Part shown: one piece after another, positions 1 through 64,000 of the stretch
Numbering within the stretch: position 1 is the first letter of the stretch
Layout of the letters: each line of letters starts with the position of its first letter
Assembly: GCA_950295325.1 (NCBI GenBank)
Contig: OX485804.1
Span: 46,004,001 to 46,068,000 of the forward strand
Length of the DNA stretch: 64,000 nt
Source: Polytrichum commune
Taxonomy: Eukaryota; Streptophyta; Polytrichopsida; Polytrichales; Polytrichaceae
Direction of reading: 5' to 3'
Notes under the pieces: generated by a model
Seen by the model: only the letters and a program-made list of their open reading frames with translations
What the model was told of the DNA's origin: nothing
The model's database searches: none
Position numbers and translations under genes: made by a program

Positions 1-290
1 CTAATTTTTTAGTCAAGGTGGATCCATTGTGGGTCCAAGATCCTAGATCTTCCCCTAGTAAGTCTTTGCGAAGACTTCCGACCAACAACTTATATAAAAT
101 AAAATAGTCATCTTATTCCATAAGCAACACAAGATCAAATAATTACCCACAATAATTTTCTAGGAAAACAACTACTATGGCCCACAATAATTCTCTACTA
201 GAAAATTAGTGTGGGTTGAAAATTAATCTGAGCTCTAGAAAAATTGTGGCCCACAATAATAGGATTTCTTAGTGTACTTCTATTTCTATT
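1..290. repeat. Repeat R6 fragment, related to 11190-11490
   Basis: TGGGTCCAAGATCCTAGATC and AAGTCTTTGCGAAGACTTCC, read in reverse, match AGTCTTCATGAAGACTAAGG and CCTAGGATCTTGGACCTATG near 11370-11415. The repeated CTAGAAAATTAGTGTGGG block is shared. The window edge truncates it. Confidence 0.45.
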
Positions 291-1079
291 TAGAATTGTG
301 CATCGATTCAATTGAGAGTGAATTGTGAAAAAATCATTTTGTTTTATAGGTTATTTGAAACTTGGCGAGGTTAATATGGCAACATCTAACTCAACAATGC
401 AATTGGTTCTTTGGGTTAACTATACATGTTTAGAATCTCGTAGATTTCATTGATCATTGTTGCCTACTGTACCTTGAATAAAAGACTTGTCATTGAAACT
501 CGATGATGCTTGATTATCCCTATCTCTAAAGATAGTAGACTATTCCACTTTTGTTCCTATAATACAATTAAATATGAGGCACATTTCATGTTGGAATGTC
601 CCCTATATAATCCCATTAGAGATAAGTTTCCATCACTATTTGAGAGTGTAGTTCTAGGGAACCTCCAATCTTTCTTTTGATCAGACCATCAAGTGGACAT
701 TAGCCTCTATCTCATGGAGGTTGCTGCACTGCACCACTCTAAAAAATTAGTTGGTTTGAAACCATCCTGGTGTATTCTCAGTCCCATTAGCCTTTTTGAC
801 TTCCTTGACTTCTAAATTAATGTCATTTCAATTCATTGAAGACAAGCAGGTAATACTAACAAAATGACCCCCCTTACCCCCTTGAAGTCTATTTAACTTC
901 TTTGTTGGAAATGAGAATAAAAAAAAAAAAACATTTGACACAATCATGGATGTTTTCAAAGTTTGACAATGTTGAGTGGCCACCCTGGATTTCCCGAACC
1001 TCAAAATCAACTTCAAACTTACCTCTTCCAAGTCGGCTCTTAACTTACCCTAAACCCACACAAGCAAATTTTATGTCAT

Positions 1080-1840
1080 ACTTCATCATTGATACTGTAG
1101 TATGTTATCAGTTTCCACACCCAAAAAAGGGTTTCTTCAGTGATGGTGCCACATGTCATGCAGTGGTTGGTTGGACCACACCAGATGTCGACATGGCATG
1201 AAAATTAATCCGATTTCCCACAAGCAAAGTGCCTAAATTGAAAAGGTGCTACGGTACATATACCCAAGTTGGGCATTAACATTCATAAGAACTACAAGTC
1301 GACTCTTACCCTAAATTGAAGGGCTGATCACTCCGACCACTTCTGGCACCATTTGTCAGCATCTCCATCTGTAATAGTGTGAAAAGCGATGGGCCATAAT
1401 TCCCAACAATTTCACGGTTAGAACCGGACATAAAGTTTGGTGTGATTGGGGCATGAGGGGTTGATCACACCAGCCAGTTTAGAGACCATTCGTCGGCATC
1501 TCCGACTGCAATAATGTGAAAAGTGATTGGCCAACATCTATTTCTGAACATAATCCCCAACAATTTCACAGTTGGAACCGGATGGAAACTTTGTTGTGAC
1601 TGGGGCGTGACCCCAACAATGCATATGTCATAATTCATCGATATTGTAGTATATTATCAGTTTCCACACAAAGACAATTATTTCCTTAGTGATGTGCCAC
1701 GTGTCATGCAGTGGTTGGTTGGAACACACCAAAAGTTGATGTGGCATAGACTAGATTCAATTTTGGGCATGCAACGAGCCCGAACCGGAAAGGTGCTACG
1801 GAACATATACCCCTTGTACATCAACATCCATACGAGCTTT
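1080..1840. repeat. Compound repeat block: two outer direct copies and two inner tandem units
   Basis: The segments at 1080-1290 and 1622-1840 share GTAGTATGTTATCAGTTTCC, GTCATGCAGTGGTTGGTTGG and AAAGGTGCTACGGTACATAT. Between them, units of about 145 bp (1321-1461 and 1462-1612) share GTCGGCATCTCC, AACAATTTCAC and GAACCGGA. A third inner-type unit is at 8220-8370. Confidence 0.65.
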
Positions 1841-1904
1841 TTCCATTGGAAGTGGCTTCATAAGGAGTTATAAAGTTGAAACCCACCATTTTAATCCTAG
1901 GGTT

Positions 1905-1905
1905 T

Positions 1906-1941
<36 letters not shown>
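1905..1941. repeat. (TA)n microsatellite
   Basis: An uninterrupted TA run of about 15 units follows TTTTGTG. Other simple repeats are GT at about 13268, TTTC at 32379, GAA at 36222-36260, TA plus TTTA at 38196-38238, and GT at 57875-57898. Confidence 0.9.
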
Positions 1942-1943
<2 letters not shown>

Positions 1944-3160
1944 CTTCACTTTACCCGACCGCTTATATCTGAAATTGAAGTAGTCAAGACTCAACTTTGT
2001 TAGCCCTTTTTTAAAGCTCTTGACACCTTTCTTTCGAGCTCGAGGGGGTCAAAATGCCCCAAGTTTGATGCACCTTAAGTTCATGTAATTGTTGGCGTAT
2101 ATGCCCCCGGCCAAGGCTTTTGAAGAGAGGCCATGCATAACATACTTGGTGGACAATGAGCGGTTTTGGTTGGAAATGAAAGAAAGAAACATAACATCGT
2201 ACCTTAAAAGCCTCAAAAGCCAATGATAACGAGAATTTTTACCCACTCCCGTGAGCTTGTGTTTCAAGGCACATGAACCCAACGTTTTCTAAGCGAATTC
2301 GGTTATAAAGTTGTTATATATCAAGGTTTTAGTGTATAAATGTGCGTAAAGGAACATAATTTCGTGATGTAACATATCATCGTACTTTATTCATTGAAGT
2401 GGTTTCATATCTTCATGCTAAATTACAATTCTTGGAAACTTGTAAAGGAATGGAATACAATGACCACACCAATTAATTGAAAATTGAGAACTAACTAGAC
2501 AAAGAGATATGTGAGCTATAATGACATTAGTTCTACACTCGATATTGCATTTGGTGTCACCAATTCTATTTGGCTTGCTCAATACTAATTGTGAATCGTC
2601 CGTGTAATGTCACAACTAAATGTGCACCTAACATTATTTGTCATTTTTTGGAAGAAAAAAAAGTTTGGGCATCATAGGTTTACAATATGACGATGATTGT
2701 CACTTACTAAGTGATTTTTCATCCGTATGTCAATCATTCGTGATGATATTTCATTATAGAATTGTTAAATGCAGAATATATCAAGCTTTGTTTCAATAAT
2801 TGGCATGGATTTCATCCAAATTTCAAATCATCCATGACATTACTTGTATACTTATTCATTAGAAGTGTTGTTTAAAAAGTTACCACAATGACATAAAATG
2901 CCTCAAGACACTAAATACAATAATCAATGTAATGGAAACAATGTCCTATAGTATTGAAGGAGGGGGGGGGGGTCTAGGGCGAACAATACTATGATGACCA
3001 TTCTAGGCCCTCTTACTCATCCTTGGAAATGTCAACCAAAGGGATGCAACATTGCTAATGTCGAGAAGGCTCACTTTCCCTTTGCCGGAACGGCTGGCTT
3101 TAAGCACATGAAAGCCTGCTCTAAGGAGCAAAAGTGCCATAATTACTTGTACACACCTAA
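1942..3160. other. AT-rich stretch without recognisable gene
   Basis: Only short frames that overlap on both strands. An 11-G run is at 2962. The neighbouring stretch 291-1079 is likewise empty apart from a 13-A run near 919. Confidence 0.6.
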
Positions 3161-3169
3161 AAACTGTAG

Positions 3170-3470
3170 AAACACATAATAAGGTATGTGGCTCCATTGT
3201 CACGGGCACTTCCAACTCCACATATAATATGGACCAATGCATCGAATAAGGAATTGTCTCATATGGTTAGCAATTGTAATAATCGTGCATGGTCAATTTC
3301 CAAGTTTCAAAATCAGAGTCCACATGCAAACATTACATAGGTCAAAGCGAAGATTCTTCTTTTTCTTTTTTTAAGTGATCCTATAGACCCACCCAATTAT
3401 GTCAATTGTTTATGGTTTATATATTCTAAACACATACAATTCCAAACTCATCGTGGTGCGTGTCCTTTTT
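3170..3470. repeat. Dispersed repeat R2, copy 1
   Basis: Matches 19590-19870 in order: AAGGTATGTGGCTCC, GGGCACTTCCAACTCCACAT, GAATTGTCTCATATGGTTAG and CAATTGTTTATGG. The two copies are clearly diverged. Confidence 0.55.
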
Positions 3471-3479
3471 GTATCCGTT

Positions 3480-6400
3480 TTGAAGTATAAACTTGCCATG
3501 CACCACTCAAATATAGGTGGTCGATTGAGAGAGGTGGCCACATAAGGACCAAGTACCTTACTAAGTAAAATATGTGGGCGGTTGTGGGACTTATGTGGTC
3601 ACTCCTCCTAATTGGGCACTAGACATATGGAAGAGCTTGTCATTTACACTGGCCACTGCATTTGAGACATGTATCCCAATGAAATAGATCACACTCTTTA
3701 GTTATTGACACCAGTCAAGGTCCACAATTGGCATGGCCTCACTTTGGATTCCCGCTATGCACCACTCCCCCCAACCAATGCATATAGCGCACACCATCCC
3801 CTTTTGGCACTCCAAGACACTTACATAACACCCCCTCATGACACCCCCTCATGACACCCATCTAGCACCTCACACCTGACATACATAAGGCATTCACCCA
3901 CCAACTTACAAGCACAATTCTATCTCAATACCCACATGTAGCAAAGTGGCTCAACAATCCACTAGTCCACACCTCCATTTCCAACTACTTTTGGTCAGCA
4001 CCCCAATGCACATGTGCACAAATCACACAAACTCCTAAACTCGTGACATGTCTAATACATGGGAAATCAAAGAATACACACCATATGGCCCACCAAATTC
4101 CTCTCCCCCCCCTTTTGCCGTGCCTTTTGCAACCTTTGCCCACTATAAGAGACCGACACATGTCTCCACCTCCTCTCCACATGCACCAACCCCACCCTCA
4201 ACAATATATGAACGATTAGACACAACAAAGTGGTATGGCAAATACATAAGCTACTCCCACTCCACAACTTGAGACGCAATATTAATGACGTAAGCACCCA
4301 TCTCAGAGCCCCCCCCCCCCCCACACACACACACACACACATGGCTATACCCTTGCATTTGCACCACAAGGCCATGCCAATGTCTCACTAGACTCGTACC
4401 TAACATCATGATCATCACCACCACCTCCCAAGATAAAACCACACACTATACCACCCAAAATTTGAGCCAAAGATTCATTGAAGTTACCTTTCTGCCAAGA
4501 TCACGACCCCATCATTGTAATCCAAAAGGGGGGGGGGGGGGGGAGACTCAAATACCAAACACTAGTGTACACTTTAGAAGACAACAAATGACACATCACA
4601 CTCATTATCCTCACAACATGCATCCGAGGAGGCATACACACAAAACAATATCACCAAGCCTATTTGAATAATGCTACATCCCCTAATGCTCATCCATGCA
4701 TCCATGAATTAAATTAACTTAATGGCCATCAAATATCTCACCCTACTCATGATGAATTTCCAAAATGTTAGTTCAAATTGATTTCATTTCTTATATTTAG
4801 TAGGTCTTGATATGCAATGATCAAATTGCAACCCCACATTGCTGCTCAATTTAAGAACACGTGGTCCGTTTAACTTTTGACATGGGTCCTGTTCACCAAC
4901 TACTTAAAGTCGAGGTTCCAAGGATTTTGCATTCCCACTCCATACATGACCTTATTGAATTTCACCGAACTTTTGAAGATTAGTATGTGAAGAAAACACT
5001 TGGACGTCTTGCATTCCATTTGACGTTGCCTTCTCCTTTGCCTCATCATGAAGAGGACATTGCATCACTAGGTCAATTTTCGCCACCACTAGCCCCATCT
5101 CATGTGACATGGTACCTCCCCTAGGAAGTGTCACATCTACTAGAAAATTGTTGCCAAGAAGTTGTTAATGTAATAGGGCATAATAGTCTCCATCTATCCC
5201 TATACGTTTAACAACATGTTCAAATATAGAGGAATACAATATGTTGTTAAACCTAGCACCACCGTTCAATGGGCAGAGGGTTGTTTATTGCTAAGGACAC
5301 TACAATTCCACCCAGTGGATATGAGGTTTTATTTCCTTATTGTCCCATTGCATTCTTTCATATATTGGCATGTATAATTTAGTTATCTTTAGAATAAAAA
5401 CATGGGGGCCTATAAGTTTATCTATTCGAAGTTTACACAAAACAAGGCGACCCCAAGCAACTTCCTATGGAGATCATGAATATTTGGGTACATGGGAGGT
5501 TATAATCATTTGTCAAGAATGGAAGCATAATTCCAAATGTTAGGTGGGAGGCAAACCATGATGATTACCTTGGGTTACATAGTTGTCTCACTAGAGCGCA
5601 AAAATTCTACCAGTGGTAATTGAGCTTGCATAAATTGCAACATGCCATACATGGATTGCATGGTGATTCAAGATTGAGATAAGTAATTTGGAAGAACATT
5701 GCTAGAAGGAACTCAAGAGAAAGACCAATCTTTTAGAAAGTCATTTCAATTTGATTGGGAATAATCAAAGAGAATGAAATCAACGAAGAGTTACTAACCT
5801 TAATAGGATGAAAATCCTTTGGATGGTCACATTCATAAAGTCTATTGATGAAGCCAAAAGAGCTTAAAAACACTATGAGAGGCATATCATTAGGTAATAG
5901 GAGTCTTCAAGTAGGACATAATCACGCATGATTGAAAAAAGCACAAATGAACTTTAACATGAATAATAACAAGTAATTGACAAGTTCAAATGGAGACTAA
6001 GAGGGAAGAAGATGAGATTGTTATAGTATTCCTTCAACCAATGTACCATTAATCCTTATAGACACTCGAACAACCTTGAGATTTAGTAACATGGGTTTTT
6101 TTTGGTTTTAATTTATAGCAAAAAAACCTAACTACACATAATACTTGATTGATATATAGCATGCTTGGAGTTAAGAAAATACACGTGTTATGATGAGTTT
6201 TACATACAATGTGCTCAAAATACAAACACAAATCTCAGTTTTATAATCTAACACAATTGAAAAGGCACATGTGATCACTCAAAGGAAACGATGATCTTCA
6301 CTTTTACCTCTTATTATGTTTGCATCACAACTATGATTATGGAACTTGGAATGACAACCTTCGTGACCCACAATTACTAACCATTATGAAACAAGATATG

Positions 6401-6690
6401 ATATAATCCAACGATCAAAATTGCACGTGGAGTTGGAAGTGCTCAACATAACATTCTTTAGCTACCTAGGTCTACTCAGTGGGGCGAAAACCGGGGGGGG
6501 GGGGTACCGCACCTACTCCCGAATATTTGACTATTGAAACAAAATGAGAATGGTTTTGATGGGTGTCACTGCCCATTATTACCATTGCAACATATACACC
6601 ATTTTATTAGGATATAGTAGCCAATACACGGACCCTCCATCCATAGTCTAGCTAGAGCATTACACTCCCAATATACGCTATCAAGGTTGG
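3480..6690. other. No gene seen; CA-rich plus strand between 3740 and 4680
   Basis: From about 3740 to 4680 the plus strand is strongly CA-rich with C14 plus CA repeats (4309-4340) and G16 (4528). A tandem ACACCCCCTCATG duplication is at about 3829-3856. The remainder is plain AT-rich sequence. Confidence 0.5.
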
Positions 6691-6701
6691 AGTTGTTAAC
6701 A

Positions 6702-6944
6702 CCATGCCCACACTGGAACCAACGACTAATCTGCACTAGCAAGAGAGTTTCCATCTTGATAGGAGATCTTGTCTTGTATGCATTGGCGAAATTACAATAC
6801 GTTACATCCAGTGAGGTTACTATGAGTAGGACAACAAAATTGTACTAGTGGCAGTAGATTTTGGAAAGAGGTGCAATCTCCCTATCAAGAGGGATTCCTC
6901 CTACTGCCTAGGACCAATGATTGGCCCAAGTGTGGGCATGGTAT
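6702..6944. mobile_element. Foldback MITE with ACCATGCCCACAC ends
   Basis: ACCATGCCCACACTGG opens it and CCAAGTGTGGGCATGGT closes it, a span of about 243 bp. An inner inverted pair (CTTGATAGG and CCTATCAAG) supports a foldback. Related copies lie at 16154-16398 and 45040-45230. Confidence 0.6.
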
Positions 6945-7115
6945 AATTGCAACCAAACTTATTACTGGGAGGTACCAAGAGCTTACTAATCTTGGGTAAC
7001 ATGAGAGGTTTCATGAAGATATTGTGACCCAGGGAGGGCTGCCTCGTTTAGCAAGCAAACAATAGATCCCCTGAATAATGTTATGACAAAGGAGCCACAC
7101 ATTGTAGAAAAAAAC

Positions 7116-7417
7116 AAATAACGCTCGGGGGGTTCACTGGCGAAAATTGTAGAACAACGTGCAATAAAAAATAGGGTCCAATATATTCATTGTAGATAAA
7201 TTTTATAAAAAATGTACATGTAAAATAGGGGATTTTAAAATAATGAAACATGTTTATATGTAAAATACCATCACATATAATATTTTCAGGCTTTTTACAT
7301 GTAAAATACCATCACCTTATAATCTTTTCTGCAAGGTAAATAACCCCCCCAATAAATAGGTCCCGAACGCACGTGTATGCAAAATATAAGAGGGAGTGAA
7401 CCCCCCAAGAAATAACG
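7116..7417. mobile_element. hAT MITE, copy 1 (element 7124-7409)
   Basis: Ends CTCGGGGGGTTCACT and AGTGAACCCCCCAAG are flanked by the perfect 8-bp duplication AAATAACG (7116-7123, 7410-7417). The 286-bp body carries repeats of TACATGTAAAATA. A near-identical copy lies at 50085-50329, lacking about 40 bp present here. Confidence 0.8.
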
Positions 7418-8219
7418 ATGAGAATAAGTTGATTCGGCCATAATGAGTAGCTTGAAATATGTGCAAAACTTCTTTAGAGATGGAGTAGAGGAAACGATGA
7501 GAAATGCAAGTTGTTTCATAATCTTATTCCTTGTAAACATATACTTATGTTTTTTCAAAGAGGCAAGTAAGTCAAACCCCTCATTCGTATAGTAGAGTCA
7601 TCAAAATACCCTACTCTGCATACAAATGCACACAAAACGGTTAACACAATGACACCCAAAAGCGATCCCATGTGGTGTGAAACAGGACCCTATCCAGTCA
7701 ATCACTGCATCCTTTTCAGGCCACCACTTTTACAATTAACCATTTTGGGTCCACATAAAAACCATTCCACTCTTAGTTTAGTGCACCAGCAGTGATATTT
7801 CACCATGTTCCGTATTTCTACCTTATCTTAGGTTAGTTATCGTGGTCTATCCATGGCCTCCAATGAGTTGGCCCCCTCCGAGGGTTGACACGAATGTTTC
7901 GAAGAGTATCAAAATGCTTTGGGACTCACTCATACACATGCGCGGTGACATCTAGGAAGCGGAGGCAATATATTAGTGTGTCCTCGGGCACCGTTCCGCC
8001 AAATCACCCATTGAAACTTATGCAATATTATAAGCTTACAACATGGTGGGGTGGGGCTTACCGATTAGGCCTGGATAAGAACAGGGATGCGTTAGTAATT
8101 TGAAGATAGAGTCCCCGGCCCCATGACCGCTTTGGAAATTTTAAACTATGAATCTCACCTACCTTGTGGCATGCATGTGATTGAACAATCAATCGGGACC
8201 AATACCAACACGAAGAAGG

Positions 8220-8370
8220 CTCATGCTCCGATCACACCGGCCGTTTTTGGCACCATCCGTCGGCATCTCTGGTCATAATGGTGTGAAAAGTAGAACATTT
8301 ATTACTCAACATAATCTCCAGCAATTTTACCGTTAGAACCGGACATAAAGTTTGGTGTGAAACTTTATGT
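8220..8370. repeat. Dispersed copy of the 1.3-kb tandem unit
   Basis: GATCACACCGGCCGTTTTTG, CATCCGTCGGCATCTCTGG and AGAACCGGACATAAAGTTTG match the units at 1321-1612. Confidence 0.6.
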
Positions 8371-8769
8371 GTATAGTATAGTATAGGCGACCATAACCGA
8401 TCACTTTAGAGATTTTGTGCCCGATCTACGGAAGCACGAGGCGGTGCAAATTGTCCCCACATAAGCAGATAGATAGAAATCAGGAGGGTTGTAAAAATTT
8501 TGGTGATTTCATTCCTTCAATTGAAATTACTGTGAAAATCTGAAGTCAAAAGTTGGCCCGAACATGTTAACCAATATCTAGAGTCAACCATAACCGTTCA
8601 TTATGTGAGGAGCTTTGGTGCTCACTGCTATTTGGTGCTGGCATGATCGAAGTTTCTAATGGGGTGTTCATTGAAAATGGGTGGTTTGACTCTAGCCACC
8701 TAGGTTTAGTAGTTTGGGTGACAGTTGGTTGCGATGAACGGGGAGAACCGGCCCCTGGTTACATAAGAA

Positions 8770-9150
8770 TTGGTTGAGTTTGAGAAATACACCCTGACAT
8801 CCATAGTATCACCTTTCTTAATTTCACACCCTCTCTTATATCCCAAAACCCTAGGGAACGGATGTTCTCAGTAGAGATTTCCCTCCTTCTTGTCACATTT
8901 CCCTCCCATATATCATTGATTCGGACATTAAAGTAATCCACCAAAGAGTCCAAACCACACACTTGCATGCATCACGATGCCACCATTGTCATTATTGTCA
9001 TTATTGTATTATCGACTCTATGCTATTCCATAGTGTCACATGCTTACACTAATTCTCTTTTACATACATCCATGTTAACACTACAAACCTCCTTAATATC
9101 ACGTGCACTTCGGTTGCCACATGCATGATGTTAGGGAGGTTAGAATGTAA
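8770..9150. repeat. Dispersed repeat R3, copy 1
   Basis: Shares with 16900-17260 the order CCCAAAACCCTAGGGAA, TTGTCACATTTC, CTCCCATATATCAT, AATAATCCACCA, GCATGCATCA, GTCATTATTGTCATTATT and AATATCACGTGCACTT. It ends GGAGGTTAGAATGTA. A weak terminal inverted pair (ACATCC... and the final GGAGGTTAGAATGT) suggests a MITE. Confidence 0.65.
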
Positions 9151-9168
9151 ACAGTTGAAGTTCAAGAC

Positions 9169-9687
9169 TAAGGGGCAGTTTGCACTATGGACCAAGAGCC
9201 ATGACCAAGAAAATTAAATCATTTTCATGGTCACAACTCTTGGCCAAGAGCCGTGACCATGAAAAATAAAAAATGGATTTTTGAGTGGCTTGGTCACTCT
9301 TGTAGTGTAAAGTGGATTTGGACCGGGACAACTTTGGGCTGATTTTTTAAATTTCTATCCCAACGATCTACAATAACGTCAAAAAAATTCGGGAAAAAAA
9401 ATATTAAAAAAATAAATTCGGCCAATGGCTGATTTTCAGCCTCACGGCTCCCTTGATTTCCGTTGAGTCGAGCATTTTGCCTCACCTCAACGGAAAACCC
9501 GTTGGACCATGGCACATTATCCAAGTGGCAGATTTTAGTAGTTTTTGGGGACCTCAAAGTTAGTGGTCATTCTCCTTTTTTCAAGGTAGTGTAAAGCCAA
9601 ATGGGACCAAGAGCACTTTACTCTCCAATCACAGATTTTAGAATTTCATGGTCATGGCTCTTGGTCCATAGTGTAAACCGCCCCTAA
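9169..9687. mobile_element. Harbinger/Tourist-like MITE (9172-9684)
   Basis: Ends GGGGCAGTTTGCACTATGG and the inverted GGGGCGGTTTACACTATGG are flanked by TAA/TAA. The length is 513 bp. Inner repeats of GACCAAGAGCCATGACCA near both ends extend the foldback. The motif resembles the 499-bp family but its body is different. Confidence 0.8.
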
Positions 9688-9689
9688 CC

Positions 9690-9920
9690 GGTCGGTTTAG
9701 AGGAATCTATATTGAATTAGCTTCAAATTCATGAAGAATAACAGAACGGTCACAAACATGTAACTGGTTGGGCTTGGAAACACTAGGATATCAACCAAGT
9801 TGGGGCATAATTGGTTGAGGTCCTAGGGTTTCCAAGTCCAACCAGTTACCTATTGACATCTGTCGGTTTTCTCTACTAGTTTGGAGTACATTCCATAGAT
9901 TCCTCTGAAATGATGGGTAA
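9690..9920. repeat. Foldback repeat R4
   Basis: ACATGTAACTGGTTGGGCTT and GGAAACACTAGGATATCAAC at about 9757-9800 are mirrored by TTGGTTGAGGTCCTAGGGTT and TCCAAGTCCAACCAGTTACC at 9810-9850. The outer pair GAGGAATCTAT/ATAGATTCCTC extends the stem. Half copies lie at 10590-10800 and 54893-55007. Confidence 0.6.
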
Positions 9921-11039
9921 TTTGCCTTTGAAGTCTTGGAACTTCAACCGGTTATTTCTCAAACACCGGTTATCTCATTGGTAACAATGTCGGTTTTCCC
10001 TATCCATTGCTTATCCCCAGACACTTGTGGGTTGAGAACTGAGACACTATTTTAAGCTGGTTGGTAGGTAGAAAGGTGCCTTGGTGTGGCCCGTCATCGC
10101 CCGTCACATTGGCATCTCCTGCAACGCAGTCAATATTCCAGGAAGGTTGTATGCTGCCGACCTGTCCTTGCTTCGCTGGCTCTGGTTCTGCCACGTGTAC
10201 AATATCTATATATAGAGTTGTTTGTTTTGTTATCAAAGCCGGCCCATAACATTCTAATAATAATAAGCTACAACAACTGTAGTCTTATTGGAGCTTGCTG
10301 GGGTATGACTGCAGCTTTTTGTGTTATTTTGGGTTTTGGGTGTATTAGGGTTGGTTCACGCTAGAGTCCAAGACCAAAGAAATTCCAAGTTCGAGCAAAT
10401 CCATTTGGTCGAGAGTTAAAAAATTGGACCCAAGACATTTACAATAGGATCCGAGTGTAAAGTATGAAGCGGCGTTGTTTTGGCAGCATTTTTTCCTATT
10501 GAATTGTTGCCGGTCCCTTTCTCAAGAAAACACTCTACCTAAAATTTGACACACCGAATTTTGAGCTTGGGTCCAATTTTAAGACCAGTGGATGGGGAGA
10601 ACTGACTGCTAGTTATAGATGAACGAGTTAAGTTTGAGGAATAACTAGTTGAAGTTAAAGACTTTAGGAAATTTACTTATCGTTTTAGAGGAATCTATAG
10701 AATATAACCCAATTTAATGAAGAAAAAACCGAAAGATGTCAACATGTAACCGATTGGACTTGGAAAGACTAGGATATTGGCCGATTATGCCCACAAATCT
10801 CTCCATGCATTGTTTCGGACCAAAACTAAGGTACTTGCATGGTTGTTTTGGACCTCAAGTTTCTTACACCCAGGCCCAAATGTGAACCCACTTTTAAATG
10901 TACAATAACAATAGATGATACCTCCTACAACCACACAACATATTTACATAGAAGCATAGCACTCATTTTATCCAAGTATAAACAATGAGAATTGTTCTAA
11001 CCATATATGGATTTGGTATCAGAAATAGTGTCGAAGCTC

Positions 11040-11150
11040 GGAATGTGTTGGTTTAAAATGAGATGTACAATAAACAATTATAGAGTTGTGTAATTCCAAA
11101 TTGTAAGTGACATTAAATATCATATTTATATTAGTGTAGTAAGGTGAAAT
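11040..11150. repeat. Right-end fragment of the palindromic-end MITE
   Basis: GAGATGTACAATAAACAATTA then TTGTGTAATTCCAAATTGTA and TGACATTAAATATCATA align with the right half of the 55-kb copy. The left end is not found. A further scrap is at 32930-32975. Confidence 0.5.
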
Positions 11151-11189
11151 AGGACGCCCTTTGTGGTACACTAAACAATCCTACTATTG

Positions 11190-11490
11190 TCGGCCATAAC
11201 AACTTTCTAGAGCCCCCGCTAATTCTCATAATGAGACTTAATGTGGGTCACCTTGTTAATCAACCCCCTTTCAACCCCACACTAAAAAAAAAATCCTAGA
11301 AAATTAATGTGGGTGATTATTATACTTTCCTCTTGTAACTAATATTCAAATATTAGTTAGTGTTGGTCGAAAGTCTTCATGAAGACTAAGGAAAAAACCT
11401 AGGATCTTGGACCTATGCTATTTCCAGCATGACTAGAGAATTAGTGTGGCCCATGCTAATTTTCCACCCATACTAATAGGACAATTTAGT
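11190..11490. repeat. Repeat R6, second copy
   Basis: Contains AACTTTCTAGAGCCC, CCTAGAAAATTAATGTGGGT, the small palindrome AGTCTTCATGAAGACT, and GAATTAGTGTGGCCCATGC. It is inverted with respect to 1-290. Confidence 0.45.
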
Positions 11491-12014
11491 GGAGTTTTGA
11501 TGGATGAGAGTTGATATGCAATAATACCCTTTGACCTCCGGCCCACATGGCTCCTTGGTCAAACCATGGGTTGCATCGGTCTACGCTCCCGTCACGCTTT
11601 ATGCTCTCCATCAGGGCTGTTTTTTCACAAAGTTTTTAGCCGTCCACGTCCCAAAACCTCGAATTGAAAGGCAAAAAAAATTGCAACCCGTCCCAAAACC
11701 GGCAATTTCAAAACCAACCCGTCCATGGAAAGGTTGAAGAAAAAACAACCCGTCCCAAAACCGGTAATTTCTAAACCAACCCGTCCATGAAAAGGTTAAA
11801 GGGAAAAACAAATCGATCAAGATAACCTGAAAGATGTCGGCATGTGATTGGTGCACTTGCCACTTGGAAACAATAGTATCTTACTATCTTCGTTCATTTC
11901 TGCTTTTTCTATTATAATTACCAATTTGCCCGCCTGCCACTGCCCCATCTTGTCTGTTTGTCCACAGACTAGTTCAGAGAAACTGAACTAGGCTCAGTCA
12001 CTCAGACGCAGTCA

Positions 12015-12240
12015 CTCAAACTCAACCGGTTCATTTGAAACTAACTCAAATTCAAGAAGTTGGAGAGTGCCGCTGGAACAATCTCCTCCTGCAATCTTGA
12101 ACTTCAACAGGTGTTTTCTCAAACTCAACCGGTTCATTTGAAACTAACTCGAATTCAAGAAGTTGAAGAGTGCCGCTGGAACAATCTTCTCCTACAATCT
12201 TGAACTTCAACAAGTGTTTTCTCAAACTCAACCGGTTCAT
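12015..12240. repeat. 103-bp tandem repeat, about 2.2 copies
   Basis: The phrase CTCAAACTCAACCGGTTCAT starts at 12015, 12118 and 12221, giving an exact 103-bp period. The unit resembles, in opposite orientation, the 67-bp minisatellite at 56.5 kb. Confidence 0.85.
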
Positions 12241-12454
12241 TTGACGACTGCAATCAAGTTATCTCCCACCGGTCTCTCAGTTTCTTTAGCTTTCAGTTGC
12301 ATATGTTCGATTCATTAGCATCCTAAATCTTGAGAGTCTTATTCCTCTCTTTTGTTGTGGGTTGAGTGCAGATTCGAGGGCTGTGCACTGAAGGCTTCAA
12401 TCAAGCACTTCAAGATTGATAGTTTGATTGGGTATTAGTGGTTTGATTGCATTA

Positions 12455-12732
12455 GGGCATCGCCAGTGGATCTAGAAATTTGGAGGGAGTGTGGGAGGAT
12501 CTTTCCATTTTTAAGCAAGATTTGGTGCACTCCCTCTAAATTTTGAAAATGTGGTGTTTTCAATGAGGGATTTCACCTACGTCAAATTTTTACAATTCTT
12601 TTTTCTTGATAAATATCTCACATTTATTTAGGTGTGCTTCTAATGATGGTAATTTCAGTTTCTAATTTTAGGTCTGTCAAAAGATAGGTTTTGGTTTGCA
12701 GTGAGCTTTACCTAGATCCACTGGCGATGCCC
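12455..12732. mobile_element. Tourist/Harbinger-like MITE nested in the hAT element
   Basis: The inverted ends are GGGCATCGCCAGTGGATCTA at 12455 and its complement ending at 12732, flanked by TTA on both sides. TTA duplication and a GGGCATC start are characteristic of plant Tourist-like MITEs. The 278-bp insert lies inside the hAT interior, so it is the younger event. Confidence 0.8.
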
Positions 12733-13533
12733 TTATGCTTATATTCACATGTCATATATGACATAACGTAATTGATATTTGAACCATTTTTTTTAATTTA
12801 AAAAATGTTTTTTAGAACCCGTCCAAATTGAATTTCACACGTCCCAAAACCGGTTCATTTTCTAAGAACCCGTCCACTGAAAATGTTTTTTTTATGAACA
12901 TGTCCCTAGACATGTTAGGGACCTTGTGAAAAAACACCCCTGCTCTCCATCCCTTGTTTGCACGCCACTATTTGCACATTATTTAACTTATTGTATCTTA
13001 CCACACGAGGATATCATTTTGGTGAATTCTACATGTACACTACAATGTGTGAGTTGGTAGCTAGGGTAGGGATATAATGTGGATGGAAGGTATTGGAGCT
13101 TTTTAGGGGGACATCATTTTTGTACATAATGAAGAGTACATGAAGGTGTAACTGCATTTAGGTCGCGATCTCACTCATGGTTAAGGAATAATTCGGTTAT
13201 AGCTAACTAGAATTTGAGACCATTACTAGACTTAGGTATAATTAGCAATAGCTAAGCATCACATAGCTAACTTTGTGTGTGTGTGTGTTTTATAGAGATC
13301 TTTAACTAACTGTCCATGACGAGACAACTCAACTAGGATTGTGGGGCCTATGATTGTCATAGATTGGGCTCGACACTTGTAAATGGGGTCATGTCCTGAT
13401 GACCTCCCGTATCCAATGGGAAGTGTGTTCTAGGCCTCCCAATCCTAGTAATTCAAGAAGTCGAACTTATTAAGTAGGGCTAGTTAAGTGAAGATTTGAA
13501 TTAGATGACCTTTATTAGATGACTGAAGTGTGG

Positions 13534-13935
13534 TTTTGAACCCAAGGCCTTAACCTAGTTCCCATGGGGATTCCGAGGTTAGGCCGCCTAAGGCCGGGAA
13601 TAGTACTCGGATGGGTGACCTTCCAAGAACTTGATTTCCAATGCACATGTCACCTATAATCCACCCAATCATAGCGGGGGTATCCGATTGAACTGGATAT
13701 TTTCAACCAACCATGTGGGAACATGTCTCCCCCAAGGTGTCGGTCAGCTTGTCTACGCCCGTTCAAGCTGTTCACCTTCAACAGGAGGCAACAGTTGTCG
13801 GGGGGCCCCTCTAATTCTTGTGATGGTCGTTTTGGGTTCACGTATAGATCGAGACGGCCTCGAAAACGAAGCGACGCCAATATTTACGCGGGTGACAACA
13901 CGGGGGTCGTCATTCTTTATTCGACGACCGACTAG
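13534..13935 (+). mobile_element. Dispersed repeat with a 5S rRNA-like head, copy 1 (5S-derived SINE or Cassandra-like TRIM)
   Basis: Positions 13534-13647 align with plant 5S rRNA from about base 25 to its end. TCCCAT and TTCCGAGGTTAGGC (13571 onward) match the 5S A-box side. The 20 bases at 13601-13620 differ from plant 5S TAGTACTAGGATGGGTGACC at one position, that stretch being the internal C-box. Even the 3' end TGCAC is kept. A body of about 290 bp follows with no 5S similarity, ending near GACAACACGGGGGTCGTC. The same head plus body recurs at 32000-32380, so this is a mobile unit and not a 5S gene. Homology to copy 2 begins inside the 5S part, which favours a pol III-transcribed SINE. 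Cassandra TRIMs also carry 5S in their LTRs and remain possible. Confidence 0.65.
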
Positions 13936-14204
13936 TAAAGTTACGAGTTGAGTTGATTGGCCTTTAAAAGAGTACTAATGAAACTGTAGGTGTGCGGAAA
14001 TATCTCCCCTAGTGGCACTCCCATTGGTTATTAAGGTTACGGTGAACCGATGGTGCTCAAAGGAGGAGGGACATGTGGTATTATTAGTGGACCACCTTAC
14101 CAAACCCACGGTTTGGCCCTCGGAATCGTCGCCAAAGGCGCATGTGGACTTAACTATCTCGGAACTCCACTCGGGACCTTCATGGTGATGTCGTCCTTCC
14201 TTTA

Positions 14205-14222
14205 CCCCCCCCCCCCCCCCCC
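14205..14222. repeat. C18 homopolymer, longest of 14 G/C runs of 11 or more
   Basis: Runs of at least 11 G or C by direct count: 2962 (11 G), 4309 (14 C), 4528 (16 G), 6493 (12 G), 14205 (18 C), 27467 (11 G), 32507 (17 G), 35376 (13 C), 35479 (15 C), 39597 (17 C), 41247 (15 G), 42484 (11 C), 58207 (16 G), 60121 (13 G). Two (4309, 39597) run into CA microsatellites. Confidence 0.9.
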
Positions 14223-14760
14223 ACCCCGGCCTCTAACTTATCCTCCGAGCCGGAAGCCGCCAACAAAACTTGTGTGCGGAGTAGCCCTAAAAGCTAATAG
14301 CATGAGCTCATCTCATAAGGTGAGGTCCGCCGAACGGGAAGGCCCTTTTGGCACATGAAGGGTGTTTGGGCCTTGTGAAGATCTAGAAAGATGCGACCGT
14401 ATGCTTGTGTTTCTCGGTCCCGGTCACCGAGGTGGGAAGCCGTGAAAGGTAGCATAAAATAAGAGAGATAGAAGAGAGGGTGAGGTCCCAACGAGCGCGC
14501 GAGAGTACAACAACTACTACCCACTTGATTCCTCACACCCGATCGGCAAGTGTGTCCACTTCCCATGTATGTACTTAGTTGTGAGCGATCGATTGGTGTG
14601 GTGGAAAAGCCACCAATGGCACTAACCCTCATTGCGGATATCCCTTATAATATGACACCGAACAAGGGAAAGACAACGCCTAAACTTAGAATTTGTGTGT
14701 CGAGCGTGGAAAGGTCAGACCGACATGACGTCCTGTTCACCGGGGATGCTGTTGGTATTA

Positions 14761-16020
14761 GCACAGACTCTCGAGGAGAATGAACTTCGAATCTTGCCAC
14801 AGCTGTATGTGCATATGAGTAGGTGGGTGGGTGTATATGGGCTGGCTACATGTCCATGCACTTGAATGTCACTTGAGAAGAAGTGACATTAAGGACATGC
14901 ACTTGAGAATCATCGCAAATGGACACGCTACACTCCGTAACATGCATCAACCTCTTTAGTGTCACTTCTTCTCTTATATATGTATCCCAAAACTCTAGGG
15001 AACGAACGTTCTAAATTTAACACATGTTTAAGTAAGATTGGACTAAGTTCAAGTCCAGAATTACACACACTTAGCACTGACTTTCGAGGAAAATGAATTG
15101 TGTATATTGCCACAACTGTATGTATATGAGTAGGTGGGTGTATATGGGTTGGCTACATGTCCATGCACTTGAATGTCACTCGAGAAGAAGTGACATTAAG
15201 GACATGCACTTGAGAATCACCGCAAATGTACACGTTACACTCCGTAACATGCATCAACCTCTTTAGTGTCACTTCTTCTCTTATATATGTATCCCAAAAC
15301 TCTAGGGAACGAACGTTCTGAATTTAACACATGTTTAAGTAAGATTGGACTAAGTTCAAGTCCAGAATTACACACACTTAGCACATATTCGCGAGGAAAA
15401 TGAATTGTGTATCTTGCCACAACTGTATGTATATGAGTAGGTGGGTGTATATGGGTTGGCTACATGTCCATGCACGTGAGAATCATCGCAAATGTACATG
15501 ATAAACTCTGTAACATCAACCTCTTTAATGTCACTCCTTCTCTTATATCCCAAAACTCTAGGGAACGGATGTTCTCAATTTAACACATATCTAAGTAAAA
15601 TTGGACTAAGTCCAAGCCCTGAATTATGACATTCTAAACTCTATCATAGGATCAACAACACATGCATTTCTAATCACCACATGCCGTTGGTGACAACGGC
15701 ACATGCAATCACTTAGCACATACTCTCAAGGAGAATGAACTTCGAATCTTGCCACAACTGTATGTATATGAGTAGGCGGGTGTATATGGGCCGGCTACAT
15801 GTCCATGCACTTGAGAATCATCGCAAATGTACACACTAAACTCCGTAACATCAACCTCCTTAATGTCACTTCTTCTCTTATATCCCAAAACCATAGGGAA
15901 TGGATGTTCTTAATTTAACACATATTTAAGTAAAATTGGACTAAGTTCAAGTTCATAATTATAACATGTTGAACTCTATCATAGGATCAACAACACATGC
16001 ATTTCTAATCACCATAACTG
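14761..16020. repeat. Four tandem copies of a unit of about 310 bp
   Basis: Units start at GCACAGACTCTCGAGGAGAA 14761 and at corresponding sites 15074, 15381 and 15716, with lengths of 313, 307, 335 and about 305. Each holds TGCCACAACTGTATGTATAT, a CAT-rich zone, GTCACTTCTTCTCTTATAT and CCCAAAACTCTAGGGAACG. Units 2 and 1 are closest; units 3 and 4 share a CATAGGATCAACAACACATG tail. The CCCTAGGGAACGGATGTTCT block also occurs in repeat R3. Confidence 0.85.
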
Positions 16021-16165
16021 AATTAGGAGAAGTTCAATTTTCACACTATTTTTTGCATATGTTTCATCATAGATTTGCTAATGCAACACAAGTTTTGTTG
16101 TGTAAATCTAATTGGTAGAAGTTGTAGACCATGATAAACAAACCAAATAACGTCCCCATGCCTTA
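15985..16165 (+). repeat. Dispersed repeat R5, copy 1
   Basis: CATGCATTTCTAATCACCAT, ACACAAGTTTTGTTGTGTAA and ACCAAATAACGTCCCCATGC recur at 48505-48695 and 58625-58810. GTTTTGTTGTG is preceded by AACACAA, making a small hairpin conserved in all three. Confidence 0.65.
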
Positions 16166-16398
16166 GGGCTAATCGTTGGTCGAAGGCAATAGGAGGAGTC
16201 CCTCTTCATAGGGAGAGTGCATCTTTTCCCAAAATTCACAGCTATCATTAAGGATTTTTTGTCCTACTCATAATAATCTCAATGGATGCGACGTACTACA
16301 ATTTTGCAAGTGCAATACAAGACAAGAACTCCTATCAAGATGGAAACAATCCCACCATTGTGGGCCAGTAGTTGGTCGTAGTGTGGGCATATCATTGA
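16154..16398. repeat. Relative of the 6.7-kb foldback MITE
   Basis: Shares GAGTCCCTCTTCATAGGGAG, TTTTTTGTCCTACTCATAA, ACTACAATTTTGCAAG and TAGTGTGGGCATA with the elements at 6.7 and 45.1 kb. Confidence 0.55.
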
Positions 16399-16626
16399 AC
16401 GGTGAGCAATTTGAGCCACCTCAATTGTTGTCCTTACTTCTTTATGATTACCCGGTTATTCATTGAAACATTTCGGTCATTTCATGTATTGTTAATTAGC
16501 TTAGAATTTGGTTAGATATGGTTCAGTTCATTTCCTAGAGTTTTCATTTTGACCAAGTAATTTGGGAGAACAAACCAATTCATCTTTAACTAGTAGCCGG
16601 CTCTCCCCATTCATTGAGTTCATTGC

Positions 16627-16740
16627 TTAGGGCCACTTTACACTAGAGCTTGAGGGTTCTTGACGCATAAAATACAAATTATGTGAACGGTCGAGAAGTC
16701 GGAGACTGTCCAAGTTCATTTTACACTACATTGATTATCC
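16627..16740. mobile_element. Truncated member of the GGGCCACTT MITE family
   Basis: TTAGGGCCACTTTACAC at 16629 followed by CTTGAGGGTTCTTGAC matches the terminal and internal motifs of the 499-bp elements. Homology ends after CAAGTTCATTTTACACTACA. No matching right end is seen. Confidence 0.55.
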
Positions 16741-16899
16741 CAATTAGTGAGGCATGGCTAATGGTGAGTGCAAGAAATTTGTGAAGGTGATATTTAATTT
16801 ATGTACACTATGAAATTAGTGCCACCAATAGATCTAGGAAGCATTATTCATCCCAACACTATTCACTGAAAATGCTACTCATAGCAATATTATTCATTA

Positions 16900-17260
16900 A
16901 AAGTATTAGCACTTGGCACTACATCCTAACCTCCGTAATGTCATCGTTTGTAATGTTACTTCCAAAACCCTAGGGAATGGATGTGCTTACTCTAAATCTC
17001 CTTCCTTGTTGTCACATTTCGCTCCCATATATCATGGAGTTTGACATCAAAATAATCCACCAAGAGATTCAATCCCCACGCTCACATGCATCATGATGTC
17101 ATCATTGTCATTTTTGTCATTATTGCAATGTTGAGTTTGTGTTAATCCATAATGTCCACATGCTGCACTAATTTTCTATTATCAGACATCCAAGTTAACA
17201 CTATAGACCTCCCCAATATCACGTGCACTTTGATTGTCATAGGTATGATTTTAAGGAGGT
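16900..17260. repeat. Dispersed repeat R3, copy 2
   Basis: Aligned along its length with 8770-9150. Here the termini are clearer: ACATCCTAACCTCCGTAATG at the left and TTAAGGAGGTTAGAGTGTA at the right form an imperfect inverted pair. Confidence 0.65.
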
Positions 17261-17269
17261 TAGAGTGTA

Positions 17270-19580
17270 TCCATTGACAAACATGTGTTTCCGTTAAAAT
17301 TGTTTTTATCACTCTACAAATATTGTAGTTAAGGTTTTGCTATCACTTAGAACTAACCCAAGGAAATCAAATGAGGGTACTAGGTCTCATGGAAGATTGA
17401 GCTAGTGTCTATAAGGATATGTCACTTTGGGTTGAGGAGTCTAATATCAATCTATTGTTTATCCTCCTTCATTCCTTCTTAGTTAGGCTTGATTTACACA
17501 CTTATAGTTCATTGATGCCTTATTTGTTGTGTGTGATTCCATCCTATGTGTGTGGACTCCTATCACCCTAATTTCCACTTTATATGTCAATCACGAAGCT
17601 CAAAAGCTTGCAAGTAGTCAATTGCTCACAGTCAAGACAATGTCCAGGGTAATGTCTTTGAATGATTGCATAGTCAAAATTACCAAGAATCACGCTTGCG
17701 ATAATCTCAAAATTAAATTCTCAGTTATCAACTTACATTCATCATCCCAGTCTTTGCAATCTATAGTCACCACCTTCGTCTTCCTCTAGACCTGACAACT
17801 TGTCTCAAGAATCACTCACATGGCGTTAATATAGTGATAATGCATAACAAGATAGGATATCTCCATTTCAATACCATTTAGTTTATTTCAATTAATTAAA
17901 TAATCTACATTGAGTATAAACTCACTTCAGTGAAGTAAAGTAATTTTCTCACAAGGTAATGTCATTGGCAACCTATAGCATGCCCCAAAGTATTGTCACC
18001 ACTACATGTAGACTCATTGTCATTTCTAACAAGGTGCAGTAGATCTAATAGGCTATGTTCTAATCATAATACTTACCCTATGGCAATGCCTCTCATTGTG
18101 TAGTCCTCTCTCAAACTAAGTCTTGGGTATAACCTTTCAACTTCCATTACTAATGACTATGCCATTTCAAGCTCTCGGTCTCCTTGATTCCACTCATGCT
18201 ATTTGCCTTCCTCACTTTTCGTGAGAATTGTCCCCTCTAGACCTCTTATTGGTCTCGCCATTTCTTAGTCTTCATAGAACTATCACCTTCTCTTGATTTA
18301 TGCTAACTCTTAATCCTAGACTTCTCAAACAACTTCCTATGATGCTCAAAGGCTATTGCCCAAGGATTACGCTCTTCAAGTTTGACCATAGCTCTCACAA
18401 TCCTTAGACACTCATTTGTTCAATTTGTTTATAAATCTCTACCAAACTATTACACTCTCAAGGTTCTCCCTCAATCAAATCCTTAAGGAGCCTTGTGTCT
18501 CAACATACATTGGTTCTTTAATCTTCCACTCAATATCTCTCTATAATCACCTATCGTCATAGGCTTACTCGTTTATTCTCAACCTTAATTACACCCTCCA
18601 TGTTACTTTCAATTTGATTACTTATGGGCTATCATCCTCATGATTTTTCTTTTAGTCCTACGCTCTTTCTCAGCAATCCTCGTCTCGCAAGGCTATTGCC
18701 AAGAACTCACTCATCACCATTAACCATGACTTTGATAGTCTTCAAGCATTTCGCTCACAATTTCCACACAGAGAAAAGAAGAAACGCTGACAATGTGATC
18801 AGCGTGATTGGAATGCCCATTCGACCCACCCTTGGTATTTATACCCTCAAGGCATAATACCAGTGGTGCAGGACTACTAACCCCTCTCGGGGTGGGCACC
18901 AATTTCCACACACTACTTACTCGTAACGACGCACACAACCATCACTCACATACATTCAACATTTGCATTTACTTCAAACCACAAAGTTTAACAATCAAAT
19001 TTTCATTGCTAGTACCACACAATACTTAATCACAATATCATGATTAAATTAGTTCAAAAATCCGACTCACTCAGTTCTATGGGTCTAATGCCCTATCCTC
19101 AAGTTATCCACTTGGGATGCAACCTAACATATATTCACTCAAACTCAATCGTTGAGCTCAGTGATACAAAAGTCCATTGCTTCTACACTGAGAGTATGCA
19201 AGATAACACATGAAAATAGCTTCTCTTTTCCATGGCTGACCTCCTTATTGAGCCGAGAGGAGAGGAAGGTGGTTGAGGCCACTAACTGTCTTGAAGCGGC
19301 AATAGCCTCCTAACCCCACTATGGATGACAATCTAACTACCCTTTGTTGGATGAAAGGCATAAAGCTTTGAAATTTGCCCAATTTTGGCTATAGCCAAAG
19401 AATGTGGTTGATAAACACCTTAGAACATGCACTAATTTTCTTGAAATCTATGGTAAATGAGCATGTATTCATGAATTTAGTGTCACTCAGTAAAACATTT
19501 AGCCCTCAATACCTATGAGATTTTGGACTAACACATATATTTGAGCATATATTGCTTTAAATTTTGTATTGAACAATAAC
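17270..19580. other. Unexplained 2-kb stretch, pyrimidine-rich plus strand
   Basis: The plus strand is visibly rich in C and T compared with its surroundings, and no repeat found elsewhere in the window recurs here. On the minus strand a stretch in the 18.3-18.4 kb area reads CLRIVRAMVKLEERN and then AFEHHRKLFEKSRIKS without a stop, flanked by stops. This could be an old gene or retroelement relic; I cannot name it. Confidence 0.3.
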
Positions 19581-19589
19581 CACTTAATA

Positions 19590-19870
19590 TGCCTTTCATG
19601 ATTGTGTAAGGTATGTGCCCACCCTATTGTGGGCACCTCCAACCTCACATAATGTTTTTGCCATTGAATCGTATTGAGAATCGTCTCATCCATTTAGCAA
19701 TTGTGAATCAAAGAGTGTCATTTCAATTGTCAATTCCAAAGTTGGGATGCAAATGTTGTAAGAGGTCAACATGAACATTCTCTTTCTATTTAAATGGCCT
19801 CCCAATTGTGTTAACCACCGTACATATAATAAATTAATCTTTGGGGTGTATTGGAAACACATCATGATAT
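19590..19870. repeat. Dispersed repeat R2, copy 2
   Basis: TAAGGTATGTGCCCACC, GGGCACCTCCAACCTCACAT, GAATCGTCTCATCCATTTAG and CAATTGTCAATTCCAAAG match the 3.2-kb copy. Confidence 0.55.
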
Positions 19871-20264
19871 TATTTAGTAGTCACTACATGCTCGGTGGGG
19901 CTGGTCGTAAGTTAGATATTAATCGGAATTAAACCATGCTTCCTCTCTCTTACCAACATATTTAGTTTGATAAACTCAGGCGAAGCATTGTCATTGATAT
20001 TACTAGGATGGAACAATGTTACCCTTTATTGATCCAAGTGGCCAAAGTACATCAGGGTGGACTATGGGCACACTTCCATATGTTGGCAAAGTCTGGAAAA
20101 ATCACCGGACAACAATTTGGACCCCCATCCGCATGAAAGTGTGTACTAACTTTCCTTATAAAACAAAAATTTGGTAGGCAACACAATTGTAGGGGCAAGT
20201 TCAAGTAAGGTAGATGTACCAATTCCAACATAGCAATAATTAATATGGACACCTATATTCCATG

Positions 20265-21200
20265 TGGTTAGGTCAGGATCCCAAAGCATACACCAAAAAA
20301 ATGTGTGTTTTAAAGAGATTGGAGTGTGTGATCAAAATATGCTAACCATTTTTGGCTCAATAGCCAACATGATTGGGGGAACTATATGAGGGTGCAAGCA
20401 CGGTAAAGTGGACAACTCATGATCCATGCCTAGTGTTAAGTGAAAGTGATTTAATTATATGTACTAACTTTGAACTGTGTGGAGAAAAAAATCATAGACA
20501 TTTAAAAAAACATATTAATTTACAAAGCCAAGCAATTTATGATGACAAAAAAAGTTCCAAGAAAAATCTACATATTTTAGAAGACAATGCAAGTGGTGTG
20601 CAAGTAGGTGATATCGAATAAGTGATTGTTTTAAATTTGTTCAAAATATGATATAATTACATTATATTGATGTTTTTCTACAAAGTTTTGTGATGATGCT
20701 CTCAGGTAGATAATTAATTAAAGGAATATAAAGAAAAATCCAACTTCAAAATAGTTAAGGTCATGAAATCTATGTTCAAAACCAAACTCAACCATTTGCT
20801 TTTGAGCATCACTTTTGATGCTCAATATTGAAGATTTCAACTTGATATTCTACATTTGAGTATTTAACATAACAATAGAGGTCATCATAAAAAAAAATTA
20901 CAATTTAAATAACATTTTGCTACTACTTGTAGGCCTTTGACCAAAATCATTATGGTTTTAGTATACCGGAGCACTTTTGTGGTCCACTTTACCATGCTTG
21001 CACCCATGACCACTTAATGAACATGAGATTATTAACTTTTATAGTGCATAAGATATTCATATAAACTCCAAAATTATGAGCAAATGTCTATGGACATGAT
21101 TGAGATTTGACAATTATCTCACACTAATTGTGTGTTCCACATCATACAAGAAATGGGTGCATAGAGAGAAAATAATCCAAATAACACACATCTACCCTAT
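20265..21200 (+). repeat. Dispersed repeat R1, interrupted copy
   Basis: The R1 parts at 20265-20389 and 21006-21200 are separated by the transposon at 20390-21005. The R1 order is GGTTAGGT, GGACACCAAAA, TGTTTAAAAGAGATTGGA, TGCTAACCAT, CAACATGATTGGGGG, TATATGACCACTTAATGAAC, ATTCATATGAGCTCC, and CACACATCTACC at the end. Confidence 0.65.
20386..21009. mobile_element. DNA transposon of unassigned type inserted in dispersed repeat R1 (20390-21005)
   Basis: Ends GGGTGCAAGCACGGTAAAG and CTTTACCATGCTTGCACCC are flanked by ATGA (20386-20389, 21006-21009). Other R1 copies read CTATATGACCACTTAATGA without interruption, so the insertion point is certain. The interior segment 20565-20890 recurs at 36860-37175. 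The 4-bp duplication does not match hAT, Mutator or Harbinger. Confidence 0.75.
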
Positions 21201-22135
21201 GAGGATGGATACTTGACCTCCATTATTTTGCAAACTTTGGAAAATGACTTTCACTCTAGCAAAACTTGATTTGCATAAATATGCTTGTTGATGAACCTCA
21301 TAATGTGTAACCCACTGCTTGACCAGTTGCACAAATGTCACGCCTCAGATATTTAGGACTTTAAAACCTTATTTTGAAATTGCTTCATAAAGGGTGGGGA
21401 TGAAATTACCTCTAAGCGGTATCCTCTTCCAAGTTCAAAAAACACCTTTACGTAACCACAATAGAATTTCACGTTTCATATTCTAAGTTTTTGAATTCAT
21501 GAATTATAGTTCAAAGTATCCTCTTAAAAATTTGAGTGTTGGATGCTCAAATACTACAAGATTGTGTTCCCTTAAAATTCTATTCTCACCGTTAAGTGTC
21601 TTAGAGTAAATAGACTTAAATTTCTCAATTATAAAGTTTTTCATAAATATGGGGTTGAGTAGGTTCATCATTTCTATAGCCAAGTCCCAAAGTCCAACTA
21701 CCCTAACTTTAATTCCAAAATTCAGTTGGTCATTACTTCTCAAATTCTCCTTATAATTCATTGATTGTAAAATAAGGGATGTCCCCTCATTAAATAATAA
21801 ACTTTCTTTGTTATAATTCTTCCTATCGTAGTTTAATTAATATCTTAGCACATTTCCACGTGTGGGGGGACAAACGATATGACCCACTCGGCAACCTCCC
21901 ATTATTTTCTTGTCATCTTTGAGTCACCTTTCCAATCGATGGCCTTCCATTGAGATGATTTGACTTTCCCTACCTTGGACTTGTTTCTTGAGTATTCATG
22001 GTCTTTAATCTCAAGTGTCCCCACGACCTTCTCCTCTTATACGGGTCCGGTAATTTTCCAAGTTTTTATGTTTTAACACCTTTGATGAAATTTTCAAAGT
22101 ACTAAGGCCAAATGATTGGTCAATCTCCACATCTT

Positions 22136-22320
22136 GAAGCCTTGCAAAATCTCTAAGTTTTGAAGCCAAAAGATCTCTAAGTCTTAAAGCCTTGAAAATC
22201 TCTAAGTCTCGAAGCATGGGAAAATCTCTAGATTTTGAAGAATTGGAAAAAATTTGGGTCTTGAAGTCAAAAATTCTCTAAGTCTTGAAGATGGAAAATC
22301 TCTAAGTTTTTTGGTCTTCA
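22136..22320. repeat. Imperfect short tandem repeats, AAAATCTCTAAGTTTTGAAG type
   Basis: Six or seven diverged units of about 22-36 bp, each with AATCTCTAAG followed by a TTGAAG-like end. An ORF on the minus strand at 22011-22217 only reflects the repeat. Confidence 0.7.
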
Positions 22321-22794
22321 AGGGTCTTCGGAAATGTGCTCCTAATAGTCTTGAGGGGTCTTTACAAATGCGCTCTTAATAGTCTTTGTGACGATCTTGT
22401 GAGATGTTTGATGTTGAATAAGGTGTTTAGGTGCTCAATGTGGTTCCTTTATATAGTCTTCAAACCCTATTTCTAAACGTTCAAATCACATGTTCAAAAC
22501 CATGTATGTTAATACTTGCTAATTTTTTCCTTGTAAATGTATTTTTGTAAACTTATCTTATTTGAATTCTCATGTGCCTATGGGGTACATGGAACTTATT
22601 TTTTGTGCATACATAGATGTGTTCTTTATCCCATGAACTTTCCATTCACCGCATTTATCCCAAAAATGGTTAAGGTAGTTATGTCCATCCAAGGGATCCA
22701 AAGAGTTAGTTTCTCATCTACTTAACCTCACCCATAGTCTATTATAAATGGATCACTAAAGCTCCCAAACTCCCTAAGTTCCATGTTGCTTGAG

Positions 22795-22930
22795 TTCTTA
22801 CAACCTACGTTCCCAAAACCTCGTTCTTGGTTCCCAAGCCTTCATGCCGTTCCCAAGCCTTTGTTGCCAGTTCCCAAGCTTTCATTCTTGTTCCGAAGTC
22901 TTGTTGCCGTTCCCAAGCCTTCGTCATCCC
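22795..22930 (+). repeat. Short tandem repeats GTTCCCAAGCCTTyGTTGCC
   Basis: About six imperfect units of 20-25 bp. A 105-codon ORF (22783-23100, +) reads through them and yields a VPKP-type pattern. I see no family match or splice context, so coding status is doubtful. Confidence 0.6.
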
Positions 22931-23639
22931 CCATAAGGGAACTATGTCGTCCTCCCATGGCTCTCAATAGCCTTTGTTTTCCAGCTCGTTGCTCCTTGCA
23001 GGTTTCTGCATTCTTTTGTTCGAATTGTCTTCACGTTGTGGCTCTACATTGGCATGGACCCAATATTGTTATATGTTATAGTAATATGGGCATATTATAG
23101 ACCTTGCCCAAATTTTTTATTTTTTATTTTCTAGAATTTCAAGATACAAAGCTCAATAAATATCGTTTTGCAACATTCAAAATGCATGGGCCAACCCTTC
23201 TTGTGAATTTAAATATACTTCACCGTTATCATCGACGTTATTACCACGACCTCCAAACATCTTGTTGGCCGAGAACTCCATGTGGAGGAGGAAATAGCCC
23301 AACATGCAAGTTGGAATGTAGTTACCTTGTCACTTACCCATTTGAATGATGCATGAGACTTGAGTGGATTTATTATTAAACTTTCAATCTTGACATTTTG
23401 AAAAATGAAAATAAACCCAAAAATTTAGGGAAACTACGGGTGGAATTTGAATAACAAGAGCATGACATCATGAAAATTATGGTGTTTGATTTTGATTTTG
23501 ATTTATTAAATCCTCAACTTGACACCAACATGTTCATGCCAAGGTGAATATGTTTTTGAACTATTGAAATTCCGCTCATGGGTTTTCTTACGTGGTTTTT
23601 AACCAAGTATGTTCATTTTAGAATCGACCATGTAACTAC

Positions 23640-23995
23640 ACGTTACACGGTATATGGTTAGATGCGAATCTAAGAACAAACACCAAAAGATGATGTGTTT
23701 AAAAGAGAATTGAACCACTTGGTCAAAACATGCTAACCATTCTAAGTTCAACAATCAACATGGTGGGGGGAGGAAGGGGGGCTATATGACCAGTTAATGA
23801 ACACAAGAATTTTCACTTCGACAATGAACAAGATATTCATATGCGCTTAGAGAATCATGAAATAAACGGCTACGAGCTTGATTTAATTTTGCTACTCGTC
23901 TTGTACTAATCGCAAGTTTCATAGATTCCTTCGAGAAGCGAGTGAAGAGAGGAAAGTGTTCAACGAACACACATCTACCTAATTAAGTGCACATT
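23640..23995 (+). repeat. Dispersed repeat R1, full copy
   Basis: Runs from TATATGGTTAGATGCGAAT through CAAAACATGCTAACCATT, a G-rich stretch (GGGGGGAGGAAGGGGGG) and TATATGACCAGTTAATGAAC to CACACATCTACCTA. It is followed directly by the Mutator-like element at 24019. Confidence 0.65.
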
Positions 23996-24009
23996 CTACA
24001 CCTACCTTA

Positions 24010-24687
24010 CTCCCAACCAGAGTTCGGGAAGTTTTTGAAGCCTGTGTGGCTAATTGCCGGTAGTTGCTACGAAGGGTCGGATATTTTTCCAATTTACATC
24101 GGCAAGAGCCGGTCTTTTGTAAAATCAATCGGCCAATTGCCTATATTTTCATATTTTCATTGGCCAATATCCGATTAAATGGAATTCATATCGGCACTAA
24201 TTGTTTAAAAAATGTATGAAAAGTCATTAGAAATCATTTCTTAGTACAAAATCTTGAATAAGTGAAAAGAAAGGCATGTTCAAAACTTTAAATTTGAAGA
24301 GTTAATATCCTTGGTAGGAATTGAACCTAGCAATGCCTTCACTGCTTGAAGGCCAAGGGTCCCCCAATTCTTCATAGAAGCAATTGGATTTGGTCATGGA
24401 AAGGTTGCATAATTCAAAAAGTTTAAGGTTTAGGGTACTTCCTCAAGTGCATCATCAGATGCCCCAGACAAATAACGCTCTGGATGCTTCCGGCTGAAAT
24501 CCAGTAACTCACAAGAAGAATCGGCTACATTTCCGGGACATTTTCTGGTCCTTCGGCTAATTGCCAGAGGATTGAAATCACAGTCGGATTGCCATCCAAT
24601 GGTTGGAAATTTGGACCGGCCATGAGGGGAAATCCATCGGCTGATGATGAACTAGCCATCGGTTTTCCCCGAACATAGCTCCCAACA
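24010..24687. mobile_element. Mutator-like MITE, copy A (element 24019-24678)
   Basis: A 660-bp element begins AGAGTTCGGGAAG and ends CCCCGAACATAG. It is flanked by CTCCCAACC (24010-24018) and CTCCCAACA (24679-24687), a 9-bp duplication with one mismatch. It is the reverse complement of the element at 40379-41127, which has its own 9-bp duplication. Nine-base duplications are the hallmark of the Mutator superfamily. No transposase is encoded. Confidence 0.8.
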
Positions 24688-25037
24688 TCCAAGGCCTCCA
24701 CATGAGAGGCTTGCCTACCTTTTGACTTTGGGCCCTCACGGTCATGCACGTGCTCCTAAATCCGCTTAAGGAAAAATGATTTGGTCTTGTGCGGATTGTA
24801 CATGTTCATCGAGCTATTCCATATAGCGCATATCCAATTGTTGTGTACGATGGGCACAACTCTACTCTCATCATACAACAGCTCAAGCCTCGAACTTAAC
24901 CGAACCTTAGAAGCAGTTAAGACTTCGGCAAGATGCGCCTATACCGATGTTGGACCGGTATAAAGGTGAATGCATGGTATCAATAACCAACATCAATAAT
25001 GGTATCAAAGAATCTATCTGTGGGTATCAAATTTGTA

Positions 25038-25069
25038 ATACCCACCAAATATTGATATTTGGTGGGTAT
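25038..25069. repeat. Perfect 15-bp palindrome with a 2-nt spacer
   Basis: ATACCCACCAAATAT, TG, ATATTTGGTGGGTAT. It lies about 90 bp left of the Mutator-like element at 25156. Function unknown. Confidence 0.9.
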
Positions 25070-25155
25070 GTGAAGGCGAGAGAATTTTTGTATACCTGAG
25101 TTATTATTTGGGTCAGTACCATTTAAATTATATTGATACTAGGGTGATTTTACCT

Positions 25156-25694
25156 CAGGAATGCTATCTTGTGAGCGGTGAGCGGTGAGCAGTGAGCCGT
25201 GAGCAAAAAATTTGAATTTTTATTCTTCAAATTTTTCAATGACATGTATGATATAGACCCTATGACCGTGGAGAATTTATGGTTTCATTCTATAAAATCT
25301 GCATATTATTTAACAAAAAATAATCAAGGTCCTATTTCCTTTTTTTGAGTTTTCGTGGATAAATACTTAAAATTTTAATTTACATTCTTATCCCTTATTT
25401 TATGTTCCCTATTATTTTGGAAGTTTTTTTCTAAATTTTTTTTCGTTTTCTTCCGTTTCTTTTTATGGATGGTTTTTTCAAAAGTTTATAATTTCTTCCA
25501 CTCCACGGTTATAGGAACCATCCACAGTTAAACGTACCATCTACTTTTAGTCATATTTGTAAAGAAACTATACGAAGAGTCCTACTCGGTGTAAGAATTA
25601 AGTCAAATATTATGAATTTTTTTTTAAATCAATTTTTTTTCAAAAAATTCAAATTTTCTGCTCAACGCTCGCCGCTCACAAGATAGCGTCGCTG
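25156..25694. mobile_element. Mutator-like element, 539 bp, 10-bp TSD
   Basis: Ends CAGGAATGCTATCTTGTGAG and, inverted, CAGCGACGCTATCTTGTGAG. Flanked by GATTTTACCT at 25146-25155 and 25695-25704. The left subterminal zone has five runs of a 7-bp GTGAGCG-like unit (about 25171-25205). The inverted ends continue for about 50 bp. The interior is AT-rich and non-coding. The TSD length points to Mutator; a CAG start alone could also suggest hAT. Confidence 0.7.
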
Positions 25695-25932
25695 GATTTT
25701 ACCTAGGTGTGAAAGCTTTGCATGATATATAGAAGAGGTATTTGAACTCCAAGCTTGAAACTTGAAATCTTAGATGGATGTATTTTGTTTTGGTACATGT
25801 TTGTATACTTTATTTTAGGGTCCACCTCCATCATGTCATTCACAAATAGACAAAATAGATAGATGAAACATCATCTCGACATCCCAAGTTGAGACCTTCA
25901 CCTTTGTGACCGTTGGATTTTCTCCGATATTG

Positions 25933-26415
25933 CTAGAATGAAGAGGATTTCGTTCCCACGTTTTCATTCTGAAGATGCCTTCTACATACAAGTGGTTGAT
26001 CACAACAAATGTTAGTGATAGTGGTCTCCAATGGCCTCAACATCAGGGGTGACATCCAAATTCCAAGTTTATTGAATTGCACTTGGAGCAATAAAGGATT
26101 AAGGTCTAACATAGATTGAAATGATTGCATTTGGGTAGCAATGCTGGATTCATCATTGAAATAAACTTTGTGGGAGGGATTCAATAAATATCGGTCCAAA
26201 AATAAATATATTATGTCCGTGTTCATGTGGGTTAAAAAAACAATGTGCACCTTGTTTGGAGTTTGGACATGGCATGCCATTTTCTTATAACACAACACCT
26301 TTAATGCAATCTTATGCATTTTGAATTCAAGTGAAATTAAATATTTATAGAAGGGGCAATCAATTTTGTTTTGTTTTGTTTGAAGGCACTTTAGACATTG
26401 TTGTAGTGGGTCCAT
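25933..26415 (-). CDS. Hypothetical 160-codon ORF, doubtful
   Basis: This is the longest uninterrupted ATG-started minus-strand frame. Its protein has no transmembrane run, signal peptide or motif I recognise. It contains scattered cysteines (KCLQTKQNKIDCPF near the start, NICCDQ near the end). An in-line frame upstream (26431-26616) ends just before it, so the two could be pieces of a decayed ORF. At this base composition and window size one ORF of such length is expected about as often as not by chance. Confidence 0.15.
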   Translation of the reverse strand: MDPLQQCLKCLQTKQNKIDCPFYKYLISLEFKMHKIALKVLCYKKMACHVQTPNKVHIVFLTHMNTDIIYLFLDRYLLNPSHKVYFNDESSIATQMQSFQSMLDLNPLLLQVQFNKLGIWMSPLMLRPLETTITNICCDQPLVCRRHLQNENVGTKSSSF

Positions 26416-26619
26416 TGTTTGTTTATCTCGTTAGTCCTCGTTGGAAGGAATGGCCATTGTGGCTCCTCTTCTTGAAAGCGAAAGTGGACCTTTTAGTCTT
26501 TGCAAAATCATTTGCAAGCTTTGGAAAAGCAAAATGTTATCCATGTTGTACGTATTGCATTGCACAATACTATCCCCCCCATGCTTGGATCCTTTAGTCC
26601 AATATTTTCTATCCAATGG

Positions 26620-28920
26620 GTCGGCAGTGGACTAGCCCATGTCCCAAAATTGACAGTTATCAACCCTACCTGCTATTGCGCTTGACTCAAAGCTCATTCG
26701 TAACATATCGTCATATCCATCCTTGTTCTACAACTTAATGGTTTCATAACATTGTACCATAGCTATGAGGCTGAGCATATTCTAGGTTTTGTTCACACAT
26801 TATTCTCTAGATATATATTTTTGTACCAATTTCTAGTTGGTTTAAAATGAGAGAGGTTGGGTAATAACACGGAGATGTACTAGCCATGTCCATGCGGTGA
26901 CTTATATCTATGGGATATCTATTATCTACCAAATACTACATGGAAGTGGCTACAGTAGCTTGGGTGTAAATACAAGTTGAATCCTCGTTTTTGTCACAAT
27001 AGATAGCCCTAGTGCCTACCGTCTTACATGATTAGGCTCTGAGGGAAACCAATGTAGCCTCGTTTATGATTCATTGCAAACACACATGGATTCTATCCAA
27101 GATCGGATATCTTAAAAAATAAAAAGGTCTTGACTTGAAGGCTAAATAATGTTTGTCATCTTTGCATGCCCAAATGATAGTGTGTTTTTTTTAAATAAGA
27201 TAAAATAATGTATATGCTCTTAATACCAGTTCCCCCAAATTGGTTGTCCATAATACTACCAATATAAACAATATTTCCTCACATTATCATCAATAATTAT
27301 CATTATAGACGACCTTTTGTTGCAACCATATATGTATTTTGTTACTTTTTTGTATGAGAAATATATAATCTTCACACTCTCTTCCAATATCATCAAATGT
27401 CAACCATCTCAAGTAAAAACTATATCTCATACAATCTCATCCACTAAGCCATATTTTTCCGCAACAGGGGGGGGGGGAGTGGGAAGGGGTTACAATCTTT
27501 GTTAATATCATATTTTACATGCGTGCATTGCTTTCAAATTAATCACTTTCAAATCAATACCTACATATAGATATAGTATTTTGATAAAAAAAGAGAGGAT
27601 TTGAATACAAGTATTTGGCTAAGAAATAACATCAAGTATACATATATTACACAAAACAAGAATGTTTATGTATTATCATAGCATACATGTACATGGATTT
27701 TTTGTGTGAAAGGCAGGCATGAAATAGTTGCACAAACAATTTCACCTCAAACACCAATACCTTAACTTTAAAACTTTAAGGCAATCTTTAGATTTACATC
27801 ATTCACAAGTGTGCAGTAAACAATGTGGGTTGGGTCACATGTTTACTGCACACAGAGTCCATAAAATATTGGGCATGACAATGGGTTGTACGTAGATCGT
27901 AAATAATGTGGCACAAGGGGAGGGGGAGCTGCCAGGAGTCACATAGGATGGCCCTGCTTGAGGAGTCACTAGTCGCATATGCGGGCCATGCTCTAGCAGC
28001 CACATAGTGCCCCCCTCCCCCCTCCTACAATTCTGAGCCAATTGTCCCCCGCACCGTTGGCAGACCTCATAGCCATTGCGCTCTTTGTCCTCCAAGCTAG
28101 TTGTTTGCCACTGGACTACATCTTTGTTGAAGTTGCCAACTATGCTCTCAGTTGTTGACGCGCCTTGCCATGTGGGTGAAGCTTGTTCCCGCCAGTTGCC
28201 AGGCAGATTCCCGCCTTCGAAGTCAAATCACCAACGGCGTGAGACTTGGGGTCTCCCTCAACAAGTTGGGCGCGGTTGCCATTTAATCCCCTTTTCACAA
28301 CAAGTGCTTTGCGCAAGCATCGGCTAATGGTGGGCCTTGAGGCAGGGAAAGGTTGGAACTTGGAATTGATTTAGGTTGAGCTTGTACTTGGGCATCATTG
28401 ATAAGCAACGGTCTCATGAGTGATTTGATTGGCCATCATTGATCAACACCGGCTTGTGGATCACATGGCTACATAGTAGATCACATATTTATCATGCAGA
28501 TCTACTAGACTATTTAGACTTATCAAGAAACTCTTATTATTTGCTAGATTGACAAAGGCCCCATAATGGGTATTGTAACTTAATCCCAAGGGGATTCCCA
28601 TTTTGTAGTGGTTATTGTTTTCTATATTTTCTTCCCCCTCATCGATGGATTTTTTGAATTTGTTAATATATAATGAGACCAAAGTTTATTAGCATTACTA
28701 AGAAGTTACATGAAGTGCCTCCCGAGCCCATTGTGTAGCCATCCACCTATCTACGTTCCGTCCATCTATATATCTATCTTGGGTGCATGGGTGTCACATG
28801 CATGGGCTGAAGAATTACTAATAAGAGATGTCTTGGAATCAACACACAAATCACACTACAAACTTGCTAAAGCCATACTACATAGTGGATTGGTTGCTTT
28901 AAAAGTGAAGATCTAGAAGC
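26620..28920. other. No gene seen
   Basis: Contains the G11 run at 27467, the stem-loop at 27809 and a slightly GC-richer part at 27900-28330 with no consistent long frame. Confidence 0.5.
27809..27853. repeat. 13-bp stem-loop
   Basis: GTGTGCAGTAAAC and GTTTACTGCACAC pair perfectly around a loop of about 19 nt (ATGTGGGTTGGGTCACAT), which itself can add further pairs. Confidence 0.8.
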
Positions 28921-28924
28921 CAAC

Positions 28925-29942
28925 CTAGTAATTATTTTTCAAAGTACCCAACTTTTTTGCCCATTTCTTGACGAATGTTCATGGGCCCCTTTTCCCCTCC
29001 AACCCTCAATTGCTTTAAAGTTCCGGTCAACACACGCATTGTGAATGTGGTGTCACCCATGAAGCTGGACATTGCAATTAAAGCATGATGGTTTAGGTTA
29101 ATCGGGCTTTGCACCATTAGCAAAGGGATTTGGAAACCTAGTATCAATGCCAACATTGGAGGGAGAGACACATTGAGCATGGACCCCGCTCTGTTCAATG
29201 AAACTCATGAGAAGACTTCCTTAGGTACACATTTGCCATGGGAAGGAACATGTTGCAAGCTTGGAATCCTCCACCTAAGACAATTGTCACCAAATGGTAT
29301 GGCATCATCCCGCATAGGCTTAAATTGAAATGGGGGTATGTTCGGGACTTAGTGTGTAGCACAGAGGAAGGTGCCTTCATCTGGTCAATTTGGCATAAAG
29401 CATTAGCAATGAACTCTTGAATAACAAGATTTATCACGGAGATTGACAACAAATGTTGTATGTGTAATGTGAATATCTCATAAACCATTGCTCATAGAAT
29501 TTTGTGATTGAAGGATTGCCCACAACGCTTGGGATATCCATTGGGATCAATAACACCATTTGTGCAAAACCAAGGCCAAACGAGCTGTGGAGGCTATTCG
29601 ATTGGCAACATGGGATTTTTGCCAAAACAAACTCCTCCGCCCTAAGCAAAGTTCCTAGTATTTGGCTTTTACTAAGAGGCATTACACTTTGGACTATTTG
29701 GGTTGAAAGGAATATATAACCTCACCTTCAACAACAATTGATGGGAGTTCAACTAAATGCAACATACGATATGGCAAAGGATTCTTGAATATGCTAGAAT
29801 TGAATGCGATATTGCGTGCCGGGAAGCTGAGAAGGCTATCAATTACAACGATGTGATTGGTCAACATGATAAGATATGGGAAGGCAACAAACTCATCTAC
29901 CATAGAGACAACACTAGAACCACGCACTGGAACATCTAAGCG
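28925..29942 (+). pseudogene. Degenerate LINE polyprotein, C-terminal part after the reverse transcriptase
   Basis: Plus-strand frames give plant LINE C-terminal landmarks in the usual order, broken by stops and frameshifts. At 29238-29420 a segment ends FIWSIWHKALAMNS. At about 29421-29480, after one stop, ITRFITEID precedes CCMC, a zinc-binding-like cysteine pair. AHNAWDIHWDQ follows in another frame. At 29575-29719 NELWRLFDWQHG leads to LLLRGITLWTIWVERN, the tryptophan-rich block near the end of such ORFs. At 29757-29939 a segment with IWQRILEYARIECD ends THWNI and a stop. No reverse transcriptase catalytic motif is seen upstream, so the copy is 5'-truncated. The boundary near 28925 is approximate; 29238 onward is better supported. 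Classification rests on remembered patterns. Confidence 0.6.
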
Positions 29943-29944
29943 CC

Positions 29945-30995
29945 TAAGGTAGGCTTAGTCAGTCATGTTCAGGATATTCACAGAGCCGGAGTTGTTCTGG
30001 ATTCATTGAGTTCACCCAAGAGAGACCACCCATTTCTTTGTGCAGACGCCTTGAGTGTATTGTAGTGGTTTTCTAGCATTAAAATAAACATATTTCAATT
30101 GTCTCAAAATATGAAATAAATTAAAAAAGCCATAGTACACATCAATCTATGAATATGTCAATTTATAATTCAAATGTACAGGTTGCCATGTGTTGGTACT
30201 ACCCTACGGCACAGACCAAACCAGTTTCTAATAGTGTCGCTCCATAACTAGTGTCGCTTAGTTAAAACAAAATGAAAAGTACTTCAATGGTACCAGTAGC
30301 ATCTTCCACACCTTCCCATAAAGTGAATGTCTTACGTTTGACACTCTGATGTCACCCTTTGTAAACATAACTAATAGCCAAAAAATTGAGTACTTAGTAT
30401 AACTTGTCCACACTAAATCCAACTACATGCTTGCCCATCAAGATGGTGCCATGTGTTTTACATGGAAGTTCGTAGCAAGAAAAATCTCTAAGGAGATTTT
30501 TGTTGCCACTGTCAAAGTACTTTCCAAGCTTGTGCATCGCATAAGTTAACATATGTTTATGTTATTTGCAATGGCCTCCAACTGCATGAATTAAGTTAGC
30601 CAATCTCAGGTTAGGGTTACGATTGGCTTTGCCCCCCTCCAGTTGCCACCTGCTAAGCAGAAGCATAAACATATGTAAGGCGTTTCGTACTACAATAAGA
30701 TAACCAAACAAGCAGCTAGTTGCAAGAGTGCTCTACCCTATTATTATCATGCACACATTGGTTGGTTCCGGTCAGATATATGACCAGGGCTTGCAACTTT
30801 GGGGCACTTTCGAGACCACTTTAGATCGACGGTCATTTATGTATAATTGGACTTCACTTGAAGAATGAGATGTTAACACTGCAGGATCACGACACATATG
30901 TGGCCAGCTCCGGTTGGCTGCCACATTTTTGCCCGTTTTAGAGACCACCCTTGGTCTCTTTCCTTAAGGCAACGCCAACATATGGCTAGAGCTTT
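29945..30995. other. No gene seen
   Basis: Mixed AT-rich sequence. 30760-30960 resembles the GACCACTTTAGA/CGGTCATT-type fragments near 8400 but too weakly to call. Confidence 0.5.
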
Positions 30996-30999
30996 GCAA

Positions 31000-31320
31000 G
31001 TGTCCATAGGTAGATGTACCTCATTCAATTATTTCACTTAATTGGACACTTGTATTTGTGTTGTATGTGGTTTTGGTGTGGCTCCAAGAACGGACACCAA
31101 ATATACACGTGTTTGAAAGAGATTGGATTGTGTGGTCAAGAAATAATAATCATCATGAGTTCGATAATCAACATAATTGAGGGGACCTATATGACCACTT
31201 AATGAGCAAGAGAATGTGCATTTTGATGATGACTAATGTATTCATATGAGCTCCAGAAATTAGGAGGAAAATGGGTTCGTACCGCGTTGTCACACCGTAC
31301 ATTGTATCATCAAGTTATAC
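31000..31320 (+). repeat. Dispersed repeat R1 copy
   Basis: Contains AGAACGGACACCAAATATAC, TTTGAAAGAGATTGGATTGT and CTATATGACCACTTAATGAG. Preceded by GTAGATGTACCT. Confidence 0.55.
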
Positions 31321-31599
31321 TTAGTTGACTCAAGGTGCTGTACAAAACCACTTCAAATGTACTTCTTGCAAAGTCTTGCAAAACAAATATGAACTCTTTG
31401 ACATTGAAGGATTACACTTCGACATTGTCATGTCCACATGGGTAGAAAGAAAAGAAAAAATAACGTCCGTATCTTGGTACCGGCATGAATGTGAGCCCGT
31501 TAGCCTTGTATTGATCACGGTGTACCGTGATGCAATATAAGGTGTTTTGCCTCCATGGGGAGGTGGGCTCTAGTGTAATATTAAGCATATCTAACCTCT

Positions 31600-31968
31600 C
31601 TAAGGCGGGGGGATGAGTGTTTGTTTGTTATCTAGTTTCCTTTTATTCAGAACTAGGTATGTGAGGTATTTGATGGCGTTTTGGTGTATATGTTTCATAA
31701 GGAGTTTGATGTTGGATTTAGGAATTTTTAGTTCGGTTAATTTTTCGATGGAGTGTTCGTGGACGGCTTCTCTAACTCCAGCTGTGATAGTAATGATGAG
31801 GTTAGTCTTCCACCCATTGTTTTGTATGGTATTTATTAATGGGTCATATTTCGTGTGTTTTCGGGTGATTGCTTGTTCTAGGAATCTGTCATGACAATAT
31901 GTGAATTCGATAAATTGGATTGTGTGTGTTGTCCACATGGGTATGGGTAGAAGGTGGTGAACAAACAT
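31600..31968 (-). pseudogene. C-terminal fragment of a non-LTR retroelement ORF, uninterrupted
   Basis: A minus-strand ORF of 122 codons has no internal stop and ends IPPP-stop. Its pattern is IEFTYCHDRF, then about 20 polar residues, GWKTN, ITITAGVR, HEHSIEKL, and finally IKYLTYLVLNKRKLDNKQ. I recognise this as the tail found after the reverse transcriptase in some algal and protist retroelements, where the IExxYC block resembles the E-x-K strand of a PD-(D/E)XK nuclease. Here the K position seems to be T. The frame stays open upstream to about 32005, where a stop falls inside the neighbouring 5S-headed repeat. A 3' tail may extend to about 31330. The absence of stops suggests a younger copy than the LINE at 29 kb. 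Homology is from memory and could be wrong. Confidence 0.4.
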
Positions 31969-31999
31969 TGCACATAATAGGTTCTTATTCTTCTTCTTC

Positions 32000-32380
32000 G
32001 AGGCTTTAAACTCAAGGCCTTAACCCAAATCCCATGGCAACTACGAGAGTGAGTTGCCTAAGGTTGGGATAGTACTTAGATGAATGACTTTCCTAGCACT
32101 CGATTTCTAGTGCATCCTAATAACCACCTTTGGTCCACCCAATCATAGTGGGGGTATCTGGATGACCCGGATATTTTCAACCAAGCATGTGGGACCCTAG
32201 GGGGAGATAGGTGTTAGCTTGCTTGTCCGAGCATGTTCAAGGTGTTCACCTCCAAAGGAGGTAGTAGTCGTCAAGGGCCCTCTAATTCTCGTGATGCCCG
32301 TTTCAAGACTACACATAGATTTAGACCAACTAGAAAAGACAGCAACGCCACAATTCACGCTAGTGGCAACATATGAGTTT
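32000..32380 (+). mobile_element. 5S-headed repeat, copy 2
   Basis: Same order as the copy at 13.5 kb. The 5S-like part is at about 32003-32113, with a decayed C-box at 32070-32089 mostly through C-to-T and G-to-A changes. The shared body then runs through CCACCCAATCATAG, GATATTTTCAACCAA, GTTCACCTCCAA and CTCTAATTCT to GGCAACATATGAGTTT. It ends in a TTTC microsatellite (32379-32403), which could be a retroposon-type tail. It abuts the minus-strand retroelement ORF at 31968. Confidence 0.6.
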
Positions 32381-32471
32381 TCTTTCTTTCTTTCTTTCTT
32401 TCTTCCCTTTCATGTAGACTTTCTCTAAGGTGATCATGCTCCCAATCCTCATATTTTGTGTGAAATAAATA

Positions 32472-32760
32472 TGATGCACACTAGCCCTATTGTCCACCCA
32501 ATCATTGGGGGGGGGGGGGGGGGTCCAAGTGAACTGAATGTTTTCAACCAACCATGCAAGGACGTAGGGGTTTGCTTTGGAGAAGATGGCTTGTCTATGC
32601 CCATTCATGGTGTTTGCCCTTGACAAGATGCAATAGTCTTTGAAGACCCTCCAATTGTCATGACATTAGTTTTGAGATTCCATATAGGGTTTATACCAAC
32701 TTGAAGATGAAGGAGCACTATAATTTATGTCGGTGACGACATCTGAGTTATTTTGTCTTC
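32472..32760 (+). mobile_element. 5S-headed repeat family, copy 3, body only
   Basis: Homology to copies 1 and 2 starts at the last few bases of the 5S part (GATGCACA) and runs to GTCGGTGACGACATCTGAGTT. The 5S head is missing or unrecognisable. Where copies 1 and 2 have five Gs after CCACCCAATCAT, this copy has 17 Gs (32507-32523). Confidence 0.55.
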
Positions 32761-33074
32761 TCTTTGTGTAACAACATGTTTCGTTCACAACCTTTTAAAG
32801 TGCTTGTGTATGATAGACATAGTGTTTTCTACTTTGGCTCCAATTAAAGAATGTCCTTGAGAGGGCGCCATATGACACAAGTTGTTGGTATAGGACAAGT
32901 CACAAAGACCACTCTAGTTAACATGGTACACAAATTTTAATGTCACACTAAATAAGATGTTTAGTGTAGTAACGGTGGTTGATCTTTTGTAACTCACATA
33001 GATGAGTGGTTGAACGTACACAAAATAAGTGGCCTAATGTAGTTAGGTCTTTTTTGGGAAAACCTATAGGAGAG

Positions 33075-33430
33075 TAATATGTGGTTAGGTTTGGATCTAA
33101 GAACGGACACCAAAAGACATGTATTTAAACAATATGATAATATGCCAATTTTATTGATTACTCTAGGTTCAATAGTCAACATAAAGGGGGAGGGGTCACC
33201 TATATGATCATTTAGCAACAAAGAGAATCTTCAGTTTGATTATGAAGAAATTGTTTAATCAATGAAGAAACACTTGATTTCCTATCATGATACTTATACA
33301 AGCTCCTAAAACCATGAGGGAAATGGCTATGACCTCCAACTGGATTTGTCTATTAACTCACAATAGGTAATCCAATGTTTAATATCACATAACAAGTGGG
33401 TGTATAGCTAAATTTATCCATTTTAGGCCC
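33075..33430 (+). repeat. Dispersed repeat R1 copy
   Basis: ATATGTGGTTAGGTTTGGAT, AGAACGGACACCAAAAGACA and CTATATGATCATTTAGCAAC mark the order. A CTATGACCTCCAACTGGATT segment and a decayed end near 33430 follow. Confidence 0.55.
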
Positions 33431-33565
33431 ACATTTATGAGATTAGGGCTAACGTGTTCTTCTTTTGTCGTGCTTTGGCTGAGATGTTTGGATATTCAAT
33501 ATCTTGCTTTGGCAAAATACCATGAACACCACTTGCATATTTATTTTCATTGATCAACCTCGCTA

Positions 33566-33943
33566 TGAGGGCCAGTTCACATGGGCTCCCAAGTTCCAAG
33601 TCCACTCATGTTAGCAAGTCTCAACTTGGAAGCAAAGTCACAACTTTTGAGCATGAAGGAATCGTACAAATCATTTTTAATTGTCATTAAACTTGGGTTT
33701 TGATTATTTTATGCAAAAATATTTACAGGCCTTGGGTTGAGAGTTGGGTCTAGCTTTTTGTTCTACCCAACTCTCGACACCTGTCCCAAGCCTCACATTC
33801 GAGAAATTGTTGCCATGTCATACTTGGGACTTAGGACGCCGTCTGAAGTGGTAAGTCCCAACTTCCGTGCTCTCAACGGTTGAGTTTGCACGGAGCAAGT
33901 GACTTGAGACTTATGAGTTGGGACCCATGTGAACCGGCCTTGA
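33566..33943. mobile_element. Harbinger-like MITE (33569-33940)
   Basis: Ends GGGCCAGTTCACATGGG and the inverted AGGCCGGTTCACATGGG, with TGA at both flanks. Inside, an 11-bp stem GAGAGTTGGGT/ACCCAACTCTC (about 33739-33773) forms a further hairpin. The TGA duplication departs from the usual TTA/TAA but fits the TNA pattern. Confidence 0.65.
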
Positions 33944-33944
33944 A

Positions 33945-35870
33945 TCTACACCCTAGATGTATTGACATTGTTGTTATGGGATAAAGCTCGTAATGCTTAC
34001 GAAAGTTTGTTTTTATTTTATTTTATTTTAGAGGACTTTAGTATAACCAAACTTCACTGCAGTTTCACATTCCCAATACTTAGATGAGTTCACGTGAAGC
34101 TCCAACCAATTGTTAAGGTCTCCCCAACAACAAGCAAACTTGGATTGTTTGGTGAGTGCAAAGGAGGACCATGTGGAACACATTGCATTGATGAAGAAAC
34201 CTACAAAAAAAAAGATGCCCTTCATTTTATAATACTTTCTTGTTGAATATGCCAAATGAGTCCAAATTCGTGAGATAGTCCATTGTACATGGTGGCATTC
34301 AACTAAGATTTAAGTAAATATGGACAAAAGATTTGTCTAAAATTGTTAATGCATATGAGAGTATTTATTGCATAGTTAGGACATGTACATTGCAAAACAA
34401 ATTATTTGAAGAAAGAAACTAGAAGAATATGATGAACCCTCAATTATCATACTTGAAGAAGCAATATGGTCAAATAATTCCTTTGGCTGTGTATTTTTTT
34501 CATTAATAACACATTGTGCATGCAACTAACACGTGCTACAACAAGAGATGCAATCCACTTTAAGTTGATGTCATTTTTATCACAAGGCCAGGCAACAAAG
34601 CTGCACATACAAAAATTTATTGTGTCCATTAACATGAATAAGTAGATATCTTTACTTAAAACATGGTTATTCTATATGAATAATGTTGGTGGCATGATTC
34701 CTCTCCCAAGCAAGGTAAATGAAGCAACGTGGACCATAAAAGGACATGTTACGTGTTCAAGAACTTAATATCAATCACCACAATTGGGAGGAGATAGATG
34801 ACCACAATCAACATGCGGCCTTCATGCTTCTCCCAAGCACTTAACTACATGGAGACCAAAGTGAATGCAGGTCATGCATTTGATATCATTATAATCCTAT
34901 TTCCATATTTCCATGGTGTGACATTATAATCCTAATATGTCCATATTTCCATGGTGTGACATTAGGTCAATAGGTGCTCTATATGCAACCCACACACTAC
35001 CAAAATTTGTGGCACTATCTATAAACTCTTCTAATATACCAAGTCTTGGTAGTCGAAGGCTTTGTTAATATGGATGGTCTTCCGTGACAATGATGCAATT
35101 CGGAGAGTGAAGTCGAAGAGCACTTAAAGAGTGCTTGATGAGCCTCCAATTTAAGAAAACCTAGAACACAAAAGCAAGCCCTAACAAGAATGGATCTAGT
35201 GGTCATTGAGGACAATAATTATATGACAACAATGAATGGAAACAAAAATTGGATGAAAATAGCACATCTATTATCATTCATTTTTCAAGAACTTAGGAAC
35301 TCCTTTTGTACATCCACCCCTACTTTGTAATTCTCAATAGCCCTTTTTATTCTTATGCAATAGAGCAATAACATACCCCCCCCCCCCCGGCTCTCCTTAT
35401 GTATACCATGTACAATTATGTTTAAAAGAATAATTTTTTTTCCACTCACATCAGTTTGTACATGGTATGAAGAGTCCACCCCCCCCCCCCCCCAAACAAT
35501 GTCACCAATGTGCCATGCCAATAGACTAGTGTGGGTTTCGAGGACGTGTTGAACAATGACCACTATTATGAAGCCACTTTGAATGCAATCCATGCCATGC
35601 CTATATATGGATAGACGGGGAGCCGCTATTAATGCACTTTCATGCACTCCATACTACATGCATAAGTAGCTAACAAGTGAACATCCTACCTTCAATACTT
35701 TGGATTCATGGTTTTTGTAAACCAAAACAAGTCTAGGGTCAATTGCACATCAATACAAAGGGGAGCAAAATTGATAGTGTAGTGGTGAGACATTGAGAAT
35801 GTTGCTTTGTGTGCCAGTTTCAGTGGTTTGTCAAATTGACTTGCAACATTTCAAACCTCAGAGAATTAAC
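33945..35870. other. No gene seen
   Basis: Holds the 34.9-kb duplication and two C runs (35376, 35479) 90 bp apart. Short frames only. Confidence 0.5.
34884..34970. repeat. Short tandem duplication
   Basis: CATATTTCCATGGTGTGACATTA occurs twice about 45 bp apart, each preceded by ATAATCCTA. Confidence 0.8.
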
Positions 35871-35875
35871 CAAGT

Positions 35876-36590
35876 GGGGAGCTATTTAGCTAGCTAAAAA
35901 TTCCAACTAGCTAAAGCTACACAGGAATTCGGTGCCTCAAAAGAATAGCTAGCTAAAACTAAGTGTCATAATTGAGTCAAGGAAAGTTAGCTAGCTAGAA
36001 TCTGAATGTAATCTAGGTGGAATGAATGATGTCATTGCACCCAAACGGCCATCTTTCAGACCTAGACTCGTTAGAGCAACAATGTTTTTGAAACTAAACA
36101 TGAGCTTAATATCTAATAATCCAACATTGTCGCGGAATCTTTGATTTGGAACACCTTGATTTTCATCTCATCTTGAATTGCTGGATGACATTGATGATTT
36201 CGATGATAACGAAAATGATGATGAAGAAGAAGAAGAAGAAGAAGAAGAAGAAGAAGAAGATCTATCACCAATGCCAATTGAAAGTGAGGAAACCGACCAT
36301 ATGTGTTGATTTTAAGCCTTTCAATTTCCTTGTGCAAGAACGTGAAAATACAAAGCCAACCGAGAGCAATACAACAAAATATATATTGTTTGGTTTCGTT
36401 TGAATGGATTTCTCTCTGGTTTAGAATGAGTATGCATGTCACACAACTTTTTAGCTAGTCAAAGCTGAGTGAAAATGAAAGTTCCGGAAAAGTTAGCTAG
36501 CTAAAGCTAAGAAAAAATCATGTATTTGGTGAACCTAGGTGACAAATAGGGGCCCGGAAATTTTAGCTAGGTGATGCTAGTTGGCCAATT
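35876..36590. repeat. Element bounded by TTAGCTAGCTAAAGCTA motifs, with an acidic coding scrap
   Basis: TAGCTAGCTAA-like motifs cluster at 35885-35998 and again at 36450-36585, like subterminal repeats. Between them, at about 36166-36309 (+), a short frame reads ELLDDIDDFDDNEND, a glutamate run coded by GAA/GAAGAA repeats, then LSPMPIESEETDHMC and a stop. Such acidic tails are known in some plant transposases and nuclear proteins, but no domain is identifiable. Confidence 0.35.
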
Positions 36591-36859
36591 GTCCAGGGTT
36601 AACAACATTTCAATATGCTCTTTGAGCTTATGATTAAGTTGCCTATACATTTAATTGTCATCGCACAATTAATGGTTTAGTCATTGTTGTTTTGCATTGG
36701 ATGTGCAGCCTTGTTGCATTTGAATATGGTGGAGTCGATATTGGTTTCTTTCTTTCTCTTTTTAAAATAAAAATAAAAATAAAAATGTTTGGAGCTTCTT
36801 GTTGAGATTTCAATGCTTTCAAGCATCAATGCATTGAGTATTCATGTGTTTGCCAGCAC

Positions 36860-37175
36860 CCATATTTTAGAAAATGGTGCAAGTGGTGTGCAAGAGGTGA
36901 TATTGAACAAGTATTTGTCAAAATTTTGTCTAAAATATGATAGAATTTACATTGGATTATCAATTTTCTACAAAATATCAAATGATGACCTCAAGTGTAT
37001 AATGAACTCAAGGAATGTGACAAAACAAATCAAGTTTAAAATAATTAAGGTCATGAAGTTTATGTCCAAAACCGTATCTAGACATTTCTTTTCTTTTGAG
37101 CATTGCGTTTAATGATAACTATCAAAGGTCTCATCTTGGTATTGTACATTTGAGTACTTAACACAACAATACTCG
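36860..37175. repeat. Second copy of the interior of the 20.4-kb transposon
   Basis: Starts ATTTTAGAAAATGGTGCAAG and ends near AGTACTTAACACAACAATA, aligned with 20565-20890 in the same orientation. Terminal inverted repeats are not visible here. An ORF of 107 codons (36789-37112) overlaps it, but the 20-kb copy has stops in the same region, so I treat it as non-coding. Confidence 0.6.
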
Positions 37176-37949
37176 CCCAACGCCACTTTAAACCCCTCAT
37201 ACAATTGAATGACGGAGAGTGTTCAATTGAGGGCCATATATCTTAGTGAACAAAAATATCGCACTTACGGATTGATGTATAAACCCCAATCGTGTGTTGT
37301 TGTCACTTGTTTAATCAGTTTATATTTTTTTATCAAAACCCCAATAACCAAGAATGGGATGTTAAGATTTTTTAATGAGTTTGTCGTACTTCATATTGGG
37401 TGATGATAACCTCTCAATAGCGGGGTGATTCTTTATAAGCTTCAAAAATTGGGTAAGTGATGGAAGCTCGCATTTTCTACAAAGGTACAAACACATACTT
37501 TAACCATTAACCCTTTGGCCATTGAGGTCGAGATTCCATCCACATGTGTTTCCAATGAAAAGCTCGGAACACAACGGCATGAGCCGCTTACGACAAAAGA
37601 GGTTACTTTGACTACTCGAAGAAGGACGGAGTTGTACAACCGTACATACCCGATTTTCTTCAACATAGTGGGAAAGTGAGACCCTAGGTGGCTAAGGAAG
37701 AAGACCCACTAGACCCACTATGACCCTTGTGCAAGTGTAGAGAGTAGTACAAAATGGTGGGCAACAAGAGACGAACTACATTCCGCTTCCGAATCCTTGG
37801 TTCTTGGAAGGACTCGAGAATCTCTTGAATGGAGAAAAAGGTCTCCAAGGTGGAAGTTAGCGAGAGTGCTCCTTTACTTGGTTTAAAAAAACACACTTAA
37901 AACTCGCAAGGAGGCCAAACGATGGTACGGTTAGTTTGCCACCGAATAC

Positions 37950-38632
37950 TAACACTACGCCGTTCATGGTGTTTAGTGTCACTCACTATTTGGAGTTACA
38001 CAATGCTTATAGCTTTTTGCTAAGAAGTTAATTTCTTACCAAGTGAATTTGTTGGCTTTATCTGTAGGACATAGACTATGCATCAACTTCTTCGTTTCAA
38101 GAGCAAATTTCCTAACCACTTTGTGTTCACACTTGAACGTTACTTGTTCTTGTTATTTTTAGTCCACTGTATTTAATGTGGATGTTATCTAGAGTTATAT
38201 ATATATATATATATTTATTTATTTATTTATTTATTTATGCATACAAGTGCTCCCTAAAATGCATTGTAAGAAATCTAGTTAACTATAGTTATTTTGGCAG
38301 TTCTTGATTATTTATTTATTTTAAATTGGGTGATAAATGAGTAGCTTCAATCCTTGACCTGTATTTGAGAAGAAGGTGCACAAAATCCAATAAAGGTTTG
38401 GTATAGTGAATAGCCATGGATTGGCATGAGCAAAGTAATCAGCTACAATTGTAGTCTTTCATAGCAAAGGACAGAGCTTCATGGTTCTACCGTTTTCTTG
38501 TTAATGTTGTATACTGTTCATGTAGCCTATATGATCTTTGTTGGTGACAAATGAAATCTTTAGCGAGAGGTTATAGCCTTGTGTAATTTCAAATAGTAAG
38601 TGACACTAAATATCGTAAACAATGTAGTGGAA
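37950..38632. mobile_element. MITE with palindromic ends, enlarged copy
   Basis: GTGTTTAGTGTCACTCAC and TATTTGGAGTTACACAATGC mark the left end. GTGTAATTTCAAATAGTAAG and TGACACTAAATATCG mark the right. The interior is expanded to nearly 700 bp and includes TA and TTTA microsatellites (38196-38238). Confidence 0.45.
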
Positions 38633-38747
38633 ATGTAGTAGTTTCATGACACAACAATCTAACATGAATTGACCATAATAGCCCTTATCATTATGGTCAC
38701 TTCATGTTAGATTATCTTGTCATGAAACTACCACATTTTTACTGCCT
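38627..38747. repeat. Long near-perfect hairpin, arms about 52 nt, loop about 16 nt
   Basis: The left arm contains GTAGTTTCATGACACAAC and ATCTAACATGAATTGACC. The right arm is its complement with only a few mismatches (GGTCACTTCATGTTAGAT, TTGTCATGAAACTACC). The size and shape would suit a small-RNA precursor or a foldback MITE. Orientation is undetermined. Confidence 0.7.
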
Positions 38748-38814
38748 AGTGTGAAAGGGTAAGTGATCCTAATTCGGTTCTTCATCTTGAATGGGTACTT
38801 GTTGTTGAGTGGTG

Positions 38815-39110
38815 TGAGGTTAGATATGGGTCCTAGAAAGGACATGGAAAACACATATGTTTAAGAGAGATTGGACTACATGTTAGAATTTTGTCAATAA
38901 TCAAGAGTCCTACTTGTACGATCATGTACTAAGAGAGACAATCTTCACTTTGGCAATGAATAATTCTTTCATACAAGTTTTGGAGTTAATAAAGTTTTAC
39001 TTTAATAAGAGCTAATTCTTAATTTCTTTCTATAGTAATATGAAAAGGAGAAGGAAACACATTCACACTGCAACAGATAATGCTATCTAAAAATTATTTT
39101 ATCACATACT
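38815..39110 (+). repeat. Dispersed repeat R1 copy
   Basis: GTTAGATATGGGTCCTAGAA, CACATATGTTTAAGAGAGAT and TGTACTAAGAGAGACAATCT match the R1 order. The middle is shortened. Confidence 0.5.
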
Positions 39111-39857
39111 TAGATGGGTGACATATACTTGGGCCCTCAGGATGAGATAAAACTCCAACCCGAATTCAATGAAAAGAAAAATCAAGGCATGTTCGAGCTA
39201 CACTGATTATTCCATTTAGTGTGTCTGGTTCTAGTTCCCGAAACACACATTATTTTACCAAATCTCAAATTTATTAAGGGCTACAATTTTTACTAAGTGA
39301 TATTGAATTCATAAATACATGCTCATTTATCATACATTTCACGAAAAAATAATGTTTGTTCTAAGGTGTTTGTAGATTGCATAATATGTCATGGTGAGCT
39401 TGAACATGCTTCTTCTTCTTCTTTCTTGTCGGCGCCACTCACTCATGAGAGGCATCTCCTAACACTAAGAAAATGAAGAGAGTTTGCATTGAGAGTTTCC
39501 AACACTTTGACACTTTAGGCTCCCGAAAACCCTAGATCTTGTGGTGGCACTAATTTCACAACATAACGAAATTTAGTATCACCTTCACTAATCCCACCCC
39601 CCCCCCCCCCCCCGGACACACACACACACACTACTAGCCCACCCTCACTAAATGGGATACTCGGTGTAGTAGCTTGGATCTCTTGCAAAAAGTTCCTAAA
39701 GAGTGAGCAACTGCCTTACGGTTGTTTGGGTCAATGGGGGTAGAGGAGACTAGAGCATTTTTTTGTCTTACCTACACAAAGGTTGTCCCATAATAACCAA
39801 GAAGCCATGCACAAAGGCAAGCGGGTGTTTTGGAATACAAGCCTACCTCTCATGCCA

Positions 39858-40050
39858 TGCCCACACTTACAGGTGGGCATAGTCAGTGGATGGCTCCCAC
39901 TAGTAGAGCTTGCTTTTCTATTTTCTTTTAGCCAGCAAATGCTCGAAATCCAAGTACATTGCATTCATTTGTTGACTAAAACTGACCAAAAAGAGAGAGT
40001 AAGACCTCTAGTGGGAATCGTCCACTATGCCCACCAGTAAATGTGGGCCC
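39858..40050. mobile_element. Short foldback MITE
   Basis: GCCCACACTTACAGGTGGGC and ATAGTCAGTGGATGGCTCCC at the left recur inverted at the right (TAGTGGGAATCGTCCACTAT, GCCCACCAGTAAATGTGGGC). Arms of about 50 bp enclose about 85 bp. Confidence 0.65.
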
Positions 40051-40099
40051 TGACTTCACTCATTCAATATAATATCCCTAAAATAGTATATAGCTTGGA

Positions 40100-40240
40100 G
40101 ATTACTTTCTACAGTTGTTTTGACACTATAATTAGCTTTAAAGATCCCTAACTAGTCTAGTCCAAATTATTTGAGATGAATCAGCCACAAACTTGCAAGG
40201 GGTCAAGTTTTAATGTTGGATGGTTGAGAAGTATGTTCGT
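40100..40240. repeat. Single monomer related to the 59.5-kb tandem array
   Basis: Its left part (TTTTGACACTATAATTAGCT) matches 59118-59145, and TTTGAGATGAATCAGCCACA matches the array unit. Here the two parts are joined directly, while at 59 kb a MITE (59158-59495) lies between them. This locus is therefore the unexpanded, MITE-free relative. Confidence 0.65.
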
Positions 40241-40369
40241 ATGTGATAATTCCCTACCACCTTGCACAAATTCTTGAGAGAGGCATTCCTTGATGTGGCA
40301 CAACAAGAAGAAATCAAAAGATCTTGTTTATTTATTTCTCTTCGACTTTATAATGCTTTGATATCAACT

Positions 40370-41136
40370 GATAGGGAGCTATGTTCGGGGAAAATCGACG
40401 GCTAGTTCATTATTAGCCGATGGATTTCCCCTCATGGCCGGTCCAAATTTCCAACCATCGGATGGCAATCTGACTGTAATTTCAATCCTCCGGCAATTAT
40501 CCGAAGGACGAGAAAATGTCCCGGAAATGTAGCCGATTCTTCTTGTTAAAGTGGATTTCAGCCGTAGGCATCTAGAACGCTATTTGTCTGAGGCATCTGA
40601 TGATGCACTTGAGGAAGTACCCTAAACCTTAAACTTTTTGAATTCTGCAACCTTTCCATGACCAAATCCAATTGCTTCTATGAAGAATTGGGGGACCCTT
40701 GGCCTTCAAGCGGTGAAGATAGATAGATAGAAACTCCAACCCCTTTCAAGCAAGGGGCCGGTGTGAATAAAGTGTCCGTTTGTAATGCCAATAAAAATCA
40801 AGCGGTGAAGGCATTGCTAGGTTCAATTCCTGCCAAGGATATTAACTCTTCAAATTTAAAGTTTTGAACATGCCTTTCTTTTCACTTATTCAAGATTTTG
40901 TACTAAGAAATGATTTCTAATAACTTTTCATACATTTTTAAAAAAATTAGGGCCGATATGAATTCCATTTAATCGGATATTGGCCAATGAAAATATGAAA
41001 ATATAGGCAACTGGCTGATTGATTTTACAAAAGACCGGCTCTTGCCGATGTAAATTGGAAAAAATCCGACCCTTCGTAGCAACTACCGGCAATTAGCCAC
41101 TAAGGCTTTAAAAACTTCCCGAACTCTGATAGGGAG
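40370..41136. mobile_element. Mutator-like MITE, copy B (element 40379-41127)
   Basis: This is the same element as at 24 kb in opposite orientation. It starts CTATGTTCGGGG, ends CCCGAACTCT, and has perfect 9-bp duplications GATAGGGAG at 40370-40378 and 41128-41136. The length is 749 bp. Removing the 79-bp insertion and its 13-bp repeat leaves about 657 bp, close to copy A's 660 bp. Confidence 0.85.
40706..40810. mobile_element. 79-bp insertion with 13-bp target duplication inside the Mutator-like element
   Basis: TCAAGCGGTGAAG occurs at 40706-40718 and again at 40798-40810. Between them (40719-40797) lies a 79-bp segment opening with GATA-type units and ending CCAATAAAAA. Copy A at about 24329-24352 has only one such motif and no insert, so it serves as the empty site. 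A 13-bp duplication and an A-rich or GATA-type end suggest target-primed retroposition of a very short SINE or truncated RNA copy. Confidence 0.75.
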
Positions 41137-41261
41137 ATGCCGTGGGAGAACTAGGACCATTTCACTTGCAAGTGGGAAATAAGTTTTGCATGGAAACCTT
41201 GACCACATGGGTTACCGTTTGGGAGTTACATAGTGTCACCCCGCGCGGGGGGGGGGGGGGG

Positions 41262-43610
41262 TGTCACTCTTGTATTTTAGAAAAATATGTGAGAATTTTT
41301 TAAGGTTTAGTTTGAAGTTGTGACTTACAAATTATAAAGTTAGTATTTGTAACAAAGCTCAACTTATATATTGAGTTCCATGGTATAAATTTATTAGGGT
41401 GTTTGTAAATTGATCATGTTATAGAAGTCTTAGAACTAGCATACCATAGGGTTCAGTAGGGTGGGGAATTAAAATAATATATATTAGGGCCCGAGACTAT
41501 AAATGAGCACCTTTGGATGACATCTCATGGATGTATCTTGGTAGATGAATGTAATTTATATGGTTAGATGCGGGAAGATCTCCCAACGGGTTTGCGCAAT
41601 CTATTTGGCTTTGTGAGTTCCCAATTAGGATTTTTGACAACTCTTTGAAGTTCTCATGTTTGTCCAAACTCCCACCATCTTGCGAACTTGGCGAATGTTG
41701 ATGGTTGATTATTGAAGGTTGGGTTCTCAGGGATGCCTTATGTGATTCTTACTATGATGTGGAGGTAAACTACACAATTGCTTTGTTTGAGAAATGCAGG
41801 AGTACAAAACCTCAACAACACGTTGATTTATTTTGGGTAAGATTTTAGGCAAAGGTTTTGGCAATGTTTTTGGCATATTGTATATTTTGAAACAACGGGG
41901 CTAGAGTTAGGGTTTGGACATTCTGTCTTGAGCACAAAGGGTTGGATGTTGTGTATTGAGTGGTTTTGACCACTTGAACTTGAACGATGGCAATGATTAC
42001 TTCAAATTTGAATGTGTAAACCCTACACAAACTTTGTGCTTGGTGTTGGTTGGTTGTGTTCTCTGCTATATGTATGTATGCAATTTTTCTTTTAAACGTA
42101 AATTTTGGAAGCTTTCACAAGTGTTTTTCAACACAATCATTTTATCATCAATTCCCACGTGTATGTTTTGAAGGAATAGAGTACATAGTAGGAAGCTAAA
42201 TTATGTACATGTTGTGTTCATGTGTTGATGTGGGAATTATGATCTTGTAGGTGTAAGTGTTAGATTTTACATGTCATCTACAAAAACTCTAATTTATAAC
42301 TACTATGTGCCCATGTAAAAGAAGAATCAACGCCAAGTTAACCTACCCATAGGATCCTCAAAAATAATGAATGTTAGAAAATTACGCAATAATAGGGTCC
42401 ACAATATTTACCTTCTCCAATATAATTATCCCCCAAAAAACACCTTGTGTTCTCAAGTGTTCCCACTAAATACAAGGTAGTGACCCCCCCCCCCAAATAA
42501 AAACCGAGCATAGTGTTGTTCTTGTTTTATTTGGAAAAGAGGAATTGTAATTTCTTACAAATACTTAAAACATATAATAATAGAATTTCATTGTACAAAT
42601 CATACCAACACTTTCATGATCATAAGTTCATTCCTCTTGAAGAGGTTATAGCATTTGTGCAACTCCAAATGAAAATCCACACTAATTGAGTAGGCTTACA
42701 AAGGTAGTTCATGTCTTGATGAATTTGAAATTGAAAATTGATGAAGACCAAACTCTTTACGTGTGGAAGTCATAAATATGTCAAGTGAGCATGTTAAATG
42801 CCCACTCAAAGTCCACCATGTATCTCCAATCAAACATTATAGATGCAAGTTATAGATTTTCGGTGACATCCACATGAACATACCCATCTCTTAACTTATG
42901 AACCTCATTCACAAAGCGATAACCTTCACTAATTATATTCATCATAACCAATACCATTCGAGCATCACGGTCCATTTTTGGGTGAAGATCGTGAACGCAT
43001 AAAGTGTCAAATAGGAAGTTGCAACCCAAACCATGCGAAAAGTGGTACACCTAACTTGCAAATCTTTCATCATATGATTTTATCTTTTGTACGTAGGGAA
43101 CGAAAGGTCGAGGCATCTTGTTGCAAGATTCCAAAAAAAACGTCATATGAACAACATGAGGGCATTGAATAAAGACCACAAGGAGGTCCCAAATTCCCTT
43201 GGAAAAGGAACAAGTAAAGGAAAAAGTGCTAGCCATCTTACATGAAGTTCAGGAGTTCATTTGGAAAAGCAACAAATAAAGGAGAGAAAGTGCCGCTAGC
43301 GGATGGGCTCACTTGTGTTAGCCCCCACATTCATACCTACTTTTTAGGTCAATTTAGTTATTGGAAGTTAAGTTGGGGGGCATGGACTACAATGGACAAC
43401 ACATGGCCTTACTAGATCCTTTCTATTTTGTCGTTACTTTCCAAATACGGCATGCAAACATGGTAGATGTTGATATCAATACACTAGACATATGATTTGT
43501 TGTGCCATTAAATGTGACGTGCATGTGAGTTCGTTCTTCTTACATTGATCATGGGTATCCATGATACATAAATTTACACTCTACGTGCTTTGACAATGTC
43601 ACGTGACACC
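41262..43610. other. No gene seen; one weak repeat
   Basis: 42655-42700 (TTGTGCAACTCCAAATGAAA, ACACTAATTGAG) resembles 55320-55370. A C11 run is at 42484. No long frame. Confidence 0.5.
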
Positions 43611-43614
43611 TAAG

Positions 43615-43967
43615 TAAGGTAGGGGTGGCAATTTCCGTGCAGGTCCTAAAGTCGATCCCTATGTCAGAAGCACCTATCTAGGTGCTTTTACCGTTCACAA
43701 CGCTGCCAACATTTCATTGGCTGCCAGCGGTCGGTTTTAGAAATCCACCCTGTGGATATACCACGTACCCTATGTGCGAGTGTTGGTCACTCTACAAGGT
43801 TTCCTTTAAAAATTTGTAGGAAATCATAAACATGCTGGAAAATTTTGATTTTTTCATAGTTGCTCTTGCACTAGCTTTGCGGAGCGCTCAAAATTTATAA
43901 AAAAATAGTTTCAGCATCCCAACTAGGCACATCTGAAATTTGGATAGAAATTGCCACCCCTACCTTA
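43615..43967. mobile_element. MITE with TAAGGTAGGGGTGGCAATTTC termini
   Basis: TAAGGTAGGGGTGGCAATTT at 43615 is mirrored by AAATTGCCACCCCTACCTTA ending at 43967, about 20 perfect bases over 353 bp. A TAGGGGTGGCAA start is hAT-like, but no matching 8-bp duplication is visible. Confidence 0.65.
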
Positions 43968-43969
43968 GT

Positions 43970-46675
43970 CCATTCACAAAGACTCATTCCTTGATTATGT
44001 TTCAATGAACTCATATGATGATGAATCACTAGTTCCAGGAATAAAGACACCATGGATGTTTGTGCTCATGAACCACCTAAATATGCCTAGATAATAAGTT
44101 GGATGGTAATATTTATATCTAGGTTGCTCATAATAAGTAAATATTTATTTATTTATTGAAAAAATGGCCTCAATGAAGCTAAATTGTCGTAACCTAAACC
44201 ACACTTGACTCAAAGGTGGCCCGTTGTGTACCCATGGCGGGCCACCAAGTGGGATTCAATGGGTTCGAGATGTCGCCAACCCTGCACAACCATCAACCAC
44301 GCAAGTGCTAGCATGATTTGCCCCTATGGGAGGATGCATGGCATATGCCTTGTTAATGAACACCCTAGACCTCTTTGTCAACGGGGTTTAGGGTTAGAAG
44401 CCACTTGACCCTTGGTCTTATGGATATCTCCCCAACTCCCCGCAAGCTATCATTATCAGTCATTGGCCTTAGAACCATTCATCGTGAACTTTTTGGACAT
44501 GCCCTTACTAGTGTGTGCAGCTAACGAGGCCAAATGCCTTTGCTAGGACTCGCCGCAAAAGGACCCTGGGAGTAGGGGAAGTCCCGAGACTATTAAGAGT
44601 AGGTTAAACACATATGGTAGAAGGTTATAAGAAATCACGACCAAGTTTTCTAACTACATCTCTCACACATGTTATTCAGGGCTCAAAGATATTGTGAGTT
44701 GAAAATATTTTGGCCCACTATGCTTTTGGCCCATTATTCTTTATGTGTAGGTTGCAAATTTAGGGTGGCTTATGAACTAATATACTATTAAATATTCAAG
44801 CAAAATATTTAAAGTGGGTTGTGCATAGATTGGGCAAAGAAGACTTTGGAGAAAGAACCAGTGTCTTATTGGAGGAGAGATATGAGGACCTTCAAGGGAT
44901 AAGGACTTCCTTGATGGGTACTAAAATTGCTCGCACCTTGTCTCCATTTGTTTTACTAGGTAAAATCACTATACAACTTGTCACCTATGTTTACCTTGTA
45001 GCCGATTCTTGCCAAGTATACTTGTAAGATGGTTATGCCAGTCGTTGTTCCTTGGTAGCAGGAGGATCCCTCTTGATAAGAAAAATTCATGTCTTTCCAA
45101 TATGTCCTGTTATTAGTAAGGGTTTTTCATCCTACTCATAAAAACCTCATTGAATGTAGTTTACTACAATTTTGCCCGTTCATTTCATTGCATGCAAGAC
45201 AAAGACTACTATCAAGCTAAAAACTCTTATTGCTTATCAATTGCGAATTGCAATCAATGTTGTTTGTGGGTGTTCTTCATGATTTTTGGGTGATGAGGAG
45301 TTTTAGCTTGGATATGTGCTAGATGCTTGTTGCTGCACATGCCGCATTAGATTACGAAGTTCTTGAAGGGCGTTGCAACGATCCATTTGGGGACGATTCC
45401 AATGAAGGGTTGCAAAAACAAAAACGGCTCATGGGTCAAGAAGAATCAACATACATGGTGGAAATCAATCAAAAGAACTATGATAAAATGTTATGCAAAT
45501 AACAAAGAAAAATATATTGGGGCTTATGGGGTAGTATACAATATACATGTGATATTGATTTGATTTCTTGTTGTTTCATAACATTACTTAGCTGATGAGT
45601 TGTGTTCATGGGCCTAGCAATAAATTCAAGATTAAATACTTTAGATGTTGGAATCCCACTGTTTTAAATTAGATTTGAAGTCATGGAAGTTGAACACGTC
45701 TCATTAGTTGAGTAGTGTGACATGTATTCAAGTCTCACAAGATGTATATTATAGCTAAAAACATACACTACCTGTGCATACAAAGAGGTGCAAGTTATTA
45801 AGATAGAGGGTGCTAGAACCAACACCCCATCCAAAACCAACACGTATAAACGCCTCCCAATTGCCAACACTCTACTACCTTGAACCGTTCCCCATGGTGT
45901 AGGAGTGCCTGGGCTCATGGAGTGACAGTTTTAGGTGCCATTAGTGGTGCCACATCATAGCGGCCTCCGCTGCCTCCATGTAGGTTAGGTAACGGGCTCC
46001 ACTCTCTCTTGGGTTGGTTCAAGGTGGGTTTAGTGTGGCTTGTTAGTGCCTATTCTAGCCATTATATACATGAGGGAACAATTGTAGCCATTCTATTCAC
46101 AAAACCAAGGAGGTAGGCCACAAAGCACAAAGGGGGGTCGGTTCTACGCATAAAGGGGGTCAATACCCAAGATGCAAGGTGACAGTTTTGCAACCAAAAA
46201 GGGTGGGATCATGGAGGTGCCCATGTGACTTTGTACACAGTTTCTAGTTGGGCTTTAATTTAGCTTGGGTCTAGTACCCAACTATGTTGTGTTGGTGCTA
46301 GGCAATGAAGGTGGAGGTCCTCATCATTCCAAGGTTGTCGTCATACACAGGGCCTAGGGATTGGTTTAAAGAAACTAGTGGTTTTGACTTTGAATATTCA
46401 TCAAATATTCAATTATGGTTGAAAATATTTTTTCTTTCTTTACACCTATATTTGGCCCAAATGCTTATATATATAAACCACATAGCCATGTGTATGTGGA
46501 ATAGCTCAAAGTGTTGGTTTAAGCACCCTCTATGTTAGGTCCATTCTTGTTTGTATTGACAAATGCTAGAAAAGGGGCACATGCCAAAAATCGTAGGTTT
46601 TTGGGATAATTGTAGCTACTGACTAATGCGCAATAAACATGCTCCATGATTTTAGAGTTCAAACTTTGGATGGTG
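43970..46675. other. No gene seen apart from the 45.0-kb repeat
   Basis: 44210-44600 is GC-richer than average but has no consistent frame. A frame at 45363-45563 (MKGVATIHLG) is not recognisable. Confidence 0.45.
45040..45230. repeat. Relative of the 6.7-kb foldback MITE
   Basis: Carries GGATCCCTCTTGATAAG, TTTTTCATCCTACTCATAA, TACTACAATTTTGCCC and a TACTATCAAG end, in the same order as the 16.1-kb copy. Termini are decayed. Confidence 0.5.
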
Positions 46676-46679
46676 AGAA

Positions 46680-47040
46680 GCATTGAGACAAAGTGGAGTG
46701 AAGTGGGGAGGGATATTAGAGTTACAATATTTGTAAAGTAAAGCAAATGAAACCATGGGTTAGTCTCAAACCCTTTGATTTTGAGAATTAACAAAAATCA
46801 CCCATGTTTTCTTAATGCTCAAATTATCATAAATGAAGAGTGGTTTCAAGTTATATAGCTTATCCTATTAGGATGGGTGGGCCAAGCTAGCCTTGTATAA
46901 ACCGATTTGAGATTCAAGGTAACATGTCCCATACGCATACCCTGGACTAGATTCAAGAACTTTCTCAAAGTTTTGAGGTGGAAAAAGGAGGTGGAAAAAG
47001 TATCACCCAACTTTCAAAAAAAGACTTCCATACATGATGA
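46680..47040 (-). repeat. Inverted repeat R7, left copy
   Basis: Read on the minus strand it matches 50910-51290: AAAGTTGGGTGATACTTTTT, CCACCTCAAAACTTTGAGAA, GCTAGCTTGGCCCACCCATC and a GATTTTTGTTAATTCTCAAA stretch. The copies lie about 3.9 kb apart. No ORF is conserved between them. Confidence 0.6.
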
Positions 47041-47518
47041 ACTAACGAGATCTTGATAGAAAATTTTCTCAAAGAAAGATCAAAATTCCAGTATGTCCCA
47101 CTTGGAGGGACTTTAGGGATAACTCTATTGCTGCCAATTTTGGTGGTACACACAAGAGCATTGCGAATCTTGGTGACTCGGGGGTTAGTGGAGACAATAT
47201 TGATGCTCAATGTGTGCTCAATCCATCATGCTAAGGGTGAGTTTTCATGTAGAGCACTTGCCCATTATATCCTAGATAATTGTAGGTTGGAGGTGTTCTC
47301 TTGCAGTTAAGCACAAACACCATCTAACCACATTTTGGCGGTTCGCTAGAATGTGGAGGGCCATGGGACATGCCGCTGGACTTTCATGCACCCACTGAAG
47401 GATCTTAAACCTACAAGTGCCAGTCACCAAAGGATTGAAGACCGATTTTAGGAGAGGGAGGAGGTTTTAACATGAAGAGGAGGTTAGTAGGTGGTCCCGG
47501 ATATGAGAAGATGGGAGC

Positions 47519-47936
47519 AACTACACTAAACATGATATTTAGTGTCATATGGTATTTTATGTGACTATAGTAACTTTTTGGATGACACTTCTTATGAATA
47601 AGTGAACAAATATTGTCATCCAACTTGTGATGAATTATTGTCATGGATGATTGAAAATTGGATGAAAATTTACTTAGTAAGTGACAATCATTGCAACACT
47701 ATAAATCTATAATCCCCCCAAACATTACAAGGAATGGCATATAATGTTGGGTTAACAATTAGTATTGGTAACACTACACCATGGACAATTAGTATCGAGC
47801 GAGACAATTAGAATTGGTGGCACTAAATATCATATTTAGTGTCATTTGTTGAAAAATAATGAGATATACAATAAATAGATATAACATTGCATAATTGTAG
47901 ATAGTAAGTGACACTAATACAATATTTACTGTAGAT
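47519..47936. mobile_element. MITE with palindromic ends, longer or nested copy
   Basis: The left end ACTACACTAAACATGATATT is at 47521 and the right end TAGTAAGTGACACTAATAC is at about 47901. A third palindrome ACTAAATATCATATTTAGT sits inside at 47822, so two copies may be nested or the element duplicated. Confidence 0.55.
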
Positions 47937-47994
47937 TTCATGTGATAAAAAAAAAACTCGGATTGAATGCATGTATCATCAACTTGTGTATGGT

Positions 47995-48500
47995 AAAACT
48001 TGTGGTAAAGAACATACACTAAAAAGACACATGTGTTGCGACGAGATTGGACTATGTGTTCCAAAAATAAGCATGATTCTAGGTTCAACAATTATACAAT
48101 TGAGAGGGTCTATGTGAATATTCAAAGAAAAAACTAATCTTGAAGACTCTTTATTTGTTTTACATGTCTACATCTAGTTTTGAAACTTGAAATGCCGATC
48201 TTTGTGATTGACAAATTGCTAGCAAGACGAGATACTACCCGATCCAATCCAAGCTCTTGTCCGAGGAGTCGCCACGTACATTACGCATGCTTCACTAACT
48301 TAGTACCCAATTAAGGTAGATGGGTCTTGAATGGCATGTTTTTCTTAATCGAATCCCTATATTTGTTTGGTATGTGGTTTGGTGAGGATCAAAGAGCACA
48401 CATCATAAAGACACATGTTCAAAAGAGATTGGACTACGTTTTTAGATATTAATAGCAATTATACACTTCACAATGCACACAATTGGGAGGACCTATATAC
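47995..48500 (+). repeat. Two partial R1 copies
   Basis: 48005-48150 carries AAAGACACATGTGTTGCGAC, GATTGGACTATGTG and GAGAGGGTCTATGTGAATAT. 48365-48500 carries ATGTGGTTTGGTGAGGATCA, AAAGACACATGTTCAAAAG and GGGAGGACCTATATACCC. Both are in the same orientation. Confidence 0.5.
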
Positions 48501-48504
48501 CCAA

Positions 48505-48695
48505 GTACGAAATCAACTAACATACACTTCTGATAACCGTAACTAAGTCAAGGGAGGTCCAATTTTCAATCGGGTTTTTGCAGATGTTTCCATTGTAGAT
48601 TTGCTATTGCAACACGAGTTTGGTTGTGTGAATCCAATTGATAGAAGATGGAGAACATGGAAAAACGAACCAAATAACACCCACACGCCTTATAT
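48505..48695 (+). repeat. Dispersed repeat R5, copy 2
   Basis: TACACTTCTGATAACCGTAA, GCAACACGAGTTTGGTTGTG, AATCCAATTGATAGAAGATG and CGAACCAAATAACACCCACA follow the order of the 16.0-kb copy. Confidence 0.65.
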
Positions 48696-48918
48696 CTATT
48701 TTTGACATGGTGCGGCATGGTGGATCACAAGTGCCAAGACCAATGGACGTGTTCTCGGTATTGATGTTCATAAGTGAAGTCAAGGGCGCACCATGACGAT
48801 TTTGTGGCATCTCGATCAACTGAAAAGGATCCTTCAAACAAACAAAAATGATTGTGTTTTCCTCGGTGATTCAATTGATAGAATACGGTCCGTATTGATA
48901 GAATACGGTATGAAATGC

Positions 48919-49423
48919 TTAGGGCCACTTCACACACGAGCCAAGAGTTGTGACCATGAAGTTGTGAGAGCCCAAAAGAAAGTGTCCAAAGGCCGTCTCA
49001 CGACACTTCCAAAACCATCTAATGTGGTCACGGACCCTCAAGTGTAGCGTGAAGTTGCATGTGACCGGGCCCTCAATCAAATGTTATTTCCATGAATTTC
49101 TATTCATGCGGGTCCTCACGCATGATGAAATAGAATAAATCAATGGTTGTGAGCTTTTGGAGTGCCATGGTCTCTTGGTTTTGTGTTAGGCCTACCTCCA
49201 AGAGGTGGTTTTTGAAAATAATCCAATTGACCTGGAAACATGATTCATTGGATGCCATGTAGGAATCCATGTAAACTTTACATCCATCTTGCACTCACAT
49301 CCTCCATTGCTCCCTCAAGCGTAGTGTGAAGCGAACTTGGACTGACTCCGCCTTTTGCACCAATGAGAGTGCTTGAAGTGTAATGGTCATGGGCTCTCAG
49401 TGCCGTGTGTGAAGTGGCCCTTA
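48919..49423. mobile_element. Harbinger/Tourist-like MITE (48922-49420)
   Basis: Ends GGGCCACTTCACACACGAG and its near-complement ending GAAGTGGCCC are flanked by TTA/TTA. The length is 499 bp. The terminal motif recurs internally as CCTCAAGTGTAGCGTGAAG (about 49037) and CCTCAAGCGTAGTGTGAAG (about 49312). No transposase ORF. Confidence 0.85.
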
Positions 49424-49429
49424 GTAACC

Positions 49430-50075
49430 AAATGTTGTGTGCAATGGTGGGAGTTGAATAGAGAGTACTGTAGAGGGCTCTCTATATCATCTTTACATGT
49501 GCCGGAAATGTAGTTTCCACGTGAGATGCAAGTGAGTCTTAGCGAACCTGAGCATGACACGTGGCAAAATTTGAGGGAAAACAATTATTTTTGTGTCTCG
49601 ATAGAGAGCCTTCTATGGTGTCTTGTGATGCGCTATTAACAAATATGTTTGACGTATCACGAGTATCAAGGGTAGATTATCTTGAGCACATGGACTATCA
49701 TAGTGTCCACATGTTTTACTTGTGGTCTAATCAATCTTGAAGTTAATTCTTTATTGCCCTCAGGTTCATTCTAGAGGATTTGGAACTTTCATATCACCTT
49801 TGATGTCAAGGACAATTCATCCCAATAAGTTATTTATCAACAATCGGCCGCTTGTATGTGGATGTCAACTTCATTGTCAAGATTTTGGGAAAAAAACCTT
49901 CATCTTTGAACAAAATTTAAGAAGACCTAATGGTCGCAAAGTTGAAGTTGGTGAAAATCTTTTTTTTTCTAAATTTGGATGATGGCATGAATGAAGATCT
50001 TTTGATAGAATATATACAAGTATGTGGAAATATGATACTTCAAAATTTTGCAATCTATATATTCTATTCTAGAGG
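49430..50075. other. No gene seen
   Basis: AT-rich sequence between the 49-kb Harbinger-like MITE and the 50-kb hAT MITE. Two overlapping short plus-strand frames (49737-49982 and 49930-50160) lack any recognisable motif. Confidence 0.45.
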
Positions 50076-50076
50076 T

Positions 50077-50337
50077 GATCGACGCTCAGGGGGTTCACTG
50101 GCGAAAATTGTAGAACGACGTGCAATAAAAAATAGGGTCCAATATATTCATTGTAGATAAAATTTGGAAAAAATGTACATGTAAAATAGGGGATTTTAAA
50201 ATAATGAAACATGTTTACATGTAAAATACCATCACCTTATAATCTTTTCTGCAAGGTAAATAACCCCCCCAATAAATAGGTCCTGAACACACGTGTATGC
50301 AAAATATAAGAGGGAGTGAAACCCCCGAGGATCGATG
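50077..50337. mobile_element. hAT MITE, copy 2 (element 50085-50329)
   Basis: Ends CTCAGGGGGTTCACTGG and AGTGAAACCCCCGAG are flanked by GATCGACG and GATCGATG (7 of 8 match). The body is almost identical to the copy at 7.1 kb over about 245 bp, so both moved recently relative to most repeats here. Confidence 0.8.
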
Positions 50338-50668
50338 CTCATCGACGAGATGATGAGTGTCTCTCACAATGAGCTTGATTACCAATTTTGAAACATTTTT
50401 GGTTAAGAGGGTTGCCCACACTAACAAAGATGGATGATCCTTGCAATGGGCAACACCTCAAGGATGTAATTTTGCGCCCTCCTTCACGTCTTAGTGATCT
50501 TCTATGAGCTTCAGGAAAACTTCGGAGCATTGTTCTCCCTTAATTTCTTAGTGACCTTCTATGAGCTTCAAGAAAACTTCAAAGCATTAGAGTTATCCGT
50601 AAAGTTTTTCAAAGAGGAACAAAACCGTAGGTTTGATCTTTCTTTGAGAAAAAAATTCTATTAAGAGC

Positions 50669-50903
50669 AACACTAAATATGATATTTAGTGTCACTTACT
50701 ATTTGGACTTACACACACGCTTACACAATGCTATATCCTTTTACATTTGGTGTAATTTTTTACCAAGTAAAGTTGTTAATGTTTTATAATGTCCAAACTA
50801 TCAATTTCACATTTGTTGGTAAAATATGAACTATATAGTAGCAAATATAGCATTGTGTAATTCCAAATAGTAAGTGACACTAAATATCATATTTAGTGTA
50901 GTT
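50669..50903. mobile_element. MITE with palindromic ends (ACACTAAATATGATATTTAG), intact copy
   Basis: Each terminus is itself a palindrome (ACACTAAATAT/ATATTTAGTGT) followed by CACTTACTATTTGGA. The two termini are inverted copies over about 55 bp, reaching ACAATGCTATA. The length is about 235 bp. Superfamily and target duplication are unclear. Relatives lie at 55008-55232, 47519-47936, 37950-38632, 11040-11150 and 32930-32975. Confidence 0.75.
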
Positions 50904-50909
50904 AGCCCA

Positions 50910-51290
50910 TCATACATTGGAGCATGTTCTAAAAGTTGGGTGAAAGTTTTGGGACCTTCACTTTCCACCTCAAAAACTTTGAGAATTTTAGGATCTAGAA
51001 TTAGGTATGTGCTTGGCCCCCCCGTCCTAAATCCCGCATCAGCCTATGCAAAGCTAGCTTGGCCCACCAATCCTAGTAGGACAAGCTAGAAAGCCAATCT
51101 CTAATTGCCCAACACCGATCTTTGTGTATGGTAGTTTAAGCATTAAGAAATTTGGTTGACTTTGTGTTGATTCTCACAAACTTAAGGTTTGGAACTAAAC
51201 CTATGGTTTCATCTCCTTTACTTTACAATAACTCTAATGTTCTCCTTCAAATTAATACAATATTGAATGAGACTTGGACCTATCTACTCT
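50910..51290 (+). repeat. Inverted repeat R7, right copy
   Basis: AAAGTTGGGTGAAAGTTTTG, CCACCTCAAAAACTTTGAG, AAGCTAGCTTGGCCCACCAA and GTTTCATCTCCTTTACTTTA mirror 46680-47040. It begins directly after the palindromic-end MITE at 50669-50903. Confidence 0.6.
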
Positions 51291-51874
51291 TAACACATCA
51301 AAGAATCTCCATGTTGAGTGGGGGACCTAGATGATGATATGTTGTGGTTCTAGAGTGATTTATCTTCTTGAAAGGGAGCCCATGAGGCTCTTGGGGGCAA
51401 TAAAGGGACAAGTCTCTATAAGGTAGAAGTGCCCAACTAAATTGTGTTCCTAGTAGACATTGTTAGCTTCAGGGGTGGCATATGTAACCACTTTGGATGA
51501 CAAGAGGTCTACACCTAATTTTCATAATTTAGATATCAAACACACGATGCCAAATATTTACGAGCTCGCATGCTTTAGCTTCATAACATTATCCAACTGC
51601 ATGGTCGTGTTTCATTCTATATTTAGCATCTAACATGGGCCTCCACTATCTAATCTTTATGGAAGGAAACTTAGAAAACAGGAAGAATTTGATTATGGTA
51701 CAAATAATGAATAGAGCTAGTTTGAATAGTTTGAATATTTTGAATAGTGTCAGCATGTTCACTGATATTGACACTATTAATAGTAACGTGCATGGAATAA
51801 TAATAGGATGATTAGTGCTTCCTACAAATATTTCTAAGGATGAATAGTAATTCATGTGCATGGTGCCGGGAGTA

Positions 51875-53632
51875 TAAAGGCCAGTTTACACCATGGACCA
51901 TGAAGTTGGACCATGGAAGATGGCCTTTTTCCCATGGTCCAACTTTCATGGTCCGATTCCTTAAAAATTCAATTTCCCAAGCCTTTGGGCCCCTCACTAG
52001 CTGTAAACCGAATGTGGACCAAGAAGAAGGACCATGCACCACAAAGTGTGCTGATTTTTGTAAATATATGCCCAAAAATGGCAGTTTTGAAAAAAATTCA
52101 AGTTTGACTATTCTCTTGTTTTCTCTTGGGTTTACTTCTATTCACTTTTCATATTTTCTTGTTTCCTATTAGCCATTTTACCAGCCATGTATTATTTGAG
52201 AATGGACTTGTATTTCTTCTTGCATGATAACCCAAAACGGTTGAAATCTTTCATTGTAGCTTCTAATCAAATCTATAGTTTGATCTAATAATTAACACAT
52301 GCATTTAGTACCAAAAAAAGAATGAGAATCCAAAAAACAAGCAAGAAGGGACCAATATTGGTGAATATAAAGACAATCAACATTAAAAAAGAAGAAGAAG
52401 AACATGTTGTACATGAGAACAATACGAGTAGGTAGGAACGAAAATATGGGACGGATTAATAGTTAGAGGGAGGAAGAAGAAAGAAAGGCTTTGGATGGAG
52501 GAGAGGACAATTTAAATCCTCTCGTGTATGGAAACAACTAATATAATAACCAAACCTCAAAGCCCTCATGACAACGGCCAACCCAATTTGGAGAAAGGGG
52601 GCCAAGGGCTTCTACATCCTCATCATACGGCATGCATGCAACTTCATATAACCTCATTTTTGTAAAAAATAAAATTAACAGATGTTTTGAATTTTTAACC
52701 TTATTTGTTAGCTATTTTTGGCAATTTCTTGTTCACCTCACCTTGAATAACAATTAAGTGATACACTTCAAAATCTCACTATTTGATTCTTGCCATATCT
52801 TTTTCTTTTTCATTAGATTCGCCAACCTCAATCACATTCTTCTTGTCGATTCTCTTCATCTTCTTCGCTTTTTCTTTTGTTGAACACACTCTTTTTCTTA
52901 CAACAAGTTGTTTCTTTGCTATTGTTGGTACTTCTTCATTTTCTTGTAAGATTCTAGATCTAGTAAGATTTTTTGCTGAGAATTGAACATGGGGGTAATT
53001 GGAAGAGGATAAAATACACTAAAAAGAGAGGGAAGCAAATTAAGACCATGCAACATTTGAAAAATCAATGTCTGATTACCTTCAAAAATTGGAGTTGTAA
53101 ATTCTTGCATCTATTATGAATTTTGTGGCCACTTCTTTTTACAACTCTCTACGTGACTCCTCATTAGCAATATATCCTTCTATATTTTGAACAAAAAATT
53201 GATATGCTACTACCCAAACCATGCCAAAACAAGGGTGCAAGAGAAATATGAGAACGTTATAAACAATGAACTATTCTATTGTGGTTTTAAAATATAACAT
53301 TAGCATGTAATAAAAGAGAGCTGCCACTGTATCTACAATTCCTCCAAAGTAAAATTCATTAAAAATTCATTATAATGGTATTTCTCTGCTACGGGCCCTT
53401 TTTTTTCTACCTAACCACATTTTTTACCTCTCCCACCACAAAACATGTTGAACCATGTCAGTGAATACTGTAGACCTTAAAATATGTTTTTTGGGGACCT
53501 CGAACTCCATGGTTACTATGACATTCTTTCCTTGGTTTACACCAAGGTGGTCATGGGATGAGTTCCACAACCAATCACATTTTTACAAGGCCTTGGGACG
53601 ACTTTATGGTCCATGGTGTAAACAACCCTTAA
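51875..53632. mobile_element. Harbinger-like element, 1.75 kb (51878-53629)
   Basis: Ends AGGCCAGTTTACACCATGG and, inverted, AGGGTTGTTTACACCATGG, are flanked by TAA/TAA. It is much longer than the MITEs here. On the minus strand at about 52765-53015 there is an open stretch of about 80 codons rich in Lys and Glu (including STKEKAKKMKRIDKK). A CTTCCCTCTCTTTTTAG sequence just before it resembles a splice acceptor. That could be a captured or accessory exon, but I recognise no domain. Confidence 0.6.
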
Positions 53633-53634
53633 CT

Positions 53635-55005
53635 CCACCCAACTTTCCAAATTTAGCTAGTAAACGACTATTCCCACTTTGCTTGAGGGTCCCACATAAT
53701 ATAATTGACATGTTGCAAGGCCATGGAACCAACCCACATGGCTGAATAATATTATGTTTTTTACAATTTGTTAATATCTTGAATATATCCTTAGATGGTC
53801 TTCACCATGTTGATAGTTTCATGTCCATTATAGGAACTTCTACCTTGAGCAAGATTATCAAAGTGTATGTGTGTGTTGGATTGCCTCACGTATATTTTTA
53901 GTACATGGGAGAATAAGGAGAAGAAAGAAATATAAAAGAACGTCGTTTTTTGACCGATGTGATGATATTCCATTAGCCATCCACATTACAAGTTGAGTGA
54001 AGTGTAAGAGGGGATGGTGTAATGTCTATCTTGCGATAGACGGGACCCTAAGTGAAAGGAAAAATAAAGAAAGGAAACTATGATGTTGCCACTGGTGTAA
54101 ATTATGATGTTATTTCATTTTTGAGTTGATCTAAGTCTAGGACCCTAAGTGCTTAAAGGGCCATGGTCCTAATTTAGCAATACTGATGGTTGATATATTC
54201 CAAGTTTATGTTTATTAAAAGAAATGTGGGTAAGATATAGTAATAGCTTCTCATGAGAGAGGTTCCATAAGGGATTTGATATTGTATTTTGGAATTTGAA
54301 GATGACGAAGGAAGTTAATAGAAAGTTAGTGTATGGCACATGTATGACACCATGGATGTTGGCCATGATAATGACAGGGAGAGGGTGTTCCAACCAAGTT
54401 GTTGGAGACAAGGGACTAATAGTTGTGCCACACCGGGCAGCCCAGTGGTCCATCCAACCAGTCCTCCCGGTGTGGCATAACTATAAGACATCATAATGTG
54501 TGTTATTACCGACAACGACACTCGCAAGAAATAAATCATCATGGTATGTGAAATTCACAATTTGAACGGTGAGGGAGTGATGGGTTGTAAAGACACGTAT
54601 GTCCAATAAAAAAAATTTACACTCAATGCTCAAAATGTATGGATGGAAGCGAGCCAAGTATACACATTTTGGCATGTAACACGAGCATGGAAGTAGCCAT
54701 GAGGGTAATGTGTTATCGGGGTGGTGTTGGAACCTCGAAGCCTTTTCACGAGTTTTTGAATACCGCACAAAAAGGGTGGCTCCATCATTTCGGGTGGAAG
54801 ATCCTTAGCAATTGAGGACAAACACATGAGAGATGCAATGGCTTCCATACATAATAATCTTGCTTACTTTAATTAGTAAATTACACAACACGGGCCAAGG
54901 AGAATTTTGGGCATAATTGGGTTGAGATCTCGGTGTTTCCAAGTCCAACTAGTTAAATGTAGACACCTTTAGGTATATTCTCTAAATTCCTCCAAAGTGG
55001 TCGGT
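53635..55005. other. No gene seen; hairpin and foldback scraps
   Basis: Contains the 54420 stem-loop and, at 54893-55007, half of foldback R4 (TTGGGCATAATTGGGTTGAG, GTTTCCAAGTCCAACTAGTT). Confidence 0.45.
54420..54483. repeat. 18-bp stem-loop
   Basis: TAGTTGTGCCACACCGGG and CCCGGTGTGGCATAACTA pair over 18 positions with one wobble, around a 28-nt loop. It could be a small foldback element. Confidence 0.8.
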
Positions 55006-55007
55006 AA

Positions 55008-55232
55008 ACGAAATGTGATATTTAGTGTCACTTACTATTCGGAGTTCACATTCCTAGGTCGTTTAAACTATTAATGTAGTTTTTTTTAATCAAGTAAAGA
55101 TCTTGATGGTCTATAACGTACAAACAACCAATCCGACCTTTGTTTTGTAGAAAATGAGATGTACAATAAGTAGTTACAGCGTTGTGCGATTCCAAATAGT
55201 AAGTGACACTAAATTTCATATTTAGTGTAGTT
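55008..55232. mobile_element. MITE with palindromic ends, second full-length copy
   Basis: TGATATTTAGTGTCACTTAC at the left and AGTAAGTGACACTAAATTTC at the right enclose about 225 bp that aligns with the 50.7-kb copy. The outermost left palindrome is decayed. Confidence 0.7.
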
Positions 55233-55479
55233 ACCGACTAAGTTATATCATAATCTTCGGTGTGCGTACTAACTACTTATATTATTTGGGTAAGAAATAA
55301 TACTCTAGTACTATATTATACCAATGCACAACTCCAAATGGTAACCCACACTAATTAGACACAAGAGTGTAGTTGTCAGTTCTCCTTGTTCAATGGTAGA
55401 GAAGTTACTAGGTATATCAGAGTCTCCTTGTGGAACATGCATAATTTTCCTTTATAAAACAAAAGGTAAACTTTCCATT

Positions 55480-55800
55480 GAATGTTAGGTAGATGTGCCT
55501 AATTTGGACACTTTCTGTTTGCACCTATTTCTAGTAAGATATGGAACGCGCGATTAGTATGAGATAATTAGCAAATCTAAGTTGTTCTTGTAGCCATGTC
55601 TCTCGTAATTTTGGAGCTCGTTTGAATTCTTATTCATAAGAAGATTGAAGATTCTCGTGCTTATTAAGTAGTCATATAGGTTCCCCAATTATCATGATTA
55701 TTGGACCTCAACTGATTAGCATATTTCAAACACATGATCTAATTTCTTTGAAAACTATGTCATTTTTGGTGTTCGTTCTTAGATGCACACCTAACCACAC
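55480..55800 (-). repeat. Dispersed repeat R1, inverted copy
   Basis: Read on the minus strand it gives the R1 order: GTGTGGTTAGGTGTGCATCT, AAGAACGAACACCAAAAATG, a TTTGAAATATGCTAATCAGT stretch, CTATATGACTACTTAATAAG and TAGGCACATCTACCTAAC. Confidence 0.6.
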
Positions 55801-56478
55801 AACACTCGAATATAGAAGTCCAAATTATGGCTACGTTGGAATTAGGCACATATGCTTTATAATTGGGTTTAAATCAAGTGTTTTGTTGACCAACTAGATC
55901 ATCATGTCTATACCTCCGTAAAATTATTATGATCTACCTTGAAATAACATGTAGATCGCCGCAAAATAGAAAATAGAAAATTGTGAATATAATAGACTAC
56001 AAAGTGCTCACATCTATACGGTTACAATTCACAAACCATGTGTTGATCTCTGTGAACAAATACTTTAACCTTCACCAATGAGTTAACATGTTTTCACCCC
56101 ACAATACCCCATAGCATTTAGGGGTTAAGTCATAATCTCTCCAAAAGCATTGCACTTTGTAACTTTAGAAAGGGATCATTGCTGACTCCACCTTGATGTA
56201 CTTCTAGTCCTATAAAGGCAAGGCCACTCACCTTGCATTTGCATCTACAGATGCACTTTTACATCCACAATGCAAATACGGATGTAAGGAAGTGGCCCAC
56301 TCACCACTATATACTTTCATATTGGATGAGATTTAAACCCTGAACTGTTGAACTCCTTGCACAACGTCGAGATATGCATGGAGCCTTCTATCACTAAGGA
56401 CAAGTAACATTATTGTAGCTTTTCAGTAGAGACGAGTCAATAGTTCACCTTCCTAGTGAATGATAGGTAGATTTGCAT

Positions 56479-56750
56479 GAGCCGGACGTGCTTGAGAAAT
56501 AACCAGTTGAGGTTTAGGGTCTTCAGGAAAAATACTAGTTACATATGAACCGGATGTGTTTGAGAAATAGCCGGTCAAGGTTTGAGACTTCAGGAAAGTT
56601 ACTAGTTACAGATGAATGGGATGAGTTTGAGAAATAAGTGGTCGAGGTTTGAGACTTCAAAATACTAACCATCACGAATGAACCGGACGAGTTTGAAAAA
56701 GAATTGGTTGAAGTTCGTGACTTGAAGAAATTACCGATCATTTTAGAGAA
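56479..56750. repeat. 67-bp minisatellite, four units
   Basis: GAACCGGATGTGTTTGAGAA-type starts at 56479, 56547, 56614 and 56680 give periods of 68, 67 and 66. The unit is related to the 103-bp repeat in the hAT element at 12 kb and to fragments near 9930 and 10620. Confidence 0.75.
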
Positions 56751-56955
56751 AATTCAAAAGTTATGCAGGATGACCAGTGACAATTTTGCTTGGGTTTGCA
56801 TCTTAATCCTGGACGGAGGCCACTTTTCAGTCCCGGATGCCGATCCAAGAACGATTGAGCTTGCTCCAAGCCTTTTTCACCTCTTGAACTTTGAAATCAA
56901 TTTCATCATTAACGAGAGGTCATAAAAATTGTCGCAAATTCACAAATTTTGCAAC

Positions 56956-57460
56956 TTAGGGCCACTTCACACACGCGACTGAGAGCCCGTGACCAGTCGC
57001 TTCAAGCACTCTCATTGGTGGAAAAGGCGGAGCCGGTCCAAGTTCGCTTCACACTACGCTTGAGGGACCAATGGAGTATGTGAATGCAAGATGGATGTAA
57101 AGTCTACATGGATTCCTACACGACATCGAATGGATCATGTTTTATGGTCACTTGGACTATGTTCAAAAACCACCTCTTGGAGGTAGGCCTACCACAAAAC
57201 CAGGAGACCAAGGCACTCTGAACACTTACAACCATCGATTTATTCTATTTTATCGTGTGTGAGGACCCGCATGAATAGACATTCATCGAAATAGCATTTG
57301 GTTGAGGGCCCGGTCACATATGACTTCACACTACACTTGAAGGTTCGTGAGCACACTACATTATTTTGGAGGTGTCTTGGGACGGCCTTTGGACACTTTC
57401 TTTTGGGCTCTCACAATTTCATAGTCACGGCTCTTGGGCTCGTGTGTGAAGTGGCCCTTA
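56956..57460. mobile_element. Harbinger/Tourist-like MITE (56959-57457), opposite orientation
   Basis: Same family and exactly the same length (499 bp) as the element at 48922, with the interior in opposite orientation. The ends are GGGCCACTTCACACACG and CGTGTGTGAAGTGGCCC, flanked by TTA/TTA. Confidence 0.85.
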
Positions 57461-57469
57461 ATTAATTGC

Positions 57470-59095
57470 ATCGTGAGTGACTGGGTCAGAATCTGATGAA
57501 AGAAATGGTCAGAGGTTTGGCACTACAGTACTACTGGCAAGCATACTTCATATTTGCAGTTTGAATATATATAAATTTCGAACCATGAGGTCAACTCGGC
57601 CATCATTCCCAAATTTTCACCTAGGAAGTTGGAACCAGTGTTTTGCAGTATTAAAGTTATATATATAAATGTAGGTGATTTGATTCTTGTCTGTTTCATT
57701 TTGATACATAATAATACAGCAGTCAACTCACATTCCACAACGACAAAAACAACTTCGGTATATACAACTATGGTAAGTCAAAGGTATATTCTATCTCTCT
57801 TATTAAGCATCATATTCAATTGGAATGTTAATTTGCAGCTACTGTAACAACATGTTGAGTTTTATATATATATTTGTGTGTATGTGTGTGTGTGTATGTA
57901 GGTATACCTATTAATGAAGCACATCGGAAGGAGTGGACTTGGATTTCTAAGATCCCTGATGAGATACAAATTAGATACATTTTATATATATAAGCGAACA
58001 ACGAGTCGATCGACAACTCAGATGTTCAAGAATGGTTCTATATGTTGAAGCAAGTATGCTTTAGGATAAGGACTACTTTGAATGTTAAGACACATCATGC
58101 CAGTTCAAAACTTTCTTCTTCGACCAACTTGACTGCACTTGAAATTTCTAGGGTGGCCGCCTCCTCCATTTAGCTCATTTGTGAGGTTTAGGTAACTTTT
58201 GATATTGGGGGGGGGGGGGGGGTGGGGCTAATTTATCCCTTTGATTAACGATTCACGAGTCAAATTGGATGGGAGTTTGGTCCATGTTGCACAATACCTC
58301 CCAAATTTGTTGTGGATTATTTCAGTTGGGTCTCAATAGAGCTAATGGTGGAGTCCACGACTATGAATGAAGAGTCAAGTTTAATGTAGAGAAACAAATA
58401 CAGAATGGACATCAACTCTATTGAATAGTAAAGCTCGTATTCTGAATAATTGACACTCATTTGCTTCAAGATGGGTTTAGAAGGGGGAACGACATGACAA
58501 CATGCGATGTATCTAAGCAAATAAAATTATAATTGAATTCAGATAAAGAAATGACTTCAAATTGCTTTAAATACTTCACACTCAATGTAATGAACACATA
58601 CAGGAGGGCATACATATCCAATTAAGGAATCAACAAACATGCACTTCTAAAAACCATAATTAAATAAGATAAAATATGATTTTTGTTGATCTGCTTCATC
58701 GTGTTTGATACTCCTTAAGCAACACGAGTTTCGTTGTGTAAATCCAAATAGTAGAAGTTGGAGATTCGAGAATATGAAAAACGGACCGAATAACACCCAC
58801 ATACCTTATAATGAAGGGCGTGACACCTCCCACTCCACAAAGTATGAGGTTGGAGAATGGGTAAGCTCTTTTTGTACTCTAAAACGTCGTAGTAGGTAAC
58901 ACATTTACAACTCTCACATGCACTCAGATATATACTGCCACTTAATCAATATTACATCATAACTTATTGTAAAGAAGAAAGGGTCGACTTACCAATAATT
59001 CTCGAAAGTGGCCCGCCCGTGACAAACTTAAAACTATCACCGTCCCATTATTGTATACAAGTGTACCTCTCATTCATCCAACATAGAATCGTGTG
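57470..59095. other. No gene seen apart from repeat R5
   Basis: Includes TA/GT microsatellites near 57865-57900 and a G16 run (58207). Overlapping short frames on both strands only. Confidence 0.5.
58625..58810 (+). repeat. Dispersed repeat R5, copy 3
   Basis: TGCACTTCTAAAAACCATAA, AGCAACACGAGTTTCGTTGT, AATCCAAATAGTAGAAGTTG and CGGACCGAATAACACCCACA match the other R5 copies. Confidence 0.65.
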
Positions 59096-59154
59096 GCCTA
59101 AAGGTTACTTTTCGTAATTGATTTGACACCATAATCAACTTTTAAGACCCCAAA

Positions 59155-59498
59155 TTAGGGCCACTTTACACACGATCCAAGGGCCATGACGATGTATCCG
59201 AGAGAGCCCTTGATTCTTATCCAAGGCTGTAACATTAACATACTCTATTGAAATTTGCATCAAACCTACCTCTTGGAGGTGGGCATGACGTAAATTCCAG
59301 CAAATTATGAAACGTTATTCATAATTTGTCGTGTAGGAAGTCATGTGAATTTTCCATCGTTGATAATTTCTTTCGACCCTTAGACCTTCACCTTCTAGTG
59401 CGAAGTGAACTTGGCCACTCTTGACCTTTTTGACCAATGAGACATCAGAGAATGCAATGGTCACGGACCTGTGGTCTCGTGTGTGAAGTGGCCCTTTA
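59155..59498. mobile_element. Harbinger/Tourist-like MITE (59158-59495)
   Basis: Ends GGGCCACTTTACACACG and CGTGTGTGAAGTGGCCC are flanked by TTA on each side, with one extra T at the right. It belongs to the family of the elements at 48922 and 56959 but is shorter, about 338 bp. The related locus at 40.1 kb lacks it. Confidence 0.75.
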
Positions 59499-59518
59499 GT
59501 CTACTCAAGGTCATTTAA

Positions 59519-60583
59519 GATGAATCGGCAACAAACCGAATAGAGGGTCAGGGTGGTACGTTGGATGGATGAGGGGCACGTTTAAATGTAAAACATATAA
59601 AACATATGAGATGAATCAGCAACAAACGTTATAGGGGTTCAAGGTGTTACATTGGATGGATGAGAGGTAAATGTGAAACTTATGACATTTGAGATGAATC
59701 GGCAACAAACCTAATAGGGGGTCGAGGTGTTATGTTTGGATGGATGAGAGGTAAGTTTAAATGTAAAACTTATAACATTTGAGATGAATCGGCAACAAAC
59801 CTAATAAGGGGTTGAGGTGTTATGTTTGGATGGATGACATGCAGGTTCAAATGTAAGACTTATAACATTTGAGATGAATCGGCAACAAACCTAATAGGGG
59901 GTCGAGGTGTTATGTTTGGATGGATGAGAGGTAGGTTTAAATGTGAAACTTATAACATTTGAGATGAATCGGCAACAAACCTAAGAGGGAGTCAAGGTGT
60001 TATGTTGGATGGATGAGAGGCTTGTTTAAATGTAAACCTTATAACACTTGAGATGAATCGGCAACAAACCTAATAGGGGGTCGAGGTGTTATGTTTGGAT
60101 GGATGAGAGGTAGGTTCTCAGGGGGGGGGGGGGTAGTCATTGGTTGGAGTAGCAATATACGTGCGAACAAATGATAGGGTATTTTAAAAACATGGGAGCA
60201 AAAAATTATAATTGGACTTAAGAGTAATATAGGGTATCAAAAATGGCATTGGACATCGTTAAAGTACTATAGGGTATGGAATAATAGGTAATTTGGAATT
60301 ATAAGTAATGCAAGCCATTTTTCTATTAACCCAAAGTACAAAATTACATAATGATAGCATGTGAAAAAAAGAAGAGAATTGAAAGTAATACCCCCCTATA
60401 AAATAGTGGTTGTTCGCACCTATATCCTTAACTTTTTAAAACACTGCCCCCCCCCTGAGGGTAGGTTTAAATGTGAAACTTGTAACATTTGAGATGAATC
60501 GGCAACAAACCTAATAGGGGGTCGAGGTGTTACGTTTGGATGGATGAGAGGCATGTTTAAATGTGAAACTTATTATAACAACA
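59519..60583. repeat. 90-bp tandem array, eight units, interrupted by a MITE
   Basis: GATGAATCGGCAACAAACC-type unit starts occur at 59519, 59610, 59693, 59783, 59873, 59963, 60052 and 60493. The core period is 90 bp. The last interval is 441, which is 90 plus the 351 bp of MITE and duplication. A single diverged monomer with the same left flank is at 40100-40240. There are no unique spacers, so it is not a CRISPR array. Confidence 0.9.
60109..60467. mobile_element. hAT-like MITE splitting a tandem array (element 60117-60459)
   Basis: A 343-bp element with ends CTCAGGGGGG and CCCCCCTGAG carries G13 at the left and C9 at the right. It is flanked by the exact 8-bp duplication GGTAGGTT (60109-60116, 60460-60467). 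It interrupts a 90-bp tandem unit; removing it with one duplication restores the 90-bp spacing. It shares the CTCAGGGG terminus with the MITEs at 7.1 and 50.1 kb, but the interior differs. Confidence 0.8.
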
Positions 60584-61205
60584 GTCAAACCCTCGTCCAC
60601 GTCACAATTCCCATCAACAGAAACATGTGCCACAATCATGCGGAGGCTCTCCTCTCCCGCTGCTGCCCCGTACGCACCGCCGGCCATTGGCGCCGCGCCA
60701 GCTCACCATTTCCTGAGCGGAGTAGCGCTGACCTGGCACAAAAGGGCAGTCAGGTCCGTAACTAAAGTGGGGAAAAGGCTGGCAAGTGAAATTGATGAAA
60801 GAGCCCTAGTAACTTCATAGGGGTGACACGTAGACTGAAGGCAGGGGTAAGGGGAAAAAAACCAACCACACCAAAGACAACAGGGCACGAAGTCACTAAA
60901 CTTGACTCAAGTCTTTTTGTAGTTCAGGAGGCTGCAGGCAGGCAAGGCGGCCACCTGAGCGGAGAGTGAAGTTGAGTGGTATCCGTCCATCCCCAAAGCT
61001 CTTGAAAAGGCCTCAAATGTCGCCAGCCACTGCCACATTCGTCATTTGTCAAGAGATCATGAGCCTCCTGCCTGTCTGTTGATCTTTCAACTTTGGGGTG
61101 TAAACAAATTATGAGTCGGAGAAGAAGATTCATCTACTAGACCTTGGTGGAGAGATTCAAGGTTGGGGTCGGTCTGTCTGTCTGTCTGTCCGTCCGTCCC
61201 GGCTG

Positions 61206-61237
<32 letters not shown>

Positions 61238-61927
61238 GAATCTAGGCCTGGGTGGGGGTTTAAGAGAAGCTGCATTGGGATTCTGGGATGGTGATGGTGA
61301 GGCTAGGAGGATGATATTGATGGGGTAATTAAGTTAGGAGGAGAGGAGGGGGAGGACATGATCCATCATCGTTCAGCTTTCTCATGCACCGGTTGGTTGA
61401 TCCTGTTCTATTGGTTCCTGTTCTCTCGGGTGGTAGGTAGCTGATATCGTTTCGTGCTTTTGTCACAATTCTTCGTTTTTGTTCTTCTTTTTGGTTGTTG
61501 TTTTGTTTCTTCCTCCCGGAACTGAACTGGTGTTTGATGTCCCCGAGAAGTGGGTTCGAGTTAAGAAGGTTTTTGCATCGACTGCAATTGGGCTGAGTCG
61601 GACACGATCGATTGCATTCTACATACAAGGGGTCTACAAGATCCTGAATTCCTCTCATCCTCATTCTTCTGTGTCCAGTTTCGTTTTTGGTTTGTTTCTG
61701 GGGATTCTCACCTGATATATTATCATACGCTACTGGGGTGAAGTTCGAGCTAGGCGTGCTTCAACAGAGTCACAATACTTTCGGGGCCATGATCGAAAGT
61801 TGGCAGCTTTGGAAGGTGTGATTCCACCCAGTTTGTGAGCAAAGGAAAGATTATAACTTATATATTGTATATAAGTTAGCTCTTCTCATTTGCGCGGAGG
61901 GTTAAGGTGGCCGAGAGAGAGAGCAAG
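60584..61927 (+). promoter_or_regulatory. Upstream region and probable promoter/5' UTR of the SLC12-like gene
   Basis: From about 60590 the sequence becomes richer in GC and lacks the dispersed repeats found elsewhere. It holds microsatellites at about 61173-61245 (GTCT, then TTG, then GGT units). A perfect palindrome at 61855-61877 (AACTTATATA, TTG, TATATAAGTT) contains TATATAA and lies about 50 bp before the start codon, so it could serve as a TATA element. Short ORFs here, such as one at 60563-60820, resemble nothing I recognise. A 5' UTR intron or upstream exon cannot be excluded. Confidence 0.4.
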
Positions 61928-64000
61928 ATGGGGGCTAATAACAATAAGAGCCAGGAACGCGAATCAGCAGCGAACAAATCATGTCATTGCTTACCGAAGC
62001 AAGTAGACTCGCGAGCATCGTCCTCCGAGTCGCTGCACGGGGCAAAGGCAAGCATGCAAAACGGGGCAGCTGCAAGCAGTCACAGGTTTCTGTACAATGT
62101 GTGGCACAAAATTCGCACTGGAGGACACAGCTCCGAAGGCCTGGGCACATACAGTGGGGTGCTCATTCCCACCTGTGAGAATATGTGGGGTAAGCATTTA
62201 AGTGGGTCTTTCCCCTTCTTTCTCCCTGCTGTTACCCATCCATCCATCGCCAGGCTTAACTTAGTTCAACCAAATTCTTGCCGTCGTTGTTGCATGCATG
62301 GTGAATTTGCAAAGGTTAACCTTTTTGGTGCATTTGTCTGTTTGATTTTCTGTTTAATTGCAGGTGTGCTCATTTTTCTGAGGTTTTTCTACATCGTTGG
62401 GAGTGCCGGAGTGTGGCAGACATTCCTCATCGTTTTCATCTCCTTCCTTTGTGCCATGCTCACTACTATGTCTTTGAGTGCCATTGCTACCAACGGACCT
62501 ATTGAGCAAGGAGGCACCTAGTAAGAACACCATCTTATTCTTCTTCTACCAGGCGTTGTGAATCCAGTTTTTTTTGTGTGTGTTTTTGTGTCTTTGTGTT
62601 TCACGAGTTCATGATTCTGTCTGTGTTCATGTGAATCTGGCAGTTACCTCATTTCACGGGCGCTTGGACCGAAACTCGGTGGTGCTGTGGGCTTGCTTTA
62701 CTATCTTGGTGTAGTTCTGCTTGCAGTCCTTGAGGTGAAACCAGAGAGAGGGAGCCTTTCTTTCTTCCTTTCCTGTTTGTAGATGTGCAGGACATTTCTG
62801 ATCAAAATATTTGGTGAACCTTGTTGGCAGTAGTGGCGAGCCTCGCAACTTGATTTCTACCTTGTTTAATATATTCATTCTGCAACAGTTCCTGCTGTCC
62901 TTGATTACTTGCAAGAATCCAGTAGCTGCTGGAAATCTCCAGTGCCAATTTTACATCCGAAAGTTTTGTGCGTTTAGTCCTGAGAATTGTTTGACAGTAA
63001 GCTGGGGAGGATGTCATGATGATCACTGCTCAGCTCTTGGGGGAATTTTTGCCGAGTTCTTTTGTTTCTTTTCTATTTTCTTTTTTTTCTTATGCTGGTT
63101 AGTTGTTGGTGTTGTATTTACAGGCACTCGGTTCCGTGGAAATGATTGTGTTCACTTTCCCAGCGCTTGATTTCACGTCAGCCAACCGAATTATCGCAGC
63201 AATCATTCTGATTTTCCTCGGCCTACTGGTATATATTCCCCCATGTGTATACCATCTTCTAAGTTAGCTGCACTCGTGACGTAGACGACGTTTTGAAATG
63301 AGATCTTGGAAACTCGTTGCTAATCATGTGTCACCACTCACAAACTTACTGCAGGTGTTCGTGGGAATCAAACTGGTTTCCAAACTGGGACTTGCATTCT
63401 TCGCAATTGTCCTGTACACCATGCTGTCGTTCTACTTAGGTTTGGGTTTGGCCCCTCGGGGATCTTCTCCTCCTTCTCTCACAGGTCTTTCATGGACAAC
63501 CTTCAAGAGCAATTGGAGTCCTGGATATCCTCATGGCAAATCATTCTCTACCGCGGTGTCCCTCTTCTTTCCATGTTTCACGGGTATCTTGAGGTGCCTA
63601 ACCCTCCCTAACCCTCATTTCTTGCATCTTTGGACTCTTAAATTTGGACCTCAAGACGTTCAACCATCATCACATCATTACATGGAAAACTTCGTGATGA
63701 TTCTGTTAGGGTACACAGAAAAGAGCTAACCTGTCTAATTTGTGTCTGCCTAATTTGTGTGTCTACCTCTTCTTAACCTTCTTTCTCCTGAATTTCGAGC
63801 ACTTGCTTTGGACCAAGATTTCAATCATCATCATCATCACAAAATTACGTGGGAGAATTTATGATGAATCTGTCAGGGTAAACACGGAAAGAGCTAACTA
63901 TGTAGAGGATGTCATTTCTAAGTGCCTAAATTTTTGTTCATGTTGTTGTTGTTTTTGTTTGTAGTGGAGCAGATAGGGCAACAGCTCTTCGTCGACCGGA
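61928..64000 (+). CDS. Cation-chloride cotransporter (SLC12/KCC-like), 5' part, six exons, runs off the window
   Basis: Predicted electroneutral K+/Cl- (or Na+/K+/Cl-) symporter of a cell membrane. Exons read as 61928-62189, 62364-62520, 62644-62734, 63124-63228, 63355-63593 and 63965-64000 (open). All five introns are GT-AG with pyrimidine-rich ends, and phases 1, 2, 0, 0, 2 match across every junction, giving 296 whole residues. A hydrophilic N terminus of about 75 residues is followed by the family signatures: SGVLIP and NMWGV (TM1, residues about 85-89), LSAIATNG, YYLISRALGP (140-149), LLYYLG in TM3, ALGSVE, and FFPCFTGIL then SGADR (TM6, 276-289). The N of NMWGV, Y160, P278 and T281 fall where KCC structures place K+ ligands. 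The loop before TM6 is short, as in plant CCCs and unlike animal KCCs. The ATG at 61928 is the first in frame after a stop at 61877 and has A at -3 and G at +4. Subfamily is uncertain. Exon 5 could instead end at 63583, but only 63593 joins smoothly to exon 6. Confidence 0.88.
62190..62363 (+). other. Intron 1 of the SLC12-like gene, in frame and stop-free
   Basis: The intron is 174 nt, a multiple of three, opens with GTAAGC and ends TTGCAG, and has no stop in the reading frame. Exon 1 therefore reads straight into exon 2 on unspliced sequence. The insert would be 58 residues and would split TM1 directly after NMWG. Splicing is strongly favoured because it restores the family motif WGVLIFLR. 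Confidence 0.8.
63594..63964 (+). repeat. Intron 5 with a diverged internal tandem duplication
   Basis: Two imperfect copies of a segment of about 135 bp lie at about 63609-63745 and 63775-63909. Each runs from a CT-rich start through a CATCATCA stretch, an ATGATGAATCTGT-like block and the shared AAAGAGCTAAC. Divergence is visible by eye, so the duplication is not recent. The intron opens GTGCCT and closes TTTGTAG. Confidence 0.6.

Follow-up and report, generated by a model that had tools for sequence, protein, structure and literature searches.

The genome of Polytrichum commune (Polytrichopsida) contains a dispersed family of short repeats that is, very probably, a 5S rRNA-derived SINE of the SINE3 type residing in a plant. 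Its units join a 5S-like head to a body unrelated to 5S, and they end in a hairpin and a T/C tail which resemble the 3' end of a LINE clade that this genome also contains. We analysed a stretch of 64,000 nucleotides, hereafter the window (C2:46004001-46068000), together with the assembly to which it belongs (GCA_950295325.1), which comprises 408 Mb in 64 contigs, C1 to C7 (42 to 78 Mb each) making up nearly the whole. C1 starts with CCCTAAA repeats, the plant telomere motif.

A dispersed family with common boundaries

Four pieces of the family were recognized in the window by the family HMM, among them two full-length copies, A and B (Table 1). A preliminary description, made from the letters of the window, had placed a fusion of 5S-like sequence with a 5S-unlike body at 13534-13935 and had seen the same fusion at 32000-32380. 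The second site was recovered both by the HMM and by a blastn comparison of the window with itself, in which copy A (13532-13921) pairs with copy B (32002-32392) at 70.9% over 395 columns. The observation at the first site stands, but its limits needed correction: the unit starts at about 13529 and the element proper ends at 13911, after which a degenerate tail follows.

Table 1. Features located in the window (positions counted from its first nucleotide)
Feature	Position	Strand	Evidence
SINE copy A, full length, consensus 1-394	13529..13911	+	HMM 6-394 at 13534-13911, E 8.9e-104; base 1 reached by alignment
5S rRNA-derived head of copy A	13529..13648, end approximate	+	score 65 against own 5S; consensus head 119 nt
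Region taken as IE/C-box of the 5S promoter, copy A	13601..13620	+	19/20 bases identical to own 5S
Degenerate T-rich tail of copy A	13912..13921	+	sequence; tails of other copies
Possible upstream target duplication, copy A	13510..13523	+	12/14 matches to 13915-13928, overlapping tail
129-nt element ending in related hairpin and T/C tail	18771..18899	-	R1 18.6 bits, E 0.012 at 18773-18821
Target duplication of LINE copy, tail side, 13 nt ACCCATGTGGACA	31431..31443	-	sequence
Putative partner LINE, copy truncated at its 5' end: ORF end, 3' UTR, 3' hairpin, T/C tail	31446..31929	-	75.6% identity to L080+L083 in 484 blastn columns
Target duplication of LINE copy, ORF side, same 13 nt ACCCATGTGGACA	31930..31942	-	sequence
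SINE copy B, full length	31999..32381	+	HMM 6-393 at 32004-32381, E 8.8e-110; start from alignment
(CTTT)n tail of copy B	32382..32405	+	sequence
Headless SINE fragment, consensus 111-392, probably 5'-truncated	32473..32750	+	HMM E 5.1e-47
3' fragment of SINE, consensus 328-391	54076..54139	-	HMM E 9.7e-11

A genome search, as the same description had suggested, was made with 13500-13960 as query; the fusion was found at the 40 places scored of 1565 first-look candidates, one of these being the window copy itself and the rest showing 72-75% identity. The 40 loci (L001-L040, L001 being copy A) were aligned with their flanks together with copy B, giving a set of 41 copies that is biased toward full length because it holds the best-scoring ones. 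Conservation drops sharply at GGGTGG on the left and inside the (TTTC)n stretch on the right, and the consensus has 394 nt; the units begin with a 119-nt 5S head, continue with the body and a hairpin at the 3' end, and close with a (TTTC)n tail. When this consensus was used as query, the best 40 scored of 2698 first-look candidates were nearly full length, at 85-90%. Patterns of 30 nt, allowing up to 3 mismatches, occur in at least 382 genome places for the 5' start, at least 253 for the head-body junction and at least 196 for the 3' end, with no match to the reversed control in any of the three cases; the counts are lower bounds because the copies have diverged. Also, 97 kb from 57 loci that were fetched for other reasons included 4 HMM matches, in two loci. 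It is likely that copies and fragments number thousands in the genome.

The outlines of the family bear on whether processed 5S pseudogenes merely lie beside an unrelated repeat, or a single fusion was spread by duplication at the DNA level. Single 5S pseudogenes do exist (L065, L067), and L008 and L018 have flanks in common. Against this, the same head-body junction recurs at those 253 or more places, conservation is lost outside the unit in the 41 aligned copies, and target duplications are found above chance (see below), for which we regard such an origin as extremely improbable.

The SINE family looks old. Outside CpG, the copies differ from the consensus by 5.8-17.8% (median 10.2%), and the closest pair, L008/L018, is 88% identical and shares flanking sequence; no near-identical, young copy was present among the copies examined. 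Two local arrangements were also observed. At C1:391432-848385, at least six SINE 3'-end matches among those listed, five of them identical, are spaced over 0.46 Mb, which suggests that a piece of the SINE was multiplied along with a segment or gene array that was duplicated. In L044 (C1:30437400-30440700) a body segment, at about 233-283 of the consensus, forms several tandem repeats beside another copy.

Origin of the head

The genome's own 5S gene, read from L041, was the reference for the head. Consensus head and own 5S align with a score of 84, the maximum in 2000 shuffles being 26, and the body scores 15, in agreement with the earlier view that the body has nothing to do with 5S. Over the first 118 nt of the consensus, 84 of 122 aligned columns are identical to own 5S. 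In the opposite direction, the family HMM built from the 41 copies matches the own 5S genes of L041-L043 with E values of 1.3e-15 to 4.4e-15, at most over positions 14-127 of 394; in L042 a 3' fragment of the SINE is also present, at a distance of over 1 kb from the 5S gene. The head of copy A was confirmed as 5S-like, its score exceeding the maximum of 25 in 1000 shuffles, and the 19 identical bases out of 20 reported earlier for the promoter stretch were found again when own 5S was used for comparison; the IE/C-box label follows box names that we take from the 5S literature. The head of copy B taken alone scores 22 (shuffled maximum 25), which is not significant, and this copy is tied to 5S only via its family. 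The preliminary description had also considered that other copies might lack 5S likeness, which would make the match fortuitous; in the loci read this is not the case.

The head of 119 nt has both 5S termini, and the terminal helix GGGTG/CACCC is present at five pairs, in 29-37 of 38-41 copies per pair, the next two pairs being lost. The length and this terminal pairing indicate that the SINE head is derived from a whole 5S rRNA. Of the 41 copies, 38 align from one of the first four 5S bases onward, the exceptions being L001, L023 and copy B. The earlier statement that homology begins inside the 5S part has therefore to be abandoned, as the unit starts at the first 5S base. Pol III starts transcription of 5S genes at this very base, and a unit that begins there makes a retroposon started by pol III still more plausible.

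The likeness is carried by sequence and not by fold. The Rfam 5S model gave no match in the window at its gathering score; at a permissive threshold it gave 17.4 bits at 13563-13644 (gathering 38, E 1.9), and the good copies L002, L003 and L006, all three, yielded nothing for 5S at E<=0.1. This non-acceptance of the copies indicates that the fold has been largely lost. Outside CpG the C-box stretch is 92.6% conserved, a small excess over the head (90.7%) and the body (89.5%). The body also contains a TTTT at consensus 172-175, each T of which is retained in 88-95% of copies, and this run may stop pol III or weaken read-through.

Other 5S-like sequences were found in the genome. L068 (C2:59433200-59434300) contains two 5S-like stretches, at 394-503 and 576-689, about 182 bp apart, within an apparent intron of a zinc-finger gene (zf-C2H2; the TFIIIA model was below cut-off), and L069 and L071 have the same pair. 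The arrangement resembles the plant 5S mimic (P5SM) of TFIIIA, here doubled. An origin of the SINE head from such a mimic intron was considered and rejected, as the family HMM gives 50.8-52.5 bits for the own 5S genes of L041-L043 vs 31-36 bits for the mimic stretches. A second 5S repeat family around L065/L067 was likewise discarded: the 21 places found are 5S genes or 5S pieces. As for the 5S genes themselves, two lie in inverted order, about 1.2 kb apart, at C2:45902799-45904116; the best 12 5S matches are spread over five chromosomes and, with 47 of 15430 candidates scored, the 29 matches listed include no long array.

Target duplications and truncated copies

Target duplications, to which the preliminary description had pointed as informative, are present well above chance. 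Anchored at the junctions, those with a score of 9 or more were found in 12 of 41 copies vs 6 of 1640 mismatched pairs, and those with a score of 8 or more in 17 of 41 vs 22 of 1640; the other 24 copies have none scoring 8 or more. They vary in length and adjoin GGGTGG on one side and follow the tail on the other, as in L007 (TATGTCAGCACAC), L028 (TTTCAGAGCTGACG) and L038 (ATTTGCTACATTT). The flanks of copy B were checked and yielded no convincing duplication. Among 20 loci picked by their 3' end, L045, L050, L053, L056 and L057 are 5'-truncated, starting at consensus 288-317, and L056 has a duplication, TTCCTTGAGTCT, at its truncated end; others of this set have internal deletions. Two full units were never found in one locus (0 of 40 loci, 8 of them read with flanks of about 1.5 kb and the other 32 with flanks of 0.5 kb); L007 and L038 have one inverted headless piece each, and L033 has two headless pieces on the same strand. 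Taken together, duplications, 5' truncation and the lack of paired full units are marks of target-primed reverse transcription and argue for a SINE. Terminal inverted repeats, as in a MITE or DNA transposon, are absent, the consensus ends GGGTGG... and ...GTCGTC(TTTC)n not being inverted copies of each other.

These data also allow the family to be compared with Cassandra, the element already known from plants to carry 5S sequence (PMC10853983), which is an LTR element (PMC10853983, PMC10886601). If the unit were a solo LTR, or a piece of an LTR, of a Cassandra-type TRIM with its 5S promoter, it would have been moved by LTR-retrotransposon machinery. Both are plant mobile DNA in which a 5S sequence is a probable pol III promoter, and a second, partial copy on the same strand is indeed seen at L033, L044 and L060 and in the window. 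However, the units end in GGGTGG and (TTTC)n and not in TG..CA, no pair of full units exists in the 40 loci, an internal region was not found either, and the extra pieces of L007, L033 and L038 are headless, the duplications vary in length, and 5'-truncated copies, a hallmark of target-primed reverse transcription, are present. LTRs with TG..CA ends, the sign by which the preliminary description would have recognized a TRIM, were absent from the loci read. We thus give this reading very little weight. The SINE-like unit with a 5S head that was favoured from the start is borne out by its dispersal, the common ends, the target duplications, the 5'-truncated copies and the LINE-like 3' end described below.

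A putative partner LINE

LINE proteins were located via PF14529 and PF00078. L080 and L082 contain RVT_1, a PCIF1_WW-like stretch and RNase_H; the PCIF1_WW-like stretch, methyltransferase-related, scores 27.8 and 27.1 bits, just under the Pfam cut-off of 31.1. All domains of L080 are in one open frame, and the RNase H of L082 is in another frame. The domain scan covered these two loci; L081 is 77.6% identical to L080 at the DNA level, and matches to PF14529 (endonuclease) precede the RT by about 1.5 kb at L080, L081 and L082. A 3' UTR and, after it, a T/C tail come behind the ORF of L080+L083. In the openly licensed literature we found no paper on PCIF1 with retrotransposons, also when plants were added to the search.

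The end motif of these LINEs was present in 12 of the 13 ends examined (all but L092) and, of 20 more places selected by endonuclease matches, in 10. Their common end reads AACGGGCTC..ATTCAYGCCGGTA..hairpin..T/C tail and that of the SINE reads AATTCACGCCGGTGGCAACATCGGAGTCGTC(TTTC)n, both sharing ATTCACGCCGGT, a T/C tail and a hairpin that folds at the same place. The exact stretch in common is 12-13 nt long, lies in the conserved 3' part of the LINE and precedes the T/C tail by 15-18 nt in both. The LINE hairpin has both-side changes at 6 of 10 pairs, and none of 500 shuffles was as high; in 6 of 12 ends one of the pairs cannot form, and 116 of 500 shuffles reached its count of further pair types.

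The likeness between both ends was evaluated in several ways. Local SINE-LINE scores were reached in at most 6 of 2000 shuffles for 4 of 12 LINE ends and in 11 to 199 for five, and three diverged LINE ends had no likeness above shuffles (reached in at least 1390 of 2000). A covariance model of the LINE end including the tail (R1) gave 46 matches, 27 of them at SINE ends, of which 68 are present, where 0.24 would be expected if matches were even. A tail-free model (R2), stricter than R1 (effective sequences 10.3 vs 4.4), found none of the SINE ends, hence the 27 matches of R1 rest partly on the tail. In tail-free gapped alignments against 11 LINE ends, the mean score of the terminal 31 nt of the SINE was above that of all 124056 other window stretches, and its best single-LINE score was reached by 12 of the 124056, one being higher; of the 13 LINE ends, L096, which repeats L090 there, and L092, which has no recognisable LINE end, were left out of this test. 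Among 67 SINE ends, the 5 that were out of register were dropped.

On this basis, the LINE clade with the PCIF1-like stretch is the probable mobilising partner of the SINE. A different LINE, for example an L1-like one, could have moved it if the 3' likeness were a convergence of short hairpin and simple tail, since the exact common stretch is only 12-13 nt and R2 fails without the tail; zf-RVT LINEs are moreover present in the genome. Yet the shared 12 nt keep the same place in conserved LINE sequence and the same distance from the tail, and six loci of the zf-RVT group (L074-L079) showed no SINE-like 3' end in the stretches read, which reach the 3' end in part of them. We consider another mover unlikely. 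Two more zf-RVT loci, L084 and L085, likewise showed no such end within what was read, and the zf-RVT LINEs were rejected as partner; in L074, a run of A stands some 230 nt past the ORF. The best SINE 3'-end matches were also searched for a partner, and the 20 loci fetched were SINE copies or fragments only.

The window itself contains a 5'-truncated copy of the probable partner LINE, next to SINE copy B. R1 scores 61.4 bits at 31449-31501, strong protein likeness is found only from about 31926 on, and the 13-mer of its target duplication occurs within the window at these two flanks only. The 129-nt element at 18771-18899, with 13-mer TGTGTGGAAATTG at 18900-18912 and 18758-18770, gave no match to the tail-free R2 and may come from the 3' end of a related LINE, strongly truncated, or belong to another small family.

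From these features we infer the following way of propagation. A 5S rRNA copy would have supplied the head with its internal pol III promoter, and pol III transcripts of the SINE would start at the first head base. As the 3' hairpin and T/C tail of the element RNA resemble those of the LINE, the LINE reverse transcriptase would copy this RNA into nicked target DNA. Such target-primed reverse transcription would leave target duplications that differ in length and, in some cases, copies truncated at the 5' end.

Relation to known elements and implications

SINE3 elements are recorded from vertebrates and insects (PMC7245038) and from Aspergillus, which carries AfuSINE3 (PMC5063351). Zebrafish SINE3, moth HaSE3 and PxSE4/5, and AfuSINE3 resemble the present family in having a 5S head, an unrelated body, a LINE-like 3' end and a simple tail. 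In contrast, the host here is a plant, and the partners named in PMC7245038 are CR1, I and RTE vs a likeness to a LINE with a PCIF1-like stretch and RNase H here. Moth heads (PxSE4/5) are about 63% identical to 5S (PMC8010984), vs 84 of 122 aligned columns in our family, whose head retains the full 5S length and the terminal helix.

Plant tRNA-derived SINEs (Au, p-SINE1, TS, ZmSINE2) are similarly short and pol III-derived in their head, but the head here comes from 5S and not from tRNA, and the tail is (TTTC)n and not plain T. A maize survey describes a 3' end common with a LINE for ZmSINE2 and ZmSINE3 and T-rich tails in some plant SINE families, and states that 5S-derived SINEs were sought and none found (PMC2774510). 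AnnoSINE admits 5S heads as a class (PMC8825457). Our searches of the openly licensed literature returned no plant 5S SINE, nor any paper on Polytrichum with genome assembly and transposable elements.

A plant SINE3 means that LINE-driven retroposons captured the 5S promoter in plants too, and the probable partner with a PCIF1-like stretch would add a clade to the LINEs named as SINE3 movers. It is also the class of element required by the origin proposed for Cassandra, in which, as a speculation, a SINE3 went into an LTR (PMC10886601). That the present family is what remains of a SINE3 lineage of old standing in land plants, and that a SINE3 insertion into an LTR gave Cassandra its 5S promoter, seems to us very unlikely. 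With a plant SINE3 in hand, this idea on the origin of Cassandra becomes testable by comparing 5S variants.
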